NCBI RefSeq assembly: GCF_018332655.1
Contig: NZ_BOQL01000026.1
Coordinates: 186,001 to 250,000, forward strand
DNA: 64,000 nt
Direction: 5' to 3'
Source of the DNA: Actinoplanes auranticolor
Lineage (GTDB): Bacteria > Actinomycetota > Actinomycetes > Mycobacteriales > Micromonosporaceae
Positions 1 to 64,000 of the stretch are shown here, one piece after another (position 1 is the first letter of the stretch; every line of letters begins with the position of its first letter). The notes under the pieces were generated by a model. That model had not been told where the DNA came from and did not search any database. It was given only the letters and a program-made list of their open reading frames with translations. The position numbers and the translations under genes were made by a program.

Positions 1-118
1 GCCGGGCCGGTGACCTGGGCGGATGGGTGCGCGTACTCAACTCGTTCCGGGTACCGGCGCTGACATCGCGCGCCGGCGGCAGTACGGTGGCCGCTGCTGC
101 TCCGACCGGGAGGTGGAC

Positions 119-1078
119 GTGCGTCCCGTACTCGCTGTCCTGCTCGTCGCGGCCCTGGCCGGCTGCGGCGCCGACGAGCCCGAGCCCGTCGCGAGCCCGC
201 CCGGTGCCGCGACGCCCAGCGCCGCGTCCAAGCCCAGCGCCGCGTCGACGGCCGGGGCGGCGACGACACCCGGCGCCCCGCCCGCTGCCCGGGCCCCGGC
301 GCAGTTGCCTCAGGGCGGCACCAAGATCTTCCCGGCGTACCGGGTCGTCGCCTACTACGGCACCGCGGGCAACAGCACCCTCGGTGTGCTCGGCGAGGGC
401 AGCCCGGACAAGATGCTGCCGAAGCTGCGGGCCGCGGCCAAGCCGTTCGCCGGTGGCCGCAAGGTGCAGATCGCGTACGAGTTGATCGCCAGCGTCGCGC
501 AGGCCGCCCCGGGCGCCGACGGCGACTACAGCCGGATGATCCCGCTCAGCCGCATCCAGCAGTACGTCGACCACGCCCGCCGGCACAAGGCCCTCGTCGT
601 CCTGGACCTGCAGCCGGGCCGCGGCGACTTCCTGCCCCAGGCGCGGCAGCTGGAACGGTTCCTGGTGCAGCCGCACGTCGGGCTGGCCCTGGACCCCGAA
701 TGGCGGATGCCGAAGGGCAAGGTGCCGGGCAAGGCCATCGGGCGGGTCAGCGCGGCCGAGGTCAACCGCGTCTCCGCCTACCTGTCCGGACTCGTCGCGG
801 CACACAAGCTGCCGGAGAAGCTGTTCGTGCTGCACCAGTTCCGGGCCTCGATGCTGCCGGACGTCGCCGGCATCACCGAGCGGCCCGGGCTGGCGCTGGT
901 GCAGCACGTCGACGGCTTCGGCACCCGGGCCGAGAAGGACGCCACCTGGAACAGGCTGCGCCGCCCGCAGCAGTTCCACCTCGGCTACAAGCTGTTCTAC
1001 GACGAGGACGTCAAGCGCTACCGGGCCGCCGACGTCCTGCGGTTCAAGCCCGTTCCGGAACTGGTGAGCTTCCAGTAG
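119..1078 (+). CDS. Secreted lipoprotein of unknown function
   Basis: Predicted 319-residue lipoprotein. I chose the GTG at 119 because it follows a GGGAGG ribosome site and gives a classic lipoprotein signal: VRP, a hydrophobic stretch, then LAGC with Cys near residue 16. A frame from 23 would put 32 non-signal residues in front. A low-complexity Ala/Pro/Ser/Thr linker (about residues 20-65) is followed by a folded domain containing VVAYYGT, VVLDLQPG and LALDPEWRMP. Those segments look like the strands of a TIM-barrel glycosidase-like fold, but I do not recognise a named family or a catalytic pair. The 3' end overlaps the convergent PPOX gene by 35 bp. The 118 bases upstream contain the end of an open frame that stops at 61-63, possibly the tail of an upstream gene. 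Function unknown. Confidence 0.8.
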   Translation: MRPVLAVLLVAALAGCGADEPEPVASPPGAATPSAASKPSAASTAGAATTPGAPPAARAPAQLPQGGTKIFPAYRVVAYYGTAGNSTLGVLGEGSPDKMLPKLRAAAKPFAGGRKVQIAYELIASVAQAAPGADGDYSRMIPLSRIQQYVDHARRHKALVVLDLQPGRGDFLPQARQLERFLVQPHVGLALDPEWRMPKGKVPGKAIGRVSAAEVNRVSAYLSGLVAAHKLPEKLFVLHQFRASMLPDVAGITERPGLALVQHVDGFGTRAEKDATWNRLRRPQQFHLGYKLFYDEDVKRYRAADVLRFKPVPELVSFQ

Positions 1079-1478
1079 CGCCCAGGCTGGCCGAGCCCAG
1101 CACCCGGGTGATCGTCACCTCGATGACCACCCGCTGCGGGTTCGGCCGGGGCCGGCGGTAGCGCTCGGCGTAGCGGCGCTCGGCCTCGGCCACCGACTCC
1201 GGGTCGTCGCGGACCACCGCCCGGCCTTCGATCGTGCTCCAGCGGGGCCCGTCGACCTGGCAGATCGCCACCCGGTCGCCGCCGGCACGGATCTGCCGGA
1301 CCTTGGCCGAGCCGCCGGAGGCGATCACCCGCAGCAGGCCCGCCGCGGGGTCGACGGTGGCGCCGACCGGCACGACGTGCGGGGAGCCGTCGGCCCGCAG
1401 CGTGGTCAGCGTGCAGAGATGCCGCTCGGTCCAGAACTCCAGGACCGCGGGCGAGGACAGGGACAAAGGGCCGCTCAT
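1044..1478 (-). CDS. PPOX-class F420/FMN-dependent pyridoxamine 5'-phosphate oxidase-like protein
   Basis: A 144-residue small split-barrel flavoprotein of the pyridoxamine-phosphate-oxidase superfamily. The start is typical of the actinobacterial PPOX class (HLCTLTTLRADGSPHVVPVG), followed by a central KVRQIRAGGDRVAICQVDG segment and the PRWSTIEGRAVV strand. Members bind F420 or FMN and reduce or oxidise small substrates in the cytoplasm; the substrate here cannot be deduced. The ATG at 1478 has a GGAGG site six bases upstream. Both site and start lie in the right arm of a 10-bp inverted repeat (1478-1511), which could mask translation. The 3' end overlaps the convergent lipoprotein gene. 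It lies 73 bp downstream of the DUF2252 gene on the same strand. Confidence 0.85.
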   Translation of the reverse strand: MSGPLSLSSPAVLEFWTERHLCTLTTLRADGSPHVVPVGATVDPAAGLLRVIASGGSAKVRQIRAGGDRVAICQVDGPRWSTIEGRAVVRDDPESVAEAERRYAERYRRPRPNPQRVVIEVTITRVLGSASLGATGSSPVPERA

Positions 1479-1511
1479 GTCATCGCCTCCGCTGGCGCTC
1501 CGGCGATGACA
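1478..1511 (-). promoter_or_regulatory. Inverted repeat over the PPOX gene ribosome site and start codon
   Basis: TGTCATCGCC at 1478-1487 is a perfect inverted partner of GGCGATGACA at 1502-1511, with a 14-nt loop. In the minus-strand mRNA the arm nearest the gene runs from the GGAGG ribosome site to the first base of the ATG, so the hairpin would compete with ribosome loading. Pairing is seen directly; the regulatory role is inference. Confidence 0.45.
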
Positions 1512-1551
1512 TTCGTCGGGCGCTGATTTGATGATTCGCTCGCAAGCCCGC

Positions 1552-2982
1552 TCATGCCTGCTCCGCCGGTAGGTGACCCTGGCGCACCGCGGCGACCAGG
1601 CGTTGGTGGTCGCTCTCGACCTGGTCCGCGTACGCGCGGGCGAACTTGCAGAGCATGTCGTCGAGCTTGTCGCTGCTGCCGATGTAACCGGCGATCATGG
1701 AGGCGCCGCTGGTCCGGGCATGACTCTTGGCGAGCAGGTAGCCGCAGATGCCGGCGTAGTCGCCCAGCGCGCCGGCGTTGATGTCCTCGACCAGGATCGC
1801 GCCCTTCATGTCGCGGAACTGCCGCACGTAGAACTGCAGCCGGCCCACGGTGGTCCAGCCCAGCAGCGGATCGCTGACCGTCTGCAGGGCCTGCTGGTAC
1901 TCGACCACCCGCTGGCCCTGGTGCCGGTGCCAGGCGACCGAGCCGTGCTGGTGTCGCGCCACGACCGAGCGGCGGGCCTGCTTGAGCTGCAGGAACACCA
2001 CGTCGTCGGGGCTGCTGCCCTCGCACAGCGCGACGTACGCCCGCAGCCCCACCGACCCCACGCCGACCACCTTGTGCGCGATGTCGACGATCCGGTAGCC
2101 GGCCAGGATGCGCGCCCAGTGCGGTGGCAGCGTGTTCAGATAGCCGTCCAGCGCCGCGGCCAGGTGGTCGAGCTCCTTGTCGCTCGGGCGGGTGATCAGC
2201 GGCGGCTCCTGCACCAGCCGCACCGTGCCGTCGCGGTGCTCGGTGAAGCGCGGCAGTGCCCGGTCACTGGTGCGCCGGCGGGCCCGGCGGGCGGCCCGTT
2301 CGATCTCGTCGCGGAAGCCCGGCTTGGTGGCCGCCCGGCGCAGGTCGTCCACGTCGAGGGCGGCGAACGAGCGGGCCAGCAGCGGCAGCTCGGCGAGGTG
2401 GCCGATCTGCTCGCGGTACTCCTCGACGCAGTGCTGCACCGCTTCGGCGCAGGCGTGCTCGCGGAAGCCGTTCTGCCGGCCGGCCACCCAGACGCTGGTG
2501 ACCAGCCGGCGCAGGTCCCATTCCCAGGCGCCCGGGTGGGCCTCGTCGAAGTCGTTGAGGTCGAAGACCAGCTCGCGTTCCGGTGAGGCGTAGAAGCCGA
2601 AGTTGCCCAGGTGGGCGTCGCCGCAGATGACCGGGGCGATGCCGGTGTGCGGCAGGCGGGCGAAGTCGTCGGCCATGATGTTGGCCGAGCCGCGCAGGAA
2701 CGCGTACGGGGAGGCGGTCATGCGGCCCACGCGGACCGGGACGAGCCAGGGCAGCCGGCCCTCGTGCGCCGCGACGATCTGCTCGACGGGGTCGACGCGC
2801 TCCGGCGCCGGGGTCCAGTGGGCGAGATCGGAGCGGGGGGACCGCTCGCGCAGGGAGCGGCCCAGCCCGTACCGCTCGGCGCGCGAAGGGGCGGACTTGC
2901 GCAGCGACGCGAAGCCGTGGTCACGACGGGGGTCGAGGCTGACGGGGCCGCTCGGCGGCGGGGAAAACGGTGCTGCGTCCAT
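1552..2982 (-). CDS. DUF2252 domain-containing protein
   Basis: A 476-residue DUF2252 protein, close to the usual family length (about 430-480). Diagnostic segments are RMTASPYAFLRGSANIMADD, GDAHLGNFGFY, FDLNDFDEAHPGAWEWDLRR and a C-terminal YVRQFRDMKGA. The family has a kinase/aminoglycoside-phosphotransferase-like fold; GDxHxxNFG and DxNDFD resemble the catalytic and metal-binding loops of those kinases, but no substrate is established. The start at 2982 (MDAAPFSPPP) is preferred: the longer frame up to 3093 would run across the LacI operator region of the divergent gene. It probably shares this divergent intergenic region with the arabinose regulator but shows no functional link to it. Confidence 0.87.
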   Translation of the reverse strand: MDAAPFSPPPSGPVSLDPRRDHGFASLRKSAPSRAERYGLGRSLRERSPRSDLAHWTPAPERVDPVEQIVAAHEGRLPWLVPVRVGRMTASPYAFLRGSANIMADDFARLPHTGIAPVICGDAHLGNFGFYASPERELVFDLNDFDEAHPGAWEWDLRRLVTSVWVAGRQNGFREHACAEAVQHCVEEYREQIGHLAELPLLARSFAALDVDDLRRAATKPGFRDEIERAARRARRRTSDRALPRFTEHRDGTVRLVQEPPLITRPSDKELDHLAAALDGYLNTLPPHWARILAGYRIVDIAHKVVGVGSVGLRAYVALCEGSSPDDVVFLQLKQARRSVVARHQHGSVAWHRHQGQRVVEYQQALQTVSDPLLGWTTVGRLQFYVRQFRDMKGAILVEDINAGALGDYAGICGYLLAKSHARTSGASMIAGYIGSSDKLDDMLCKFARAYADQVESDHQRLVAAVRQGHLPAEQA

Positions 2983-3028
2983 CACCGCCGAGCGTACGGG
3001 TCCGCCCCGGATCGGGCGCACAGGGCTG

Positions 3029-3057
3029 TTGACGCTGGTCTTGTTATCGCTAACAAT
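3029..3057 (+). promoter_or_regulatory. Promoter and LacI-type operator upstream of the arabinose regulator
   Basis: TTGACG (3029-3034) is followed after 17 bp by AACAAT (3052-3057), a plausible sigma-70-like promoter. The perfect inverted repeat TTGTTA-tcgc-TAACAA (3041-3056) covers the spacer and -10. A related site lies before araB at 4190, so the LacI protein probably represses its own gene. Sequence is seen; autoregulation is inference. Confidence 0.55.
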
Positions 3058-3122
3058 GACCGTCGGGCCCACACTCCGGGACACCCACGGCATGGTGGTG
3101 CGCTACGGGATGAGGTGCGGCG

Positions 3123-4136
3123 ATGGATGTGCACGCGGCGCGCAGCCCCGCCATGACCGACGTCGCCCGGCTGGCCGGAGTCTCGCACCAGACCGTGTCC
3201 CGGGTCCTCAACGACCATCCGAATGTGCGCGAACAGACCCGCCTGCGGGTGCGCGCGGCCATCGCCGAGCTGGGCTACCGGCCCAACCGGGCGGCCCGGG
3301 CGCTGGTCACCGGCCGCTCCCAGCTGATCGGCATCGTCGCGCAGAACAGCACTCTCTACGGCCCGGCCTCGCTGCTGGCGGCTTTCGAGCAGGCCGCGGC
3401 CGAGGCGGGGTTCGCGGTCAGCGTGGGCAGCGTGGGGCGGCTGGACCGGGAGTCGATCGCGGGTGCCGTCGAGCGGCACCTGGACCAGCGGGTCGCCGGG
3501 CTGGTGGTGATCGCGCCGGTGAAGTCGGCCGACGACGCCCTCGAGGGCATGCCCGCCGGGGTGCCGCTGGTGACCATCGACGGCGATCCGCAGCGGTCGC
3601 ACACTCTGGTGACGGTGGACCAGTCCGCCGGGGCGCGTGCCGCCACCCGGCACCTGCTCGCCGCCGGGCACCGTACGGTCTGGCACATCTCCGGTCCGCC
3701 CGAGTGGTACGACGCGGCCTGGCGGATCGAGGGCTGGCGCGCCGCCCTGCACGAGGCCGGCGCCGAGGTGCCCCCGCTGGTGAACGCCGACTGGTCGGCG
3801 GCCTCCGGCTACGACGCCGGGCGGATGCTGGCCCGGATGCCGGAGGTGACCGCGGTCTTCGCGGCCAACGACCATCAGGCGCTCGGTCTGCTGCGGGCGT
3901 TCAGCGAGCACGACCGCCGGGTGCCGCACGACGTCAGCGTGGTGGGCTTCGACGACGTGCCCGAGGCGGCCTTCTTCATCCCGCCGCTGACGACCGTGCG
4001 ACCGTCCTTCGACGCGGTGGCCCAGGCCGGCCTGGACCTGCTGCTGGCCCAGATCGCGGATCCGGCCACCCCGCCGAACCGGGTGGTCATCGCCCCGTCC
4101 CTGGTCGAACGGGCAAGCGTGGCCCCACCTGCGTGA
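3123..4136 (+). CDS. LacI-family transcriptional regulator (probable arabinose repressor)
   Basis: A 337-residue LacI/GalR regulator. The N-terminal helix-turn-helix (about residues 11-60) reads TDVARLAGVSHQTVSRVLND and ends in the hinge motif YRPNRAARAL. A periplasmic-binding-like effector domain follows, with VFAANDHQALGLL and VVGFDDVPEA, typical ligand-cleft segments. GAGG lies 8 bp before the ATG at 3123; an internal ATG at 3153 is an alternative start. It lies directly upstream of araB on the same strand, and LacI-type palindromes occur before both genes. By position it is the arabinose regulator (AraR-like in function, although AraR of Bacillus is a GntR/LacI chimera). The effector is likely L-arabinose or a phosphorylated intermediate; that part is inference. 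Confidence 0.9.
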   Translation: MDVHAARSPAMTDVARLAGVSHQTVSRVLNDHPNVREQTRLRVRAAIAELGYRPNRAARALVTGRSQLIGIVAQNSTLYGPASLLAAFEQAAAEAGFAVSVGSVGRLDRESIAGAVERHLDQRVAGLVVIAPVKSADDALEGMPAGVPLVTIDGDPQRSHTLVTVDQSAGARAATRHLLAAGHRTVWHISGPPEWYDAAWRIEGWRAALHEAGAEVPPLVNADWSAASGYDAGRMLARMPEVTAVFAANDHQALGLLRAFSEHDRRVPHDVSVVGFDDVPEAAFFIPPLTTVRPSFDAVAQAGLDLLLAQIADPATPPNRVVIAPSLVERASVAPPA

Positions 4137-4176
4137 ACGGTTTCGTCAAGGTTGCCGCGTTGTAACCACGCACCCG

Positions 4177-4203
4177 TTGACATCGGAAATGTTAGCGCTC
4201 ACA
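4177..4203 (+). promoter_or_regulatory. araB promoter -35 and LacI-type operator
   Basis: A consensus -35 (TTGACA, 4177-4182) is followed by TGTTAGCGCTCACA (4190-4203), a near-perfect dyad of the TGTTAGCGCTAACA type common for actinobacterial LacI repressors. The weak -10 would overlap the right half of the operator. This is the likely control point for the araBA and importer genes. Confidence 0.6.
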
Positions 4204-4282
4204 CTCGATCCCACGCCGCCTGTCGTGTGGTCTGAGACACGCCGGCGAAACGCCGGATCCCCCTTCCCGGAGGTATTCAGTC

Positions 4283-5917
4283 ATGCCCGTCGCTCCGTCC
4301 GAGACCTATGTGATCGGCGTCGACTTCGGCACCCTCTCCGGCCGGGCCGTCGTCGTCCGGGTGTCCGACGGCACCGAGCTCGGCTCGGCCGTCCACGAAT
4401 ACCCGCACGCCGTGCTCACCGAGGCCCTGCCCGACGGCACCCCGCTCGGCCACGACTGGGCGCTGCAGGTGCCCGGCGACTACGTCGAGGTGCTCCAGCA
4501 GGCGGTGCCCGCCGCGGTGCGCGCCGCCGGCATCGACCCGGCCGCAGTCGTCGGCATCGGCACCGACTTCACCGCGTGCACGATGGTGCCCACGCTGGCC
4601 GACGGCACCCCGCTGAGCGAGGTCGAGGGCCTGGCGGGCCGGCCGCACGCGTACGTCAAGCTCTGGAAGCACCACGCCGCCCAGCCGCACGCCGACCGGA
4701 TCAACCAGCTCGCCGCCAAGCGCGGCGAGACCTGGCTGCCGCGCTACGGGGGCCTGATCTCCTCGGAGTGGGAGTTCGCCAAGGCGCTGCAGCTGCTGGA
4801 GGAGGACCCCGAGCTGTACGCGCGGATGGACCGCTGGGTCGAGGCCGCCGACTGGATCATCTGGCAGCTCACCGGCTCCTACGTCCGTAACGCCTGCACG
4901 GCCGGTTACAAGGGCATCCGCCAGGACGGGCACTACCCGTCGCCGGAGTTCCTGGGCGAGCTCAACCCCGGCTTCGCGGGCTTCGTCGCCGAGAAGCTGG
5001 ACCAGCCGATCGGGCAGCTCGGCGCGGCCGCCGGCACGCTGAGCGCCGAGGCCGCCGCCTGGACCGGCCTGCCCGAGGGCATCGCCGTGGCGGTCGGCAA
5101 CGTCGACGCGCACGTCACCTCGGCCGCCGCCCAGGCCCTCGAGCCGGGCCAGATGGTCGCCATCATGGGCACCTCGACCTGTCACGTGATGAACGGCGCC
5201 GAGGTCGCCGAGGTGCCCGGCATGTGCGGCGTCGTGCACGGCGGCATCGTCGAGGGCCTGTACGGCTACGAGGCCGGCCAGAGCGGCGTCGGCGACATCT
5301 TCGCCCACTACCTGCGCTATCTCGCCCCGGAGTTCACCCACGAACACCTCACCGAGCTGGCCTCCCGGCAGCGGCCCGGCGAGCACGGCCTGATCGCGCT
5401 GGACTGGCACAGCGGCAACCGCTCGGTGCTGGTCGACCACGAGCTGTCCGGCCTGCTGGTCGGCGAGACGCTGGCGACGCGCCCCGAGGACGTCTACCGG
5501 GCGCTCATCGAGGCGACCGCGTTCGGCACCCGGACCATCGTCGAGACGTTCAACGCCGCCGGCGTGCCGGTGCGCGAGTTCGTCGCGGCCGGCGGGCTCG
5601 TCAAGAACCCCCTGCTCATGCAGATCTACGCCGACGTGCTGCGGATGCCGCTGTCGGTGATCGGCTCCGACCAGGGCCCGGCGCTGGGCTCGGCGATCCA
5701 CGCGGCGGCCGCCGCGGGCGCGTATCCGGACGTCCGCACGGCCGCGGCCGCGATGGGCCGCAAGCGGACCGCGGTGTACCAGCCCGATCCGGCCGCGGCC
5801 GAGGTCTACGACGAGCTGTTCGCCGAGTACACCAAGCTGCACGACTACTTCGGCCGCGGCGCCAACAAGGTCATGCGCAACCTGCGGGCCGTCCAGCGCC
5901 GGGTCGCCGCCCGGTGA
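4283..5917 (+). CDS. araB: L-ribulokinase
   Basis: A 544-residue FGGY carbohydrate kinase of the ribulokinase type, normal length. It phosphorylates L-ribulose to L-ribulose 5-phosphate in the cytoplasm, step two of arabinose catabolism. Visible marks are the N-terminal phosphate loop [27 protein letters not shown], the MGTSTCHVM segment, and the C-terminal [19 protein letters not shown] with [13 protein letters not shown] that form the FGGY signature region. A GGAGG site lies before the ATG. It is first in the operon araB-araA-importer, with araA 46 bp downstream, and is controlled by the LacI operator at 4190. No araD is found in the operon, so the product must be used by a 4-epimerase encoded elsewhere. 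Confidence 0.96.
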
Positions 5918-5963
5918 ACCCTTTCTCCCGCCACCAGCTCGCCTACGGACAGGAGTCCACCCG

Positions 5964-7454
5964 ATGAAGCCCCAGATCTGGTTCCTCACCGGCAGCCAGC
6001 ACCTCTACGGGCCCGAGACCCTGGACCAGGTCGCCTCCCAGTCGCAGCAGATCCAGCAGCTGCTGACGACCTCCGGGGGCATCTCCGCCGAGATCGTCAG
6101 CAAGCCGGTGCTCACCGACAGCACGGCGATCCGTACGGTCATGCTCGAGGCCAACGCCGACCCGGCCTGCCTCGGCGTGATCGCCTGGATGCACACGTTC
6201 TCGCCGGCCAAGATGTGGATCACCGGGCTCGACGCGCTGCGCAAGCCGCTGCTGCACCTGCACACCCAGCTCAACCAGGCGTTGCCGTGGGCGTCCATCG
6301 ACATGGACTTCATGAACCTCAACCAGGCCGCGCACGGTGACCGCGAGTTCGGCTACATCCAGACCCGGATCGGCGTGGCCCGCAAGACCGTCGCCGGGCA
6401 CGCGGCCGACCCCTCCGTGGTCACCCGGATCGACGGCTGGGTGCGGGCCGCGGCGGGCGTGCAGCGCCTGCGCAGCCTGCGGCTGGCCCGCTTCGGCGAC
6501 AACATGCGCGACGTGGCCGTCACCGAGGGCGACAAGGTCGAGGCCGAGCTGCGCTTCGGCGTCTCGGTCAACACGTACGGCGTGAACGACCTGGTCGCGG
6601 TGGTCGACGCGGTCCCGGACAGCGAGATCGACGCGCTGGCGGCCGAGTACGCGGACGTCTACACGCTGGACCCGCAGCTGGCCCGCGGCGGTGACCGGCA
6701 CGAGTCGCTGCGGTACGCCGCGCGGATCGAGGCCGGGCTGCGGCAGTTCCTCACCGAGGGCGGCTTCGGCGCCTTCACCACCAACTTCGAGGACCTGGGC
6801 GGGCTGCGCCAGCTGCCCGGCCTGGCCGTGCAGCGGCTGATGGCCGACGGCTACGGCTTCGGCGGCGAGGGCGACTGGAAGACGTCCGCGCTGCTCGCGG
6901 CGGTCAAGGCGATGGGTACGGGCACCGGCCGCGGCACCTCGTTCATGGAGGACTACACCTACCACTTCGGCCCGGGTGAGCAGAAGATCCTCGGCGCGCA
7001 CATGCTCGAGGTCTGCCCGAGCATCGCCGCCGACCGGCCGTCCTGCGAGATCCACCCGCTGGGCATCGGCGGTCGCGAGGACCCGGTGCGGCTGGTCTTC
7101 GACGCCGCTGAAGGCCCGGGCGTGGTGATCGGCATGGCCGACCTCGGCGACCGGTTCCGGCTGGTCGCCAACGCCATCGAGGTCACCGCGCCGGACGAGC
7201 CGCTGCCCAAGCTGCCGGTCGCGCGGGCGGTGTGGAAGCCGGCCCCGTCGCTGGCCACCTCGGCCGAGTCGTGGCTGACCGCCGGCGGGCCGCACCACAC
7301 CGTGCTCACCCAGGCTGTCGGGGCGGAGCCGCTGCGCGACTTCGCCACGATGCTCAACACTGAACTTCTGCTGATCGACGAGAACACGACCACGCACGAC
7401 TTCGCCGATCGCGTTCGTTGGAACCAGGCGTATTACCGGCAATACCCGCGGTAA
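5964..7454 (+). CDS. araA: L-arabinose isomerase
   Basis: A 496-residue arabinose isomerase, full length for the family (about 500). It converts L-arabinose to L-ribulose in the cytoplasm with a bound Mn ion. The start [15 protein letters not shown] is diagnostic, as are [12 protein letters not shown], the [18 protein letters not shown] segment, the glutamate-containing [10 protein letters not shown] and [11 protein letters not shown] (metal ligands) and the histidines of the MLEVCPSIA...EIHPLGIGG region. An AGGAG site precedes the ATG. Second gene of the arabinose operon after araB. The order araB-araA is retained but the usual partner araD is missing. A new promoter may start in the 103-bp gap before the binding-protein gene. 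Confidence 0.97.
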
Positions 7455-7497
7455 GTGCGTATCGCCTGCGTAACAACAGTGTCGAGAAATGTTTACT

Positions 7498-7503
7498 TAT
7501 GAT
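7498..7503 (+). promoter_or_regulatory. Possible -10 box upstream of the sugar-binding protein gene
   Basis: TATGAT at 7498-7503 lies 54 bp before the start of the binding-protein gene and closely matches the -10 consensus, in a relatively AT-rich patch. No clear -35 is present 17 bp upstream. It could give an internal promoter for the importer genes. Confidence 0.3.
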
Positions 7504-7557
7504 CGCACGTGCGGGAAAGTTGCCCGGTCGTGCGCCCACCATCGCAAGGAGAGAACG

Positions 7558-8691
7558 ATGAAGTTGACCCGGCTCGCGTCAGTGGCCACGGCCATGACGC
7601 TTTCGGTGGCTCTCGCCGCCTGTGGCTCAAGTGAGAAGACCGCCGACCAGCAGGCGTCCGGTGCCGCGGACAACAGCGGCGCGCTGATCGGCGTGACCAT
7701 GCCGACGCGTTCCTCCGAGCGGTGGATCGGTGACGGCGACAACCTGAAGAAGCAGCTCGAGGCCAAGGGCTACAAGGTCGACCTGCAGTACGCCGAGGAC
7801 GACATCCCGACCCAGGTGAACCAGCTCGACAACCAGATCACCCGGGGCGCCAAGCTGCTGATCATCGCGTCGATCGACGGCACGGCGATCACCACGCAGC
7901 TGCAGAGCGCCAAGGAGAACAACATCCCGGTCATCGCCTACGACCGGCTGATCCGCAACAGCCCGAACGTGGACTACTACGCCACCTTCGACAACTTCAA
8001 GGTCGGCGTCCAGCAGGCGACCTCGCTGCTGGTCGGCCTGAAGCTGCTCAAGGAGGACGGCACCACCAAGGGCGACGCCAAGGGCCCGTTCAACATCGAG
8101 CTGTTCGCCGGTTCCCCGGACGACAACAACGCGACCTTCTTCTTCAACGGCGCGATGTCGGTGCTCAAGCCGTACATCGACGACAAGACGCTGGTGGTCA
8201 AGAGCGGCCAGACCGACTTCAAGACCGTCGCGATCCTGCGCTGGAAGCCGGCCGTCGCCCAGGACCGCATGGAGAACCTGCTGACCTCGACGTACAAGGG
8301 TGGCACCAAGGTCGACGGCGTGCTGTCGCCGTACGACGGCCTGAGCATCGGCATCCTGTCCGCGCTCAAGAGCAACGGCTACGGCACCGCCGGCCAGCCG
8401 TACCCGGTCGTCACCGGCCAGGACGCCGAGCAGGCGTCGGTCAAGTCGATCATCGCCGGTGAGCAGTTCGCCACCATCTACAAGGACACCCGCAAGCTGG
8501 CCGACACCACCGTGCAGATGGCCGACGCCGTTCTCAAGGGCCAGAAGCCCACGACGAACAACGACAAGGACTACGACAACGGTGTCAAGGTCGTCCCGGC
8601 CCAGCTGCTGGACTCGGTGATCATCTACAAGAGCAACTACAAGAAGGAGCTCGTCGACTCGGGCTACTACAAGGAGTCGGACCTCCAGTAA
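7558..8691 (+). CDS. chvE: Sugar ABC transporter substrate-binding lipoprotein (ChvE/GguABC type)
   Basis: A 377-residue periplasmic-binding lipoprotein of the CUT2 class. The ATG at 7558 follows AAGGAGAG and gives a signal peptide ending in the lipobox LAACG. The mature protein carries the type-1 sugar-binding features [38 protein letters not shown] and [14 protein letters not shown], closest in memory to the multiple-sugar-binding protein ChvE. It should deliver L-arabinose (perhaps also galactose or xylose) to the importer. It sits between araA and the ATPase gene, separated from the latter by a 14-bp hairpin at 8699-8732 that probably boosts its transcript relative to the downstream genes. 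The symbol is by family resemblance. Confidence 0.9.
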
Positions 8692-8698
8692 TCCGTAC

Positions 8699-8732
8699 CG
8701 GTGCCCGCCGCCCCACCCGGCGGCGGGCACCG
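8699..8732 (+). terminator. Intercistronic hairpin between binding-protein and ATPase genes
   Basis: A perfect 14-bp stem (8699-8712 with 8719-8732) with a six-base CCACCC loop, 8 bp after the binding-protein stop codon. It has no T-run, so partial termination or 3'-end protection of the upstream mRNA is more likely than a full stop. It fits the usual excess of binding protein over membrane parts. Confidence 0.6.
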
Positions 8733-8766
8733 CCTCCTTCGCGCGTGTGTGACCCTGGGGAGTTCC

Positions 8767-10296
8767 ATGAGCGACACCATCCTGCGGATGCAGGACATCA
8801 CCAAGACGTTTCCCGGGGTCAAAGCGCTCCAGGACGTCAACCTGACCGTACGTCGCGGTGAGATCCACGCGATCTGCGGCGAGAACGGCGCCGGCAAGTC
8901 GACCCTGATGAAGGTGCTGTCCGGGGTCTACCCGCACGGCTCCTACGAAGGTGAGATCACCTTCGAGGGCGAGGAGTGCCGGTTCTCCGGCATCCGCGAC
9001 AGTGAGCACCGCGGCATCGTCATCATCCACCAGGAGCTGGCGCTGGCCCCGCAGCTGTCCATCGCGGAGAACATCTTCCTGGGCAACGAGCAGGCCACCC
9101 GGGGCCTGATCGACTGGAACCGCACCAACCACGCCGCCGGTCAGCTGCTGCAACGGGTGGGCCTGCGCGAGAGCCCGGTGACCCCGATCCTGGAGCTGGG
9201 CGTCGGCAAGCAGCAGCTCGTCGAGATCGCCAAGGCCCTGTCCAAGGAGGTGCGGCTGCTCATCCTCGACGAGCCGACCGCCGCGCTCAACGACGAGGAC
9301 TCCGCGCACCTGCTCGGCCTGCTGCGCGGGCTGCGCGACGAGGGCATCACCTGCGTGATCATCTCGCACAAGCTGAACGAGGTCATGGCGATCGCCGACC
9401 GGGTGACCATCCTGCGCGACGGCCGCACGATCTCCACCCTGGACCTGGCGACCGACGAGGTCACCGAGGACAAGATCATCTCCGGCATGGTGGGCCGGGA
9501 CCTGGACCACCGCTACCCGCCGCACGAGTCGCACGTGGGCGAGGAGGTGCTGCGGATCGAGGACTGGACCGTGCACAGCCCCACCCAGCACGGCCGGGTG
9601 GTGGTCAGCAAAGCCAACCTGACCCTGCGCCGCGGCGAGATCGTCGGGCTGGCCGGGCTGATGGGCGCCGGCCGGACCGAGCTGGCGATGAGCGTCTTCG
9701 GCCGTTCCTACGGCACCGGCATCAGCGGGCGGATCATCAAGGACGGCAAGGAGATCCACCTGCGCTCGGTGCGCGACGCGATCAACCACGGCATCGCGTA
9801 CGCGACCGAGGACCGCAAGCGGTACGGCCTGAACCTCATCGAGGACATCAAGCGCAACATCTCCGCGGCCGCCCTGGGCAAGCTGGCCAAGCGCGGCTGG
9901 GTGGACGAGAACGAGGAGTTCAAGACCGCCGGCGGCTTCCGCAAGAGCATGAACATCAAGGCGCCGAGCGTGCTGAGCATCACCGGCAAGCTCTCCGGGG
10001 GCAACCAGCAGAAGGTCGTGCTGTCCAAGTGGATCTTCACGAACCCGGACGTGCTGATCCTCGACGAGCCCACCCGCGGCATCGACGTCGGCGCCAAGTA
10101 CGAGATCTACACGATCATCAACCGGCTCGCGGACGAGGGCAAGGCGGTGCTGGTCATCTCCTCCGAGCTGCCCGAGCTGCTCGGGATCTGCGACCGGATC
10201 TACACGCTCTCGGCGGGCCGGATCACCGGTGAGGTGCCCCGCGCCGAGGCCACCCAGGAGAACCTGATGACGCTGATGACCAAGGGAACGGAGTAA
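8767..10296 (+). CDS. gguA: Sugar ABC transporter ATP-binding protein (CUT2, duplicated ATPase)
   Basis: A 509-residue double-ATPase subunit of a CUT2 monosaccharide importer. The first half has Walker [10 protein letters not shown], signature [15 protein letters not shown] and Walker [12 protein letters not shown]. The second half has the usual degenerate P-loop ([10 protein letters not shown]), with signature [14 protein letters not shown] and [15 protein letters not shown]. The ATG at 8767 follows GGGGAG; an upstream open frame from 8701 only covers the hairpin. It powers import of arabinose with the permease encoded 5 bp downstream. Unlike the two CUT1 importers in this window it carries its own ATPase. 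The symbol follows the GguA/MmsA group and is by resemblance. Confidence 0.93.
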
Positions 10297-10301
10297 CCGC
10301 G

Positions 10302-11558
10302 ATGTCTGTCGCACCCACCAACGCCGACTACGCGGTGGCCGAGACACCGGCAGCGCCGGCCGGCCCGACGGGGGACTCACCCCGCCGGTACAACCTGAAC
10401 CTGCGCCAGAGCGGCATCTACATCGCCTTCGCGCTGATCGTCGTGCTGTTCACTGTGCTCACCGGCGGTGACCTGCTGGCGCCGCAGAACATCAGCAACA
10501 TCATCGTGCAGAACTCCTACATCCTGATCCTCGCGATCGGGATGATCCTGATCATCATCGCCGGGCACATCGACCTGTCCGCCGGCTCGGTGGTCGCGGT
10601 CTGCGGCGCGGTGGCCGCGGTGCTGATGGTCAACTACGACCTACCGTGGCCGCTGGCACTGCTGATCACGCTGGTCGTCGGTGGCCTCATCGGCGCCTGG
10701 CAGGGCTACTGGATCGCGTACTTCGGCATCCCGGCGTTCATCGTCACGCTGGCCGGCATGCTGCTGTTCCGCGCGCTGACGCTGACCATCCTGGGCAACC
10801 GCGGCATCGGCCCGTTCCCGGACGAGGTCCGCACGCTGTCGAACGGCTTCACCGAGGGTTACCTGGGCAACGTCGGCCTCGGCGCGCTCGGCGGCGCCGA
10901 CCTGTTCAGCCTGCTGATCGGCGTGATCGCGGTCGCCGGCATCGTCTACACCCAGTGGCGCACCCGGACCGCGCGGCAGCAGTACGGCCAGGTGGTCGAC
11001 CCGCTGCCGCTGTTCATCGGCCGGATCGCCATCGCCTCGTTGCTGGTCATCGCCGTCATCGTGCAGCTGGCTCGATTCAAGAACCTGCCCTGGGTGCTGG
11101 TGCTGCTGGCGTTCCTGGTGCTGGCGTACTCGCTGGTGACCAACCGGGCGGTCTTCGGCCGGCAGATCTACGCCGTCGGCGGCAACCTGCAGGCCGCGAC
11201 GCTGTCCGGCGTCAAGGTCAAGTCGGTCATCTTCTGGATCTTCGTCAACATGGGCGTGCTGGCCGCGCTGGCCGGCGTCATCTTCGCCGGCCGGCTCAAT
11301 CAGGCCAACCCCACGGCGGGCGCCAGCTTCGAGCTGGACGCGATCGCGGCGGCCTTCATCGGTGGCGCGGCGGTCCAGGGTGGCGTCGGCAAGGTGGTCG
11401 GCGCCATCACCGGTGGTCTGATCATGGGTGTCATCAACAACGGCATGTCGCTGATCGGTGCCCAGAGCGAAACGGTGATGCTGGTCAAGGGCGCTGTCCT
11501 GCTGGCCGCGGTCGCCTTCGACGTCTGGAGCAAGCGCCGCGCCGGCGCCTCCCGCTGA
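10302..11558 (+). CDS. gguB: Sugar ABC transporter permease (CUT2, GguB type)
   Basis: A 418-residue inner-membrane permease with about ten hydrophobic segments. The family signature LILAIGMILIIIAGHIDLS (about residues 79-97), typical of RbsC/XylH/GguB permeases, is present, and so are GIPAFIVTLAGMLLFRAL and the C-terminal FIGGAAVQGGVGKVVGA. A Pro/Ala-rich cytoplasmic tail of about 30 residues comes first. It starts 5 bp after the ATPase stop codon, so the two are translationally linked. It forms the channel of the arabinose importer. A 13-bp terminator-like stem at 11589-11626 closes the operon. Confidence 0.93.
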   Translation: MSVAPTNADYAVAETPAAPAGPTGDSPRRYNLNLRQSGIYIAFALIVVLFTVLTGGDLLAPQNISNIIVQNSYILILAIGMILIIIAGHIDLSAGSVVAVCGAVAAVLMVNYDLPWPLALLITLVVGGLIGAWQGYWIAYFGIPAFIVTLAGMLLFRALTLTILGNRGIGPFPDEVRTLSNGFTEGYLGNVGLGALGGADLFSLLIGVIAVAGIVYTQWRTRTARQQYGQVVDPLPLFIGRIAIASLLVIAVIVQLARFKNLPWVLVLLAFLVLAYSLVTNRAVFGRQIYAVGGNLQAATLSGVKVKSVIFWIFVNMGVLAALAGVIFAGRLNQANPTAGASFELDAIAAAFIGGAAVQGGVGKVVGAITGGLIMGVINNGMSLIGAQSETVMLVKGAVLLAAVAFDVWSKRRAGASR

Positions 11559-11588
11559 GGGAGGCTCCGGGCGACGGGTGATAGGGGA

Positions 11589-11626
11589 GAGGCGGCGGCG
11601 GCCCTTGGGGGGACCGCCGCCGTCTC
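11589..11626 (+). terminator. Terminator-like hairpin after the arabinose operon
   Basis: Arms 11589-11601 and 11614-11626 pair in 12 of 13 positions, all G/C-rich, with a 12-nt loop, 30 bp after the permease stop. No long T-run follows, as is common in high-GC actinobacteria. Confidence 0.65.
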
Positions 11627-11644
11627 GTATCTACGGCCGCCTTA

Positions 11645-11679
11645 TGTACAGCCGTACACAACGATGTGTACGATCGTAC
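11645..11679 (+). promoter_or_regulatory. Double palindromic operator before the MFS transporter gene
   Basis: TGTAC-agcc-GTACA (11645-11658) and the perfect 12-bp palindrome GTACGATCGTAC (11668-11679) lie back to back, the second ending 2 bp before the MFS start codon. Such GTAC-type dyads are typical TetR-family operators, which often control efflux pumps. No regulator gene adjoins, so it would act in trans. Confidence 0.5.
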
Positions 11680-11681
11680 GC

Positions 11682-12920
11682 ATGAGTTCCTCCACCCTCG
11701 CTGCGCCGGGCGAGACGATCCGGCGGGCCCGGGTCGCGGTCGCCGCGCTGTTCTTCACCAACGGCGCGCTGTTCGCCAACCTCATCCCGCGCTACCCGCA
11801 GATCAAGGCCGACCTGGGCCTCAGCAACGCGGCGTACGGCCTGTCGGTCGCGGCGTTCCCCACCGGGGCGATCGTGGCGGGCTTGGCGGCGGGGGTGTTC
11901 GTCCGCCGGTTCGGCTCGGCGACGGTGGCGGTCGCCGGCACCCTGCTGACCGCGGCCGGGGTGCTCATCGCCGGCCTGGCGCCGTCGGTGATCGCCTTCG
12001 CCGGCGCGTTGTTCCTGGCCGGAGCGATGGACGCGATCACCGACGTGGCCCAGAACGCCCACGGCCTGCGGGTGCAGCGCCGCTACGGCCGGTCGATCAT
12101 CAACTCCTTCCACGCCGTCTGGTCGATCGGCGCGGTCACCGGTGGGGCGATGGCCGCCGGTGCCATCGCTCTCGACGTACCGCTCGGGTTGCATCTGGGG
12201 TTCTCGGGGTTGTTGTTCGTAGCCGTGGCGGTGCTCGCGTGGCGCTTCCGCCTGCCCGGCCCGGAAGGTGAGCCCGAGCCGGGCCCGGAACGGGCCGACG
12301 GCCCCGCACCGGCGGCTCGCCGGGCCGCGGCCGGGACGCGGACCTGGCTGATCGTCGCGGCGCTGGTCCTGATCGCCATGGGCGGCTCCATCGTGGAGGA
12401 CTCCGGGAACTCGTGGGCGGCGGTCTACCTCTCGGGATCGCTGCAGGCCACCGCCGCGGTCGCCGCGTGGGGCTTCATCGCCCTGGTGGGGGCCCAGTTC
12501 GTCGGCCGGCTGGTCGGTGACCGGCTCGTGGACCGCTTCGGCCAGCGTGCGGTGGCCCGGGCCGGCGGGGTCATCGTGGCGGCCGGGATGGGCCTGGCGC
12601 TGGCCGTCCCGACGGTGGCCGGGACCATCGTGGGGTTCGCCGCCGCCGGCTTCGGCATCGCGACCCTGGTGCCGGCCGCGATGCACGAGGCCGACGAGCT
12701 GCCCGGGCTCAAGCCCGGTACCGGCCTGACCGTCGTCTCCTGGCTGATGCGCCTGGGTTTCCTGCTCTCCCCGCCGGTGGTGGGAGCGGTCGCGGACGCC
12801 ACCAGCTTGCGGGCCGGGTTGCTCGTGGTGCCGGTCGCCGGTCTCCTCGTGGTCGTCCTGGCCGGTGTGCTGCAGCCGCGGCGCGCGGTCGACGGGCCGC
12901 GCCAGCCGGAGCGCGTCTGA
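11682..12920 (+). CDS. MFS transporter
   Basis: A 412-residue major-facilitator protein with about twelve hydrophobic segments. Marks include FFTNGALFANLIPRYPQIKADLGLS at the N-terminus (the sugar/drug MFS subgroup related to YbjJ/Fucose permeases), loop 2-3 around FVRRFGSATVAV, and the second-half loop LVGDRLVDRFGQRAVARAGG. I prefer the ATG at 11682 (MSSSTL) over one 18 bp upstream, because the latter would place the GTAC palindrome inside the coding region. The substrate is not evident. The double palindrome right before the start suggests strong repression, fitting an efflux pump, but this is inference. Confidence 0.85.
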   Translation: MSSSTLAAPGETIRRARVAVAALFFTNGALFANLIPRYPQIKADLGLSNAAYGLSVAAFPTGAIVAGLAAGVFVRRFGSATVAVAGTLLTAAGVLIAGLAPSVIAFAGALFLAGAMDAITDVAQNAHGLRVQRRYGRSIINSFHAVWSIGAVTGGAMAAGAIALDVPLGLHLGFSGLLFVAVAVLAWRFRLPGPEGEPEPGPERADGPAPAARRAAAGTRTWLIVAALVLIAMGGSIVEDSGNSWAAVYLSGSLQATAAVAAWGFIALVGAQFVGRLVGDRLVDRFGQRAVARAGGVIVAAGMGLALAVPTVAGTIVGFAAAGFGIATLVPAAMHEADELPGLKPGTGLTVVSWLMRLGFLLSPPVVGAVADATSLRAGLLVVPVAGLLVVVLAGVLQPRRAVDGPRQPERV

Positions 12921-12969
12921 CGGATGGCGGGTCGCCGAGCCGGGCCCGCCGGGAGACGCCAGCCGAGCC

Positions 12970-12998
12970 GCCGGAACCCCGAAACTTTCGGTTCCGGC
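12970..12998 (+). promoter_or_regulatory. Nested palindrome containing CCGAAACTTTCGG upstream of the xylanase gene
   Basis: CCGAAA-c-TTTCGG (12979-12991) is a perfect dyad nested in GCCGGAAC/GTTCCGGC arms (12970-12977 and 12991-12998). The core matches, from memory, the CGAAACTTTCG element described upstream of Streptomyces xylanase genes. It lies about 190 bp before the GH10 start. It could alternatively be the terminator of the MFS gene, which ends 50 bp upstream. Confidence 0.5.
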
Positions 12999-13087
12999 CA
13001 GCCCGGCTGGGGCCAGCATCTCTCCCGGACGGTGCAGTAAGACCCTCTAAATACGGACTTAGGTGCTCATGTGCGCGGTAACAAATT

Positions 13088-13102
13088 CCGGAAGTGTTCC
13101 GG
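13088..13102 (+). promoter_or_regulatory. Inverted repeat in the xylanase leader
   Basis: CCGGAA-gtg-TTCCGG (13088-13102) is a perfect dyad 80 bp before the xylanase start, followed by a related half site TTTCCGG near 13112. It may be a second operator or a leader hairpin. No direct evidence of function. Confidence 0.35.
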
Positions 13103-13139
13103 GATCCATTGTTTCCGGGATGTTGCCATGCCACCATGA

Positions 13140-14660
<1,521 letters not shown>

Positions 14661-14723
14661 CCCGACGGGGGACGTTCGCGGGTGTGGCGGCAGCAACCGG
14701 CCGTCACACCCGCGCCGTCGGTC

Positions 14724-15068
14724 TTACCCCTCCGCGTCCTGGAACTCCTCGTCGCTCCAGCGCCACCAGGCTTCGTCGGCGCTGATGTGGAGCAGGAATT
14801 CCGGGACCTCGTCGCCGTTCGGATACCGCAGTTGCACGGCCTTCCGGACAGCCTCGTGTGCCCGTTCCCATGCCTCGGCATCGTCGTCGATCCGGTCCGA
14901 GCGGCTCAGTTCCTCGGCGAACAACGCTGCGAACTCTGCGAGACCCTCCCGGGCATCGATCCGGGCGTACAGCCAAGGAAAATCAGCAGTGGTCACGGCG
15001 AGCTCGGCGATGAGCCGTCCGTCGTCCCGGCGGTGCAGCGTCCAGACGGCGCCCTGATGACCTGTCAC
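14724..15068 (-). CDS. Hypothetical protein
   Basis: A 114-residue acidic protein without signal or membrane segment. I start it at the GTG at 15068 (VTGHQGAVWTLHRRDDG), because the frame upstream of that falls inside the DUF1501 gene, which ends 23 bp before. It contains LIAELAVTTADFPWLYARID, an acidic central helix region, and a Trp-rich end (ADEAWWRWSDEEFQDAEG). The high wobble GC and mixed alpha/beta pattern look like a genuine gene. I do not recognise the family. The tight spacing suggests transcription with the DUF1800-DUF1501 pair, but the short cytoplasmic protein gives no hint of a shared job. Confidence 0.65.
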   Translation of the reverse strand: MTGHQGAVWTLHRRDDGRLIAELAVTTADFPWLYARIDAREGLAEFAALFAEELSRSDRIDDDAEAWERAHEAVRKAVQLRYPNGDEVPEFLLHISADEAWWRWSDEEFQDAEG

Positions 15069-15091
15069 GGCGAAGACGGTAGCGGCTCCGG

Positions 15092-16372
15092 TCAGCGGGC
15101 TGCGGCCAGGCCGAAGGAGGCCGGTGCGACCTCCGGAAAGACCTCGGCCAGCGATCCGAAGCCGCACCGCTTCTGCAGGATCTCGCCGATCACCGCGCGG
15201 TAGTCCGTCGTCGCCGCCAGGTCACCGGCGACCAGTGCGCCCGCCGACAGCCCCGGCCACGTGCCGTACACCGTGCCGCCCCGGACGCCGCCGCCCATCA
15301 GCAGCATCGCGTTGCCGTGGCCGTGGTCGACGCCGCGGGAGGCGTTCTCCGTCACGCGCCGGCCGAACTCGCTCACCGTCACCACCGTCACCGATGCCAT
15401 GCCGGCCGGGCCCAGGTCGGCCGCGAACGCCGCCAGCGCCGTCGAGGTCTCGAGCAGGTTGTCGTACATGCGCTGGCCCTTGACCGCCGTGCCCAGGCCC
15501 TCGTGCATGTCCCAGTCACCACAGTCGACAGCTGCCGCGGCCAGGCCGGCCTTGGCCCTGATCAGCCGGGCCACGTCCTTGAGCGCGTTGCCCAGCGGCG
15601 TGGCGGGGTAGGCCGCCCCGTTCGCCGGTGTGTACGCCGTGGCGCGCAGACCCGCCGTGGCCGTCAGCGCCGCGTCCGCGGCCAGGGCCGGACCGGCCAG
15701 CAGGCCCGGCGCGGTCGCGTACATCTTGCGCAGGGACGCGGCCATCGGGCGGTTGGCGCTCTCGCCGGCCAGCGTGAAGCCGTCGACCGAGGCCATCGAC
15801 ACGTCGGAGAAGGCGCCGCCGAACAGCCGGGCCGGCATCGCGTTGCCCATCGAGACCGCGGCGAGCGGGCCGGTGGCGCCGGTCAGGCCCAGCATCCGGT
15901 CGAGCCAGCCGCTGCGCAGGGAGGTGCCGGCGGCCGCGCGTTCCATCTCCTCCATGGCGGCGAAGTGCGAGCGGGTCGGGTTCGGCTGGCCGACCGCGTG
16001 CACCGCGGCCAGGCTGCCGTTCTTCCACATGGGCAGCAGCGGCGCCAGGCCCGGGTGCAGGCCGAACATGCTGTTGCCGCCGATCGCCTGGCTCTTGGGC
16101 AGGGCGATGGTCGGGCGGGCCTTGGAGTAGTCCGGGTCGCCGATCGGGGCGATCGCCGACAGGCCGTCGAAGCCGCCGCGCAGGGACAGCACGACCAGGG
16201 TGTCGCCGGTGTAGCCGGCGGCGGCGTACGCCAGCCGGGTGGACAGCCCTTCGCCGACCAGGCCGGCCAGCGCGCCGGCGGCCCCGGCGGCGAGGCCGCG
16301 GCCGAGCACGCCCCGGCGGGTGAGCAGCTTCTTGTTCTCGTCGCAGCAGACCTGTGCCGTCATGGAAGTCAC
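15092..16372 (-). CDS. DUF1501 domain-containing Tat-exported protein
   Basis: A 426-residue DUF1501 protein. The N-terminus has a twin-arginine signal (TRRGVLGRGLAAG, residues 18-30) and a hydrophobic stretch ending AYAAAG. The mature part shows LVVLSLRGGFDGLSAIAPIGDPDY, GLHPGLAPLLPMWKNGSLAAVHAVG and the C-terminal VVTVSEFGRRVTENASRGVDHGHGNAMLLMGGGVRGG, a sulfatase/alkaline-phosphatase-like metal-site segment typical of the family. Its ATG overlaps the stop of the DUF1800 gene by 4 bp (ATGA), so the pair is translationally coupled. DUF1800/DUF1501 pairs occur widely; their role is not established, though export as a partnership is often assumed. Confidence 0.92.
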   Translation of the reverse strand: MTSMTAQVCCDENKKLLTRRGVLGRGLAAGAAGALAGLVGEGLSTRLAYAAAGYTGDTLVVLSLRGGFDGLSAIAPIGDPDYSKARPTIALPKSQAIGGNSMFGLHPGLAPLLPMWKNGSLAAVHAVGQPNPTRSHFAAMEEMERAAAGTSLRSGWLDRMLGLTGATGPLAAVSMGNAMPARLFGGAFSDVSMASVDGFTLAGESANRPMAASLRKMYATAPGLLAGPALAADAALTATAGLRATAYTPANGAAYPATPLGNALKDVARLIRAKAGLAAAAVDCGDWDMHEGLGTAVKGQRMYDNLLETSTALAAFAADLGPAGMASVTVVTVSEFGRRVTENASRGVDHGHGNAMLLMGGGVRGGTVYGTWPGLSAGALVAGDLAATTDYRAVIGEILQKRCGFGSLAEVFPEVAPASFGLAAAR

Positions 16373-17907
16373 CTCAGCTGGAAGGAGGGCGAGTCGAGGA
16401 CGAGAGCGATCAGGTACGGCAGACTCCCGGCGACCGACTCCTTGCTGGTCAGAGAACTCGTCGGCAGCTTGCCCGCGACGCTTAGCACGGCCGCCACGTG
16501 ATCGGCCGGCAGCGGGGTGCCGACCAGCCGCCGGGCCAGCGCGTCGACCAGGGCGCCGTACGTCCTGGGCAGCACCGGCACGAGGGCCGTGAGCAGATCA
16601 GCGGGACGGGTGAGCTGCCTGGGGTACCAGCCGGTGGCGAGGTTCAAGTGGCTGTTGCAGCGCATGAGGAACGCCGACGGCGACGCCCACGCCGCTGCCA
16701 CGTCCGGGAAACCGTTCGGCGGGCTCCAGCGGAACGGCGCGTTCCCGGCGTTGACCAGGTTGTTGTAGAGCGCGTCGAGGGCCTTCACGCCCGAGGTCTC
16801 CGGGCCGAGGCCGAGGGCGCGGACCGTGGCGGCCAGGTCCTCGAACGGCGTGCGGACCTTCTGGGCGATCGACGCGGCGAACTCCGGCGAGGTGAACAGG
16901 GTCCGCAGCACCGGCACGATCGACGTGTCGTTGTCCAGGTACACCTTGGCCAGCTTGGCGACCAGGGTGGCCGGGGCCTCGTCGGCGACGAAGCGCAGGC
17001 ACAGCTTGGTGGCCAGCCGCTCGGCGGTCGCCGGGTGCTTGGCCAGGTAGTCGAGGAACGCCAGCGCGGCCGCCTCGCCGCCCTCGGCGGTCGCGTTCGC
17101 GTGGCTGAAGCCCAGGATCCGGACGGCGCCGGTCGCGTGCTTGGCCGCGGTGTACGTGTACGTCCCCGTGGTCGTCACGGTCAGGCCGGTCAGCAGCTTC
17201 GCGGCGGCCTGCACGTCGGCCTCGGTGTAGATCATGCCGACGGTGTGCAGCTCCATCAGCTCGCGGGCGTAGTTCTCGTTCGGCAGCGCCTTGGTCGACG
17301 AGCGGTTGTCCAGGTACGTCAGCATCGCCGGGTGCCGGGCCGAGGCCTTGAGCATGTCGGCGAAGCGCCCGAACGTGTACTTGCGGGTCACCGTCTTGTC
17401 ATAGTCGCTGCGGCTGTCCCAGACACCGCTGGACGGCGCCGAGACGTGCAGGTGGTTGGCCCAGAACGCGGCGGTGGTCTCGAAGAGCTGCCGTTTGCTC
17501 CAGATGGCCCGGGCCACCGCGGCCCGGCCCAGCTGACCGAACGCCTCGTAGGAGTGCTTGGGCAGCTTGGCGCGTACCGTCGCGATGTCGGCGCCGGCCA
17601 GCGGCAGCCGGGTGAGCAGCGCGTCCAGGGCCGAGTCGTCGATCCTGGCCGGGTCGAGCTGGCGGTCCAGCCAGGCCGGCACGCCCAGCTTGGCCAGCTC
17701 GGCCAGGGCCGCGGGGGTGGGACCGAAGGTGGCCCGGCGCAGCAGGTGCGCGAGCGGGTCGGCGGAGACGAGCTCGGTCGGCACGGCGGCTGCGGCGGCC
17801 GGCGCGGCCAGTGCCACGTCGAGGGCGAGGCCCCCGGCTGCGGTCACGGCGACGGCGGCGGCACCACCGAGAACGGCGCGGCGGGTCGGCTCAGGCTTCG
17901 TCTGCAT
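16369..17907 (-). CDS. DUF1800 domain-containing Tat-exported protein
   Basis: A 512-residue DUF1800 protein. The start at 17907 has an AAGGA site and gives a Tat signal (PTRRAVLGGAAAVAVTAAGG). The family marks are HLLRRATFGPTPAALAELAKLG near residue 50, WANHLHVS, KYTFGRFADMLKASARHPAMLTYLDN, NENYARELMELHTVG and RWSPPNGFPDV. The longer open frame to 18948 would overlap the divergent ROK kinase gene and is rejected. First gene of the coupled pair with DUF1501, perhaps also the small gene ending at 14724. Function unknown; the conserved NENYARELMELH helix suggests an enzyme or a cofactor site. Confidence 0.92.
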   Translation of the reverse strand: MQTKPEPTRRAVLGGAAAVAVTAAGGLALDVALAAPAAAAAVPTELVSADPLAHLLRRATFGPTPAALAELAKLGVPAWLDRQLDPARIDDSALDALLTRLPLAGADIATVRAKLPKHSYEAFGQLGRAAVARAIWSKRQLFETTAAFWANHLHVSAPSSGVWDSRSDYDKTVTRKYTFGRFADMLKASARHPAMLTYLDNRSSTKALPNENYARELMELHTVGMIYTEADVQAAAKLLTGLTVTTTGTYTYTAAKHATGAVRILGFSHANATAEGGEAAALAFLDYLAKHPATAERLATKLCLRFVADEAPATLVAKLAKVYLDNDTSIVPVLRTLFTSPEFAASIAQKVRTPFEDLAATVRALGLGPETSGVKALDALYNNLVNAGNAPFRWSPPNGFPDVAAAWASPSAFLMRCNSHLNLATGWYPRQLTRPADLLTALVPVLPRTYGALVDALARRLVGTPLPADHVAAVLSVAGKLPTSSLTSKESVAGSLPYLIALVLDSPSFQLR

Positions 17908-18009
17908 GCCAGGTCCTTCGGCGCGATCCGGGGCCCGGATCGCTGCCGCAACCGGACGCTCACCACTCGCAATGCGCTTGCACCCGTCGCTTCCCGGGGC
18001 CCCGGCACG

Positions 18010-18024
18010 TACGCTCGGGCTGTG
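18010..18024 (+). promoter_or_regulatory. Leaderless-type promoter of the ROK kinase gene
   Basis: TACGCT (18010-18015) fits the TANNNT -10 and is followed by only 6 bp before the GTG start codon, with no ribosome site. In actinobacteria this spacing usually gives a transcript starting at the start codon. The -35 is poor. Confidence 0.45.
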
Positions 18025-19068
18025 GATCAGATCGATGCGGTACGGACCCCGGCCTCGTGGGTCGTGGTGGGCCTCGACAACGGTGGCACCTGCAACAACG
18101 CGACGGTGCTGGACGCGACGGGCCAGTTCCTCGTCGATCATCTGGTGGAGAACCCGAGCCTGGTCACCGAGGGCCCGGAATCCGCGGTCGAGCAGCTCGC
18201 CGCGGCCTTCACCGGCATCCTGACGCTGACCAGCACGCCGCTGACGCTGGTGCGCGCGGTCGGGCTGGACACCCCGGGCCCGGCCAGCGCCGACGGCGTC
18301 ATCTCGTCGAAGGGCTCGACCAACTTCTCGCAGGTCTCCTGGCACGGCTTCGACATCCGCGGCGCCCTGCAGGCGCGGATCGGCCTGCCGGTGGTCTATA
18401 ACAACGACGCGAACGCGGCCGCGCTCTACGCCCACCACCGGCACTTCGGCGCCGACGCGATGGAGAAGTCGTCCGTGGCGGCGATCGTCGGCACCGGCCT
18501 GGGTGGGGGAGTCGTCGAGCTGGGCAGGGTGGTCAGCGGCGCGGCCGGCATGGCGGGCGAGCTGGGCCACGTGCAGATCCCGCTGCACGGCGTGCTGGAG
18601 GACGACCAGCCGGTGCCGGAGTGCAACTGCGGCTTCGCGGGCGACGTGGAGAGCATCGCATCGCTGACCGGCATCGCGAAGAACCTGCTGCCGTACTGGC
18701 TGAAGCGGTACCCGGACCACCCGCTGGCCCAGGAGCCGATCGGCCGAGCGGCCAAACTGCTGCGCGGGTACGGCGAGAAGCAGGACCCGCTCGCGCTGGC
18801 GGTGTTCGCGCAGCAGGCCAAGGCGATCGGCAAGCTGTTCACCATCGCGGCCAACTTCACCGATCCGGCCGCGTACTTCCTGGGTGGCGGCGTGGTCGAG
18901 GCGGCGCCGCACTTCCGCCAGTGGTTCCTCAACACGGTCCGCGAGCACACCCAGCTGCGGGCCGAGCAGCAGGCCGCGGCGACCTTCGCCCTGGTGCCCG
19001 ACCTCGACATGGCCGGGGCCCGGGGAGCAGCCGTCGCCGCGCTGGAGACCGTCCGCCCGGCCGGCTGA
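18022..19068 (+). CDS. ROK family sugar kinase/protein
   Basis: A 348-residue ROK protein. The N-terminal phosphate loop VVVGLDNGGTCNNATVLD, the catalytic-type segment PVVYNNDANAAALYAHHRHFG, GTGLGGGVVELGRVVSGAAGMAGELGHVQ and a Cys cluster ECNCGFAGDVESIAS are ROK hallmarks; the aspartate in NNDAN is the expected catalytic base. It has no N-terminal helix-turn-helix, so it is a kinase (glucokinase-like) rather than a NagC/XylR repressor. Only two cysteines (CNC) are present in the zinc loop where many members have three; the third position reads D. A long insert follows the loop. Sugar unknown. Divergent from the DUF1800 gene; probably leaderless. Confidence 0.85.
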   Translation: MDQIDAVRTPASWVVVGLDNGGTCNNATVLDATGQFLVDHLVENPSLVTEGPESAVEQLAAAFTGILTLTSTPLTLVRAVGLDTPGPASADGVISSKGSTNFSQVSWHGFDIRGALQARIGLPVVYNNDANAAALYAHHRHFGADAMEKSSVAAIVGTGLGGGVVELGRVVSGAAGMAGELGHVQIPLHGVLEDDQPVPECNCGFAGDVESIASLTGIAKNLLPYWLKRYPDHPLAQEPIGRAAKLLRGYGEKQDPLALAVFAQQAKAIGKLFTIAANFTDPAAYFLGGGVVEAAPHFRQWFLNTVREHTQLRAEQQAAATFALVPDLDMAGARGAAVAALETVRPAG

Positions 19069-19223
19069 TCGGGTACCGCAGACCGTGCGTCCACTGCATA
19101 TTCTCCGCTGCTCCTAACACCTGTGACGATGCATCGACACCCCTAGATATTGATCGACTCGCTCGGTAGCGTCCCCTGTGCAGTCCGTGGCGGGGGCCCG
19201 GACGCACCGAAGGGGGATCACTG

Positions 19224-21182
19224 ATGCGACGTAGCATCGCGACCGTCGGAGCACTCGTGCTCGGAATCGTCGCGCTCACCCCGGGCGCGACGCCGGCCGC
19301 TCCACACCAACCCGATCCGGGGCTGAGCCCTGCCGACCAGGCGTCCGTCGACGCCGGATTACCGGTGGCCACCAAGGCCAAGCCCGGCGCCAAGCCCGCC
19401 GGGGTCAACCCGTTCCTGGCGATCCTGCCCGACCCGGCCAAGGCCGACTACAGCGGCTGGGCCGCGTACATGAAGAAGCAGGCCTCGGCCAAGGCCGCCG
19501 CCCGCCAGAAGGCCCTCGCCGCGGCACCGTCGTCGGCTGCGGCCAAGGCCGCAGCGGCCGCGGTGGTCGTCGACGAGGACGAGCCCGCGGGCACCCGCGG
19601 GTCCAACGAGGACCCGGCCTCCGCCCAGCTCATCAGGAACTTCGGCACCGGCAGCGGGCAGAACCCGGCGATCCGCATCCTCGGTGCGCTGACCCCCGAG
19701 ACCTTCACCCCGGCCACCCGGGCCGCCACCCCGGAGGACGACGGGTCGATCCCGCTCGCCGGTGACACCGGCATCGGCGCCGCCCGGCGCGCGATCGTCA
19801 CCACCGCCGCCATCGGTGACGGCCCGCACGGTTCCGCCGGTACGGGCACCAACGACTTCGACTTCTACTCGGTGCAGGCCACCGCCGGGCAGGTGGTGAC
19901 CGTGCAGACGGCCACCCCGACGGGCGCGCTGGACACGCTGGTCGCGCTCTACAAGCCGGACGGCACGATCGTGGCGAGCAACGACGACGCGGCCGGCTCG
20001 TTCGACAGCCTGCTGCAGTACAAGGTTCCGGCCGCGGGCACCTACTACGCGGTCGTCGCGGCGTACAGCGGGCTGCCGGCCGATCCGTTCGATCCGGCCA
20101 GCGGCGACGGCGGGGCCAGCGAGGGCCCGTACACCGTCACCATCTCGGCCGCCTCCGACGACCAGGACTTCTTCGCGATCAAGCTCAGGGCCGGTGACGT
20201 GCTCGGCGCCTCGGCCAAGGGCGCGCCGTCGTACCTGACGGTCTACGACACCAACCCGCGCGAGGTGCACGGGTCGGACCAGGACGCGACCTACATCTAC
20301 CCGGTGGACTCACCGCTGCCCGGCGGCGGCAACGCGGCCACCGACTACGTGGCGACCAAGGCCGGCTGGCACTACGTGGGCGTGGCCCGCGGCTCCGGCC
20401 GCTACGACATCACCGTCGAGGCGTACCGGCCGGTGCTGCAGGGCGCCAAGCCCGTGCAGACGCTGTTCCTGGACTTCGACGGCGCCCGGGTCAACACCGG
20501 CGTCTTCGGCGGCACCGGCAACGTGACGCTCAGCCCGTTCTCCGCCTTCCTCGCCAAGTGGGGCATCCCGCGCGTACAGGAGGACGAGGTGATCGACGCG
20601 GTGGTCGCGAGCGTCACCGAGAGCATCAAGCACGATCTGATCGAGAGCGGTCTCAACAGCAAGTTCCGGTTGAAGATCCTCAACAGCAAGGACCACGCCG
20701 ACCCGTGGGGCCAGGCCAACGTGAGCCGCATCGTGCTCGGTGGCACCATCGCCGAGTCCGGGGTCGAGACCATCGGCATCGCGCAGAGCATCGACCCGGG
20801 CAACTTCGAGACCGAGGAGACCGCCCTCGTGCTGCAGGACGTGCTCAGTGACCCGGCCGGGGGGCCGGCCTCGCTGAACACGTACCTGACCCCGGCCAGC
20901 AACCGGGTGGCCTTCGTCGGCCAGGCGGTGGGCAACGTGACCGCCCACGAGGCGGGTCACTTCTTCGGTGACTGGCACACCGACAACGCCGACGAGACGC
21001 CGAACCTGATGGACTCGGGCGGCGCCAACTTCGACGTGCTCTTCGGCGTCGGCCCGGACGGCGTCGGCGGCACGGCGGACGACGCCGACGTCGACTTCGG
21101 CGAAAGCCAGTTCAGCCCGGCGGAAGGCTTCGTCGGTACGGAGGACACGCTGGGCCGGATCGTCTTCGGCCTGACCAGCTGA
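19224..21182 (+). CDS. Secreted metzincin-type metalloprotease with PPC-like domains
   Basis: A 652-residue secreted protein. A signal peptide (about 1-27, ends ATPAAP) is followed by an Ala/Lys-rich stretch. One or two pre-peptidase C-terminal-like beta domains follow (about 185-405), with DFDFYSVQATAGQVVTVQT and LVALYKPDGTIVASNDDAAG typical of PPC, repeated as DQDFFAIKLRAGDVLGASA. The C-terminal part carries HEAGHFFGDWH at residues 575-585, an exact HExxHxxGxxH zinc motif, and a possible Met-turn (Met596 in PNLMDSGG). The start has an AAGGGGG site. It most likely degrades proteins outside the cell. The unusual part is the order, with PPC domains before the catalytic domain rather than after it. 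A strong terminator follows at 21194. Confidence 0.85.
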   Translation: MRRSIATVGALVLGIVALTPGATPAAPHQPDPGLSPADQASVDAGLPVATKAKPGAKPAGVNPFLAILPDPAKADYSGWAAYMKKQASAKAAARQKALAAAPSSAAAKAAAAAVVVDEDEPAGTRGSNEDPASAQLIRNFGTGSGQNPAIRILGALTPETFTPATRAATPEDDGSIPLAGDTGIGAARRAIVTTAAIGDGPHGSAGTGTNDFDFYSVQATAGQVVTVQTATPTGALDTLVALYKPDGTIVASNDDAAGSFDSLLQYKVPAAGTYYAVVAAYSGLPADPFDPASGDGGASEGPYTVTISAASDDQDFFAIKLRAGDVLGASAKGAPSYLTVYDTNPREVHGSDQDATYIYPVDSPLPGGGNAATDYVATKAGWHYVGVARGSGRYDITVEAYRPVLQGAKPVQTLFLDFDGARVNTGVFGGTGNVTLSPFSAFLAKWGIPRVQEDEVIDAVVASVTESIKHDLIESGLNSKFRLKILNSKDHADPWGQANVSRIVLGGTIAESGVETIGIAQSIDPGNFETEETALVLQDVLSDPAGGPASLNTYLTPASNRVAFVGQAVGNVTAHEAGHFFGDWHTDNADETPNLMDSGGANFDVLFGVGPDGVGGTADDADVDFGESQFSPAEGFVGTEDTLGRIVFGLTS

Positions 21183-21193
21183 CCCTCAACCAC

Positions 21194-21229
21194 GGCAGGG
21201 GCGTCCCGGACATCCGGGGCGCCCCTGCC
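21194..21229. terminator. Bidirectional terminator between convergent genes
   Basis: GGCAGGGGCG (21194-21203) pairs with CGCCCCTGCC (21220-21229) and an inner CCCGG/CCGGG stem closes on an ACAT loop, with one T:G position. It lies between the protease gene and the convergent STAS gene. Confidence 0.8.
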
Positions 21230-21239
21230 GGCTGTGCGG

Positions 21240-21572
21240 TCAGTCCTTCATCGCGGTCTCGACGTCGGCGTGCAGCGACAGATAGTCGATCAGGCCGAGG
21301 GTGTCGAGCAGGCGTCGCAGAAAGCCCGAGGGGGCGGCCAGCCGGACCCAGCCGCCGCGCTCCATCGCGCGGCCGTGGGCTGTCACCAGGACGCCGACGC
21401 CCATCGAGTCGCAGAAGTCGAGTCCCGACAGGTCGACGATGATGCGAGGGCTGGGGCGTTCCACGAGGCGGCTGAGATTGGCTTTCAGCGACGGCGCGGT
21501 GTCGATGTCCAGGGAGCCGCGCAATGTCAGAACGGCCGTGTTGGGCGGGTGGTGCGCGACCGAGACCTGCAT
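21240..21572 (-). CDS. STAS-domain anti-sigma factor antagonist
   Basis: A 110-residue single STAS domain (SpoIIAA/RsbV type). The pattern LTLRGSLDIDTAPSLKANL, PRIIVDLSGLDFCDSMGVGVLV and LLDTLGLIDYLSLHADVETA is characteristic; Ser in FCDSMG is the expected phosphorylation site that an anti-sigma kinase would modify. In the unphosphorylated state it would bind the anti-sigma factor and free a sigma factor. No partner kinase or sigma gene adjoins, so the pathway partner is encoded elsewhere. The gene is divergent from the peroxiredoxin gene, so a stress-response role is plausible but inferred. Confidence 0.9.
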   Translation of the reverse strand: MQVSVAHHPPNTAVLTLRGSLDIDTAPSLKANLSRLVERPSPRIIVDLSGLDFCDSMGVGVLVTAHGRAMERGGWVRLAAPSGFLRRLLDTLGLIDYLSLHADVETAMKD

Positions 21573-21603
21573 GGCGGTGTCGCTTTCGTCGGGGGCGGGC
21601 AGG

Positions 21604-21621
21604 GGTCAGTCAGGTCAGTCA
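21604..21621. repeat. Tandem 9-bp repeat (GGTCAGTCA twice) upstream of the STAS gene
   Basis: GGTCAGTCA occurs at 21604-21612 and 21613-21621, flanked by GGGGTC. It lies 32 bp upstream of the STAS start. It may be a regulator-binding direct repeat or simple slippage. Confidence 0.4.
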
Positions 21622-21697
21622 GGGGTCGGGGCGGACAGGACAGGTGGGTGTCTCCACCCTAGGCGAGGACGCGCTCGGCGGCAGACTCAGCCCGGAG

Positions 21698-21712
21698 TAC
21701 GTTGATCACGTG
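21698..21712 (+). promoter_or_regulatory. Leaderless-type promoter of the peroxiredoxin gene
   Basis: TACGTT (21698-21703) then 6 bp and the GTG at 21710. The only ribosome-like site (GGAG at 21694) is too far for normal use. The layout is that of actinobacterial leaderless genes. Confidence 0.4.
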
Positions 21713-22180
21713 AGCATCGACAAGGGTGACGTCGCCCCGGACTTCGAACTACCCGACCAGCACGGCACCGCGCGACGGCTGAGCACGATGCTCGCCGACG
21801 GGCCCGTGGTGCTGTTCTTCTACCCGGCCGCGATGACCAGCGGCTGTACGGCCGAGGCCTGCAACTTCCGGGACCTGGGCGCGGAGTACGCCGCGGCCGG
21901 CGCGCAGCGGGTCGGCATCAGCCGGGACAAAGTGGACAAGCAGAAGGAGTTCGCGGATCTGCACGGCTTCGACTACCCGCTGCTCTCCGACCCGGAGAGC
22001 ACGGCGGCCGAGGCGTACGGCATCAAGCGCCGGCTGCCGCTCGGTCCGCTCAGCATCAAGCGGATGACCTTCGTGATCGACATCGACCGTACGGTGCTCG
22101 ACGTCATCCACAGCGAGCGCGACATGAACGAACACGCCGACCGGGCCCTCGACGTCGTCAAGGCCCGGGCGGCGCGCTGA
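21710..22180 (+). CDS. bcp: Thiol peroxidase of the BCP/PrxQ family
   Basis: A 156-residue peroxiredoxin, normal length for BCP. It reduces hydrogen peroxide and organic peroxides with thioredoxin or mycoredoxin. The universal Prx motif PxxxTxxC is present as PAAMTSGC, followed by TAEACNFRD, giving peroxidatic and probable resolving cysteines five apart, as in atypical two-Cys PrxQ. The usual TPGC is TSGC here. The start GDVAPDFELPDQHG is typical. GTG 21710 is preferred to the upstream frame from 21524, whose first 60 residues are Arg/Gly-rich non-homologous sequence. Divergent from the STAS gene and convergent with zwf. Confidence 0.92.
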   Translation: MSIDKGDVAPDFELPDQHGTARRLSTMLADGPVVLFFYPAAMTSGCTAEACNFRDLGAEYAAAGAQRVGISRDKVDKQKEFADLHGFDYPLLSDPESTAAEAYGIKRRLPLGPLSIKRMTFVIDIDRTVLDVIHSERDMNEHADRALDVVKARAAR

Positions 22181-22223
22181 ACGCCCTTTTTATGGGTTTT
22201 CCGCCGCGGGTAGGCTCAGTTCG

Positions 22224-23720
22224 TCAGACGGCGTTGCGCCACTTGCGGCCGCTGCGGCCGATCAGGCGGTCGGCGTCCGTCGGGCCCCACGAGGCGGCCT
22301 CGTAGGTCGGGATCGGCGACATGTCGTTCTTCCAGTGCTCGATGATCGGGTCCACGATCCGCCAGCACTGCTCGACCTCGTCGGTGCGGATGAACAGCGT
22401 GGGGTCGCCGAGCAGGGCGTCGAGCAGCAACCGCTCGTAGGCCTCCGGCGATTCCTCGCGGAACGTCTGCTCGTACGAGAAGTCCATGCTGGCCGTGCGC
22501 ACCCGGAACGAGTGTCCCGGGACCTTCGCGCCGAAGCGCAGCGAGATGCCCTCGTTGGGCTGGATCCGCAGGATCAGCGCGTCCGCGTCCAGCTCGGTGA
22601 GCTGGTTGGTCGGGATCGGCAGGTGCGGCGGCCGCTGGAACTGCAGGGCCACCTCGGTGACCCGGGCGGGCAGCCGCTTACCGGTACGCACGTAGAACGG
22701 CACCCCGGCCCAGCGCCAGTTGTCGACGTTGAGCCGCATGGCCGCGTACGTCTCCGTGCGCGACAGCGGGTCGACCCCGACCTCGTCGCGGTAGCCGGCC
22801 ATCAGGTCGTCGCGGGTGCCGCCGCGGGTGTACTGACCGCGGACCGCCAGGTCGGCGATGTCGCGGTTGGTGGGCAGCCGGATGGCCTGCAGCAGCTTGA
22901 CCTTCTCGTTGCGCAGCCCCTCGGCGTCGAACGAGGCGGGCGGCTCCATCAGGGCCAGCGCGAGGACCTGGAGCACGTGGTTCTGCACGATGTCGCGCAT
23001 CGCGCCGGCGTGCTCGTAGAAGCCGCCGCGGGTGCCCACGCCGAGCGTCTCGGCCACGGTGATCTGCACGTGGTCGACCCAGGAACGGTTCCAGATGGGC
23101 TGGAAGATCGCGTTGGCGAAGCGCAGGGCGAGCACGTTCTGGACGGTGTCCTTGCCCAGGTAGTGGTCGATGCGGAAGACCTGGGGCTCGTCGAACGCGG
23201 CGTGCACGATGCCGTCGAGCTCGTGGGCGGTGCGCAGGTCGTTGCCGTACGGCTTCTCGATCACGAGCCGGGCGAACGAGCCCTCGCGGGCGTGGTTGAG
23301 CCCCGCGCCGGCCAGCCCGTTGATCACCGGCTGGAAGGCCTCGGCGGGGGTCGAGAGGTAGAAGATCCGGTTGCCGGCGGTGCCGCGGGTGGCGTCGAGC
23401 TCGTCGAGCACCTCGGCCAGCCGCTTGTAGGTCTCCGGGTTGTCGTAGCCGCCGGAGACGTAGCGGATGCCACCGCCCTGCAGCTGCGGCTTGTCGGCGA
23501 GACTGCGCCCGCCGAGCGCGCTCTCGGCGAACTGGTGGTCCTCCATCGCCGTACGGGCGACGCCGACCAGGGCGAACTCGCCGGGCAGGCGGTTGTGCCG
23601 GGCGAGGCTCTCCACGGCCGGCAGCAGCTTGCGCCGGGTGAGGTCGCCGGACGCGCCGAAGATCACCAGAGTGGCGGGCGGGGCGTTGCGGTCCTGTGCG
23701 AGCTGGGGAACGGTGTCCAT
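22224..23720 (-). CDS. zwf: Glucose-6-phosphate 1-dehydrogenase
   Basis: A 498-residue enzyme, full length. It oxidises glucose 6-phosphate to 6-phosphogluconolactone with NADP and feeds the pentose phosphate pathway. The NADP fingerprint GASGDLTRRKLLPAVE (residues 24-39), the substrate signature VIEKPYGND and the active-site RIDHYLGKDTVQN with catalytic His are all present. The start follows a purine-rich AGGAAGAC site. The gene stands alone here, not beside opcA, pgl or tal-tkt as in many actinobacteria, so this may be a second, isolated zwf copy; that can only be checked in the full genome. Confidence 0.97.
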   Translation of the reverse strand: MDTVPQLAQDRNAPPATLVIFGASGDLTRRKLLPAVESLARHNRLPGEFALVGVARTAMEDHQFAESALGGRSLADKPQLQGGGIRYVSGGYDNPETYKRLAEVLDELDATRGTAGNRIFYLSTPAEAFQPVINGLAGAGLNHAREGSFARLVIEKPYGNDLRTAHELDGIVHAAFDEPQVFRIDHYLGKDTVQNVLALRFANAIFQPIWNRSWVDHVQITVAETLGVGTRGGFYEHAGAMRDIVQNHVLQVLALALMEPPASFDAEGLRNEKVKLLQAIRLPTNRDIADLAVRGQYTRGGTRDDLMAGYRDEVGVDPLSRTETYAAMRLNVDNWRWAGVPFYVRTGKRLPARVTEVALQFQRPPHLPIPTNQLTELDADALILRIQPNEGISLRFGAKVPGHSFRVRTASMDFSYEQTFREESPEAYERLLLDALLGDPTLFIRTDEVEQCWRIVDPIIEHWKNDMSPIPTYEAASWGPTDADRLIGRSGRKWRNAV

Positions 23721-23879
23721 CGTCAGGTCTTCCTCCGACCGCGTACGTGAGCTTCCGTGAGAACTTTACGCAGCGCGGGCTCCCACCGGATCAAACCGGT
23801 ACGCCGATGCGACCAGGCCCATAGCCGCAAAAGTGGCAAACTGGAGAGTAAGGTGCCAATCGGCAGAGGGAGATTGCTC

Positions 23880-24818
23880 GTGAAGTACCGGCTCGTGACC
23901 CGCAGCGACTTCGACGGGTTGGTCTGCGCCGTCCTGCTGCGCGTGCTCGACATGATCGACGAGATCACCTTCGTGCACCCGAAGGACGTGCAGGACGGCG
24001 TCGTTGACATCACTGAGCGTGACATCCTGACGAACTTGCCGTTCGCTCCGGGCGCTTACATGGTGTTCGACCACCACCATTCGGAGACGCTGCGTAACAA
24101 GGGCGACCGGTCGAACCACGTCATCGACCCGGACGCGCCGTCGGCCGCCCGGGTCATCTACGACTACTTCGGCGGTGCGGAACGCTTTCCGGAGATCTCC
24201 GACGAGCTGATGCGCGCCGTCGACCAGGCGGATTCGGCCGACTATGCCCTGCACGACATCCTCGACCCGCAGGGCTGGACGCTGCTCAACTTCCTGATGG
24301 ACAGCCGCACCGGGCTGGGCCGGTTCCGGGAGTTCCGGATCTCCAACTACCAGCTGATGATGCTGCTCATCGACGCCTGCCTACAGCTGCAGACGGTCGA
24401 CGAGATCCTCGAGCTGCCGGACGTCCGCGAGCGCGCGGAGCTCTACCGCGACTGCTCGGCGATGTTCGTGGAGCAGCTGCACCGGGTCAGCCACGTGGAC
24501 GGCGACGTGGTGGTGGTCGACCTGCGCGAGGAGGAGACGATCCACGCGGGCAACCGCTTCATGGTCTACGCCCTCTACCCCGAGGCCCGCGTCTCGATCC
24601 ACATCATCTGGGGCCGCCAGAAACTCAACACCGTCTTCGCCTGCGGCAAGTCGATCCTCGACCGCACCTCCCCGGTAGACATCGGCGAAGTAATGCTCCG
24701 CTACGCCGGCGGCGGCCACCAAGCCGCCGGAACCTGCCAAATCCCCCACGAAGACTCCGAACGAGTCCTCCAAGAAATCATCCAAGCCCTCAAAACCCCC
24801 CGCCCAGTCTCGGTGTAA
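23880..24818 (+). CDS. DHH-family phosphoesterase (exopolyphosphatase/nanoRNase-like)
   Basis: A 312-residue DHH/DHHA1 protein. The catalytic metal motifs RSDFDGLVCAVLL, FDHHHSETL and RAVDQADSADY are present, and the C-terminal DHHA1 GGGHQAAGTCQIP substrate loop. Such enzymes cleave phosphodiester or phosphoanhydride bonds (short RNA, pAp, c-di-AMP or polyphosphate); the exact substrate is not evident. GTG 23880 follows GAGGGAG and begins the conserved KYRLVTRSDFDG. The last 50 or so codons switch sharply from G-ending to A-ending wobble (CAA, GAA, GTA, CGA, AAA), unlike the rest of the gene. Divergent from zwf. Confidence 0.88.
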   Translation: MKYRLVTRSDFDGLVCAVLLRVLDMIDEITFVHPKDVQDGVVDITERDILTNLPFAPGAYMVFDHHHSETLRNKGDRSNHVIDPDAPSAARVIYDYFGGAERFPEISDELMRAVDQADSADYALHDILDPQGWTLLNFLMDSRTGLGRFREFRISNYQLMMLLIDACLQLQTVDEILELPDVRERAELYRDCSAMFVEQLHRVSHVDGDVVVVDLREEETIHAGNRFMVYALYPEARVSIHIIWGRQKLNTVFACGKSILDRTSPVDIGEVMLRYAGGGHQAAGTCQIPHEDSERVLQEIIQALKTPRPVSV

Positions 24819-24831
24819 CCGCGACCAAGTC

Positions 24832-24871
24832 GGATTTGCGCCCTCGACACCGACCTCGTGGGCGCAAATCC
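24832..24871. terminator. Long inverted repeat after the DHH gene
   Basis: GGATTTGCGCCC (24832-24843) and GGGCGCAAATCC (24860-24871) form a perfect 12-bp dyad with a 16-nt loop, 13 bp after the DHH stop codon. Probably a terminator. Confidence 0.6.
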
Positions 24872-24903
24872 CGCCGAGCCGAAGGCGAAGGCCATTAAAT
24901 ACA

Positions 24904-24935
24904 GCGGGGCGGGAAGCCGAACCTTCCCGCCCCGC
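24904..24935. terminator. Bidirectional terminator between DHH and YcnI-like genes
   Basis: A perfect 13-bp G/C stem (24904-24916 with 24923-24935) and a CCGAAC loop. With the hairpin at 24832 it fills the 223-bp gap between two convergent genes. Confidence 0.7.
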
Positions 24936-25041
24936 CAAGTTGCAGGTCGTGGGTCTTGCCCTGGACCCCACCCGCCGGTCGTGTTCCGCGCCCCACGCGC
25001 ATCAGCACGACACACCCGCGCCCACCTGCGCGGGACGTCTG

Positions 25042-25872
25042 TCACTCCGTCGGGCCGTCCTTGTAGCTCCAGGACGTGACCCGGGGGGTCTTGGCCGCGC
25101 CGACGAGTTCCTTGTCGTCGTCCTGCTCGGCTCGGGGCTCTTCCGTCGCGGCGGCTTCGGACGGGCGGCGGCGCGAGCGCAGCACCGCGATGGTTCCCGC
25201 GGCGGCGGCCAGGGCGGCGACGACCCAGCCGGCGATGGTCCAGAAGCCGGGGCCGTCGTTGGCTTCGATCAGCGCGGCGAAGGTGGCCGCGTCGGCGTCA
25301 CCGGTGTCGGTGGTGCCCGTACCGCTGTGTCCGCCGGAGTGCGGTGCCGCCTGCTGGCCGGGTGCTGCCGGGGTGAGGGTCAGCACGACCGGCGGCAGGG
25401 CTGCGCCCTTGGCGGGGTCCGCGTACGTCGCCTGGACGGCGAAGCTCATCTGGGCCGAGGCCGGCATCGGGCCCATCGCGACCGGCAGGTCCGCTGACTT
25501 GCCGGGGGCGAGCGCCTTGCCCGGCATCGCGGTCCAGGTGATGTCCGCGGCGGTCTCGGAGATCGCTTCGCCGTGGATGCCGTCCATCGGGGTGGCCAGC
25601 GATCTGGTCGTGATCAGCGGCGCCCAGTCGTCGACCGACAGCGGGTACGCCTCGGCGACCGGCAGTTCGGCCGGCAGCATCAGCTTGACCTTGGTGATCG
25701 GGCTCTTGGCCGTGTTCGTCACCTTGAACGTCACGTTGGTGCCGCTGCCCTGCGGTGCGCTGGGCGGGCTGACCGTGACGTCCGCGGCGGCGGGGGACGC
25801 CGCGCAGAACACACCCGCGGCGACGGCGGCGGCCAGGACGCCCGCCCGGCGGTGCTTCTCGAGGTTCCTCAC
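25042..25872 (-). CDS. YcnI-like (DUF1775) membrane-anchored protein lacking the copper ligands
   Basis: A 276-residue DUF1775/YcnI protein. Signal peptide to about residue 31, a beta domain starting ADVTVSPPSAPQGSGTNVTF, then a Gly/His/Thr linker, a C-terminal membrane helix (ending GTIAVLRSRRRP) and an acidic cytoplasmic tail. In characterised YcnI proteins the mature N-terminal residue is a histidine (AHVTV) that with a Glu and a Trp binds copper. Here the His position is Asp, and the Glu in FRVPNE is replaced (FKVTNT), though the Trp (ITW) remains. The protein therefore probably does not bind copper in that way. No copper-uptake gene (CopCD, SCO) is adjacent. Ends at the terminators on its downstream side. 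Confidence 0.85.
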   Translation of the reverse strand: MRNLEKHRRAGVLAAAVAAGVFCAASPAAADVTVSPPSAPQGSGTNVTFKVTNTAKSPITKVKLMLPAELPVAEAYPLSVDDWAPLITTRSLATPMDGIHGEAISETAADITWTAMPGKALAPGKSADLPVAMGPMPASAQMSFAVQATYADPAKGAALPPVVLTLTPAAPGQQAAPHSGGHSGTGTTDTGDADAATFAALIEANDGPGFWTIAGWVVAALAAAAGTIAVLRSRRRPSEAAATEEPRAEQDDDKELVGAAKTPRVTSWSYKDGPTE

Positions 25873-25953
25873 GACGGGTAGTTCGGCTGGGAGGCGTCAA
25901 TGGTTCAACCGTGCCGGACTTTCTTTCCGACGAGTTGGAGCATGATGGTCGGC

Positions 25954-26160
25954 ATGCGTGACGTGGCCATCAACAGCGACATGATCAGACTCGGACAGTT
26001 TCTCAAACTCGCCGATCTCATCGACACCGGCGGAGAAGCGAAGATCCTGATCGCGTCGGGGGACGTGACGGTCAACGGGGAGGTCGACACCCGGCGCGGG
26101 CGGCAGCTGCGGCCGGGGGACGTGGTGGTCGTGCGGGGACGGTCGGCCCGGGTCGCCTGA
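25954..26160 (+). CDS. Small S4 RNA-binding protein
   Basis: A 68-residue S4-domain protein of the RlbA/YbcJ/YaaA type. It reads INSDMIRLGQFLKLADLI, then GGEAKILIASGDVTVNGEVDTRRGRQLRPGDVV, the standard S4 loop that grips structured RNA. I take the ATG at 25954 (MRDVAINSD); a GGAG lies 14 bp upstream. ATGs at 25942 and 25945 are alternatives and earlier frames add Cys/Phe-rich non-homologous sequence. It probably acts in ribosome or RNA metabolism. Divergent from the YcnI-like gene, upstream of the polyol importer but separated by 143 bp with its own promoter. Confidence 0.85.
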   Translation: MRDVAINSDMIRLGQFLKLADLIDTGGEAKILIASGDVTVNGEVDTRRGRQLRPGDVVVVRGRSARVA

Positions 26161-26212
26161 GGACCTCCGGGCAACTTCGATACTCATATATGCAGCACTG
26201 TGTGACCAGTGG

Positions 26213-26242
26213 TTGACATCCTGTCGATCACAGGCATCTACT
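26213..26242 (+). promoter_or_regulatory. Promoter of the polyol importer operon
   Basis: A consensus -35 TTGACA (26213-26218) with a poor -10 TCTACT (26237-26242) after 18 bp, about 60 bp before the binding-protein gene. An imperfect dyad CTGT-cgatc-ACAG (26221-26233) sits in the spacer and could bind a regulator. Confidence 0.45.
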
Positions 26243-26303
26243 GAGTCCGGTGTTACCGGCGTCACAGATGCCGGAGTTCCATCCGCCTCGCCGGGGAGGC
26301 TCC

Positions 26304-27677
26304 ATGTCTCGTGCACATGTCCGCGCGGTTCTCGTCCGAGCCGCCGCAGCCCTGCTGGCCGTGTCACTCGCGGGATGTGCGGGCTGGGGTGGTGACAGCG
26401 CCGGTTCGGGCGGAGCCGACAGCATCGACGTGCTGATGGTGAACAACCCGCAGATGATCGACCTGCAGCGGCTCACCGAGGCCAACTTCACCCGGCAGAC
26501 CGGCATCAGGGTCAACTTCACGGTGCTGCCGGAGAACGACGTCCGCGACAAGATCAGCCAGGAGTTCTCCAGCCAGGCCGGGCAGTACGACGTGGCCTCG
26601 CTGAGCAACTTCGAGATCCCGATCTACGCCAAGAGCAAGTGGATCGCCCCGCTGGACGAGTACGTGGCGGCGGACACCGCGTTCAACCAGGCGGACATCC
26701 TCCCGCCGATGACCAAGTCGCTGACCGCCGACGACGGCAAGCTCTACGGCGAGCCGTTCTACGGCGAGTCCTCGTTCCTGATGTACCGCAAGGACGTGCT
26801 GGACGCCCAGGGCATCCAGATGCCGGCCAAGCCGACCTGGCAGCAGGTGGCGGACATCGCAGCCCGGGTCGACGGCAAGCAGCCCGGCATGGCCGGCATC
26901 TGCCTGCGCGGCCAGCCCGGCTGGGGCCAGGTGTTCGCGCCGCTCACGACGGTGGTCAACACGTTCGGCGGCACCTGGTTCGACAAGGACTGGAACGCCC
27001 GGGTGGACGCGCCGGAGTTCAAGCAGGCCACCCAGTTCTACGTGGACCTGGTACGGGCGCACGGCGAGGTCGGCGCCCCGCAGGCCGGCTTCACCGAGTG
27101 CCTGAACAACCTGGTGCAGGGCAACGCCGCCATGTGGTACGACGCGACCAGCGCGGCGGGCACGCTGGAGGCGGCGGACTCCCCGGTCAAGGGCAAGATC
27201 GGGTACGTCGCCGCGCCGGTCGTCAAGACGCAGAGCTCCGGCTGGCTGTACGCGTGGTCGTGGAGCATCCAGCAGGCGAGCGAGAAGAAGGACAACGCCT
27301 GGAAGTTCATCTCCTGGGCCTCCAGCCGGCAGTACGAGGAACTCGTCGGTGGTCAGCTGGGCTGGTCCCGGGTGCCGGCCGGCAAGCGCGCCTCCACCTA
27401 CGCCAACCCGGACTACCTCGAGGAGGCGTCGGCTTTCGCCGGGCCGACCGAGCAGGCCATCTCCAGCGCTGATCCGCGCAATCCCGGCGTGCAGCCGCGC
27501 CCGGCGCTCGGCATCCAGTTCGTCGACATCCCGGAGTTCACCGACCTGGGCACTCAGGTCTCGCAGTACGTCAGCTCCGCGATCGCCGGGCAGATGACGG
27601 TCGACGAGGCGCTGAAACGAGGCCAGCGGCTTGCCGACGACGTCGCGGAACGGTACCGATCGCGCGAGAACGGCTGA
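26304..27677 (+). CDS. Polyol-type ABC transporter substrate-binding lipoprotein (CUT1)
   Basis: A 457-residue extracellular solute-binding lipoprotein (family 1). ATG 26304 follows GGGGAGG and gives a signal peptide ending in the lipobox LAGC. The mature domain resembles the sorbitol/mannitol group (SmoE/MtlE): NNPQMIDLQRLTEANFTRQTGIRVNF, SLSNFEIPIYAKSKWI, PFYGESSFLMYRKDVL, WSWSIQQASEKKDNAWKFISWASS. The sugar alcohol remains a family-based inference. First gene of a three-gene operon with two permeases and no ATPase gene, so the ATP subunit (MsiK-like) must come from elsewhere. No polyol dehydrogenase adjoins. Confidence 0.88.
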   Translation: MSRAHVRAVLVRAAAALLAVSLAGCAGWGGDSAGSGGADSIDVLMVNNPQMIDLQRLTEANFTRQTGIRVNFTVLPENDVRDKISQEFSSQAGQYDVASLSNFEIPIYAKSKWIAPLDEYVAADTAFNQADILPPMTKSLTADDGKLYGEPFYGESSFLMYRKDVLDAQGIQMPAKPTWQQVADIAARVDGKQPGMAGICLRGQPGWGQVFAPLTTVVNTFGGTWFDKDWNARVDAPEFKQATQFYVDLVRAHGEVGAPQAGFTECLNNLVQGNAAMWYDATSAAGTLEAADSPVKGKIGYVAAPVVKTQSSGWLYAWSWSIQQASEKKDNAWKFISWASSRQYEELVGGQLGWSRVPAGKRASTYANPDYLEEASAFAGPTEQAISSADPRNPGVQPRPALGIQFVDIPEFTDLGTQVSQYVSSAIAGQMTVDEALKRGQRLADDVAERYRSRENG

Positions 27678-27691
27678 AGGGGGCGACGGCG

Positions 27692-28651
27692 ATGACATCC
27701 GTGGCCGAGAAGACCGCCGGCAGGACCGGCCTGACGCCGACCCCACCCGGTGCGGCCCGCCGGGCCGCCGGCTGGGCGCGGCGGGCACCGCTGCTGCCCG
27801 CGCTGATCTTCATGATCGTGGTCACCCAGCTGCCGTTCGTGGCCACGCTGGTCATCTCGTTCATGGACTGGAACGCGTACTACCCCGACGAGCGCGGGTT
27901 CGCCGGATTCGACAACTTCCGGCGGGTCTTCACCGACGTCAACATGCGCGACGCGGTCTGGACGACGATCCTGCTGACCGTCGGCGTGGTACTGATCAGC
28001 CTGGTGCTCGGGCTCGGCATCGCGTTGCTGCTGGACCGCAAGTTCCGGGGCCGCGGCGCCGTCCGGACGATGATGATCGCCCCGTTCCTCGTCGTGCCCG
28101 TCGCCGCCGCCCTGCTCTGGAAGCACGCCCTCTACAACCCCGAGTACGGCCTCTTCAACGGCGCGCTGACCTGGGTGTGGGGGCTGTTCGGCTCGGACAG
28201 CCCGCCGCAGCCCGACTGGATCAGCAACATGCCGCTCTGGTCGGTGATCTTCGCGCTGGTCTGGCAGTGGACGCCGTTCATGATGCTGATCCTGCTGGCC
28301 GGTCTGCAGGGCCGCCCGCTGGACGTCATCGAGGCGGCCCGGATCGACGGCGCCAACACCTGGCAGATCTTCCGCAGCATGACCCTGCCGCACCTGCGCC
28401 AGTACCTCGAACTCGGCGCGCTGCTCGGCTCCATCTACATCGTGCAGAACTTCGACGCGGTCTTCACCATCACGTCCGGCGGCCTCGGCACGGCGAACCT
28501 GCCGTACACGATCTACCAGATCTTCTACCAGGCCCACGACTACGGCCGGGCCTCCGCCGCCGCCGTCGTGGTCGTGATCGGCACGATCATCATCGCGACG
28601 TTCGCCCTGCGGACGGTCTCGTCGCTGTTCAAGGAGGACCCGGGCCGATGA
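27692..28651 (+). CDS. Polyol-type ABC transporter permease (SmoF-like)
   Basis: A 319-residue CUT1 inner-membrane permease with six predicted membrane segments. The EAA loop that docks the ATPase reads VIEAARIDGANTWQIFRSMTLP. The N-terminal cytoplasmic tail is Ala/Pro/Arg-rich; LLPALIFMIVVTQLPFVATLVISFMDWN starts the first membrane segment. It follows the binding-protein gene by 14 bp and overlaps the second permease by 4 bp (ATGA). Forms the channel with it. Confidence 0.92.
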   Translation: MTSVAEKTAGRTGLTPTPPGAARRAAGWARRAPLLPALIFMIVVTQLPFVATLVISFMDWNAYYPDERGFAGFDNFRRVFTDVNMRDAVWTTILLTVGVVLISLVLGLGIALLLDRKFRGRGAVRTMMIAPFLVVPVAAALLWKHALYNPEYGLFNGALTWVWGLFGSDSPPQPDWISNMPLWSVIFALVWQWTPFMMLILLAGLQGRPLDVIEAARIDGANTWQIFRSMTLPHLRQYLELGALLGSIYIVQNFDAVFTITSGGLGTANLPYTIYQIFYQAHDYGRASAAAVVVVIGTIIIATFALRTVSSLFKEDPGR

Positions 28652-29517
28652 CCACCACCTTGACCCGCACCACGCCGGGCCACCAGGCCGTACCGAAGAA
28701 GAAGGACCGCGGCGGGCCCTGGCTGTCGCTGCTCGCCTGGGTGGTCGGCCTGCTGTTCGTGCTGCCCGTCGTCTGGATGGTGCTGACCTCCTTCCACAGC
28801 GAGGCCGACGCCGCCACCAACCCGCCCGCCGTGGTCGCCCCGCTGACCCTGGAGGGCTACCGGGAATTCTTCTCCGGCGGCGCGAGCCCGTGGCCGCCGC
28901 TGCTCAACTCGATGACCGCCAGCGTGATCTCGACCCTGCTGGTGCTGCTGCTGTCGTTCCCGGCGGCGTACGCGTTGTCGATCAAGCCGGTGAAGAAGTG
29001 GACCGACGTCCTGTTCTTCTTCCTGTCCACCAAGATGCTGCCCGTCGTCGCCGGCCTGCTGCCGCTGTACCTGTTCGCGCAGAACACCGGCCTGCTGGAC
29101 AACATCTGGCTGCTGATCGTCTTCTACACCTCGATGAACCTGCCCATCGCCGTCTGGATGATGCGGTCGTTCCTGTCCGAGGTGCCGGTGGAGATGCTCG
29201 AGGCCGCCTCCATGGACGGCGCCAGCCTGGCCAAGACCCTGCGCTCGGTGATCGCGCCCGTGGTCATGCCCGGCATCGCGGCGACGGCGCTGATCTGTTT
29301 CATCTTCAGCTGGAACGAGCTGCTCTTCGCCCGGGTCCTCACCGCCACCGTGGCGGAGACCTCGCCGGTGTTCCTGACCAGCTTCGTCACCAGCCAGGGC
29401 CTGTTCCTGGCCCAGCTCTGCGCGGCAGCCTTCGTCGTCTCGCTGCCCGTGCTCGTCGCCGGCTTCGCGGCCCAGGACAAGCTCGTGCAGGGCCTGTCGC
29501 TGGGCTCGGTCAAGTAG
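28648..29517 (+). CDS. Polyol-type ABC transporter permease (SmoG-like)
   Basis: A 289-residue CUT1 permease. The ATG at 28648 overlaps the stop of the preceding permease (ATGA); longer frames overlap it further and are rejected. Membrane segments begin at WLSLLAWVVGLLFVLPVVWMV; the EAA loop is EMLEAASMDGASLAKTLRSVIAP. The end (GFAAQDKLVQGLSLGSVK) matches the usual MalG/SmoG C-terminus that contacts the ATPase. Last gene of the operon; a 12-bp perfect hairpin at 29550 closes it. Confidence 0.92.
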   Translation: MTTTLTRTTPGHQAVPKKKDRGGPWLSLLAWVVGLLFVLPVVWMVLTSFHSEADAATNPPAVVAPLTLEGYREFFSGGASPWPPLLNSMTASVISTLLVLLLSFPAAYALSIKPVKKWTDVLFFFLSTKMLPVVAGLLPLYLFAQNTGLLDNIWLLIVFYTSMNLPIAVWMMRSFLSEVPVEMLEAASMDGASLAKTLRSVIAPVVMPGIAATALICFIFSWNELLFARVLTATVAETSPVFLTSFVTSQGLFLAQLCAAAFVVSLPVLVAGFAAQDKLVQGLSLGSVK

Positions 29518-29549
29518 CCGCCCCTGATCCACACTCCGCCCCGATAGAG

Positions 29550-29579
29550 GTGACCGGCCCCGAGCCTGGGGCCGGTCAC
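29550..29579 (+). terminator. Terminator of the polyol importer operon
   Basis: A perfect 12-bp stem (29550-29561 with 29568-29579) and GAGCCT loop, 32 bp after the permease stop. Confidence 0.75.
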
Positions 29580-29651
29580 TGCGTCCGGAGACCGAATCTT
29601 TTCCCCGAAAGGGGTAGGAACCGGTGCGGTCCGGGGTACGTCTGACCGCCT

Positions 29652-30548
29652 ATGACCAGACTTCGCGGCTTGTGGACGGCCGCTGCCGCCGTGACCTTGT
29701 TCCTGCTCAGCGCCTGTGCCCAGCAGACCGCCGCCGGCACCCCGGGCCCCGGCCCGTCCCCGGAGACCTCCTCGGCCCCCGCCACCGGCGGTTCCGGCGA
29801 CGCGCTGGTGCTCCGGGTCTCGTCTGCCGGTGGCTTCGTGCCGCCGAGCGCGATCGTCGGCCGGCTCCCCGAGACCAGCGTGTACGCCGACGGCCGGGTG
29901 ATCTTCAACGGCCCGGTCACGCTGAGCTATCCCGGCCCCGCGCTGCCCAACCTGCAGTGGGGAACGATCTCCCCGGCCACCCTGCAACAGCTGCTCGACA
30001 AGGCCGTCGCGGCCGGCGTCCGGCCCGGCATCGACTTCGGTCAGCCCGGGGTCGCCGACGCGCCGACCACCGAGGTCACCGTCGTGACCGCCGCGGGGAA
30101 GCGGACCGTCGGCGCGGTGGCACTGCGCGAGGCCCAGCCGGACGACCCGCAGCTCACCAAGGCTCAGCAGCAGGCCCGGACGAAGCTGCGCGCGTTCGTC
30201 GACGAGCTCGGCGACCTGACCACCAGGCTGATGACCGGCGAGCCCCAGCAGTACCGGCCGGAGATCATCGCCGGGATCGTGCAGCCGTACGTGGAGCCTG
30301 AGGACCAGCCGGGACGCCCGCGTGCCGTGCCGTGGCCCGGCCCCGCGCTGCCGGGCGAGCCGATGAACCCCGATCTGAAGCTCAGCTGCGTGGCCGCCAC
30401 CGGCGAGCAGGCTGACGCCGTGCTGGCCGCCGCCAAGGACGCCACTGCCATCAGCCCCTGGGTCTGGGCCGACAAGAGCTGGTCGGTGCTCCTGCGCCCG
30501 CTGCTGCCGGACGAGACGGGCTGCGCCGACCTGAAGGCGGCGCGATGA
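29652..30548 (+). CDS. Hypothetical lipoprotein
   Basis: A 298-residue lipoprotein: signal peptide ending in LSACAQ (Cys about residue 22), a Pro/Ser/Thr/Gly linker, then a folded domain with LVLRVSSAGGFVPPSAIVGRLPETSVYADGRVIF and later STISPATLQQLLDKAV-like helices, LTTRLMTGEPQQYRP and a C-terminal Cys pair (SCVA and TGCADL) that could form a disulphide. Similar proteins are common in actinomycetes and are annotated only as hypothetical. No catalytic motif is visible. It stands alone between two hairpins and converges on the FKBP gene. Confidence 0.8.
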   Translation: MTRLRGLWTAAAAVTLFLLSACAQQTAAGTPGPGPSPETSSAPATGGSGDALVLRVSSAGGFVPPSAIVGRLPETSVYADGRVIFNGPVTLSYPGPALPNLQWGTISPATLQQLLDKAVAAGVRPGIDFGQPGVADAPTTEVTVVTAAGKRTVGAVALREAQPDDPQLTKAQQQARTKLRAFVDELGDLTTRLMTGEPQQYRPEIIAGIVQPYVEPEDQPGRPRAVPWPGPALPGEPMNPDLKLSCVAATGEQADAVLAAAKDATAISPWVWADKSWSVLLRPLLPDETGCADLKAAR

Positions 30549-30614
30549 CCCCCATCGGCGAGCCCTTCGACCCGTCGCCGGGCCGGCCCGGCGACGCGCG
30601 GCCGGCGGACAGCA

Positions 30615-30649
30615 GCGGGCCGGGACGGGCGACGCCCGTACCGGCCCGC
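30615..30649. terminator. Bidirectional terminator between lipoprotein and FKBP genes
   Basis: GCGGGCCGG (30615-30623) pairs with CCGGCCCGC (30641-30649); an inner ACGGGC/GCCCGT stem closes on GAC with a G:A mismatch between. Very stable. Confidence 0.75.
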
Positions 30650-30668
30650 GCGGCCTGTCGGCCCTGGC

Positions 30669-31037
30669 TTACTGCACCCCGAGCAGATCCACCACGAAGA
30701 TGAGGGTCTCATTCGGCTTGATCACGCCACCGGCGCCCCGGGCGCCGTAGCCGAGGTGCGGGGGGATGGTCAGCTTGCGGCGGCCGCCGACGCGCATGCC
30801 GACCACCCCCTGGTCCCATCCGCCGATGACCTGACCGGCGCCCAGGCCGAAGTCGAAAGCCTCGCCCCGGTTGTACGACGCGTCGAACTCCTTGCCCGAG
30901 GAGAACGCGACCCCCACGTAGTGGACGGTGACCTGGTGGCCCGGCTTGGCCTCGTCGCCGTCACCGACGACCAGATCCTCCACGACCAGCTCGGCCGGCG
31001 GCTCACCCGCGATGGGGCCGACGTCGGGCTTCTCCAT
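30669..31037 (-). CDS. FKBP-type peptidyl-prolyl cis-trans isomerase
   Basis: A 122-residue single FKBP domain, cytoplasmic (no signal). It catalyses prolyl isomerisation during folding. Family motifs: VTVHYVGVAFSSGKEFDASYNRGEAFDFGLGAGQVIGGWDQGVVGMRVGGRRKLTIPPHLGYG and the C-terminal LIFVVDLLGV (shown here in pieces of the same domain). The ATG at 31037 follows AGGAGGA; the longer frame to 31592 would overlap the divergent LPMO gene and is rejected. The 157-bp divergent region before it contains the palindrome at 31060. Confidence 0.94.
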   Translation of the reverse strand: MEKPDVGPIAGEPPAELVVEDLVVGDGDEAKPGHQVTVHYVGVAFSSGKEFDASYNRGEAFDFGLGAGQVIGGWDQGVVGMRVGGRRKLTIPPHLGYGARGAGGVIKPNETLIFVVDLLGVQ

Positions 31038-31059
31038 GTGTCCTCCTGAGTTGTGTGAC

Positions 31060-31073
31060 TGCATGGCCATGCA
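31060..31073. promoter_or_regulatory. 14-bp palindrome in the FKBP/LPMO divergent region
   Basis: TGCATGGCCATGCA is a perfect palindrome at 31060-31073, 23 bp from the FKBP start and 120 bp before the LPMO start. A candidate operator; regulator unknown. Confidence 0.4.
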
Positions 31074-31194
31074 ACCACAGCGTGATGTTTTTCCGGGCAG
31101 CGCCACCCACGGTAGTGAACGACTGGGCGCCGATCTCCGTACTCTTCGCCGGGAGGCTGGTCCGCCGCCGCGCCCGCGAGCACGAGGAGATCGC

Positions 31195-32115
31195 ATGACC
31201 GTCGTACGCCGTACCGCTGCCCTGGTGGTGGCCGGTGGTATCGCCGCGGTCGCGACCCTGCTCCCGGCGGCACCGGTGCTCGCCCACGGCGCGCCGACCC
31301 AGCCGCTGAGCCGGACCGCGGCGTGTGCCACCGGCGGCGAGCACGCGGGCTCCGCGGCGTGCAAAGCGGCGCTCGCGGCGAACGGGCGGTCCTTCGGCAC
31401 CTTCGACAACGTGCGGGTGCCCGGCGTGAACGGCAAGGACAAGCAGTTCATCCCGGACGGCAACCTGTGCAGCGGTGACCTGCCGGAATTCCAGGGCCTG
31501 GACCTGCCCCGCACGGACTGGCCGACGACCAAGGTGGCTGCGGGCGGCACGCTGGCCATCAAGTACCGGGCCACGATCCCGCACCAGGGCACTTTCCGGG
31601 TCTACCTGACCAAGCCCGGCTACGACCCGAAGCAGCCGCTGGGCTGGGACGACCTGGGCAGCGAGCCGATCCTGACGGTGCAGGACCCGCCGTTGCGCGC
31701 GGGTGCGTACCGGATGAGCGCCGAGCTGCCCGCGGACCGTACGGGACGGCACGTGCTCTACACGGTCTGGCAGACCTCCAGCACGCCCGACACCTATTAC
31801 TCATGCTCGGACCTGCAGCTCAAGGCCCCGGCGGTGGTCGCCGCGACCAAGCCCGGCAAGGCCGCCACGGCGCCGAAGCCGAAGGTGTCCCGCTCGGCCG
31901 AGCCCGGCGTGGTCGCCTCTCCGCAGGAAGCCGCCGGTCCGGCCGCCGCGGGGGTGCCGCAGCAGAGCGACGAGACCTGGCTGCGCCCGGCCGCGGCGCA
32001 GTCGCCGGACACGCTCGACCGGGTGGCCCTGGGTCACCAGATCATCATCGCGGCGCTGATCGTGATCGCAGGCGTGCTCGCGGCCGCCGGCTTCAAACGG
32101 TTCCGCCGGCGGTAG
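31195..32115 (+). CDS. Membrane-anchored AA10 lytic polysaccharide monooxygenase
   Basis: A 306-residue AA10 (chitin/cellulose-active) LPMO. ATG 31195 follows an AGGAGA site. Signal peptide 1-30 is cut before His31, the N-terminal histidine of the copper brace (HGAPTQPLSR); the second brace histidine is His130 (ATIPHQGTF). GWDDLGSEP and HVLYTVWQTSSTPDTYYSCSDL match the family core and the axial Tyr. Cys pairs fit disulphides. Instead of a binding module it has a Pro/Ala/Lys linker (about 212-275) and a C-terminal membrane helix (about 281-300) ending KRFRRR, so the enzyme is held on the cell surface. It oxidatively opens crystalline chains; chitin fits the adjacent GH3 gene but is inference. 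Confidence 0.92.
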   Translation: MTVVRRTAALVVAGGIAAVATLLPAAPVLAHGAPTQPLSRTAACATGGEHAGSAACKAALAANGRSFGTFDNVRVPGVNGKDKQFIPDGNLCSGDLPEFQGLDLPRTDWPTTKVAAGGTLAIKYRATIPHQGTFRVYLTKPGYDPKQPLGWDDLGSEPILTVQDPPLRAGAYRMSAELPADRTGRHVLYTVWQTSSTPDTYYSCSDLQLKAPAVVAATKPGKAATAPKPKVSRSAEPGVVASPQEAAGPAAAGVPQQSDETWLRPAAAQSPDTLDRVALGHQIIIAALIVIAGVLAAAGFKRFRRR

Positions 32116-32152
32116 CACTCGCACGGCCCGCGGGCGCCTGTCGCGCGTTCGA

Positions 32153-32169
32153 TAGCGTGGGCGGCGATG
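32153..32169 (+). promoter_or_regulatory. Leaderless-type promoter of the GH3 gene
   Basis: TAGCGT (32153-32158) then 8 bp and the ATG at 32167, with no ribosome site. The same TAGCGT box precedes the aldo/keto reductase and alpha/beta hydrolase genes. Confidence 0.4.
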
Positions 32170-33399
32170 ACGAGCAGAGTGCGGTGGCTGAGTGCCGGAG
32201 TGGTCCTGCTGATCGTGATCGCGGGGTGGGTGATCCGGCGAGCTGTCGCCGACACCCCCGCGCCGCGCGCCCTGTCGTCCGCGCCGCCCCCACCCAGCGC
32301 ATCGACACTGCCCAGCGTTTCCTCCGCGCCCAGTGCTCCCGCGCTGCCGGCCAGCGCGCCGCCGAGTCTCCAGGGCTGCGTCGACACGATCCTCGCCGGG
32401 CTGTCGCCGGCCGAGCGGGCCGGCCAGGTACTCATGATCGGGACCCCGGTCGGCAGCCCGCGCGACCTCGGCTCGGTGGTCGCCCGGCACGATCTCGGCG
32501 GGGTCTTCCTGGCCGGGCGCAGCTCCCGGTCCGCGGCAGGCCTGCGCGCCGACGTCGCCGCCCTGCAACGCCGGGCCGGTACGCCGCTGCTGGTCGCCCT
32601 CGATCAGGAGGGCGGCAGCGTGCAGACCCTCAAGGGGAGTGACTTCCCGCTGATGCCGTCGGCGCAGCGGCTCGGTGCGGGGCCCCCGGCGAAACTGCGG
32701 GGCACCGTACGCGACACCGCCCAGCGCCTCGCCGGCATCGGCGTGACCGTCAACCTGGCCCCGGTCGCGGACACGGTCCCGGCGAAGCTGGGGGAGGGCA
32801 ACCCGCCCATCGGCGGCTTCCACCGCCAGTACGGCTCCGACCCGGACGCGGTCGCGGAGGACGTCGCCACGGTGGTGGCGGCCTCGCAGGGCGCGGAGGT
32901 CCTGACCATCCTCAAGCACTTCCCGGGGCTGGGCCGGGTCCGCGCCAACACCGACACGGCGGTGCGGGTCGTCGACAACACGGCCACGGTGGACGACCCG
33001 TACCTGAAGCCGTTCGTGGCCGGGATCAAGGCCGGGTCCGCCGGGGTGATGATCTCGTCCGCGACGTACCCGAAGCTCGACGGCTCGTCCATCGCGGCGT
33101 TCTCGAAACCGATCGTCACCGGGCTGCTGCGCGAGCGGCTCGGCTACACCGGGCTGGTGATGTCCGACGACCTGGGCGCGGCCGACTCGGCGTCGTCGCT
33201 GCCCGTCGGCGAGCGCGCGGTGCGGTTCGTGGCGGCGGGCGGCGACCTGGTGCTGACGATCCGGCCGCAGGACGCGGCGCCGATGGCCGCGTCGCTGATC
33301 GCGGAGGCCCGCACGTCGGCACCGTTCGCCACCCGGCTGACCGAGGCGGCCCGGCACGTGCTGCAGGCCAAGGACCGCGCCGGCCTGCTGACCTGCTGA
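32167..33399 (+). CDS. Exported GH3 family protein (NagZ-like, atypical catalytic loop)
   Basis: A 410-residue GH3 N-terminal-domain protein, membrane-anchored by a single N-terminal hydrophobic helix (LSAGVVLLIVIAGWVI) with a Pro/Ser linker (30-70). It has the NagZ-like order: LVALDQEGGSVQTL, GIGVTVNLAPVADTV, LKHFPGLGRV and VMSDDLGA (the aspartate nucleophile). In NagZ hexosaminidases the flexible loop ends DSH, where Asp-His act as general acid. Here it reads RVRANTDTAVRV, with the His replaced by Ala. It may therefore hydrolyse slowly, act as a phosphorylase or bind only. Downstream of the LPMO gene by 51 bp, suggesting a shared role on amino-sugar polymers. Confidence 0.85.
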   Translation: MTSRVRWLSAGVVLLIVIAGWVIRRAVADTPAPRALSSAPPPPSASTLPSVSSAPSAPALPASAPPSLQGCVDTILAGLSPAERAGQVLMIGTPVGSPRDLGSVVARHDLGGVFLAGRSSRSAAGLRADVAALQRRAGTPLLVALDQEGGSVQTLKGSDFPLMPSAQRLGAGPPAKLRGTVRDTAQRLAGIGVTVNLAPVADTVPAKLGEGNPPIGGFHRQYGSDPDAVAEDVATVVAASQGAEVLTILKHFPGLGRVRANTDTAVRVVDNTATVDDPYLKPFVAGIKAGSAGVMISSATYPKLDGSSIAAFSKPIVTGLLRERLGYTGLVMSDDLGAADSASSLPVGERAVRFVAAGGDLVLTIRPQDAAPMAASLIAEARTSAPFATRLTEAARHVLQAKDRAGLLTC

Positions 33400-33425
33400 C
33401 CCCGCCCGGGATCCGCATCGCGGTG

Positions 33426-33466
33426 TTGACCTGGAGCGCGCTCCAGGTCATAGCGTCGTGGGCATG
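33426..33466 (+). promoter_or_regulatory. MerR-type promoter with 19-bp spacer and palindrome
   Basis: TTGACC (33426-33431) and TAGCGT (33451-33456) are separated by 19 bp, too long for normal use but diagnostic of MerR-family activation. A perfect 16-bp palindrome CTGGAGCGCGCTCCAG (33431-33446) fills the spacer. Transcription would start at or next to the ATG at 33464, giving a leaderless message. No MerR gene adjoins; the aldo/keto reductase gene is the target. Confidence 0.7.
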
Positions 33467-34474
33467 CAGACGATCGAACTGGGCACCACCGGGCAGCAGG
33501 TCAGCCGGCTCGCGCTCGGTGCCATGCAGATGGGCAACGCCACGAACGAGCAGGACTCGGTGCACATCCTGGACCGCTACCTCGAGGCCGGCGGGTCGTT
33601 CATCGACACGGCGGACTGCTACGAGTGGTGGGCGAGGCGGGACAGCCGGGGCGGGGAGAGCGAAGAGCTGCTCGGCCGCTGGCTGAGCCGGGGCGGCCGG
33701 CGCGACCAGGTCTTCCTGGCCACCAAGGGCAGCGCGCTGCCGGAGTATTCGCCGCAACTGTGGGCCGCCGACGGCACGGCGGACTGGGACCTGGCCCGGC
33801 GCACCTTCGCCGGCGCGGGCGGTGACACGCTGCGGCACGCCCTCGACGGCAGCCTGCGGCGGCTCGGCACCGACCACGTCGACCTCTACTACGTGCACGT
33901 CGACGACCGGGCCACCCCGCTGGAGGAGACCCTGGAGGCGCTGGCCGGCCTGGTGCAGGCCGGGAAGATCCGGTACCTGGGCTGGTCGAACGTACGGACC
34001 TGGCGGCTGGAGCGGATCCGGCAGCTGTGCGACCGGTACGGCTGGCCGGCCCCGGTGGCCCTGCAACAGCAGCACTCGTACCTGCGGCCCCGGCCGGGCA
34101 ACGACAGCGTGTCCATCGTCGGCGCCGAGCAGCTGGACTACCTCGACGCGCACGAGGACCTGACGCTGGTGGCGTACTCGCCGATCCTCAAGGGGATCTA
34201 CGACGATCCGGCCAAGCGGGCCGGGCACTGGGCCATGGAGGCGTACGCCGGGCCGGACACCGACGCGCGGCTCGCGGTGCTGGCCGAGGTGGCCGCCGAG
34301 GCCGGCGTCACGCCGAACCAGCTCGTCCTGGCGTGGCTGATGCAGCAGCCGTCGCCGCGGACGATTCCGCTGGTCGGGCCGCGCACGCCGGAGCAGTTCG
34401 AGGCCGCGCTGCCGGCCCTGGACGTGAAGCTCGGCGAGGACCAGCTGCGCCGCCTGAACGCCGCGGGGGTCTAG
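33464..34474 (+). CDS. Aldo/keto reductase
   Basis: A 336-residue NADPH-dependent aldo/keto reductase of the Tas/YajO group. TIM-barrel marks are SRLALGAMQMGNATNE, FIDTADCYEWWARRDSRGGESEELLGRWL (catalytic Asp and Tyr near 50-60), LATKGSA (catalytic Lys), DHVDLYYVHVDDRATPLEETL (HVDD in place of the more usual HxPD/HWPD), KIRYLGWSNV, VAYSPILKGIYDDPAK and the NADP-binding TIPLVGPRTPEQFEA. The ATG at 33464 is preferred since it falls at the expected transcript start. It probably detoxifies carbonyls under MerR-type induction. It overlaps the convergent kinase gene by 4 bp. Confidence 0.93.
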   Translation: MQTIELGTTGQQVSRLALGAMQMGNATNEQDSVHILDRYLEAGGSFIDTADCYEWWARRDSRGGESEELLGRWLSRGGRRDQVFLATKGSALPEYSPQLWAADGTADWDLARRTFAGAGGDTLRHALDGSLRRLGTDHVDLYYVHVDDRATPLEETLEALAGLVQAGKIRYLGWSNVRTWRLERIRQLCDRYGWPAPVALQQQHSYLRPRPGNDSVSIVGAEQLDYLDAHEDLTLVAYSPILKGIYDDPAKRAGHWAMEAYAGPDTDARLAVLAEVAAEAGVTPNQLVLAWLMQQPSPRTIPLVGPRTPEQFEAALPALDVKLGEDQLRRLNAAGV

Positions 34475-36543
34475 GTCTTGGGGCGGAAGCTGTCGAAGAC
34501 CAGCTGAAGGTCGTCGCGGTCGGCTTTCCAGCGGGCGTCGCTGGTCTCCCACCAGATGCCGTACGCCTGCTTCTTCGAGGTGATGAAGCCGCGGTTGTTG
34601 ACGTGCCGGCGGTTGCTGCCGTTGAAGGTGAACTCCCAGTCCGCGGCCTCCTGCCAGTACGTGACCGGGACGATCTTGATCTCCTTGTAGCCCGGGAAGT
34701 CACCGGTGCGGACCCGGTACTCGGCCTTGCCCTTCCAGTCGGCCACCGGGTCGGGCTGCGGCTTGTTCGTCTGGTCGATGCCGAGCACGCGGCCCTTGCC
34801 GTCGCGGAAGTAGACGATCGAGCCCTTCTTCGACCTCGACCAGCCCTCGGGGACGTAGACCCGGAAGCCGGTGGGGTCGCGGTAGTCACGCCAGCCGGCG
34901 GGCAGCGGCGGCCGGGCCACCGGGGCGCCGGCCCGGCCGGTGGGCGCGCTGGTCGCCGGGGTCCCGCTCGGGGCGGGGTTCGATCCGGCCGGTACGCCGC
35001 CGCCCGGGTTCGCCGGTGCCGTGCCCTGCCCGGTCGGGCCCTGCCCCGGCGTGTCCGGTCCGGTCGTGGCCTGGGCGGATGCCGTCGGCGCGACGGTCGG
35101 GGCGGTCCGGGGTGTCCCGTCGCCGTCGTCGCGCATGGTCCACCAGGTGGTGCCCGCGCCGGCCAGCACCACGGCGGCAACTCCCGCGGCCAGCAGGGAC
35201 CGTCGTCGCCGCGGGGCGGCCGTTGCCGGACCGGGGACCGTCGCGGTGCCGCGCGGGGGCGCGACCTCAGTCTCAGCCTCAGCCTCAGGCTCGGCTTCGG
35301 TGATGGGCCCGGCCCCGGCCTTGTTGACGGGCTGGGCCCTGGCCGCAGCCTCGGTCTCGGCCGCGGTGCCGTTCCCGGCTGCGGTCCCGGTCTGGGCCGC
35401 GGTGTCGGTCTCGGCTGCGGTGTCGGTCTGGGCCGCGGTGTCGGTCCCGGCTACGGTGCCGGTCCCGGCTGCAGTCTCGGCCGCGGAGCCGGTCTCGGTC
35501 TCCGGCACCCGTTGCCGGGGCACGATCGGTGCCGATGCCGCATCCATCGCCGCCGCGGGTGCCGGTTCCGTTTCTGGTGCCGTGGCGGGTGCGGGTCGCA
35601 CGTCCGGTTCTGCCGCCGGGGCCGGAGCGGGCGCTGTGGCTGCGGCCGCAGCCACGACCGGCGCGTCACGGTCGCGGTCGCGCCGGCCGCTCCAGGGCCA
35701 TCGCGGGCGGGGCGGAGCAGCCGCTCCGCCGCTCGCGACCTCCTCCAGCAGCTCCCGGGCCTCTTCCATGTCGACACGCGCGACGGGGTCCTTGCGGAGC
35801 AGCCCGTCGAGGACCGGCGCCAGCACTCCGGCACGGACGGCCGGGGCCGGATCGTCGGAGGCGACCGCGGTCAGCGTCTCGAACACCGACCCGCGCTCGT
35901 ACGGTGAGTGCCCCTCCACCGCCGTGTACAGCGTCGCGCCTAGGGACCACAGGTCGGAGGCGGGCAGCGTGGTGCCGTCGCGGACCCGCTCGGGTGACAT
36001 GTACTGCGGGGAGCCGAGCACCATGTTCGAGCTGGTCACGATGCCGTCGCCCTCGATCGTGGCGATGCCGAAGTCGGTGAGTACCACCCGGCCGTCGTCG
36101 CCCAGCAGCACGTTGGCCGGTTTGACGTCGCGGTGCCGGACGCCGGCCCGGTGCGAGGCGTCGAGAGCGTTCAGCACGGCCAGGCCGATCTCGGCGACCC
36201 GGCGCGGGTCGAGCGGGCCCTCCTGGTCGATGACCTCCTTGAGGGAGCGCGAGTTCACGTACTCCATCACGATCCAGGTGGCGCCGTCCGCTGCGATGAC
36301 GTCGTACACCTGGGCCGCGTTGGGGTGGCTGATCCGGGCCGCGGCCCGGGCCTCCCGCAGCGTGCGCTGCTGCACGGCGTCGCGGTCGCCCTCGGCGATG
36401 TCGTCCGGCGGCACGATCTCCTTGATCGCGACGTCCCGGTCCAGCACCTCGTCGCGGGCCAGGAAGACCCGGCCCATGCCACCGACGCCGAGCGTCTCAC
36501 CCAGCCGGTAGCGACTGGCGACGACGACCGGGCCCACTGTCAT
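34471..36543 (-). CDS. Membrane Ser/Thr protein kinase with extracellular domain
   Basis: A 690-residue Hanks-type kinase. Domain order: kinase (1-about 265) with glycine loop LGVGGMGRVFLARD, Lys in DVAIKEI, HRDVKPANVLL, LTDFGIATIEGDG and SPQYMSPERV; an Ala/Thr/Glu/Pro-rich cytoplasmic linker with six 18-nt repeats; a membrane helix (about 448-470, LLAAGVAAVVLAGAG); a Pro/Thr linker; and a C-terminal extracellular domain of about 130 residues (GFRVYVPEGWSRSKKGSIVYF). It lacks PASTA repeats. Such actinobacterial kinases sense an unknown external signal and phosphorylate proteins inside. No phosphatase or FHA gene adjoins. It is a single gene between the AKR and AraC genes. Confidence 0.94.
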   Translation of the reverse strand: MTVGPVVVASRYRLGETLGVGGMGRVFLARDEVLDRDVAIKEIVPPDDIAEGDRDAVQQRTLREARAAARISHPNAAQVYDVIAADGATWIVMEYVNSRSLKEVIDQEGPLDPRRVAEIGLAVLNALDASHRAGVRHRDVKPANVLLGDDGRVVLTDFGIATIEGDGIVTSSNMVLGSPQYMSPERVRDGTTLPASDLWSLGATLYTAVEGHSPYERGSVFETLTAVASDDPAPAVRAGVLAPVLDGLLRKDPVARVDMEEARELLEEVASGGAAAPPRPRWPWSGRRDRDRDAPVVAAAAATAPAPAPAAEPDVRPAPATAPETEPAPAAAMDAASAPIVPRQRVPETETGSAAETAAGTGTVAGTDTAAQTDTAAETDTAAQTGTAAGNGTAAETEAAARAQPVNKAGAGPITEAEPEAEAETEVAPPRGTATVPGPATAAPRRRRSLLAAGVAAVVLAGAGTTWWTMRDDGDGTPRTAPTVAPTASAQATTGPDTPGQGPTGQGTAPANPGGGVPAGSNPAPSGTPATSAPTGRAGAPVARPPLPAGWRDYRDPTGFRVYVPEGWSRSKKGSIVYFRDGKGRVLGIDQTNKPQPDPVADWKGKAEYRVRTGDFPGYKEIKIVPVTYWQEAADWEFTFNGSNRRHVNNRGFITSKKQAYGIWWETSDARWKADRDDLQLVFDSFRPKT
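35365..35472 (-). repeat. Six tandem 18-nt repeats in the kinase linker
   Basis: An 18-nt unit recurs six times from 35365 to 35472 (for example 35401, 35419, 35437), differing at a few bases. In the kinase it encodes a six-residue A/T/[QE]-type repeat (TDTAAQ, TDTAAE and variants). Copy number probably varies between strains. Confidence 0.8.
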
Positions 36544-36603
36544 GAGCCTCGCTGTACCCTCTCACCGCCCCGGCCACTCCTGCCGCGCGGGTTAGGATGC
36601 GGC

Positions 36604-37485
36604 ATGGACGAGCTCTCGCTGCTCGACACCAACGGGATCCTGCGCCAGCCGTGGATCAGGCCCGAGCGGACCAGCGCGGGTCTGGGCTGGTCCGGTCTCT
36701 ACGTGTCCACCCAGCGTGAGCAGCCGTACCGGGCGGCCTTCGACGCGGCCCGCAGCCACCTCGTCATCCTGCATCTGAACGGGCCGGTCACCGTCCGCCG
36801 CGGCCACCTCGGCCTGACCAGGGCGCGCACGGTCGCCCCGGGCGGCTTCTTCGTGCACCCGGCCGGCAAGGATCTGACCGTGGAGCTGGGCGGCCCCCTC
36901 GACACGGTGCACGTCTATCTCGACGACGAGGCGTTGCAGCGGGGGCAGGACGGGCCGCCGGTCACCCTGGCCGAGGAGCTGGGCGTGGCCGATCCGCTGC
37001 TGGAGCAGCTGGTGCTGGCGCTGGACTCGGTGTTGCGGCAGTGGGAGCCGTCCGCGCGTACCTATGTGGATCAGGTCGGCAGTCTGCTGGCCGCGCAGCT
37101 GGCCCGCCGGCACGGCACCCGGCGGCCGCCGGCCGGGCCGGACGAGGGGCGCCGGCCGGCCGGGCTCAGCGAGCGGCAGCTGGCCCGGGTCCGGGAGCTG
37201 CTCACCGAACGGCTCGGCGAGCCGGTCCCGCTGGCCGACATGGCCGCGGCGGCCGGGCTGAGCGTCAGCCACTTCTCCCGGCAGTTCAAGGCCCGCGTCG
37301 GCCAGGCTCCGCACCAGTATCTGCTGCGGCTGCGGCTCGACACCGCGTGCCGGCTGCTGCGCACCGGCTCGATGCCGATCGCCGCGGTCGCGGACCGCTG
37401 CGGCTTCACCCACCAGGAACATCTCACCCGGGTGATGCGCCGGCATCTGCAGACCACCCCCGCAGCGGTACGCCGCGACGGATGA
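36604..37485 (+). CDS. AraC-family transcriptional regulator of the hydroxyquinol cluster
   Basis: A 293-residue AraC/XylS regulator with an N-terminal cupin-like domain (LYVSTQREQPYRAAFDAARSHLVILHLNG; the HxxPG-type stretch GGFFVHPAGKDLTVEL) and a C-terminal double helix-turn-helix (residues about 195-290: LADMAAAAGLSVSHFSRQFKARVGQAPHQYLLRLRLDTACRLLR and IAAVADRCGFTHQEHLTRVMRRHLQTTPAAVRR). It lies 75 bp before the MAR-HQD fusion gene, with two 21-bp-spaced direct repeats between, so it is the likely activator of that operon, responding to an aromatic inducer such as resorcinol (inference). TAGGAT 5 bp before the ATG also contains the only ribosome-like AGGA. Confidence 0.9.
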   Translation: MDELSLLDTNGILRQPWIRPERTSAGLGWSGLYVSTQREQPYRAAFDAARSHLVILHLNGPVTVRRGHLGLTRARTVAPGGFFVHPAGKDLTVELGGPLDTVHVYLDDEALQRGQDGPPVTLAEELGVADPLLEQLVLALDSVLRQWEPSARTYVDQVGSLLAAQLARRHGTRRPPAGPDEGRRPAGLSERQLARVRELLTERLGEPVPLADMAAAAGLSVSHFSRQFKARVGQAPHQYLLRLRLDTACRLLRTGSMPIAAVADRCGFTHQEHLTRVMRRHLQTTPAAVRRDG

Positions 37486-37495
37486 GGCGGCCGTC

Positions 37496-37527
37496 GTTTC
37501 GTGCAGCCACGCGATGGTTCTGTGCAG
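37496..37527 (+). promoter_or_regulatory. AraC-type direct repeats upstream of the hydroxyquinol operon
   Basis: GTTTCGTGCAG (37496-37506) and GTTCTGTGCAG (37517-37527) match at 9 of 11 positions and are offset by exactly 21 bp, two helical turns, the spacing typical of AraC half-sites. They are 34 bp before the ATG of the fusion gene. Confidence 0.55.
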
Positions 37528-37560
37528 GAATCGGCGGCGCAACCGTGGGAGGTTCGCACC

Positions 37561-39450
37561 ATGACGTCGTTCGCGTACACGTCCGGCCCGGCCCGGGTGG
37601 TCTTCGGTCCCGGGGTGCTGGATCGGCTGCCGGAGGAGGTGCGCCGCCTCGGCCGCAGCCGGGCGCTGGTGGTCTCCGGCGCGGGCACAGCCGGTGCCGC
37701 CGCGCAGGCGGCCGCGAACCTCGGCCCGCTGCTGGCCGGGCACTTCGCCGGCGCCGCGATGCACACTCCGGTCGACGTCACGGCGGAGGCGCTGGAGCTG
37801 GTCCGCAGCCTCGACGCCGACTGCCTGGTCTCGGTGGGCGGCGGCTCGGCCACCGGGCTGGGTAAGGCGCTGTCGGTGCGCACCGGGCTGCCGCAGATCG
37901 CCGTGCCGAGCACGTACGCCGGTTCCGAGGTCACCCCGGTGCTCGGCGAGACGGACGGGACCGGCAAGACGACCCGGTCGGCGCCGGAGATCCTCCCCGA
38001 GACGGTCCTGTACGACGTGCGGCTGACCCTCGGCCTGCCGGTGCCGCTCTCGGTCACCAGCGGGGTCAACGCGATGGCGCACGCGGTGGAGGCGCTCTAC
38101 TCGCCGGACGCCAACCCGGCCACCGGCGCGCTGGCCCGGCGGGCGATCACGCTGCTGGCCGGGGCGCTGCCCGGCATCGTCGCCGATCCCGGGGACGTCG
38201 ACGCCCGCTCCGACGCTCTCACCGGCGCCTGGCTGGCCGGCATCTGCCTGGGCACCGTACGGATGGGACCGCACCACAAGCTCTGCCACATGCTGGGCGG
38301 CTCGTACGGCCTGCCGCACGCTCCCACCCACACGGTCATGCTGCCGCAGGTCATGGCCCACCAGGCCGCGAAGGCCCCGGAGGCGATGCGGGTGGTGGCC
38401 GAGGCGCTCAAGGTCCGCGACGCCCCCTCCGGCCTGTACGACCTGATCACCTCGTGGGGCGGCCCGACCTCGTTGCGGGAGCTGGGCCTGACCGCCGGCG
38501 AGCTCGACGACGCGGCGCGACGGGTGGACATCGACGGGGTCCGCGCGCTGCTCGGGGTCGCGTACCAGGGCACCCGCCCGCCCGGACCCGCCGCCGTGCC
38601 GGACTTCAGCGCGCTCACCGGCCAGGTCCTGGCCAGTTTCGCCGGCGCGCCCGATCCCCGGGTCCGCGCCCTGGTCACCGACCTGGTCAAGGTCCTGCAC
38701 GACTACACCAACCGCAACGACCTCACCCAGCAGGAGTGGGAGTACGCCGTCGACTTCCTCACCCGCACCGGCCAGCTCTGCTCGCCCACCCGCCAGGAGT
38801 TCGTGCTGCTCTCCGACACCCTCGGTGTGTCGAGCATGGTCGACCTGCTGAGCAACTCGCGTACCCCGCAGACCACGCCGTCGGCCGTGCTCGGGCCGTT
38901 CTACGTGCCCGGGCCGCCGCCGGAGCCGCCCGGCGCGGACATCGCCGGTGGCCTGCCCGGCACGCCACTGTGGGCCGACGTGCTGATCACCGACGTGGCG
39001 GGCGGGCCGGTGGCCGGGGCGGTGGTCGACGTCTGGCAGTCCAACGACGACGGTTTCTACGACGTGCAGCTCCCGGAGCAGGCCGGGCCGGTGCTGCGGG
39101 CCCGGTTCACCAGCGACGACGACGGCCGGGTGCGCTTCTGGTCGATCCTGCCGTCGGAGTACCCGATCCCGGACGACGGCCCGGTCGGGCAGATGCTGGC
39201 GGCGACCGGCCGGCACCAGTACCGCGCGCCGCACCTGCACTTCATGATCAGCGCGCCGGGTTACCGCCGCCTGGTCACCCAGTTGTTCGTCGCCGGCGGC
39301 GCGTACCTGGACTCCGACACCGTGTTCGGGGTCAAGGACGAGCTGATCGTCGACTTCGCTCCCGGCGCCGGCACCCCGCCGGACGGCCGTGCGGTCGAGC
39401 AGTGGCACCAGGTGTCGTACACCTTCCGGATCGCCGAGGAGAAGCCGTGA
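37561..39450 (+). CDS. Maleylacetate reductase-hydroxyquinol 1,2-dioxygenase fusion
   Basis: A 629-residue two-domain enzyme. Residues 1-about 345 are an iron-type alcohol dehydrogenase of the maleylacetate reductase group: VFGPGVLDRLPEEV, VSVGGGSATGLGKALSV, VPSTYAGSEVTPVLGET, GVNAMAHAVEALYSP, MGPHHKLCHMLGGSYGLPHAPTH. Residues about 350-629 are an intradiol dioxygenase (hydroxyquinol type): NRNDLTQQEWEYAVDFLTRTG, LGPFYVPG, PLWADVLITD, VVDVWQSNDDGFYD. Its four iron ligands are intact: Tyr448, Tyr534, His558, His560. It thus covers two steps: ring opening of hydroxyquinol to maleylacetate, then reduction to 3-oxoadipate. ATG 37561 follows GGGAGG. GTGA overlap couples it to the hydroxylase gene. 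The two enzymes are usually separate genes. No frameshift is needed; the join is continuous. Confidence 0.93.
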   Translation: MTSFAYTSGPARVVFGPGVLDRLPEEVRRLGRSRALVVSGAGTAGAAAQAAANLGPLLAGHFAGAAMHTPVDVTAEALELVRSLDADCLVSVGGGSATGLGKALSVRTGLPQIAVPSTYAGSEVTPVLGETDGTGKTTRSAPEILPETVLYDVRLTLGLPVPLSVTSGVNAMAHAVEALYSPDANPATGALARRAITLLAGALPGIVADPGDVDARSDALTGAWLAGICLGTVRMGPHHKLCHMLGGSYGLPHAPTHTVMLPQVMAHQAAKAPEAMRVVAEALKVRDAPSGLYDLITSWGGPTSLRELGLTAGELDDAARRVDIDGVRALLGVAYQGTRPPGPAAVPDFSALTGQVLASFAGAPDPRVRALVTDLVKVLHDYTNRNDLTQQEWEYAVDFLTRTGQLCSPTRQEFVLLSDTLGVSSMVDLLSNSRTPQTTPSAVLGPFYVPGPPPEPPGADIAGGLPGTPLWADVLITDVAGGPVAGAVVDVWQSNDDGFYDVQLPEQAGPVLRARFTSDDDGRVRFWSILPSEYPIPDDGPVGQMLAATGRHQYRAPHLHFMISAPGYRRLVTQLFVAGGAYLDSDTVFGVKDELIVDFAPGAGTPPDGRAVEQWHQVSYTFRIAEEKP

Positions 39451-41225
39451 CAGACGTGGTCGAGACCGACGTGCTCATCGTCGGCAGCGGGCCGGCCGGC
39501 AGTGCGGCGGCGATGCTGCTCAGCACGTACGGAGTGCCGAACATCATGGTCACCAAGTACAGCCGGCTGGCCGACACACCCCGCGCGCACATCACCAACC
39601 AGCGCACGATGGAGGTGCTGCGCGACGCCGGCCTGGAGGAACAGGTGGTCGCGCTGGCCACCCCGCAGCACCTGATGGGGCAGACGCCGTTCGTCTCGGC
39701 GCTCAACGGCGAGGAACTGGGCCGGCTGCACACCTGGTACACCCATCCGGCCCGGCAGGCCGACCACGACCTGGCCTCGCCCACCGCGATGTGTGACATG
39801 CCGCAGCACCTGATGGAGCCGGTGCTGGCCGGGGCGGCCACCGCCCGCGGCACCCACCTGCGCTACGACACCGAGTACCTGTCGCTGACCCAGGACGATG
39901 ACGGGGTCACCGCCACCGTGCGCGACCGGCTGCGCGGCGACGAGTACCGGATCCGCGCGAAGTACCTGATCGGCGCGGACGGCGGGCGCAGCAGGGTGGC
40001 CGAGGACATCGGCCTGCCGATGGTCGGCCGGATGGGCGTGGCCGGCAGCATCAACATCGTCTTCGAGGCCGACCTGACCCGCTACGTCGCGCACCGGCCC
40101 AGCACCCTCTACTGGGTGCTGCAGACCGGCGCCGACGTGGGCGGCATCGGCATGGGCCTGGTGCGCTGCGTCCGGCCCTGGCACGAGTGGCTGATCGTCT
40201 GGGGCTACGACATCGACGGTGAGCCGCCGGACCTCACCGAAGCGTACGCCCGGCACATCGCCCACCAGCTGATCGGCGACGACTCGGTGCCGGTCACCAT
40301 CAAGTCGTCCTCGGCCTGGACGGTCAACCACCTCTACGCCGAGCGGTACCAGCAGGGCCGGGTGTTCTGCGCCGGCGACGCGGTGCACCGGCACCCGCCG
40401 TCGAACGGGCTGGGCTCCAACACCTCGATCCAGGACGCGTACAACCTGGCCTGGAAGCTGAAGCTGGTGCTGTCCGGGGCAGCCGGGCCCGGGCTGCTGG
40501 AGTCCTACAGCGCCGAGCGGGCCCCGGTCGGCGCGCAGATCGTCGAGCGGGCCAACCGCAGCATCGGCGAGACCGGCCGGATCTTCCAGGCGCTGGGCCT
40601 GCTCTCGACCGAGGACCCGGAGCAGATGCGGGCGAACATGGACGCCCGCAAGCTGCCCGGCGACGGCCCGGAGAAACAGCGCCAGCTGCTGCGCGAGGCC
40701 ATCGCGTTCAAGGACTACGAGTTCAACACCCACGGCGTCGAGCTGGACCAGCGCTACCGCTCGGCGGCGGTGGTCCCCGACGGTACGCAGCCGCCGGCGA
40801 ACCCGCGCGACGAGGAACTGTTCCACCACCCGACGACCTGGCCCGGCGCCAAGGTGCCGCACGCCTGGCTGGGCCACGGCGCCGAGCGGATCTCCACCCT
40901 CGATCTGGGCGGCCACGGCCGGTTCATGCTGCTGACCGGGATCGGCGGCGAGGCGTGGGTGGCGGCGGCCGCCACGCTCGCCACCGCCCTGGGGGTCCCG
41001 CTGAGTGCGGCGACGATCGGCCCCGGGGCCGGCTACGAGGACCTGTACGGCGACTGGGCCCGGCTGCGCGAGGTCGGCGACACCGGCTGCGTCCTGCTGC
41101 GCCCGGACAACTACGTGGCGTTCCGCAGCCCGGGCCTGCCCGCCGATCCGGAACAGGTCCTCGGCGCGGCGCTGCACCGGGTACTGGGCCGCGACCAGGG
41201 CCTCGGTGGATCATCAGCGCCGTAA
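39447..41225 (+). CDS. FAD-dependent aromatic monooxygenase (probable resorcinol hydroxylase)
   Basis: A 592-residue flavoprotein hydroxylase of the PHBH/phenol-hydroxylase class. FAD sites: VLIVGSGPAGSAAAMLLST (dinucleotide fold, residues 8-26), LIGADGGRSRV (DG motif) and FCAGDAVHRHPPSNGLGSNTSIQDAYNLAWKL (GD motif). The C-terminal 170 residues form the thioredoxin-like domain found in phenol 2-monooxygenases. It starts at a GTG overlapping the fusion-gene stop (GTGA). Next to hydroxyquinol dioxygenase and maleylacetate reductase it most likely makes hydroxyquinol from resorcinol or a related phenol with NAD(P)H and oxygen. The exact phenol is inference. It ends the operon. Confidence 0.9.
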   Translation: MTDVVETDVLIVGSGPAGSAAAMLLSTYGVPNIMVTKYSRLADTPRAHITNQRTMEVLRDAGLEEQVVALATPQHLMGQTPFVSALNGEELGRLHTWYTHPARQADHDLASPTAMCDMPQHLMEPVLAGAATARGTHLRYDTEYLSLTQDDDGVTATVRDRLRGDEYRIRAKYLIGADGGRSRVAEDIGLPMVGRMGVAGSINIVFEADLTRYVAHRPSTLYWVLQTGADVGGIGMGLVRCVRPWHEWLIVWGYDIDGEPPDLTEAYARHIAHQLIGDDSVPVTIKSSSAWTVNHLYAERYQQGRVFCAGDAVHRHPPSNGLGSNTSIQDAYNLAWKLKLVLSGAAGPGLLESYSAERAPVGAQIVERANRSIGETGRIFQALGLLSTEDPEQMRANMDARKLPGDGPEKQRQLLREAIAFKDYEFNTHGVELDQRYRSAAVVPDGTQPPANPRDEELFHHPTTWPGAKVPHAWLGHGAERISTLDLGGHGRFMLLTGIGGEAWVAAAATLATALGVPLSAATIGPGAGYEDLYGDWARLREVGDTGCVLLRPDNYVAFRSPGLPADPEQVLGAALHRVLGRDQGLGGSSAP

Positions 41226-41299
41226 ATCGGACCGCCGGATCACCCGGAAGTGGGCCTCCGTACGCCTAGGGTGGAGGGGACCAGGCCTGGGGAGGAAAC

Positions 41300-41737
41300 A
41301 TGCGGATCAGTGACGTTCTTCGTGTCAAGGGCGGGCAAGTCGTGACGGTGACTCCGGAGACGCGCGTCGACGCTCTGGTGACAGTGCTGGCCGAGCACCG
41401 GATCGGCGCCATCGTGGTGTCCGCCGACGGGTCCAGGGTCGACGGGATCGTCAGTGAGCGCGACATCGTCCGGGCCCTGGCCGTGCGCGGTGCCGCGGTG
41501 CTGGCCGAGCCGGTCACCGCCATCCACACCAGCGAGGTGCACACGGTCGAGCCCGACGCCCCGATCGAGGACGTGGAGCGGTTGATGACCGAGCGGCGGT
41601 TCCGGCACGTGCCGGTGGTCGTCGACGGCACCCTGCACGGCATCGTGAGCATCGGCGACGTGGTCAAGGAACGCATCGGCGAGCTGGAGACCGAGCGCTC
41701 CTCCCTGGCCGGCTACATCACCGGGGAACGCTTCTAG
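41300..41737 (+). CDS. CBS-domain-pair protein
   Basis: A 145-residue stand-alone CBS pair, the HRP1/YtoI size class. CBS1: RISDVLRVKGGQVVTVTPETRVDALVTVLAEHRIGAIVVSADGSRVDGIVSERDIVRAL (in the usual order); CBS2: IHTSEVHTVEPDAPIEDVERLMTERRFRHVPVVVDGTLHGIVSIGDVVKERI. Such pairs bind adenosyl nucleotides and are often hypoxia- or stress-induced in actinobacteria; no effector is indicated here. A GGGGAGGA site precedes the ATG and a TAGGGT box at 41267 gives a short 5' leader. It stands between the hydroxyquinol operon and the two-component system. Confidence 0.93.
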   Translation: MRISDVLRVKGGQVVTVTPETRVDALVTVLAEHRIGAIVVSADGSRVDGIVSERDIVRALAVRGAAVLAEPVTAIHTSEVHTVEPDAPIEDVERLMTERRFRHVPVVVDGTLHGIVSIGDVVKERIGELETERSSLAGYITGERF

Positions 41738-41772
41738 GCCGTGGTGGACCGGGTGCGCAACGATGCGTGGCG

Positions 41773-42924
41773 ATGGATGTCGTAGCTGAGTCGTCGCACC
41801 TGCCCCACCCGGTAGGTACGGTGCGCGCGTTCTGGGTCCGCCATCCGCGGGTGGTGGACTCGCTCGTCGCCTTGCTCTGCGTCCTGTGGAGTTTCGACGA
41901 CGGCGCGGGGCTTCGGATACCGCAACCGGTCGATCCGGCGTGGGGGGCCGTCAGCCTGATCGTGGCGGGCACGATGCTGGTTCGCCGTACGCGGCCGTGG
42001 TGGCCGGTCGCGGCGGTCGCTGTCGGTGGAGCCCTGACGACCGGGCACTTCATCGGTGTGGCGCTCGCCTGCGCGCTGTACGCCCTCGCCGCCTACCGGT
42101 CCACGGGCCGGGCGGTGCTCGGTTCGGTGCTGGCCGTGGTCGCGGTGACTGCGCCGGCGGGCCCGGCGGACTGGCGAGCGAAGGGAATCCTCTACGCGGT
42201 GATCGCGGTGATCGCCGTGTTCTCCGGCGCCAACGTCCGGATCCGGCGACGGTACCTGCAGGCGTTGCTCGACCGCACGGTCCAGCTCGCGCGGGAGCGG
42301 GAACAGGCGGGGCAGCTGGCGGCGGTGCACGAACGCACGCGGATCGCCCACGACCTGCACGACATCGTGGCCCACAGCCTGACCGTGATGGTGCGCCTGG
42401 CCGACGGTGCCGCCGCCGTGGGGGACACCGAGCCGGACCGCGCCCGTTCGGCCGCGGAGCGGATCGGCGGCATCGGCCGGGAGGCGATGACTGACATGCG
42501 CCGGCTGCTCGGCGTGCTCCGCGACGGCGGCGAGGACGAGCCGGCGACCCAGGACCTGGACACCCTGGCCGCCACCTTCCGTACTGCCGGGCTACCGGTG
42601 GAGGTTCGCCGGCAGGGCGCGGAGCCGACGTCCCGGAGCTTGCGCATCGCCGTGTTCCGTACCGTCCAGGAGTCCCTGACCAATGCGCTGCGCTACGCCG
42701 TGGACGTGCGGCGGGTGCTCGTCGACGTGGACTACCGGGCCGACCCCATCGTCGTCGAGGTCGTCGACGACGGGCGCGGCGCCGGGCCGGCACCGTCGGT
42801 GGGCACCCGGCAGGGACTGGTCGCGCTGAAGGAGAGGCTCGCGCTCTACGGGGGTACGGTCGAGGCCGGTCCGCGGCCGGGGCACGGCTGGGCCGTCCGC
42901 GTGACCCTGCCGCTCGTCGAGTGA
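41773..42924 (+). CDS. Sensor histidine kinase (NarL/LytS-type HisKA_3)
   Basis: A 383-residue membrane sensor kinase. The N-terminal 165 residues hold about four or five membrane helices (LVALLCVLWSF, AVSLIVAGTMLV, VALACALYALAAY, LYAVIAVIAVFSG) and no clear extracellular domain. A coiled linker leads to HisKA_3 with the phosphorylated His in RIAHDLHDIVAHSLTVM and a HATPase with TVQESLTNALRYA, VVDDGRGAG and GLVALKERLALYGG. ATG 41773 is preferred to GTG 41767. It phosphorylates the response regulator encoded 8 bp downstream; the tight spacing makes them one operon. Confidence 0.92.
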   Translation: MDVVAESSHLPHPVGTVRAFWVRHPRVVDSLVALLCVLWSFDDGAGLRIPQPVDPAWGAVSLIVAGTMLVRRTRPWWPVAAVAVGGALTTGHFIGVALACALYALAAYRSTGRAVLGSVLAVVAVTAPAGPADWRAKGILYAVIAVIAVFSGANVRIRRRYLQALLDRTVQLAREREQAGQLAAVHERTRIAHDLHDIVAHSLTVMVRLADGAAAVGDTEPDRARSAAERIGGIGREAMTDMRRLLGVLRDGGEDEPATQDLDTLAATFRTAGLPVEVRRQGAEPTSRSLRIAVFRTVQESLTNALRYAVDVRRVLVDVDYRADPIVVEVVDDGRGAGPAPSVGTRQGLVALKERLALYGGTVEAGPRPGHGWAVRVTLPLVE

Positions 42925-42932
42925 GGGAACCG

Positions 42933-43583
42933 ATGGCTGAGACGACCGTGCTGCTCGTGGACGACCAGGCGCTGGTGCGCGAGGGCATGGCGATGGTGCT
43001 GGGCCGGCAACCCGGACTGCGGATCGTGGGGGAGGCCGACGACGGTCGCGCGGGCGTCCAGCTGGCCCGCCTGCACCGGCCGGACGTGGTGCTGATGGAC
43101 GTACGGATGCCGGTGCTCGACGGCATCGAGGCGACCCGGGAGATCGTGGCGCAACGCCCGCAGACCCGGGTGCTCATCCTGACGACGTTCGACCTCGACG
43201 AGTACGCCTTCAACGGCCTGCGCGCCGGCGCGAGCGGATTCCTGCTCAAGGACGCGCGTTCGGCCGACCTGGTGGCGGCGGTCCGTACGGTGGCGGCCGG
43301 TGAGGCGGTGGTCTCGCCCCGGATCACCCGCACGCTGCTGGACCACTACCGGGCCGGTCCGATCGCCCCGCCGGAACGCGAACGCCTCCTGGAGGAGCTG
43401 ACCGTCCGGGAACGTGAGGTCCTCGTGGCCATCGCCCGCGGCCGGTCGAACACCGAGATCGCCGGGGAGCTGTTCCTCTCCGAGTCGACGGTGAAGACCC
43501 ACGTCGGCCGGGTCCTGGCCAAGCTCGGCGCCCGCGACCGGGTCCACGCCGTCATCTGGGCACACCGCCACGGCCTGGTCTGA
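42933..43583 (+). CDS. LuxR/NarL-family response regulator
   Basis: A 216-residue response regulator. Receiver domain with TVLLVDDQALVREG, phospho-acceptor Asp in VVLMDVRMPVLDGIEA and Lys in GFLLKDARSADLV; C-terminal LuxR helix-turn-helix LTVREREVLVAIARGRSNTEIAGELFLSESTVKTHVGRVLAKL. ATG 42933 follows GAGGGA; a GTG at 42921 overlaps the kinase stop. An inverted repeat at 43583-43602, at the end of this gene and before the alpha/beta hydrolase gene, is a plausible binding site, making the hydrolase a candidate target. Confidence 0.94.
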   Translation: MAETTVLLVDDQALVREGMAMVLGRQPGLRIVGEADDGRAGVQLARLHRPDVVLMDVRMPVLDGIEATREIVAQRPQTRVLILTTFDLDEYAFNGLRAGASGFLLKDARSADLVAAVRTVAAGEAVVSPRITRTLLDHYRAGPIAPPERERLLEELTVREREVLVAIARGRSNTEIAGELFLSESTVKTHVGRVLAKLGARDRVHAVIWAHRHGLV

Positions 43584-43602
43584 GTGGTACCGCAGTACCA
43601 CT
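43583..43602. promoter_or_regulatory. AGTGGTAC inverted repeat after the response regulator gene
   Basis: AGTGGTAC (43583-43590) and GTACCACT (43595-43602) are perfect arms with a CGCA spacer. It lies 57 bp before the hydrolase start, overlapping the last base of the regulator gene. Dyads of this shape suit LuxR-type dimers; it could also be a small terminator. Confidence 0.45.
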
Positions 43603-43646
43603 GCCGGACGGCACCGCGGGTGGATGGGGATCACCTTCCGTCTCCG

Positions 43647-43661
43647 TAGCGTCGAACCATG
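43647..43661 (+). promoter_or_regulatory. Leaderless-type promoter of the alpha/beta hydrolase gene
   Basis: TAGCGT (43647-43652) is followed by 6 bp and the ATG at 43659, without a ribosome site. Identical -10 sequence to the AKR and GH3 genes. Confidence 0.45.
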
Positions 43662-44936
43662 ATCGAAGTGACGAGAACCTGGTTCCGCGCCGCGTTCGGC
43701 TGGTTCGTAGCGATCGCAGCGGTCCTCACCGCCGTCCTGTTCTTCTTCGTCGCCTTGCTCGTCACCGCCCAGACGACCGGGAGCGCGCTGCTGTCCTACG
43801 CCGTCGCCACACTCGTCGCGATCGGGTGCGCGACCGGCCTGGCCCGGTTGTCGGTGTGGCTCCGAGGAAGCCGCAGCAAGCTGACCGCATATGTCTGCCT
43901 CGCGGTTTCGCTCCCGCTGGCCGCCGGACTGTCCTGGGCCTGGTTCGGGGCACCGGCCATCTACACGCCGTTGCCCGACTCGCCGGCCGCACGGTACTGG
44001 GACCTGCCGACCGGCTCGCGGATCGCCTACGTCCGTGCCGCCGGCACCGTGACGCGCCCGGAACCGGTGCTGCTCGTCCACGGCGGCCCCGGAGCCCCGG
44101 CCGGCAGAGACGACGAATTCGCCGAGCGCCTCGCCGGTGCCGGCTTCGCCGTCTACAACTACCAGCAGGTCGGTGCGGGCCGGTCGAGCCGGCTCGATCC
44201 GCGGGAGTACACCGTGGCCCGGCATGTCGCCGACCTCGATGCCATCCGGCAGCAGCTGAGGGCCCCGAAGGTGGTGCTGATCGGCTCATCGTGGGGTGGG
44301 GAGCTCATCGCGCACTACCTCGCCGCGCACCCGGACACCGTCGCGAAGGCCGTCGTCGCGAGTCCCGGGGCCATGTCGGACGACTCCGTCAGCGACGGCA
44401 GCCTGACACCGACCGGCCGGACCGACCAGGACAGCCGGTTGGCCGCGCACACTCGCTTCGCGGCGACATACTTCCTGGGCCAGGCGGGCGGACTGCCGGC
44501 GGCCGGGACGTTGATGTCCGACCAGACGGCCGACGGGCTCTATCAGCAGTTCGTCCGCAGCCTGAACATGAGCTCCGGCTGTCCTGACGCCGCCGCGGTC
44601 GAACGGCCCGCCGACGCCACCGCCGGGTACGGCCTCTGGGTCAACATCGCCACCGCCGCCTCGGCGTCGAGGGCCGCCGACCCCCGGCCGGCGTTGCGCC
44701 ACAACCGCACCCCCGTGCTGGTGCTGCGGGCCCAGTGCGACTACCTGCGCTGGGAGGTGACCCGCGAATACCGCGACACGTTCCCCCGAGCGACGATGCT
44801 GACCGTCAACGGCGCCGGACATTCCGTTCTGGCCGACAAGCCGGCCGAGACCGGTACGGCCGTTGCCGCCTTCCTGACCGGAGAACCCTTGCCCGCCAAG
44901 CCGTACACCGCCGCCGAGACGCCGTGGCGACGGTGA
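43659..44936 (+). CDS. Membrane-bound alpha/beta hydrolase
   Basis: A 425-residue hydrolase with an N-terminal membrane region of about three helices (FGWFVAIAAVLTAVLFFFVALLV, LLSYAVATLVAIGCATG, AYVCLAVSLPLAAG), then an extracellular alpha/beta domain. It has the oxyanion loop VLLVHGGPGAPAG, the nucleophile elbow GSSWGGELIA (Ser) and a C-terminal His in VNGAGHSVLADKP; the HGGPG and GSSWGG pairing is that of proline iminopeptidases. Substrate unknown. It follows the two-component system by 75 bp and may be its target. The membrane anchor is not usual for the soluble iminopeptidases. Confidence 0.85.
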   Translation: MIEVTRTWFRAAFGWFVAIAAVLTAVLFFFVALLVTAQTTGSALLSYAVATLVAIGCATGLARLSVWLRGSRSKLTAYVCLAVSLPLAAGLSWAWFGAPAIYTPLPDSPAARYWDLPTGSRIAYVRAAGTVTRPEPVLLVHGGPGAPAGRDDEFAERLAGAGFAVYNYQQVGAGRSSRLDPREYTVARHVADLDAIRQQLRAPKVVLIGSSWGGELIAHYLAAHPDTVAKAVVASPGAMSDDSVSDGSLTPTGRTDQDSRLAAHTRFAATYFLGQAGGLPAAGTLMSDQTADGLYQQFVRSLNMSSGCPDAAAVERPADATAGYGLWVNIATAASASRAADPRPALRHNRTPVLVLRAQCDYLRWEVTREYRDTFPRATMLTVNGAGHSVLADKPAETGTAVAAFLTGEPLPAKPYTAAETPWRR

Positions 44937-44972
44937 GAGGCGACCAGGAAGCGATCGTGGCAAGATGCGGCG

Positions 44973-45800
44973 GTGACGCTGAAGGTTGCCACCACCCAGC
45001 CCGCCGGGACCACCGACGCCCGCGAGAACGGTCGCATCGTCCGCGACCTGATGCGGCGGGCCGCCGCGGCGGACGTCCGGCTGATCCACTTCCCCGAGGG
45101 GTTCCTGTCCGGGTACGCCAAGGAGCAGATCGCCGACTGGGCCGACGTCGACTGGGACGCCGCCCGCGACGAGCTGCGTTCGATAGCCGACCTGGCCCGC
45201 GAACTCGGGATGTGGGTGGTGCTGGGCTCGGCGCACCCGCTGATCCCGCCCCACCGCCCGCACAACAGCCTCTACGTGATCTCCGATCAGGGCCGGGTCG
45301 TCACCCGCTACGACAAGCGTTTCTGCTCGCACACCGAGATCACGAGCTTCTACAGCCCGGGCTTCGAGCCGGTCGTGTTCGACGTCGACGGCTACCGGTT
45401 CGGCCTGGCCATCTGCATCGAGGTCAATTTCCCGCAGCTGTTCGCCGAGTACGACCGCCTCGGCGTGGACTGCCTGCTGCTGTCCGCCTGGCCCATCGAC
45501 GAGATCTTCTTCCGCAAGGCGCAGGCGCATGCCGCGATCAACAACTACTGGCTCAGCCTGTCGGTGCCCGCGCAGAGCGTGGAGCTGATGCCGTCGGCGA
45601 TCTTCGGTCCCGACGGAAGCGAACTGACCGCCGTGACCGCTCCGGAGCAGCCGGCCACCGCCGTCCTCGATCGCGCGGCGCCCGAGTTCCACATCGCCCT
45701 GGACCTCGCCCGCCCCTGGCGGGCCGCCGCCGACCAGGGCGACATCTACCGCAGCCGGCGGGTCGAGGACCCGCGCAGCAGCGACCGGACGCTCATCTGA
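44973..45800 (+). CDS. Carbon-nitrogen hydrolase (nitrilase superfamily)
   Basis: A 275-residue nitrilase-superfamily amidase. The catalytic triad is intact: Glu in LIHFPEGFLSGYA, Lys in RYDKRFCSH and Cys in LAICIEVNFPQLF. It cleaves a C-N amide or nitrile bond in the cytoplasm; no substrate is evident. It starts at the GTG at 44973 (VTLKVATTQPAG, a typical start of the group) with no clear ribosome site. Its N-terminus and length match the plant/bacterial omega-amidase and amidase branch. Followed by a hairpin at 45808, so it is transcribed alone or with the hydrolase gene. Confidence 0.88.
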   Translation: MTLKVATTQPAGTTDARENGRIVRDLMRRAAAADVRLIHFPEGFLSGYAKEQIADWADVDWDAARDELRSIADLARELGMWVVLGSAHPLIPPHRPHNSLYVISDQGRVVTRYDKRFCSHTEITSFYSPGFEPVVFDVDGYRFGLAICIEVNFPQLFAEYDRLGVDCLLLSAWPIDEIFFRKAQAHAAINNYWLSLSVPAQSVELMPSAIFGPDGSELTAVTAPEQPATAVLDRAAPEFHIALDLARPWRAAADQGDIYRSRRVEDPRSSDRTLI

Positions 45801-45807
45801 GAAGGAG

Positions 45808-45837
45808 CGGCCCGGGGACGCGTACGCCCCCGGGCCG
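45808..45837. terminator. Bidirectional terminator between nitrilase and YesL-like genes
   Basis: CGGCCCGGGG (45808-45817) pairs with CCCCGGGCCG (45828-45837), a perfect 10-bp stem with a 10-nt loop. It separates two convergent genes. Confidence 0.75.
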
Positions 45838-45844
45838 GCCCGTC

Positions 45845-46429
45845 TCACAGCGCGTTCAGCGGCTCCACGGGGGACATCCGCCGGGTCACCACGTGCACCG
45901 CGAAGAGCCCGTAGCCGGTCAGCACCGGCACCAGCGCCGGGTGCACCATGAGGGCGAGCACCGTGGCCAGGACGACGACCCCGCCCACCGCCGCGGCCGC
46001 CCGGCCGTGACCCGGCAGCGCAGCCAGAGCCGCCCGCCAGCTGTGCTCCGGGTCCGCGCCCACCGCCACGATCACCAGGGCGCCGTAGCCGGCCCCCGCC
46101 GCGGCGAGAACCATCGTGAGCGCCACCAGCGGTGCGCCGCCGGGGACGGTGCCGTTGCGGACGGCCAGCACGTCGACGACCACCAGCAGCGCGGCCGTCG
46201 CGGCGGCCAGCCCGGCGAGCAGGCCGGGCACCAGGGCGCGCCGGAAGGTGGCCCAGCTCGCCCGGGCGGTCGGCCACCGGTCGTGCTCCAGATGGTGGTG
46301 CACCGCCGCGCTGCCGGCGGCCATCGCGGCGCCCGCTGTGACCAGCGGCAGCGTCGCCAGCGTGACCAGGAAGCCCAGCAGGGCCAGGTCGGTGGCGATC
46401 CGGACGGTCTCGCGCCAGTCGCGTCTCAT
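45845..46429 (-). CDS. YesL-like (DUF624) membrane protein
   Basis: A 194-residue membrane protein with about five hydrophobic segments (LALLGFLVTLATLPLVTAGAAMAAGS, LLAGLAAATAALLVVV, MVLAAAGAGYGALVIV, VGGVVVLATVLALMV). The length and the WPTARASWATFRRAL loop fit the DUF624/YesL proteins that accompany CUT1 sugar importers (as YesL beside YesOPQ). Its ATG overlaps the permease stop by 4 bp, so it is the last gene of the LacI-binding protein-permease operon. Its task in uptake is not established. Confidence 0.7.
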   Translation of the reverse strand: MRRDWRETVRIATDLALLGFLVTLATLPLVTAGAAMAAGSAAVHHHLEHDRWPTARASWATFRRALVPGLLAGLAAATAALLVVVDVLAVRNGTVPGGAPLVALTMVLAAAGAGYGALVIVAVGADPEHSWRAALAALPGHGRAAAAVGGVVVLATVLALMVHPALVPVLTGYGLFAVHVVTRRMSPVEPLNAL

Positions 46430-47256
46430 CCCTTGAGCCCGCTGGTGTTGATGCCCTCGACGAGCATGCGCTGGAACGCCACGAAGAACAGGAAGACCGG
46501 GACCAGCGACAGCAGCGACATCGCGAACATCGGGCCCACCGAGCTCTCACTCGTCGAGTCGATGAACAGCGTCAGCGCCACCGGTGCCGTGTAGTCCTCC
46601 AGCTCCGACAGGAACACCAGCTGCCGGAAGAAGTCGTTCCAGGTCCAGATGAACGAGAAGATCGCCGTGGTCACCAGGGCCGGCCGGCTCAGCGGCAGGA
46701 TGACGTGCTGGAAGATCGAGTACGGCGACGCGCCGTCGATCTTGGCGGCCTCGTCCAGCTCGCGCGGGATGCCCCGCATGAACTGCACCATCAGGAACAC
46801 GAAGAACGCCTCGGTGGCCAGGAACTGCGGCACCAGCAGCGGCAGGTACGGCCAGTCGCCGCCGACCCAGCCGAGGTTCCGGAACAGGATGTACTGCGGG
46901 ATGATCAGCACGTGCCCGGGCAGCAGGAGGGTCGCGATCATGATCGAGAACCAGAACTTGCGCATCCGGAACCGCAGCCGGCCGAAGGCGTACGCGGCCA
47001 GCAGGCAGGAGATCGTGTTGCCCAGCACGGTCAGCCCGGAGACCATCGCGCTGTTCAGGAAGAACCGGCCGAAGTTGACGTCGAACTTCTGCCAGCCGGA
47101 GCTGAAGTTGCCCGGCGTGAAGGTCTCCGGCAGCAGCCCGATGTTGCTGGCGATCTCCTCGGGTGACTTGAAGGACGTCCCCACCATCCAGATCAGCGGG
47201 TAGAGCACCACCAGCAGGATCAGGATCAGGGCGAGCAGGCGCAGCCGGCCGCGCAT
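46426..47256 (-). CDS. ABC sugar transporter permease (CUT1, second)
   Basis: A 276-residue permease of the MalG type, six membrane segments. EAA loop: ELDEAAKIDGASPYSIFQHVILP. The N-terminus MRGRLRLLALILILLVVLYPLIWMVGTSFKSPEEI is characteristic. The ATG at 47256 overlaps the stop of the first permease by one base (TGATG). Third structural gene of the uronate-linked importer; no ATPase gene follows. The C-terminus EGINTSGLKG is usual for the group. Confidence 0.92.
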   Translation of the reverse strand: MRGRLRLLALILILLVVLYPLIWMVGTSFKSPEEIASNIGLLPETFTPGNFSSGWQKFDVNFGRFFLNSAMVSGLTVLGNTISCLLAAYAFGRLRFRMRKFWFSIMIATLLLPGHVLIIPQYILFRNLGWVGGDWPYLPLLVPQFLATEAFFVFLMVQFMRGIPRELDEAAKIDGASPYSIFQHVILPLSRPALVTTAIFSFIWTWNDFFRQLVFLSELEDYTAPVALTLFIDSTSESSVGPMFAMSLLSLVPVFLFFVAFQRMLVEGINTSGLKG

Positions 47257-48242
47257 CAGTGCTCCTCGGCGTCGGAGTAGTGGACCCAGAACCGGCCGGT
47301 GCGGAACAGCACCACCGTGATCAGGCCGATCGCGAGCAGGAACACCCAGGCCATCGCCGAGGCGTAACCCATGTCCAGCTCGACGAAGCCCTTGATGTAG
47401 AGGTTCAGCGTGTACATCAGGGTGGAGTCGACCGGCCCGCCGGTGCCGTTGCTCAGCACGAAGGCGGACGTGAAGCCCTGGAAGCCGTTGATCGTCTCCA
47501 GCACCAGGTTGAAGAAGATCACCGGGGACAGCATCGGCAGGGTGACGTTGCGGAACTGCCGCCACCGCCCGGCGCCGTCGACCGAGGCGGCCTCGTACAG
47601 CTCCGTCGGCACCTGCTTGAGCCCGGCCAGGAAGATCACCATCGGCGCGCCGAACTGCCAGATGGCCAGCAGCATCAGGGTCTCCAGGGCCCACCGCGGG
47701 TCGTTGACCCAGGGCGCGCCCTCGATGCCGAACAACCCCAGGAACGAGTTGAAGGCGCCGTCGCGGTTGAACATGCTGACCCACACGATGGCCAGCGCCA
47801 CGCTGCCGCCCAGCAGCGACGGCAGGTAGAACAGCCCGCGGAACACGCCGATGCCGCGCATGGCCCGGTTCAGCAGCAGGGCCACGCCGAGCGCGGCCGC
47901 CAGCTTGAGCGGCACGGCGACCAGCGCGAACGTCAGGGTGACCTGGACCGCGTGCCAGTAGGTCGGATCCTCGGTGAACATCTGCCGGTAGTTGTCCCAG
48001 CCGACCCAGTTCGCCTCCGACAGCGGGGTGAGCACGTCGTAGTCGGTGAAGCTCAGGTAGAGCGAGAGGAGCATCGGGACAGCCGTGATGGCGAGCAGCC
48101 CGATCAGCCACGGGGACAGGAACAGGTACCCGGGCAGGTTCTCGGAGTGCCGCTTCCCGCGCCGGTGGCCCGGGCCCTGCTGGTCGGCAGGGCCCGGGCC
48201 GGCGGGGTCGATCCGGCCTTGGGCCGTTCGCACCGTAGTCAC
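47256..48242 (-). CDS. ABC sugar transporter permease (CUT1, first)
   Basis: A 328-residue permease of the MalF/UgpA type. It has a His/Gly/Pro-rich cytoplasmic tail of about 30 residues, then NLPGYLFLSPWLIGLLAITAVPMLLSLYLSFTDYD. The EAA loop reads TELYEAASVDGAGRWRQFRNVTLP. It lies 8 bp after the binding-protein gene. With the second permease it forms the channel for a uronate or oligosaccharide carrying uronic acid (substrate inferred from the divergent operon). Confidence 0.92.
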   Translation of the reverse strand: MTTVRTAQGRIDPAGPGPADQQGPGHRRGKRHSENLPGYLFLSPWLIGLLAITAVPMLLSLYLSFTDYDVLTPLSEANWVGWDNYRQMFTEDPTYWHAVQVTLTFALVAVPLKLAAALGVALLLNRAMRGIGVFRGLFYLPSLLGGSVALAIVWVSMFNRDGAFNSFLGLFGIEGAPWVNDPRWALETLMLLAIWQFGAPMVIFLAGLKQVPTELYEAASVDGAGRWRQFRNVTLPMLSPVIFFNLVLETINGFQGFTSAFVLSNGTGGPVDSTLMYTLNLYIKGFVELDMGYASAMAWVFLLAIGLITVVLFRTGRFWVHYSDAEEH

Positions 48243-48250
48243 GACTATCG

Positions 48251-49588
48251 TCAGCCCTGACCGATCGCGGCCTTGGCAGCGGCGATGAACGCGGTGCCAC
48301 CCTGGGCCGGCGTCTGGCGGCCGTACTGGACCTCCTCGGCGATCCGGATCAGCTCACTGCGCACCTTGCTGTGCCCCTTGACCGGTACGGCCGGCGCCGA
48401 GCCGAAGGTCTTGCCCAGCTCGGTCTGCACCGCGATGGTCTGCTTCATGCTCGGGTCGGTGACGCTGTCGGCCACCACCTGGCGCACCTCGAGGTTGGAC
48501 GGCAGGCCCCGGTCGGTACCCAGGATCTTGCCGGCCTCCGGGTCGTTGGCCAGGAAGTTCAGCACGTCCACGGCCTGCTCCTTGTGCGGGCTGCCGCGGA
48601 AGACCGAGAAGTACATCGACGCGCGCGCCCACTGGGCCTTCTGGTCGCCGGGGTAGGCCACCACGCCGAGCTCGTCCTTGGTGTTCTTCTTCAGCTCGGG
48701 CATCTGGTTGGCCCAGACCCAGGAGGTCGCCGCCTTGCCGGTGACCACCAGCTGCTTGCTGATGTCGGTGGCGTTGCCCTCGTGGATGACGTCCGGGGTC
48801 GGGGTGGCACCGCGGTCGCGGGCACCCTTCCAGAGGTCGAACCACGCGGTGACGTCCTGCTCGGTGAAGCCGAGCTCCTTGCCCTGGTAGAGATCCTTGC
48901 CCTGCTGCCGGAGCCAGACCCAGAACGCCTGGTAGACGGCGCTGGCGTCCTGGGTGCCGGGCACCTTGGCGACCTTGGAGACGTTCTCCGCCCAGGCGAT
49001 GTGGTCCTCCCAGCTCATGCCCGTGGTGGGCGCCGGGAGCTTGAACTTGTCCAGCAGGGTCTTGTTGAAGACCAGGCCCTGGGTGTTCTCGCCGAAGGCC
49101 ACGCCGGCGAGCTTGCCGTCGACGATGCCGTAGTCCTTCAGGCCGGGCGGGAACTTCGACAGGTCCAGCCGGCCGTCGCCCGCGTACGGCGTGAGGTCGA
49201 GGGTGACGTTGCGCCCGGCGTACTCGGCGATGAAGTTGTCGTCGATCTGGAACACGTCGGGGGCGTTGCCACCGGCGGTGAGCGTGGCCAGCTTGTCGAA
49301 GTAGCCCTGGTTGGCCTGCCAGGTCTTCTTGAACGTCACGTTCGGGTGTTTCTGGGTGTAGAGGTTCAGCGCCTTCTCGGTCAGCGTGGCGCGGTTCTCC
49401 GCGCCCCACCAGAAGAAGGACAGCTCGACGGGCTTGTTCGGGTCGCTGGACTCGTCGTCGCCGCCGCAGGCGGCGGCACCGAGAGCCAGGGGTATGACCA
49501 GGGCCGCGGCGAGAAGCCGCCGTCGGGTCGCGGTACCGTGGCGGCGCGTGGTTCGCACGTCCGTCGGCGGGGCTTTGTCGGGGTACAT
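48251..49588 (-). CDS. ABC sugar transporter substrate-binding lipoprotein (CUT1)
   Basis: A 445-residue solute-binding lipoprotein. The ATG at 49588 follows AAGGAG; the signal ends in the lipobox GAAACG. Mature domain: ELSFFWWGAENRATLTEKALNLY, FQIDDNFIAEY, GLVFNKTLLDKF, WEDHIAWAENV, TSWVWANQMPELKKNTKDELGVVAYPGDQKA. This class often binds uronic-acid sugars, rhamnogalacturonan fragments or xylo-oligosaccharides; the actual sugar is unknown. It lies 5 bp after the LacI gene, so regulator and importer are made from one message. Confidence 0.9.
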   Translation of the reverse strand: MYPDKAPPTDVRTTRRHGTATRRRLLAAALVIPLALGAAACGGDDESSDPNKPVELSFFWWGAENRATLTEKALNLYTQKHPNVTFKKTWQANQGYFDKLATLTAGGNAPDVFQIDDNFIAEYAGRNVTLDLTPYAGDGRLDLSKFPPGLKDYGIVDGKLAGVAFGENTQGLVFNKTLLDKFKLPAPTTGMSWEDHIAWAENVSKVAKVPGTQDASAVYQAFWVWLRQQGKDLYQGKELGFTEQDVTAWFDLWKGARDRGATPTPDVIHEGNATDISKQLVVTGKAATSWVWANQMPELKKNTKDELGVVAYPGDQKAQWARASMYFSVFRGSPHKEQAVDVLNFLANDPEAGKILGTDRGLPSNLEVRQVVADSVTDPSMKQTIAVQTELGKTFGSAPAVPVKGHSKVRSELIRIAEEVQYGRQTPAQGGTAFIAAAKAAIGQG

Positions 49589-49593
49589 GGTGC

Positions 49594-50646
49594 TCACTCC
49601 TTGGCGTAGGAGGCGACAGCTCTGGGGGCGGCGGCAGCCGCGTCGCCCGGATCCGCATGGCTGTGCGGATCCGGGCCCGGTCCCGTCGAGTCGCGGATGA
49701 CCAACTCGGTCTGAAGGCTCGCATGGGCAGTGGTACGACGGTCGTCTCCGTGCGCTAGGAGCATGTCGACGGCCGCTCTTCCCGCGGCGGCGGCAGGTGT
49801 GGCCACCGTGGTCAGCTTGGGATGGATGAGGCGGCTCAGCGCGATGTCGTCGATGCCGACCACGCTGATGTCCGCCGGGACCCGCGCGCCCTGGGCGTGC
49901 AGGCCCTCGATGAGGCCGATGGCCATGAGGTCGTTGTAGGCGAGCACGGCGCTGACCCCGCTGCGCAGGACCTGCTCGGCGACGGCGGCGCCGCCCGGCT
50001 CGGTGGGTGGGTTGGGGCCGAACACGGTGAGTTCGGCGCCCCCGGCCCGGGCGGCCAGGGCCGCCGAACGCCGGATCTCCTTGCTGGTCCAGGAGCCGCG
50101 CGGCCCGGCGATCAGGCCGATCCGGCGGTGGCCCAGGCCGACCAGGTGGTCCACGGCGAGCCCGGCGCCCTGCGCCACGTCCATCACGACGGTGGGCAGG
50201 CCGGTGATCTGCCGGTTGATGACCACCAGGGGCACCTCGCGGCTGAGCAGCTCGATCAGGCTGTTGCTCATTCGCGGGCTGCACAGCAGGATGCCGTCGA
50301 CCTGCTTGGCCAGGGCGCGGACCAGGTCCTCCTCCACCGCGGCGTCCTCGTTGGAGTCGGCGACGAAGATGTGGTAATCGCGCTGCCGGGCCTGGCTCTC
50401 GGCCGCCTTGATCAGGGGTGGGAAGAACGGGTTGGCGATGTCGGCCACGATCAGGCCGACGTTGTAGGTACGGCCGGTGATCAGCGCCCGGGCGGCCCGG
50501 TTGGGCCGGTAGCCGAGCTGCTCGGCGCAGGCCAGCACGCGGGTACGGGTGTCCGGGTTGACCAGGTGCGGCGCCGAGAACGTGCGGGAGACCGTGGAGA
50601 TGTGGACTCCGGACTCCCGTGCGACGTCGCGAATCGTGGCTGGCAC
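49594..50646 (-). CDS. LacI-family transcriptional regulator (uronate regulon)
   Basis: A 350-residue LacI regulator. HTH: TIRDVARESGVHISTVSRTFSAP, hinge YRPNRAARAL, effector domain with LIVADIANPFFPPLIKAAE, VVINRQ, RRIGLIAGP, VLAYNDLMAIG and VVGIDDIALSRLIHP. A C-terminal tail of about 25 residues (Pro/His/Ala-rich) extends past the usual end. It is first in the operon with the importer genes, and the TGCAAACG palindromes on both sides of the divergent region (50706 and 50858) are its probable operators. It would repress both importer and uronate catabolic genes until a uronate-derived inducer binds. Confidence 0.93.
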   Translation of the reverse strand: MPATIRDVARESGVHISTVSRTFSAPHLVNPDTRTRVLACAEQLGYRPNRAARALITGRTYNVGLIVADIANPFFPPLIKAAESQARQRDYHIFVADSNEDAAVEEDLVRALAKQVDGILLCSPRMSNSLIELLSREVPLVVINRQITGLPTVVMDVAQGAGLAVDHLVGLGHRRIGLIAGPRGSWTSKEIRRSAALAARAGGAELTVFGPNPPTEPGGAAVAEQVLRSGVSAVLAYNDLMAIGLIEGLHAQGARVPADISVVGIDDIALSRLIHPKLTTVATPAAAAGRAAVDMLLAHGDDRRTTAHASLQTELVIRDSTGPGPDPHSHADPGDAAAAAPRAVASYAKE

Positions 50647-50700
50647 GCCGGCCCTTCCCTCGATCGGATAACCCTGTGGTCGGGGTCACTCTGGGGGCCA

Positions 50701-50729
50701 ATTAATGCAAACGGTTGTAGCTGTGTCAA
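50701..50729 (-). promoter_or_regulatory. Promoter and operator of the LacI-importer operon
   Basis: Read on the minus strand: TTGACA (50729-50724), a 17-bp spacer, then ATTAAT (50706-50701), a near-consensus promoter. The operator-like TGCAAACGGTTGTA (50706-50719), two mismatches from a perfect dyad, occupies the spacer. Autorepression is the simple reading. Confidence 0.65.
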
Positions 50730-50825
50730 CGGCCTTTTGTTGCAGGTTCATGACGGCTGTCCGCATTGGCTGCGCGAGTCGGGGTCGCTAATTAGCGTAA
50801 AACCGGACGTACGCGCCCTGAATTC

Positions 50826-50873
50826 TTGACGGCGGGCGATCGACGTGTTTAGTTCTGCTGCAAACGTTTGCAG
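50826..50873 (+). promoter_or_regulatory. Promoter and LacI operator of the uronate operon
   Basis: TTGACG (50826-50831), 17 bp, then TTAGTT (50849-50854), followed directly by the perfect 16-bp palindrome CTGCAAACGTTTGCAG (50858-50873). The palindrome covers the expected start site and ends 12 bp before the GTG. It is the typical LacI/CcpA-family core. Confidence 0.7.
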
Positions 50874-50885
50874 TGAGGAGACGCG

Positions 50886-52205
50886 GTGGACGCACGACGG
50901 CGCTACGCACTCGTCGGTACCGGGGCCCGGGCCGAGATGTTCCTGCGCGCCCTGGCCGTCGACCACGCCGGGACGGCGGAACTGGTCGCCCTGGCCGACG
51001 TCAACCCGAGCCGGATGGCGGCGCACAATCGCTGGCTGACCGGGCTGGGGGTGCCGGCGGTGCCCACGTACCCGGCGGCGGCGTTCACCACCATGCTGGC
51101 CGCCGAACGGGTCGACGAGGTGCTGGTCACCAGCGTCGACCGGACGCACGCCGACTATGTGGTGGCCGCGCTGGAGGCGGGCTGCGACGTCATCACCGAG
51201 AAGCCGATGACCGTCGACGCCGAGGGCTGCCGGCGCATCCTGGACGCGGTCGAGCGCACCGGCAAGCGGGTGCAGGTGGCCTTCAACTACCGCTTCAACC
51301 CGCTGCACGAGGCCGTCCGCGAGGTGCTGGCCGCCGGTGAGATCGGTGAGATCGGGTCGGTGCACTTCGAATGGCTGCTCGACGTGCGGCACGGCGCCGA
51401 CTACTTCCGGCGCTGGCACCGCGACAAGGCCAACTCCGGCGGCCTGCTCGTGCACAAGTCCGGCCACCACTTCGACCTGGTCAACTGGTGGCTCGGCGCC
51501 GAGCCGGCCCAGGTGTACGCGGACGGCCGGCTCTTCTTCTACGGCGAGACCGGGCACCGGCACGGCTACGCCCGCGACTACGAGCGGGCCCACGGCGACC
51601 CGGCGGCCGAGGGCGACCCGTTCGCCCTGCGCCTGCAGGACAACCCGCGGATGCGCGAGCTCTACCTCGAGGCGGAGGCCGACGACGGCTACCGGCGGGA
51701 CCAGAACGTCTTCGCGCCCGGGGTGACGATCGAGGACGACATGGCGGTGCTGGTGCGCTACGACACCGGCGCCACGATGACGTACCACCTGACCGCGTAC
51801 GCGCCCTGGGAGGGCTACCGGCTGATGGTCAACGGCAGCCGGGGCCGGCTGGAGCTGGAGGTGGTCGAGAGCGACCACGTCAGCCCGGCGGGTGCGGGCG
51901 AGGTCAAGGGCGCCGCCATCCACGGCGTGACCGAGGCCGAGGAACACGGCAGGGCCACGCTGACCCTGCGGCCTTTCTGGGCCCCGCCGCGTGAGCTGCC
52001 GTTGCCGGCGGGGTACTCCCGTACCGGTCACGGCGGTGCCGACTCGCGGATGACCGACGTGCTGTTCGGCGCGGCCAAGGACCCCCTCGAGCGCTCCGCC
52101 ACCGCCCGCGACGGCGCGCTCGCCCTGCTCACCGGTCTCGCCGCCAACCGCTCCATCGAGACCGGGGCCCCGGTACGCGTGGCCGACCTGCTCGACCTGC
52201 CCTGA
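50886..52205 (+). CDS. Gfo/Idh/MocA family oxidoreductase (first)
   Basis: A 439-residue NAD(P)-dependent oxidoreductase with Rossmann fold RRYALVGTGARAEMFLRAL, the conserved EKP motif (VITEKPMTVD) and a C-terminal beta-sheet domain with the catalytic-type Lys/His segment GGLLVHKSGHHFDLVNWWLG. The GTG at 50886 follows TGAGGAG. At 439 residues it is longer than most of the family (about 340-390), with inserted acidic segments near 200-240. First gene of the uronate operon; it probably oxidises a sugar or uronate entering by the divergent importer. Reaction unknown. Confidence 0.9.
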   Translation: MDARRRYALVGTGARAEMFLRALAVDHAGTAELVALADVNPSRMAAHNRWLTGLGVPAVPTYPAAAFTTMLAAERVDEVLVTSVDRTHADYVVAALEAGCDVITEKPMTVDAEGCRRILDAVERTGKRVQVAFNYRFNPLHEAVREVLAAGEIGEIGSVHFEWLLDVRHGADYFRRWHRDKANSGGLLVHKSGHHFDLVNWWLGAEPAQVYADGRLFFYGETGHRHGYARDYERAHGDPAAEGDPFALRLQDNPRMRELYLEAEADDGYRRDQNVFAPGVTIEDDMAVLVRYDTGATMTYHLTAYAPWEGYRLMVNGSRGRLELEVVESDHVSPAGAGEVKGAAIHGVTEAEEHGRATLTLRPFWAPPRELPLPAGYSRTGHGGADSRMTDVLFGAAKDPLERSATARDGALALLTGLAANRSIETGAPVRVADLLDLP

Positions 52206-52245
52206 CCCGCCCTGCCCTGACCCGTCCCCTTCTGACGAGGTGTCC

Positions 52246-53649
52246 ATGTCAGACCTGCTGTTCGCGGCCGAACCCCGCCAGCGAGACATCGCCCGCGAGC
52301 TCTACACCTTCGCGGCCGGCCTGCCGCTGATCTCGCCGCACGGCCACGTCGATCCCGGCCTGCTCGCCGACGACGAGCCGTTCCCCGACCCGGCCCGGCT
52401 GCTCATCGTGCCGGACCACTACATCACCCGGATGCTGCTCAGCCAGGGCATCCCGGTAGCCCGCCTCGGCGTGCCCAGCCGCACCGGTGCCCCGGTGGAG
52501 ACCGACCCGCGGGCGATCTGGCGGCTGCTCGCGGACAACTGGCACCTGTTCCGCGGCACGCCGTCGCGGCTCTGGCTGGAACGCACGTTCGCCTCGGTCT
52601 TCGGGGTCACCACCCGGTTCGGCCCGGCGACCGGCGACGCCATCTACGACGAGATCGCCGCCCGGCTCGCCGAGCCGGGCTTCCGGCCGCGGGCGCTGTT
52701 CGAGAAGTTCGGCATCGAGGTACTGGCCACCACCGAGTCGCCGCTGGACGAGCTGAGCCGGCACGCCAAGCTGGAAGCCGACGGCTGGGGCGGCCCCGGC
52801 GGCCGGGTGATCACCACGTTCCGCCCCGACGACGTGGTGGACATGGAGTTCGAGGGCTGGGCCGGGCGGATCGCCCGGCTGGGCGAGCTGACCGGCGAGG
52901 ACACCACGACCTACCGTGGCTACCTGGCCGCGCTGTGGTCGCGGCGGCAGGCGTTCAAGGCCGCCGGTGCGACGTCCTCCGACCACGGGCACCCGACCGC
53001 CCGTACGGTGCAACTGCCCGCCGCCGAAGCAGCCCGCCTGTACGAGCGCGGTCTGCGCGGCAGCGCCTCGGCGGCCGACGCCGAGGAGTTCCGCGCGCAC
53101 ATGCTGGTGGAGTTCGCCCGGATGTCGATCGAGGACGGGCTGGTCATGCAGCTGCACCCCGGCGCGGTCCGCAACCACAACAAGAGCCTGTACACCGTGC
53201 ACGGCCGCGACGTCGGCGGCGACATCCCGCAGGCGACCGACTTCGTGCACGCCCTGACGCCGCTGCTGGACGCGTACGGCAACGATCCGCGGCTGCGGGT
53301 GGTGCTCTTCACCCTGGACGAGGACACCTTCACCCGGGAGCTGGCCCCGCTGGCCGGTGGGTACGCCGCGCTCTACCTCGGCGCGCCCTGGTGGTTCCTG
53401 GACTCCCCGGACGGGCTGCGCCGGTTCCGCGACGCGGTCACCGAGACCGCCGGCTTCTACAACACGGCGGGCTTCACCGACGACACGAGGGCCTTCTGCT
53501 CCATCCCGGTCCGGCACGAGGTGGCCCGGCGGGCCGACGCGGCGTACCTGGCCCGGTTGGTCGCCGAGGAGCGGCTGCCGCTCGACGAGGCCGCCGAGAC
53601 CATCGCCGACCTCGCCTACCACCTGCCGAAGAAGGTGTTCCGGCTGTGA
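52246..53649 (+). CDS. uxaC: Uronate isomerase (glucuronate/galacturonate isomerase)
   Basis: A 467-residue uronate isomerase, full length (about 465-475). It converts glucuronate to fructuronate or galacturonate to tagaturonate. The zinc site LISPHGHVDPGLLAD (HxH), the ATTESPLDELSRHAKL segment, WSRRQAFKAAGATSSDHGHP and the C-terminal FTDDTRAFCSIPVRHEVARRADAAYLARLV are diagnostic. ATG 52246 follows GACGAGG. It is separated from the dehydratase gene by a GTGA overlap. The product would be the substrate of the reductase encoded at 54938. Confidence 0.96.
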   Translation: MSDLLFAAEPRQRDIARELYTFAAGLPLISPHGHVDPGLLADDEPFPDPARLLIVPDHYITRMLLSQGIPVARLGVPSRTGAPVETDPRAIWRLLADNWHLFRGTPSRLWLERTFASVFGVTTRFGPATGDAIYDEIAARLAEPGFRPRALFEKFGIEVLATTESPLDELSRHAKLEADGWGGPGGRVITTFRPDDVVDMEFEGWAGRIARLGELTGEDTTTYRGYLAALWSRRQAFKAAGATSSDHGHPTARTVQLPAAEAARLYERGLRGSASAADAEEFRAHMLVEFARMSIEDGLVMQLHPGAVRNHNKSLYTVHGRDVGGDIPQATDFVHALTPLLDAYGNDPRLRVVLFTLDEDTFTRELAPLAGGYAALYLGAPWWFLDSPDGLRRFRDAVTETAGFYNTAGFTDDTRAFCSIPVRHEVARRADAAYLARLVAEERLPLDEAAETIADLAYHLPKKVFRL

Positions 53650-54947
53650 CCCGGATCGTCGAGGTCGAGGTGCACGACGTCCGGTTCCCGACCTCGAGGA
53701 CCGGCGACGGCTCCGACGCCATCAACCGCGGCGACTACTCGGCCACGTACGTGGAGCTGCGCACCGACGGGCCGCACGTGGGCGCCGGCTTCACCTTCAC
53801 CAACGGCCGCGGCAACGAGCTGACCTGCGCGGCGGTCCGGGCGCTGAGCCACCACGTGGTCGGGCGGACGCTGAGCGAGCTGGCCGCCGGGCCGGCCGCG
53901 TTCGTCCGGAGCCTCACCGCGGACCCGCAACTGCGCTGGCTCGGCCCGGAGAAGGGTGTCATCCAGCTGGCCACCGGGGCGCTGGTCAACGCGGTGTGGG
54001 ACCTGCGGGCCAAGTCCGCCGGGGCGCCGCTGTGGCAGCTGCTCGCCGAGATGTCCACCGAGGAGCTCGTCGCCTGCGTCGACTTCCACCACATCAGCGA
54101 CGCGCTCACCCCGGCCGAGGCGGCGGCGATCCTCGACAAGGGCCGGGTCGGCCTGACCGAGCGCCTGGCCGAGGTGGCCCGCGACGGCTTCCCGTCGTAC
54201 ACGACCTCGGTGGGCTGGCTGGGCTATCCGGACGACAAGGTGCGCGCGCTGGCCCGGGCGGCCTACGACGAGGGCTGGCGGGCCATGAAGATGAAGGTGG
54301 GCGGTGACCTCGAGGACGACGTACGCCGCGCGGCCATCATCCGCGAGGAGATCGGCCCGGACGCATTGCTGATGATGGACGCCAACCAGGTCTGGGACGT
54401 GGATGAGGCGATCGCGGCGATGGCCCGGCTCGCCACCTTCGGCCCGTACTGGATCGAGGAGCCGACGCACGCCGACGACGTCCTCGGCCACGCCCGGATC
54501 CGGCGCGCCGTCGACGAGCTCACCGGCGGCGCCTGCCGGGTGGCGACCGGTGAGGTCGCGGCCAACCGGGTGATCTTTAAGCAGCTGCTCCAGGCCCAGG
54601 CGATCGGGGTCATGCAGGTCGACGCGTGCCGGGTCGCCGGGGTCAACGAGGTGTTGGCGGAGCTGCTGCTGGCGGCCAAGTTCGGCGTGCCGGTCTGCCC
54701 GCACGCGGGCGGGGTCGGGCTGTGCGAGCTGGTCCAGCACGTGGCGATCTTCGACTATCTGCGGGTCGGCACGGCCCTGGAGGGCCGGATGGTGGAGTAC
54801 GTGGACCACCTGCACGAGCACTTCGAGGATCCGGTACGCACCCGCGAGGGCCGCTACCTGCTGCCGGACCAGCCGGGTTACAGCGCCACCATGCACCCGG
54901 CCTCGATCGCGGAGTTCTCCTTCCCCGACGGACCGGCATGGCGGTGA
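53646..54947 (+). CDS. Enolase-superfamily sugar-acid dehydratase (L-fuconate dehydratase-like)
   Basis: A 433-residue mandelate-racemase-type dehydratase, closest in memory to L-fuconate dehydratase: VHDVRFPTSRTGDGSDA, LRWLGPEKGVIQLATGALVNAVWDL, SYTTSVGWLGYPDDKV and C-terminal ATMHPASIAEFSFPDG. Catalytic KxK at Lys215/Lys217, Mg ligands Asp245, Glu271 and Glu303, His353 in CPHAGGVG. After the third ligand the loop reads TGEVAANRVIFKQ. The Xanthomonas enzyme, as I recall it, has TGEHTQNR, so a His and a Gln are replaced. GTG 53646 overlaps the uxaC stop. It is the only dehydratase in an operon that would otherwise need a mannonate dehydratase, so its substrate may be mannonate, fuconate or another aldonate. 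Confidence 0.88.
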   Translation: MTRIVEVEVHDVRFPTSRTGDGSDAINRGDYSATYVELRTDGPHVGAGFTFTNGRGNELTCAAVRALSHHVVGRTLSELAAGPAAFVRSLTADPQLRWLGPEKGVIQLATGALVNAVWDLRAKSAGAPLWQLLAEMSTEELVACVDFHHISDALTPAEAAAILDKGRVGLTERLAEVARDGFPSYTTSVGWLGYPDDKVRALARAAYDEGWRAMKMKVGGDLEDDVRRAAIIREEIGPDALLMMDANQVWDVDEAIAAMARLATFGPYWIEEPTHADDVLGHARIRRAVDELTGGACRVATGEVAANRVIFKQLLQAQAIGVMQVDACRVAGVNEVLAELLLAAKFGVPVCPHAGGVGLCELVQHVAIFDYLRVGTALEGRMVEYVDHLHEHFEDPVRTREGRYLLPDQPGYSATMHPASIAEFSFPDGPAWR

Positions 54948-56425
54948 CGACCACGCCGCTGCTCGGGCTGGACACCCTGAGCCGGCTGCCGGAACAGAGC
55001 CGTCCGCTGGTGCGCCCCGGTGCTGTCCCGGCCGGGATCGTGCACCTGGGCCTCGGCGCCTTCCACCGGGCCCACCAGGCCGTCTACACCGAGGAGGCGA
55101 TCGCCGCCGCCGGTGGCGACTGGGGCATCGTCGGCGTGGCGCCGCGTTCCGCGCAGGTCGTCGCCGACCTCACGGCCCAGGACCGGCTGTTCAGCGTCAC
55201 GACGATGTCCGGCGCGACCGCCGGCACCCGGGTGGTCGGGGCCCTGGCGGGAGTCCGCCACGCCGCCGCGGATCCCGAGGCGGTGGTCGCCCTGCTGGCC
55301 GATCCGGCGGTACGGGTGGTGACGCTGACGATCACCGAGAAGGGCTACCGGCTCGACCCGTCCACCGGCCGGCTGATGCTCGACGCGGAGCTGCGGGCCG
55401 ACCTGGGCCTGGACCGGCCGCCGGTGACGATCCCCGGACTGCTGCTGCGTGGCCTGCTCGCGCGCTGCCGTGCTGACGCCGGCCCGCTCACGGTGCTCAG
55501 CTGCGACAACCTGCCCTCGAACGGGCGCCGGGTGCGGAGCCTGGTGGCCCAGGCCCGGGCGCTGGTGCCGGGGAAGGCGGGCTTCGACGAGTGGCTGGGC
55601 GCGAGCGTGACGTTCCCCGGGTCCATGGTGGACCGGATCGTGCCCGCGAGCACACCGGCGACCCTGGACCGGGCCGCTGCGGCGCTCGGTACGCGGGACC
55701 TGGCAGCGGTGCACGGGGAGCCGTACCGGCAGTGGGTGATCGAGGATCAGTTCCCCGGTGGGCGGCCGGCCTGGGAGCTCGCCGGTGCGGTGCTGACCGA
55801 TGATGCGGGACCGTGGGAGCGGCTCAAGCTGCGTACGCTCAACGGGGTGCACTCGGCGATCGCGTACCTCGGGGCGGTGGCCGGGCGCGAGACCATCGCG
55901 GCGGCCCTGGAGATCCCCGGGATGCGCGCGGCGATGACCCGCTTCGTCGCGGAGGATGTGGCCGGCAGTCTCGAGCCGCCGCCCGGCGTCTCGGTCGTCG
56001 GTTACGGTGCCTCGGTGCTGGACCGGTTCGCGGACCCGGCGATCGCGCACCGCACCCGGCAGGTGGCGATGGACGGCACGCAGAAGCTGCCGCAGCGGGT
56101 GCTGCACACGATCGCCGACCGGCGCGCAGCCGGTGCGTCACCACGCTGGGCGGCCCTGGTCGTCGCGGCGTGGATGCGCTACGTGCAGGGTCGGGCGGAC
56201 GACGGGCAGGCGCTGCCGCTCGACGACCCGCTGGCCGGCCTGATCCGCGAACGGCTGGCCGACGCGGGGTCCGCACCGGCCGGCGTGGCCGAGGCGTTGT
56301 TCGGGCTGGACGCGGTGTTCCCGGCCGAGTTGGCCGCCGACGACACGGTACGGGCGCTGGTGGTCGAATGGCTGACCGCGCTGGACCGGCACGGCGTCGA
56401 GGCGACTTTGGCAGGGGTGGCATGA
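54938..56425 (+). CDS. uxuB: Mannitol dehydrogenase family protein, probable fructuronate reductase
   Basis: A 495-residue polyol/uronate dehydrogenase of the MDR-independent mannitol dehydrogenase family. N-terminal NAD fold GIVHLGLGAFHRAHQAVYTEE and signature segments LSCDNLPSNGRRVRSLV, SVTFPGSMVDRIVP and the catalytic Lys region LKLRTLNGVHSAIAYLGAVAG. Beside uxaC it should reduce fructuronate to D-mannonate (UxuB). The symbol rests on this context; mannitol or tagaturonate reductase activity is possible. ATG 54938 overlaps the dehydratase gene by 10 bp. It ends in a 4-bp overlap with the second MocA gene. Confidence 0.88.
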   Translation: MAVTTTPLLGLDTLSRLPEQSRPLVRPGAVPAGIVHLGLGAFHRAHQAVYTEEAIAAAGGDWGIVGVAPRSAQVVADLTAQDRLFSVTTMSGATAGTRVVGALAGVRHAAADPEAVVALLADPAVRVVTLTITEKGYRLDPSTGRLMLDAELRADLGLDRPPVTIPGLLLRGLLARCRADAGPLTVLSCDNLPSNGRRVRSLVAQARALVPGKAGFDEWLGASVTFPGSMVDRIVPASTPATLDRAAAALGTRDLAAVHGEPYRQWVIEDQFPGGRPAWELAGAVLTDDAGPWERLKLRTLNGVHSAIAYLGAVAGRETIAAALEIPGMRAAMTRFVAEDVAGSLEPPPGVSVVGYGASVLDRFADPAIAHRTRQVAMDGTQKLPQRVLHTIADRRAAGASPRWAALVVAAWMRYVQGRADDGQALPLDDPLAGLIRERLADAGSAPAGVAEALFGLDAVFPAELAADDTVRALVVEWLTALDRHGVEATLAGVA

Positions 56426-57576
56426 CAGTGAAAGTGGCGTTGATCGGGGCCAACGGGCACGGGCGGTCGCACCGGCGGCGGATCGCTGAGCTGGAGCGGA
56501 CCGGGTCGGTGCGGTTGGTGGCGCTGGCCGACGTACAGGCGATAGACCCGGACCCGCCGGTCCCGCCCGGCGCGGCGGTCTTCACCGGCCACCGCGAGCT
56601 GCTCGCGGCCGCGACCCCCGACGTGGTGGTGATCTGCACGCCGCCGCACACCCACCTGCCGATCGCCCTGGACGCCCTGGCGGCGGGCTGCGACGTGCTG
56701 CTGGAGAAGCCGCCGGTGCCCACGGTCGAGGCGCACGTGACGCTGCAGGCGGCCGTGCGGTCCTCGGGCCGGTCGTGCCAGGTCGGTTTCCAGGCGCTCG
56801 GCTCGCTGGCCGCCCAGACCCTGTTCGACGCGGTGCGCGCGGGCCGGCTCGGCACGATCGGGAACGTGGCGACGGTCGCGTCCTGGCGGCGCGACGACGC
56901 CTACTACGCCCGCGCGCCGTGGTCCGGCCGCCGCATCGTCGACGGCCGGCCGGTGCTGGACGGCGCGCTGGTCAACCCGCTGGCCCACGCGGTCATGCAG
57001 AGCCTCGCGGTCGCGGCTGCCGCGGGGGCGGGCGAGCCGGTGCTGCTGGAGGCCGAGCGGTACCGCACGCGCGACATCGAGGTGGACGACACGGCGTTCG
57101 CCCGGATCACGTTCAGCGGCGGGTTGCGGCTGCTGGCCGCGGCGACGCTGGCGGGGGAGGACTTCATCGCCGGCGAGGTGATCGTCACCGGTTCGCAGGG
57201 GCGGGGGGTGCTCGAATACCCGACCGACCGACTCGACCTGCCGGGCATCACCGGACCGCCGGGACGCATCGATCTGCTGGAGAATCTGGTCGCGCACCGC
57301 CGGGACCGGGCCGGGGTCGCGCTGGTCGCGCCGCTGGAACGGACCGCCGCCTTCACCGCGGTGGTGCAGGCGCTGACCGGCCCGGGGGCGGCGCCGCCGG
57401 CGTTGCTCGACGACTCGTTCGTGGAGCCGGTGGGAGCCGGGCCGGAGCGGGTGCAGGTGATCCGCGGGATCAACGCGGTGCTGCGGGAAGCGGCCGAGTC
57501 CTTGAAGCTGCCGTCGGAGTCGGGGGTGGCGTGGGCGGTGCCGGCGTACACGGTGGACGTGCCGGGCCACGGATAG
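56422..57576 (+). CDS. Gfo/Idh/MocA family oxidoreductase (second)
   Basis: A 384-residue NAD(P)-dependent oxidoreductase: Rossmann fold VKVALIGANGHGRSHRRRIAEL (glycine pattern GANGHG), EKP motif as LLEKPPVPT, and a C-terminal domain with DGALVNPLAHAVMQSL in the catalytic Lys/His position. The histidine is present but the usual lysine is replaced by Asn/Pro in the same segment. It overlaps the dehydrogenase gene by ATGA and is the last of the uronate operon. It shares little visible sequence with the first MocA gene beyond the fold, so the two probably have different sugar substrates. Confidence 0.88.
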   Translation: MTVKVALIGANGHGRSHRRRIAELERTGSVRLVALADVQAIDPDPPVPPGAAVFTGHRELLAAATPDVVVICTPPHTHLPIALDALAAGCDVLLEKPPVPTVEAHVTLQAAVRSSGRSCQVGFQALGSLAAQTLFDAVRAGRLGTIGNVATVASWRRDDAYYARAPWSGRRIVDGRPVLDGALVNPLAHAVMQSLAVAAAAGAGEPVLLEAERYRTRDIEVDDTAFARITFSGGLRLLAAATLAGEDFIAGEVIVTGSQGRGVLEYPTDRLDLPGITGPPGRIDLLENLVAHRRDRAGVALVAPLERTAAFTAVVQALTGPGAAPPALLDDSFVEPVGAGPERVQVIRGINAVLREAAESLKLPSESGVAWAVPAYTVDVPGHG

Positions 57577-57585
57577 CCCGGCTGG

Positions 57586-57600
57586 TTACCCGTGAGGTAA
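57586..57600. promoter_or_regulatory. TTACC-N5-GGTAA dyad before the DUF1330 gene
   Basis: TTACC (57586-57590) and GGTAA (57596-57600) are perfect arms with a 5-bp spacer, extended imperfectly to GGTTACC/GGTAATC, 36 bp before the DUF1330 start. Dyads of this shape are typical of MarR/HxlR/TetR-type operators. Confidence 0.4.
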
Positions 57601-57635
57601 TCGCCTGCCGGCGGTCGCTGGGCCAGGGTGGGGGC

Positions 57636-57983
57636 ATGGCTGCTTACGCACTCGCCCACCTGCGCCCCTCCACCGTCAACGACGAGGTACTGGACTACAT
57701 CGAAGCCATCCAGGAGACCATGGATCCCTACGGCGGCCGCTTCCTCGTGCACGGCGCGGAGGTCGAGGTCATGGAGGGAAACTGGCCCGGCACGGTGGTC
57801 ATCATCGAGTTTCCCGACCTGACGGTGATCCAGGACTGGTATGCGTCGGCGCCGTACCAGAAGATCCTCCCGCTCCGGACCGCGAACGTCCCCGGCGATG
57901 TCATCGTCGTCGACGGGGTGGGCCCGGACTACCACCCGCGGACGACCGCCGCGAAGCTGCGCGCTCTGTCGGATGTCCGATAG
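57636..57983 (+). CDS. DUF1330 domain-containing protein
   Basis: A 115-residue DUF1330 protein: AYALAHLRPSTVNDEVLDYIEAIQETMDPYGGRFLVHG, then EVMEGNWPGTVVIIEFPDLTVIQDWYASAPYQKILPLR. It has a ferredoxin-like (dimeric alpha-beta barrel) fold, no cofactor motif, and no established function; some relatives are antibiotic-biosynthesis-monooxygenase-like. ATG 57636 is chosen since earlier frames run antisense through other genes. It stands alone behind the dyad at 57586 and is not part of the uronate operon. Confidence 0.85.
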   Translation: MAAYALAHLRPSTVNDEVLDYIEAIQETMDPYGGRFLVHGAEVEVMEGNWPGTVVIIEFPDLTVIQDWYASAPYQKILPLRTANVPGDVIVVDGVGPDYHPRTTAAKLRALSDVR

Positions 57984-58099
57984 TCCGGATCGCTGCTCCA
58001 CCAGGTGATCTTCGACCGGACGGCCGGTACGGACGTACCAGTTGATGGCCCCGGCACACCCGGTGGCCATCCGGGTACGACGGCCACCGCGGAGAGGGC

Positions 58100-59071
58100 G
58101 TGCGCATCGTGAGAAGGGCAGTCGACGTCGAGGACCGGGCCGGGCCCGACGGTCAGCGGTCCGGGCGTGCGGGAGCCGCGCCGGCCAGCACCGCCATCGC
58201 CGGGGTGGTGGCCACGGCCGCGGGGGCGACCGCGGTCCCGCAGCTGCTGGGCGTGTTCGCCAACGTCGCCCAGGTCGCCACCCTGGCCCGCAGCGACCTG
58301 CTCTTCGTGGTCAACATCGTCATCGTCGTCCTCGGCCTGATCGCCCTGTTCGGGCCGGGACAGGCGAAGTACCGGCAGTCGATCCCACGGGTGATCGCCG
58401 CGACGTGTGCCGTCATCGTCTGCGGCACGCTCGCCGGGGTCGGGCTCTCCGACCGGCTGAAGGGCGAACCCGCATCGGCCGGGGCCGCCGCGCCGGGACC
58501 GTCGTCCTCCTCCGGACTGCCGGCGAGCCGGTCGGTCCCGGCCGCCTCTGGTAAGTCGGTGAAGCCCACCGCCGTGACCGTCGACCCCGTGGTCGAGCCG
58601 GTGACCCCACCAGAACAGCCGACGGTGCGCACGACCACCTCCAGGCCCACCTCCCGGCCGTCGACCAAGGCACCCGCCAGGAAGGCGGCGGTGTCCGCGT
58701 CGATGAACTGCACCCCGTCGTCGTGCGAGACGTCGGAGAAGATCATGGCGCTGGGCGGCGCGTTCAACGGTGCGCCGGCCGGCGGCCATCAGCTCATGCT
58801 GTTCGTCCAGGCGCCGGACGGGCGGCACTACCCGGGCTCGAAGGGCCTGGTGAGTGGCAGCCGCTGGTCGGGCAAGGTCCACGTGGGCAGCGACAACGGC
58901 CAGGAGTCGAGCTTCACGTACGCCGCCTGCCTGTACGACATCGACCAGACCTTCGCGGCCGACCTCGACGCCCGCAGCGAGACCGAGCTGAACTCCGGCC
59001 TGACCCGGGTCCCCACCACGGGCACGGCGGTGGCCCTGGCCTGCGAACAGTTGCGGTGGAACCGGCCCTGA
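58100..59071 (+). CDS. Hypothetical membrane protein with extracellular domain
   Basis: A 323-residue protein. The GTG at 58100 follows GAGAGGG. Three hydrophobic segments (STAIAGVVATAAGATAV, LLFVVNIVIVVLGLIALF, VIAATCAVIVCGTLAG) are followed by a Pro/Ser/Thr linker (about 120-200) and a C-terminal domain with four cysteines (MNCTPSSCETS, AACLYDI, ALACEQL) and CLYDIDQTFAADLDA; two disulphides are likely. No known family recognised. The domain may be a secreted ligand-binding or inhibitor module held on the membrane. Confidence 0.75.
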   Translation: MRIVRRAVDVEDRAGPDGQRSGRAGAAPASTAIAGVVATAAGATAVPQLLGVFANVAQVATLARSDLLFVVNIVIVVLGLIALFGPGQAKYRQSIPRVIAATCAVIVCGTLAGVGLSDRLKGEPASAGAAAPGPSSSSGLPASRSVPAASGKSVKPTAVTVDPVVEPVTPPEQPTVRTTTSRPTSRPSTKAPARKAAVSASMNCTPSSCETSEKIMALGGAFNGAPAGGHQLMLFVQAPDGRHYPGSKGLVSGSRWSGKVHVGSDNGQESSFTYAACLYDIDQTFAADLDARSETELNSGLTRVPTTGTAVALACEQLRWNRP

Positions 59072-59085
59072 CCAATAGTGCTGGC

Positions 59086-59436
59086 GTGGACTTTCCGCTG
59101 CGGGAGCTGGCTCCGGCCCTGACGGCCAGGGCCCGGACCTGGCAGGTGCTCGGGTTCGCCTGGACCATCGGGCCGGTGCGGGCGAACGGGGACAAGCCGG
59201 TGGTGAAGGCGGAGTTCGAGTCGGCCGGGCTGGTTGGTGACCTCATGATCTGGGTCAGCGGCGAGGCGGAGCTCAGCACGATCCGGCTCACCGACGACCG
59301 GGTCGTCAACAAGCACTACGACCTGACCACGGTCGACGACCTCGGGGTCCTGCTCGACGAGCTGGTGCTGCTCCTGACCGACGGCACCGTGCCGGACGCC
59401 GCGATGGTCAGCCGATACCCGAGCCACCCGGTCTGA
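59086..59436 (+). CDS. Hypothetical protein
   Basis: A 116-residue cytoplasmic protein. The GTG at 59086 lies 14 bp after the previous stop and has no ribosome site; AATAGT six bases before could give a leaderless message. It contains TWQVLGFAWTIGPVRANGDKPVV, LMIWVSGEAELSTIRLTDDRVVNKHYDLTTVDDLGVLLDELV. The mixed beta-alpha pattern resembles small proteins of the immunity or DUF families in actinomycetes, but I do not recognise it. Possibly co-transcribed with the membrane protein upstream. Confidence 0.65.
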   Translation: MDFPLRELAPALTARARTWQVLGFAWTIGPVRANGDKPVVKAEFESAGLVGDLMIWVSGEAELSTIRLTDDRVVNKHYDLTTVDDLGVLLDELVLLLTDGTVPDAAMVSRYPSHPV

Positions 59437-59467
59437 GGCCGGCGGAGACCATGCTGCCCGGCGGTCA

Positions 59468-60358
59468 TCAGCCGATCTCGGGGGCCGGCCCCACGGAGTT
59501 GAGCGCCCCCACGATGGTCCGTTCCTCGTAGCGGTAGTGCTCCTCCAGCCGGGTGGCCAGGCTCTCCAGGTCGCGGCGGAGCCGGACGGCATCGTCCTGG
59601 CCGGGCTCGTACCCGTCGATCAGGACCTGGAGCTCGGCCTGGAGCCGGACAACCTCCCGGTGCTCCTCGCCGAGGCGGTGCAGGACGGGCGCCAGCCCGG
59701 GAAAGCGTTGCGCCAGTATCGGGAAGGCGCCTCGGTCCTCGCCGGTGTGATGCTGCCGCAGCGCGGCGCAGAATTCCCGGCAGTGCCGTCGCAGGTCGGT
59801 CTCCGGCGCCCGGTCACCGCCGGCGACGAGTTCGTCGGCGTGCCGGCGCAGCGTGCCGAGTTCCGCGCGGAGCCAGTCGTGGGCCTCGACCAGGAAGTCG
59901 CCGAGTCCGCGGGTCCAGGTCACCCCCGAGGTGTCGATCCGGGTCAGAGTGACGACCGGGATCGGCCGGGAGGTCCTGCGCTGGTAGTCGCCGAATCCGG
60001 CGTCGGCGGCCACCACCGCGGCGAACAGCGCGTCCCGGGCGGGACCGGCCGGGGCGGCGGCGATCGCCTCGTAGGTCTCCGTGCCGGTCTCCAGGGTGAC
60101 GGCCGGGTTCCGCAGGATGTTGTGGTACCAGTCCGGGTTCTTGTCGGCGCCCATCGCCGAGGCGACCACCGCGGGCTGCCCGTCGATCGTCAGGTAGGCC
60201 AGCGGGGTGGTCCGGAGCTTGCCGGTGCGGGCGCCGATGGTGGTCAGCAGCGCCAGCTCCGTGCCCTCGAACGGGCCGCCGACGCGTCCGCCGTTGGCCC
60301 GGAACTCCTCGATCACCTGTCGCTGGAAAGCGTTGAAGTCGAAACCTGTCTCGGTCAT
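59468..60358 (-). CDS. F420-dependent nitroreductase (DDN-like) fused to a hemerythrin domain
   Basis: A 296-residue fusion. Residues about 1-135 form the deazaflavin (F420)-dependent nitroreductase fold: FDFNAFQRQVIEEFRANGGRVGGPFEGTELALLTTIGARTGKLRTTPLAYLTIDG and SAMGADKNPDWYHNILRNPAVTLETG. Residues about 150-296 form a HHE hemerythrin-like four-helix bundle with His/Glu residues HDWLRAELGTLRRHAD, HCREFCAALRQHHTGEDRGAF, HRLGEEHREVV, RLEEHYRYEERTI, giving a di-iron site. One chain thus joins an F420 redox domain to an oxygen- or nitric-oxide-binding domain. ATG 60358 follows GGAAGGA. Stress sensing or detoxification is plausible but inferred. The gene stands alone. Confidence 0.9.
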   Translation of the reverse strand: MTETGFDFNAFQRQVIEEFRANGGRVGGPFEGTELALLTTIGARTGKLRTTPLAYLTIDGQPAVVASAMGADKNPDWYHNILRNPAVTLETGTETYEAIAAAPAGPARDALFAAVVAADAGFGDYQRRTSRPIPVVTLTRIDTSGVTWTRGLGDFLVEAHDWLRAELGTLRRHADELVAGGDRAPETDLRRHCREFCAALRQHHTGEDRGAFPILAQRFPGLAPVLHRLGEEHREVVRLQAELQVLIDGYEPGQDDAVRLRRDLESLATRLEEHYRYEERTIVGALNSVGPAPEIG

Positions 60359-60456
60359 GCGGTCCTTCCGTCCGGTGGTGGTTCCGGAGGGCGGCAGCAC
60401 GAGGGACGGGCACAGTGATCCGTATGCCGGTGACTCAACACCGGAGGGACGCCACA

Positions 60457-60552
60457 ATGCGCCGCGATTACGCGGTCATGGTGAGCATTGGGCGGTACAA
60501 GAGACGGAACTGCGCCGATCTCTCTATGGCTGAGCCACTACCTCCGGTGTAG
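60457..60552 (+). CDS. Possible 31-residue small protein
   Basis: An ORF of 31 codons plus stop begins with ATG at 60457, eight bases after a strong GGAGGG ribosome site (60443-60448). It encodes MRRDYAVMVSIGRYKRRN, then CADLSMAEPLPPV, basic then acidic-proline. It lies in a 253-bp gap, divergent from the F420/hemerythrin gene and antisense to nothing else. Codon choice is less GC-biased than neighbours. Real gene, leader peptide or chance are all possible. Confidence 0.3.
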   Translation: MRRDYAVMVSIGRYKRRNCADLSMAEPLPPV

Positions 60553-60611
60553 GCCCATACGGGGCACCCGAAGACCTTAACCAGCTCCGGACGGGTTCCG
60601 CAATGACCACC

Positions 60612-61406
60612 TCAACCGGTGATCTGCTCCCGGGTCAGGGCGCCGTCGGCCACCAGCACGGTCAGGTCCCGTTCCACTGGGGCACCGGGCGTCACGGCGA
60701 TCGTCTTGTCGAAGGCCAGGGCGGCGCACACCCCGTTGTACCCGCCGGCGCCGGTGCGGACGAACCAGCGGTCGTCGCCGCGCAGGCCGCGGAAGACCAG
60801 GGTGTACGGTCCCGGCCCGGTGATCGCCACCCACGGCTCGTCGCTGCCGTTGACCGCCTCCTCGCCGTCGCGGGACGCCGTGAAGGCGGTGGCCGGACCG
60901 GGGGCGGCCCGCCAGAAGAAACCGCCGTAGCCGGCACCGCCGGGGCGGCCGTTGGTGGCGGGACTGCCCAGGGTGACCGAGCCGGCGGCGCTGAGGGCGT
61001 ACGAGAAGGAGAGCTCCCAGCCCAGCGGGACCGCCCGGGCCGCCACCGTCCGGGTCTCGGTCAGCAGGGTCTCGTCCTGCGTGCCCAGCCAGCGCAGCCG
61101 CTCGCTGAAACCGCCGGCCGCCTGGGCCAGCCACTGCGCGTGGATGATCCGGCCGTGGTCGTCGAGCCAGGTGTAGCCCTGGTCGCGCACGTAGGTGCGG
61201 CCGCCCCACAGGTTGACGCCGTTGACGTCCTGCATCGCGACCGAGACGCCCAGGTGCCAGCGGTGGTCCTCCGGCAGGACATCGGTCACCGGTACGCCGG
61301 CCAGCGTCCGCACCGGATGCAGGTACGGCCGCGGACCGTTCAGCGGGTCGACCTCCGGCTCGGTGACGTACTCGGCGACATCGACGTCCCCCACTGCCAG
61401 GCGCAT
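60612..61406 (-). CDS. DUF6807 (PmoA-like) family protein
   Basis: A 264-residue DUF6807 protein (formerly PF14100, methane-oxygenase PmoA-like by name only). Motifs: LNGPRPYLHPVRTLAGVPVTDVLPEDHRWHLGVSVAMQDVNGVNLWGGRTYVRDQ and GYGGFFWRA; the PRPYLHPV and DHRWHLG His-rich segments recur in the family. It is likely a sugar-active or lyase-type beta-sandwich rather than a monooxygenase; members often sit near Gfo/Idh/MocA genes. It starts 15 bp after the TetR stop, so both form an operon. Confidence 0.85.
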   Translation of the reverse strand: MRLAVGDVDVAEYVTEPEVDPLNGPRPYLHPVRTLAGVPVTDVLPEDHRWHLGVSVAMQDVNGVNLWGGRTYVRDQGYTWLDDHGRIIHAQWLAQAAGGFSERLRWLGTQDETLLTETRTVAARAVPLGWELSFSYALSAAGSVTLGSPATNGRPGGAGYGGFFWRAAPGPATAFTASRDGEEAVNGSDEPWVAITGPGPYTLVFRGLRGDDRWFVRTGAGGYNGVCAALAFDKTIAVTPGAPVERDLTVLVADGALTREQITG

Positions 61407-61421
61407 GCCCCGGACGTTACC

Positions 61422-61991
61422 TCAGGACGGGAACAGCAGGTCCAGGTGGGCGTCGAGGGCCTGCAGCGCCCGCTGGGCCGTGTACTGGCCGCCGAGCAGG
61501 TAGATGCCCAGCCCTTCCATCAGGGCCAGCAGGCTCGCCGCGGCGCCGACCGGGTCCGGGACCTTCAGCAGGCCCGCCACGAAGTCGACCATCTGGGCGG
61601 TGTCGTCGTGCAGTTCGGCCGCAGCGGCCGGGCGGACCGCCGTGTACGCCAGGAACGCCAGCGCCACCCGGCCGTTGTCGCGCGTCGCGTCGTCCAGCGG
61701 CAGCAGCGCCGCGATCATCGTGCGCAGCAGCAGCCGCGGTGGCGGGTCGGCGCCCAGCCCGGCCAGCGCCTCGGTGACCCTGAGCTGGCTGCGTTCGCGG
61801 ACGACGGTCAGCGCGAACGACATCATCTCGTCCCGGCTGCTGAAGTAGTGCTGGACCATCCCGGCCGAGACGCCGGCCCGGGCGGCCACGTGGCGCAGGC
61901 TCACCGATTCGAGGCCCTGCTCCGCGGCCACGCGCATCAGCGCGTCGGCGATCAGCCGGCGACGTTCCTCGGGATCAACCTTCTTGGGCAT
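61422..61991 (-). CDS. TetR-family transcriptional regulator
   Basis: A 189-residue TetR regulator. HTH: DPEERRRLIADALMRVAAEQGLESVSLRHVAARAGVSAGMVQHYFSSRDEMMSFAL. The C-terminal part (TRDNGRVALAFLAYTAVRP and ALMEGLGIYLLGGQYTAQRALQALDAHLDLLF) resembles BetI-like ligand domains. It starts at ATG 61991 with no clear ribosome site. The 215-bp gap upstream holds a coding-like short frame that ends inside the TetR start. It precedes the DUF6807 gene and probably controls it. Confidence 0.92.
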   Translation of the reverse strand: MPKKVDPEERRRLIADALMRVAAEQGLESVSLRHVAARAGVSAGMVQHYFSSRDEMMSFALTVVRERSQLRVTEALAGLGADPPPRLLLRTMIAALLPLDDATRDNGRVALAFLAYTAVRPAAAAELHDDTAQMVDFVAGLLKVPDPVGAAASLLALMEGLGIYLLGGQYTAQRALQALDAHLDLLFPS

Positions 61992-62169
61992 GGCGCATGG
62001 TCGCATGCTCGGCGCCGGTGGCCTGCCGGCAGGCCCGGACGAAGGCGTCCGGCTCGACCTGCACCGACTTGCTCGACGGCGACCACGCCGGGATAGCTGA
62101 ACGCCTGGTCGCCCGGGGCCGGGGTCACGGGCCTGCGGCGGGCCCAGAGATACATGCTGCGGCCGGGGA

Positions 62170-62198
62170 GAGGCCGGCCCGGTGGGGGAGCCGGCCTC
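62170..62198 (-). terminator. Terminator of lpdA
   Basis: GAGGCCGGC (62170-62178) and GCCGGCCTC (62190-62198), a perfect 9-bp stem with an 11-nt loop, nine bases after the lpdA stop. Confidence 0.65.
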
Positions 62199-62206
62199 GT
62201 CGCGGA

Positions 62207-63607
62207 TCAGAGGTTGATCATGTGACCGGTCAGGCCGTGGAACGCCTCCTGCAGGGCCTCGCTCAGGGTCGGGTGGGTGTGCACGTTGCGGGCCAGCTCG
62301 TTCGCCGTCAGGTCCCACTTCTGGGCCAGCGTCAGCTCCGGCAGCAGCTCGGAGACGTCCGGGCCGATCAGGTGGCCGCCCAGCAGCTCGTTGTACTTCG
62401 CGTCGGCGACCAGCTTGACGAAACCGGTCGGCTCGGCCAGGCCGTGCGCCTTGCCGTTCGCGGTGAACGGGAACGTCGACACCTTCACGTCGTAGCCCTC
62501 GTCGCGGGCCTGCTGCTCGGTCAGGCCGAAGCTGGCCACCTGCGGCTGGCAGAACGTCGCCCGCGGCATCATCCGGTAGTCGCCCAGCGTCATCGTCTCC
62601 GCGCCGGCGATCGTCTCCGCGGCCACCACGCCCTGCGCCTCCGCGACGTGCGCGAGCTGGAGCTTCGCGGTCACGTCGCCGATCGCGTACAGGTGCGGGA
62701 TGTTCGTCCGCATGTGGTCGTCGATCTCGATCGCGCCGCGGTCGGTGAGCTTGACCCCGGTGTTCTCCAGGCCGTAGCCCTCGACCCGGGGCGCGAAGCC
62801 GACCGACATCATCACCCGGTCCGCTTCGATGGTCTCCTGCTTGCCGTTCTTGGCCGTGTAGGCGACCACGACCGACGCGCCCTTGTCGGTCACCGTCTCG
62901 ACCTTGGCCGAGGTCAGGATCGGGATGCCGAGCTTGCGGTACTGCTTGGCGATCTCCTTGGAGACGTCCGCGTCCTCGTTGGGCAGGGCCCGGTCGAGGT
63001 ACTCGATGATGGTGACGTCCACGCCGTAGTTCTTCAGGACGTAGCCGAACTCCATGCCGATCGCGCCGGCCCCGACGATGACGATCGAGGACGGCAGGTC
63101 GCGGTCCATGATCTGGGTCTCGTACGTGACCACGTTGTCGCTGAGCTCGACGCCGGGCAGCAGCCGCACCGTCGAGCCGGTGGCGATGATCGCGTTGTCG
63201 AAGGTCAGCGTCTCGGTGCCGCCGGAGCTCAGCGTCACGTCGACGGAGTTGGCGTCGCGGAACACGCCCCGGCCGTCGTACTCCGTGATCTTGTTCTTCT
63301 TCATCAGGTAGTGCACGCCCTTGACCCGGCCGTCGGCGACCGTACGGCTGCGGTCGAAGGCCACGCCGAAGTCGAAGCTCACGTCCCCGCTCATGCCGAA
63401 GGTCTTGGCCTGGGTGTGGAAGATGTGCGCCAGCTCGGCGTTGCGCAGCAGCGCCTTCGACGGGATGCAGCCGACGTTGAGGCAGACGCCGCCCCAGTAC
63501 TTCTCCTCCACCACGGCGGTCCGCAGGCCGAGCTGGGCGGCGCGGATCGCGGCGACGTAGCCGCCGGGACCCGCGCCGAGGACGATCAGGTCGTAGTGCT
63601 CACTCAT
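62207..63607 (-). CDS. lpdA: Dihydrolipoyl dehydrogenase
   Basis: A 466-residue E3 flavoenzyme, full length. It reoxidises dihydrolipoamide of 2-oxoacid dehydrogenase complexes with FAD and NAD. Present: FAD fold [21 protein letters not shown], redox disulphide [19 protein letters not shown] fold [20 protein letters not shown] site YAIGDV and the dimer-interface His-Glu in [16 protein letters not shown]. Cytoplasmic. A GATACT box lies six bases before its ATG, so it may be leaderless; no ribosome site is seen. It follows the AbfB-like gene by 14 bp on the same strand, which is an odd pairing. Confidence 0.97.
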
Positions 63608-63621
63608 GCGTCGAGTATCGC

Positions 63622-64000
63622 TCAGCCCAGCAGGAAGACCGCCGCCGCGCCGGTCGTCACCACCCCGTTGCGGTGGCGCAGGTAGCGGGCGGGGTCGTCG
63701 GCCAGCTGGAGGTGGACGCCGCGGCCCCGCGGCACCCGGCGGAACCCGGTCGGGGTGCCCGCCTCGATCCGGACCACGCCGTCCACGACCCGCACGTGCC
63801 GGTCGGGGAAGTCCACCGACTGCAGGTGCTCGACGCCGCCGGTGCCGGCGACGAAGCGGAACTGGGTCGTGGCGAGCGCGTGATCCGGCGGACGGACCAC
63901 CAGCGCGGTGTCGTGGCGGGTGACGAACTGCCGCGGCGCGTCGGCGGGGGACAGGCGCACGATCGGGCCACCCGCACCGACCGGGACGCCGAACAGCGGG
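63622..64000 (-). CDS. AbfB-like carbohydrate-binding protein, 3' part
   Basis: Partial gene; its 5' end lies beyond 64000. About 125 residues in one open frame show a beta-trefoil pattern with the repeats [34 protein letters not shown] and [17 protein letters not shown]. The ARYLRHRN unit is typical of AbfB (arabinofuranose-binding, CBM42-like) domains. A GTG at 63960 could be read as a start, but the frame continues upstream without a stop, so I expect a larger enzyme, perhaps an arabinofuranosidase. A role in releasing arabinose would fit the arabinose operon of this window. Only the binding domain is supported. Confidence 0.55.

Follow-up and report, generated by a model that had tools for sequence, protein, structure and literature searches.

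A predicted maleylacetate reductase and hydroxyquinol 1,2-dioxygenase fusion in Actinoplanes auranticolor, with a shortened reductase loop

Does a single gene in a 64,000-nucleotide stretch of the Actinoplanes auranticolor genome (the window) encode two consecutive enzymes of aromatic breakdown, are both halves of its product likely to work, and what might be gained by joining them? The reading frame is unbroken (Table 1), Pfam assigns Fe-ADH/ADH_Fe_C to residues 10 to 320 and Dioxygenase_N/Dioxygenase_C to residues 365 to 611, and the best solved relatives are the maleylacetate reductase (MAR) 3w5s (residues 2 to 340) and the hydroxyquinol 1,2-dioxygenase (HQ12DO) 1tmx (residues 352 to 622), all of which bears out the MAR-then-dioxygenase fusion proposed in a preliminary description of this DNA. 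It is very probable that the gene encodes a bifunctional catabolic enzyme of the hydroxyquinol route to 3-oxoadipate, both activities being predicted from homology. The dioxygenase half classes with HQ12DO and is closer to it than to catechol dioxygenases (251.8 bits to 1tmx versus 123.6 to the chlorocatechol 1,2-dioxygenase 1s9a and 119.6 to the catechol 1,2-dioxygenase 2azq). Four iron ligands had been named in this half; alignment to 1tmx, in which we take the aligned Tyr/Tyr/His/His positions to be the metal ligands, agrees on Tyr534, His558 and His560 but gives Tyr500 (in GFYDV) instead of Tyr448. Every one of the 60 fused rows has Tyr500, and for each of the remaining three residues the count is 59; our guess is that the exceptions come from a truncated copy of 551 aa (L039).

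Table 1. Positions of the features discussed, in window coordinates
Feature	Position	Strand	Details
AraC-family regulator	36604..37485	+	293 aa; HTH_18 6.8e-23, HTH_AraC 5.9e-20; 75 bp upstream of fusion gene
Fusion gene, MAR + HQ12DO	37561..39450	+	629 aa, ATG to stop; GGGAGG eight bases before ATG
MAR domain, residues 1-340	37561..38580	+	Pfam, structure matches, substrate-binding residues by motif
Deleted-loop site, about residues 311-327	38491..38541	+	helix 312-321, 5-residue link, helix 327-336
Inter-domain linker, about residues 341-356	38581..38628	+	
HQ12DO domain, residues 351-629	38611..39447	+	Y500, Y534, H558, H560
Flavin hydroxylase	39447..41225	+	592 aa; relative of 2-hydroxybiphenyl 3-monooxygenase and 2,4-dichlorophenol 6-monooxygenase; FAD_binding_3 1.5e-115; 5brt 5.4e-181, 6u0p 2e-156

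In the reductase half, motif matching picks out H174, H238, H239, K240, H243 and H253 as substrate-binding residues; the five histidines are kept in 60/60 fused rows and K240 in 56, with Arg in the other four. According to PMC5741723, mutation of His172 or Lys238 abolished activity in PcpE, and the motif-matched counterparts of both are conserved in the fused MARs. All 60 fused rows also carry N170, an Asn where a metal-ligand Asp would stand, which fits the metal-free MAR subfamily as described in PMC5125639. An Fe-ADH fold, best matches to characterised MARs, the HHKxxH motif, the essential His and Lys and this Asn together place the domain in the MAR subfamily, and its model superimposes on 3jzd with a VIA-align Z of 51.8 and an rmsd of 1.3 over 335 residues (VIA-align rows cover the MAR half; the dioxygenase half was found in Foldseek rows). 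A frame through both domains was read in 46 of the 80 public-genome relatives kept, all Actinomycetota, and 60 of 117 loci overall read through without a stop; less five copies (three listed, two from identical pairs), these amount to 53 distinct main-type proteins, the window's included, and two of a second type. The main fused clade forms one group (55 tree rows, support 100/100), and sequence relationships indicate that the fusion arose at least twice.

The neighbouring genes give the fusion its likely place in metabolism. As previously described, the hydroxylase gene is coupled to it through GTGA, the GTG start overlapping the TGA of the fusion gene with GAGGAG five bases upstream, and its product has FAD_binding_3 and Rng_hyd_C domains and a full-length match to class A flavin aromatic hydroxylases (HbpA/TfdB-like). 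Synteny is conserved: of the 46 fused public-genome loci, 36 have a hydroxylase homologue immediately downstream, three more have one on the upstream side of the fetched flank, and seven (L013, L018, L025, L026, L035, L037 and L064) show none in that flank. An AraC homologue, on either side, flanks 36 of the 46 (hits in L025 and L039 are partial), and the AraC protein of the window, scanned as 36550-37485 and given the MDELSLL start that it has in common with its relative in G119, is probably the regulator of the operon. In the proposed scheme, the hydroxylase would add a hydroxyl ortho to the phenolic OH of resorcinol or hydroquinone, yielding hydroxyquinol; the C-terminal domain would cleave this in intradiol fashion at a Tyr2His2 iron(III) centre, yielding maleylacetate; and the N-terminal domain, metal-free, would use NAD(P)H to reduce maleylacetate, giving 3-oxoadipate. 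By way of a flexible linker the fusion would keep the producer and the consumer of maleylacetate near each other and in a 1:1 ratio. Homology and synteny thus support well the earlier view that three predicted steps lie on two polypeptides, but its starting compound, "a phenol", was too broad, since we infer that ortho-hydroxylation yields hydroxyquinol only from resorcinol or hydroquinone.

The 3-oxoadipate would presumably pass into the ordinary pca route of the same genome. In Streptomyces cadmiisoli the fusion gene is followed by genes for an FAD monooxygenase, CoA transferase A/B and an acetyl-CoA C-acyltransferase, and homologues of both CoA transferase genes also lie downstream in L009, L011, L020 and L039; in contrast, no CoA transferase or thiolase gene stands directly downstream in the window, where a CBS-domain gene comes next. 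A missing lower pathway was suspected when TIGR02429 had no match over its cut-off in the genome (43 bits only) and the S. cadmiisoli CoA transferase A, used as query, had none at all. A divergent PF01144 pair, the only CoA transferase pair found in the genome, then emerged in a pca-like cluster comprising an FAD monooxygenase, the two CoA transferase subunits, two Dioxygenase_C proteins, a lyase, an alpha/beta hydrolase, a carboxymuconolactone decarboxylase and an IclR gene, whose pca names are our reading of the sequences. The genome also has a PcaF-like thiolase at 504 bits, below the family's 597-bit cut-off, which none of the 14 control genomes reached.

The loop formed by the PYPNPR segment is absent from the window's MAR, and the modelled link between the two flanking helices is 5 residues compared with 12 in the model of the loop-keeping Dactylosporangium vinaceum homologue L038. 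This loss was overlooked in the preliminary description, although it is the one feature bearing on that description's proviso of "one of the domains proving inactive". Each of the 48 separate MARs that were scored has the segment at its full length, with NP in 47 and SP in L050, and the loop is kept in 18 further distinct separate MARs, but it is missing in 14 of the 53 distinct main-type fused proteins; treating a PYxNPR-like inter-helix loop as a mark of MARs is our own reading of these sequences rather than a definition taken from the literature. On the dioxygenase tree the trait needs three changes, three of them forced by starred branches, which we read as three deletions, all within the fused clade; the MAR tree, which includes the trait's own columns, needs four, three of them forced. 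A single deletion event is ruled out by the three changes on the dioxygenase tree and by an AU test (p 6e-8) of a group that was defined once the MAR tree was known. The main fused clade makes up 38% of the MAR tree length, so that the chance of 3/3 deletions falling there is 0.055, and the case for fusion favouring loop loss is only suggestive. The loop presumably sits near the active site; literature searches on what the corresponding residues do in FucO gave no result. It is possible, although unlikely, that tethering or contact with the dioxygenase replaces the loop's job, the loop being a gate or substrate-capturing lid that could be dispensed with where maleylacetate is delivered locally. 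Such a change in what the reductase needs would explain three separate losses of the loop, confined in this sample to fused proteins, and the natural deletions would then offer a means, already at hand, of putting tethering or channelling to the test.

The same pattern (14/53 against 0/48 and 0/18) could alternatively mean that the MAR domain has lost part or all of its activity in the loop-less lineages, the window's included, where it would act chiefly as a folded partner and maleylacetate would be dealt with by other means. In keeping with this, the median MAR/dioxygenase ratio of amino-acid change is 1.59 in 32 loop-less pairs versus 1.08 in 193 loop-keeping pairs, and within Paractinoplanes the dN ratio is 1.68 (21 loop-less pairs) versus 1.36 (10 loop-keeping pairs); where the loop was lost the MAR thus changes faster than the dioxygenase, and selection may be partially relaxed. 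However, all substrate-binding histidines are retained, the modelled MAR fold is kept (though models can miss functional defects), and the genome holds no other close MAR (next match 2e-19, 32% identity). Both domains are under purifying selection: dN/dS between the window and its relative in G119 is 0.28 for MAR (95% bootstrap 0.20 to 0.38) and 0.22 for the dioxygenase (0.14 to 0.31), and for MAR in the loop-less Kibdelosporangium group it falls to a median of 0.14 over 10 pairs. Impairment is therefore improbable, and a dead domain is not favoured despite the faster change; given its conserved binding residues and a dN/dS of about 0.28, the window's MAR probably still works.

If both domains are active, the fusion might channel maleylacetate straight from one active site to the other with little escaping, and we regard this as quite doubtful. 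The steps are consecutive, the fusion arose independently at least twice, and AdhE is another fused Fe-ADH, one able to deal with a reactive intermediate inside an ordered assembly. On the other hand, linkers measure 12 to 36 residues in the 53 distinct main-type rows, which suggests a flexible tether, and 21 and 154 in the second type; the structure models have pTM values of only 0.65 and 0.70, so that the domain arrangement is not fixed; and none of the 60 listed solved chains matching the protein covers both domains. The domain order had been called reversed; this holds for the chemistry, but the order matches one of two gene orders in unfused pairs: MAR comes first in 34/34 separate pairs from public-genome contigs (a MAR-first query favours such an order), and dioxygenase-first pairs exist in four loci (L098, L110-L112) and, by coordinates, in three more (G222, G327 and G381). 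Sequencing error at a stop codon near residue 345, earlier offered as a possible refutation, or the taking of two genes for one can hardly be credited, for nothing speaks for either beyond long open frames being common in high-GC sequence, and the suggested search for the same domain order in other genomes has already refuted both in the 46 fused relatives, the same-genus G119 (79% identity) and the strongly supported main clade.

The architecture itself is already known from RefSeq-derived public genome annotation, where the product name "maleylacetate reductase and hydroxyquinol 1,2-dioxygenase domain-containing protein" (e.g., WP_112443237.1 of S. cadmiisoli) fits the window protein, with MAR first and both domains in one unbroken chain. 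A literature search found no study of the fusion, which could be mentioned inside some paper; one by Spence (2020) reportedly concerns hydroxyquinol degradation in Rhodococcus jostii. The accessible parts of PMC5741723, PMC5125639, PMC13101518 and PMC10815724 contain no description of it. New here are the origin of the fusion on at least two occasions, the absence of the loop from the window's MAR and its probable repeated deletion inside the fused clade. Should the fusion tether or channel maleylacetate, it would represent a compact unit, made by nature, for degrading aromatics and would add an example for studying how fused enzymes handle metabolites. That the fusion arose twice independently and that the loop was lost repeatedly in the main clade provides paired natural comparisons; otherwise, this is a routine catabolic operon of an ordinary pathway.

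Among known systems, the unfused MARs GraC (3w5s), 3hl0 and 3jzd have about 50% identity to the window's MAR and the same fold, and they and PcpE have the HHKLCH motif in common with it, whereas its C-terminus is fused and its inter-helix loop shortened. Unfused HQ12DOs (1tmx; PnpC, 3n9t; TsdC, 8r2x) have the same domain arrangement as the dioxygenase half, with aligned metal residues for 1tmx, but carry no N-terminal MAR. The hydroxylase resembles 5brt and 6u0p over its full length, and the operon points to resorcinol or hydroquinone as its probable substrate. AdhE, whose chains match the MAR half, is likewise a natural fusion of an Fe-ADH-fold reductase with the enzyme making its substrate, but its partner is non-homologous and its Fe-ADH is C-terminal. 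In WP_112443237.1, too, a MAR domain precedes the dioxygenase within a single chain, and the next gene encodes an FAD-dependent monooxygenase; this protein differs in sequence (66% identity) and in the PYPNPR loop that the window protein has lost.

Profile models and solved structures were compared with the fusion protein. Residues 10 to 320 match Fe-ADH models and residues 365 to 611 match two intradiol dioxygenase models. The best solved relatives were maleylacetate reductase (MAR) 3w5s for the N-terminal half (residues 2 to 340; 3.8 × 10−98) and hydroxyquinol 1,2-dioxygenase 1tmx for the C-terminal half (352 to 622; 1.2 × 10−73); among the 60 matches listed, no solved chain spans both. The preliminary description's reading of a MAR-dioxygenase fusion is correct in outline. 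Three of its four iron ligands (Tyr534, His558 and His560) stood in alignment with 1tmx; the first, Tyr448, sits in GPFY and is replaced by Tyr500 (in GFYDV) as the first metal tyrosine. The end of the fusion gene and the start of the hydroxylase gene share GTGA, and GAGGAG lies a few bases 5′ of this overlap.

Features at the fusion locus (window coordinates)
Feature	Position	Strand	Remark
Serine/threonine protein kinase-like ORF	34471-36543	-	Adjoins AraC gene; HRDVKPANVLL in translation; middle region low-complexity, Ala/Glu/Thr-rich
AraC-type regulator	36604-37485	+	First of the three genes
Fusion gene	37561-39450	+	629-residue protein
Flavin hydroxylase	39447-41225	+	Downstream of fusion gene

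Relatives were sought in genome_contigs, and the best 80 of the 544 found were retained. Both domains lie in one frame without a stop in 46 of the 80, all Actinomycetota by record title, which shows the fusion to be real; the other 34 have separate genes (among them L049, a broken MAG copy). The main fused type forms a single clade on the MAR tree (55 rows, support 100/100). Two loci, L094 and L104, are a second, independent fusion and fall beside nine unfused pairs of the same family. The L094 linker has 21 residues; that of its sister L104 (55-2673, genome G190) has 154, with many repeats of Val, Gly and Ser. L104 also has a long RGEGSARGEGS-like tail. In a survey of 200 genomes of the window's family, with loci fetched for part of the genomes, the main type occurred in at least 10 (the window's genome counted) and the second type in at least 2. 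An even sample of the phylum gave matches at 1e-60 in 18 of 396 genomes, and with three candidates scored per genome both domains were matched in one piece only in the window's own. The fusion is recurrent but taxonomically narrow. One Streptomyces spinoverrucosus contig carries two fusion loci, L013 and L039 (the latter reads as truncated, 551 residues), and in Streptomyces sp. NBC_01230 (L115) the gene is on a linear plasmid, with transposase genes near and no hydroxylase alongside.

Near residue 321 the window protein lacks a loop with an ATATPYPNPRE-like sequence, which is missing from 16 of 60 aligned fused rows (14 of 53 distinct main-type proteins). The loop was full length in all 48 separate MARs scored (NP in 47, SP in L050) and likewise in 18 further distinct separate MARs, five with other letters replacing NP; one more, L147, stops before the segment. 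In protein models the two helices here are joined by a 12-residue link in the Dactylosporangium vinaceum protein and by one of 5 residues in that of the window (mean pLDDT ≥86 in these blocks), and the window MAR half superposes on 3jzd over 335 residues (rmsd 1.3). The dioxygenase tree, which is free of the loop trait (14 of 52 rows loop-less), rejected a single loop-less clade and requires three changes. Because separate MARs have the loop, the changes are read as three deletions; on the drawn tree the loop-less groups are the window with same-genus G119, a Paractinoplanes group, and a Kibdelosporangium/Actinosynnema/Rhodococcus rhodnii group.

In favour of a working MAR, all substrate-binding histidines and N170 are retained in 60/60 fused rows; residue 240 is lysine (K240) in 56 of them and arginine in the other 4. 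Pairwise dN/dS between the window and G119 was 0.28 (MAR) and 0.22 (dioxygenase), with medians of 0.14 and 0.12 in the loop-less Kibdelosporangium group. Pointing the other way, the median MAR/dioxygenase change ratio was higher in loop-less pairs (1.59, n = 32) than in loop-keeping pairs (1.08, n = 193). In Paractinoplanes, MAR dN/dS was 0.34 for loop-less and 0.23 for loop-keeping proteins. However, loop-keeping Amycolatopsis reaches 0.35, so any MAR relaxation would be mild and would not be confined to proteins without the loop. We take the MAR to be probably active and its loop dispensable in the fused context. Main-type linkers span 12 to 36 residues and both models leave the domain arrangement unfixed (pTM 0.65 and 0.70); simple tethering is a safer reading than the channelling that the preliminary description thought possible. 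A bolder reading, in which the loop became unnecessary through fusion, is no more than suggestive (p = 0.055).

A hydroxylase homologue lies directly 3′ of the fusion in 36 of the 46 fused genome_contigs loci, upstream in three (L033, L041 and L054), and is absent from the fetched flank in seven; AraC homologues flank 36 of the 46. CoA transferase homologues follow the fusion in L009, L011, L020 and L039, and all of these but L009 have a thiolase homologue as well, an arrangement also annotated in Streptomyces cadmiisoli. These neighbours point to 3-oxoadipate as the likely product. In the window's genome, CoA transferase and thiolase genes are not beside the fusion; a PcaF-like thiolase is present, and another contig (C24) holds a pca-like cluster (L135:4578-11940) whose CoA transferase pair is divergent, scoring 79 and 127 bits against PF01144. 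At least one PF01144 match over 220 bits was found in 15 of 20 genomes searched, and single-contig G119 gave no more than a divergent pair of this kind. The hydroxylase matches 2-hydroxybiphenyl 3-monooxygenase (5.4 × 10−181) and 2,4-dichlorophenol 6-monooxygenase (2 × 10−156) over nearly its whole length. Such relatives add a hydroxyl ortho to a phenolic one, so the predicted substrate would be resorcinol or hydroquinone, giving hydroxyquinol.

The published-paper searches, which saw the literature in part, returned no description of the fusion, nor did the papers that were read describe repeated loop deletion. The architecture is nevertheless known to annotators, since the plasmid-collection annotation of Streptomyces records names the protein with both domains.
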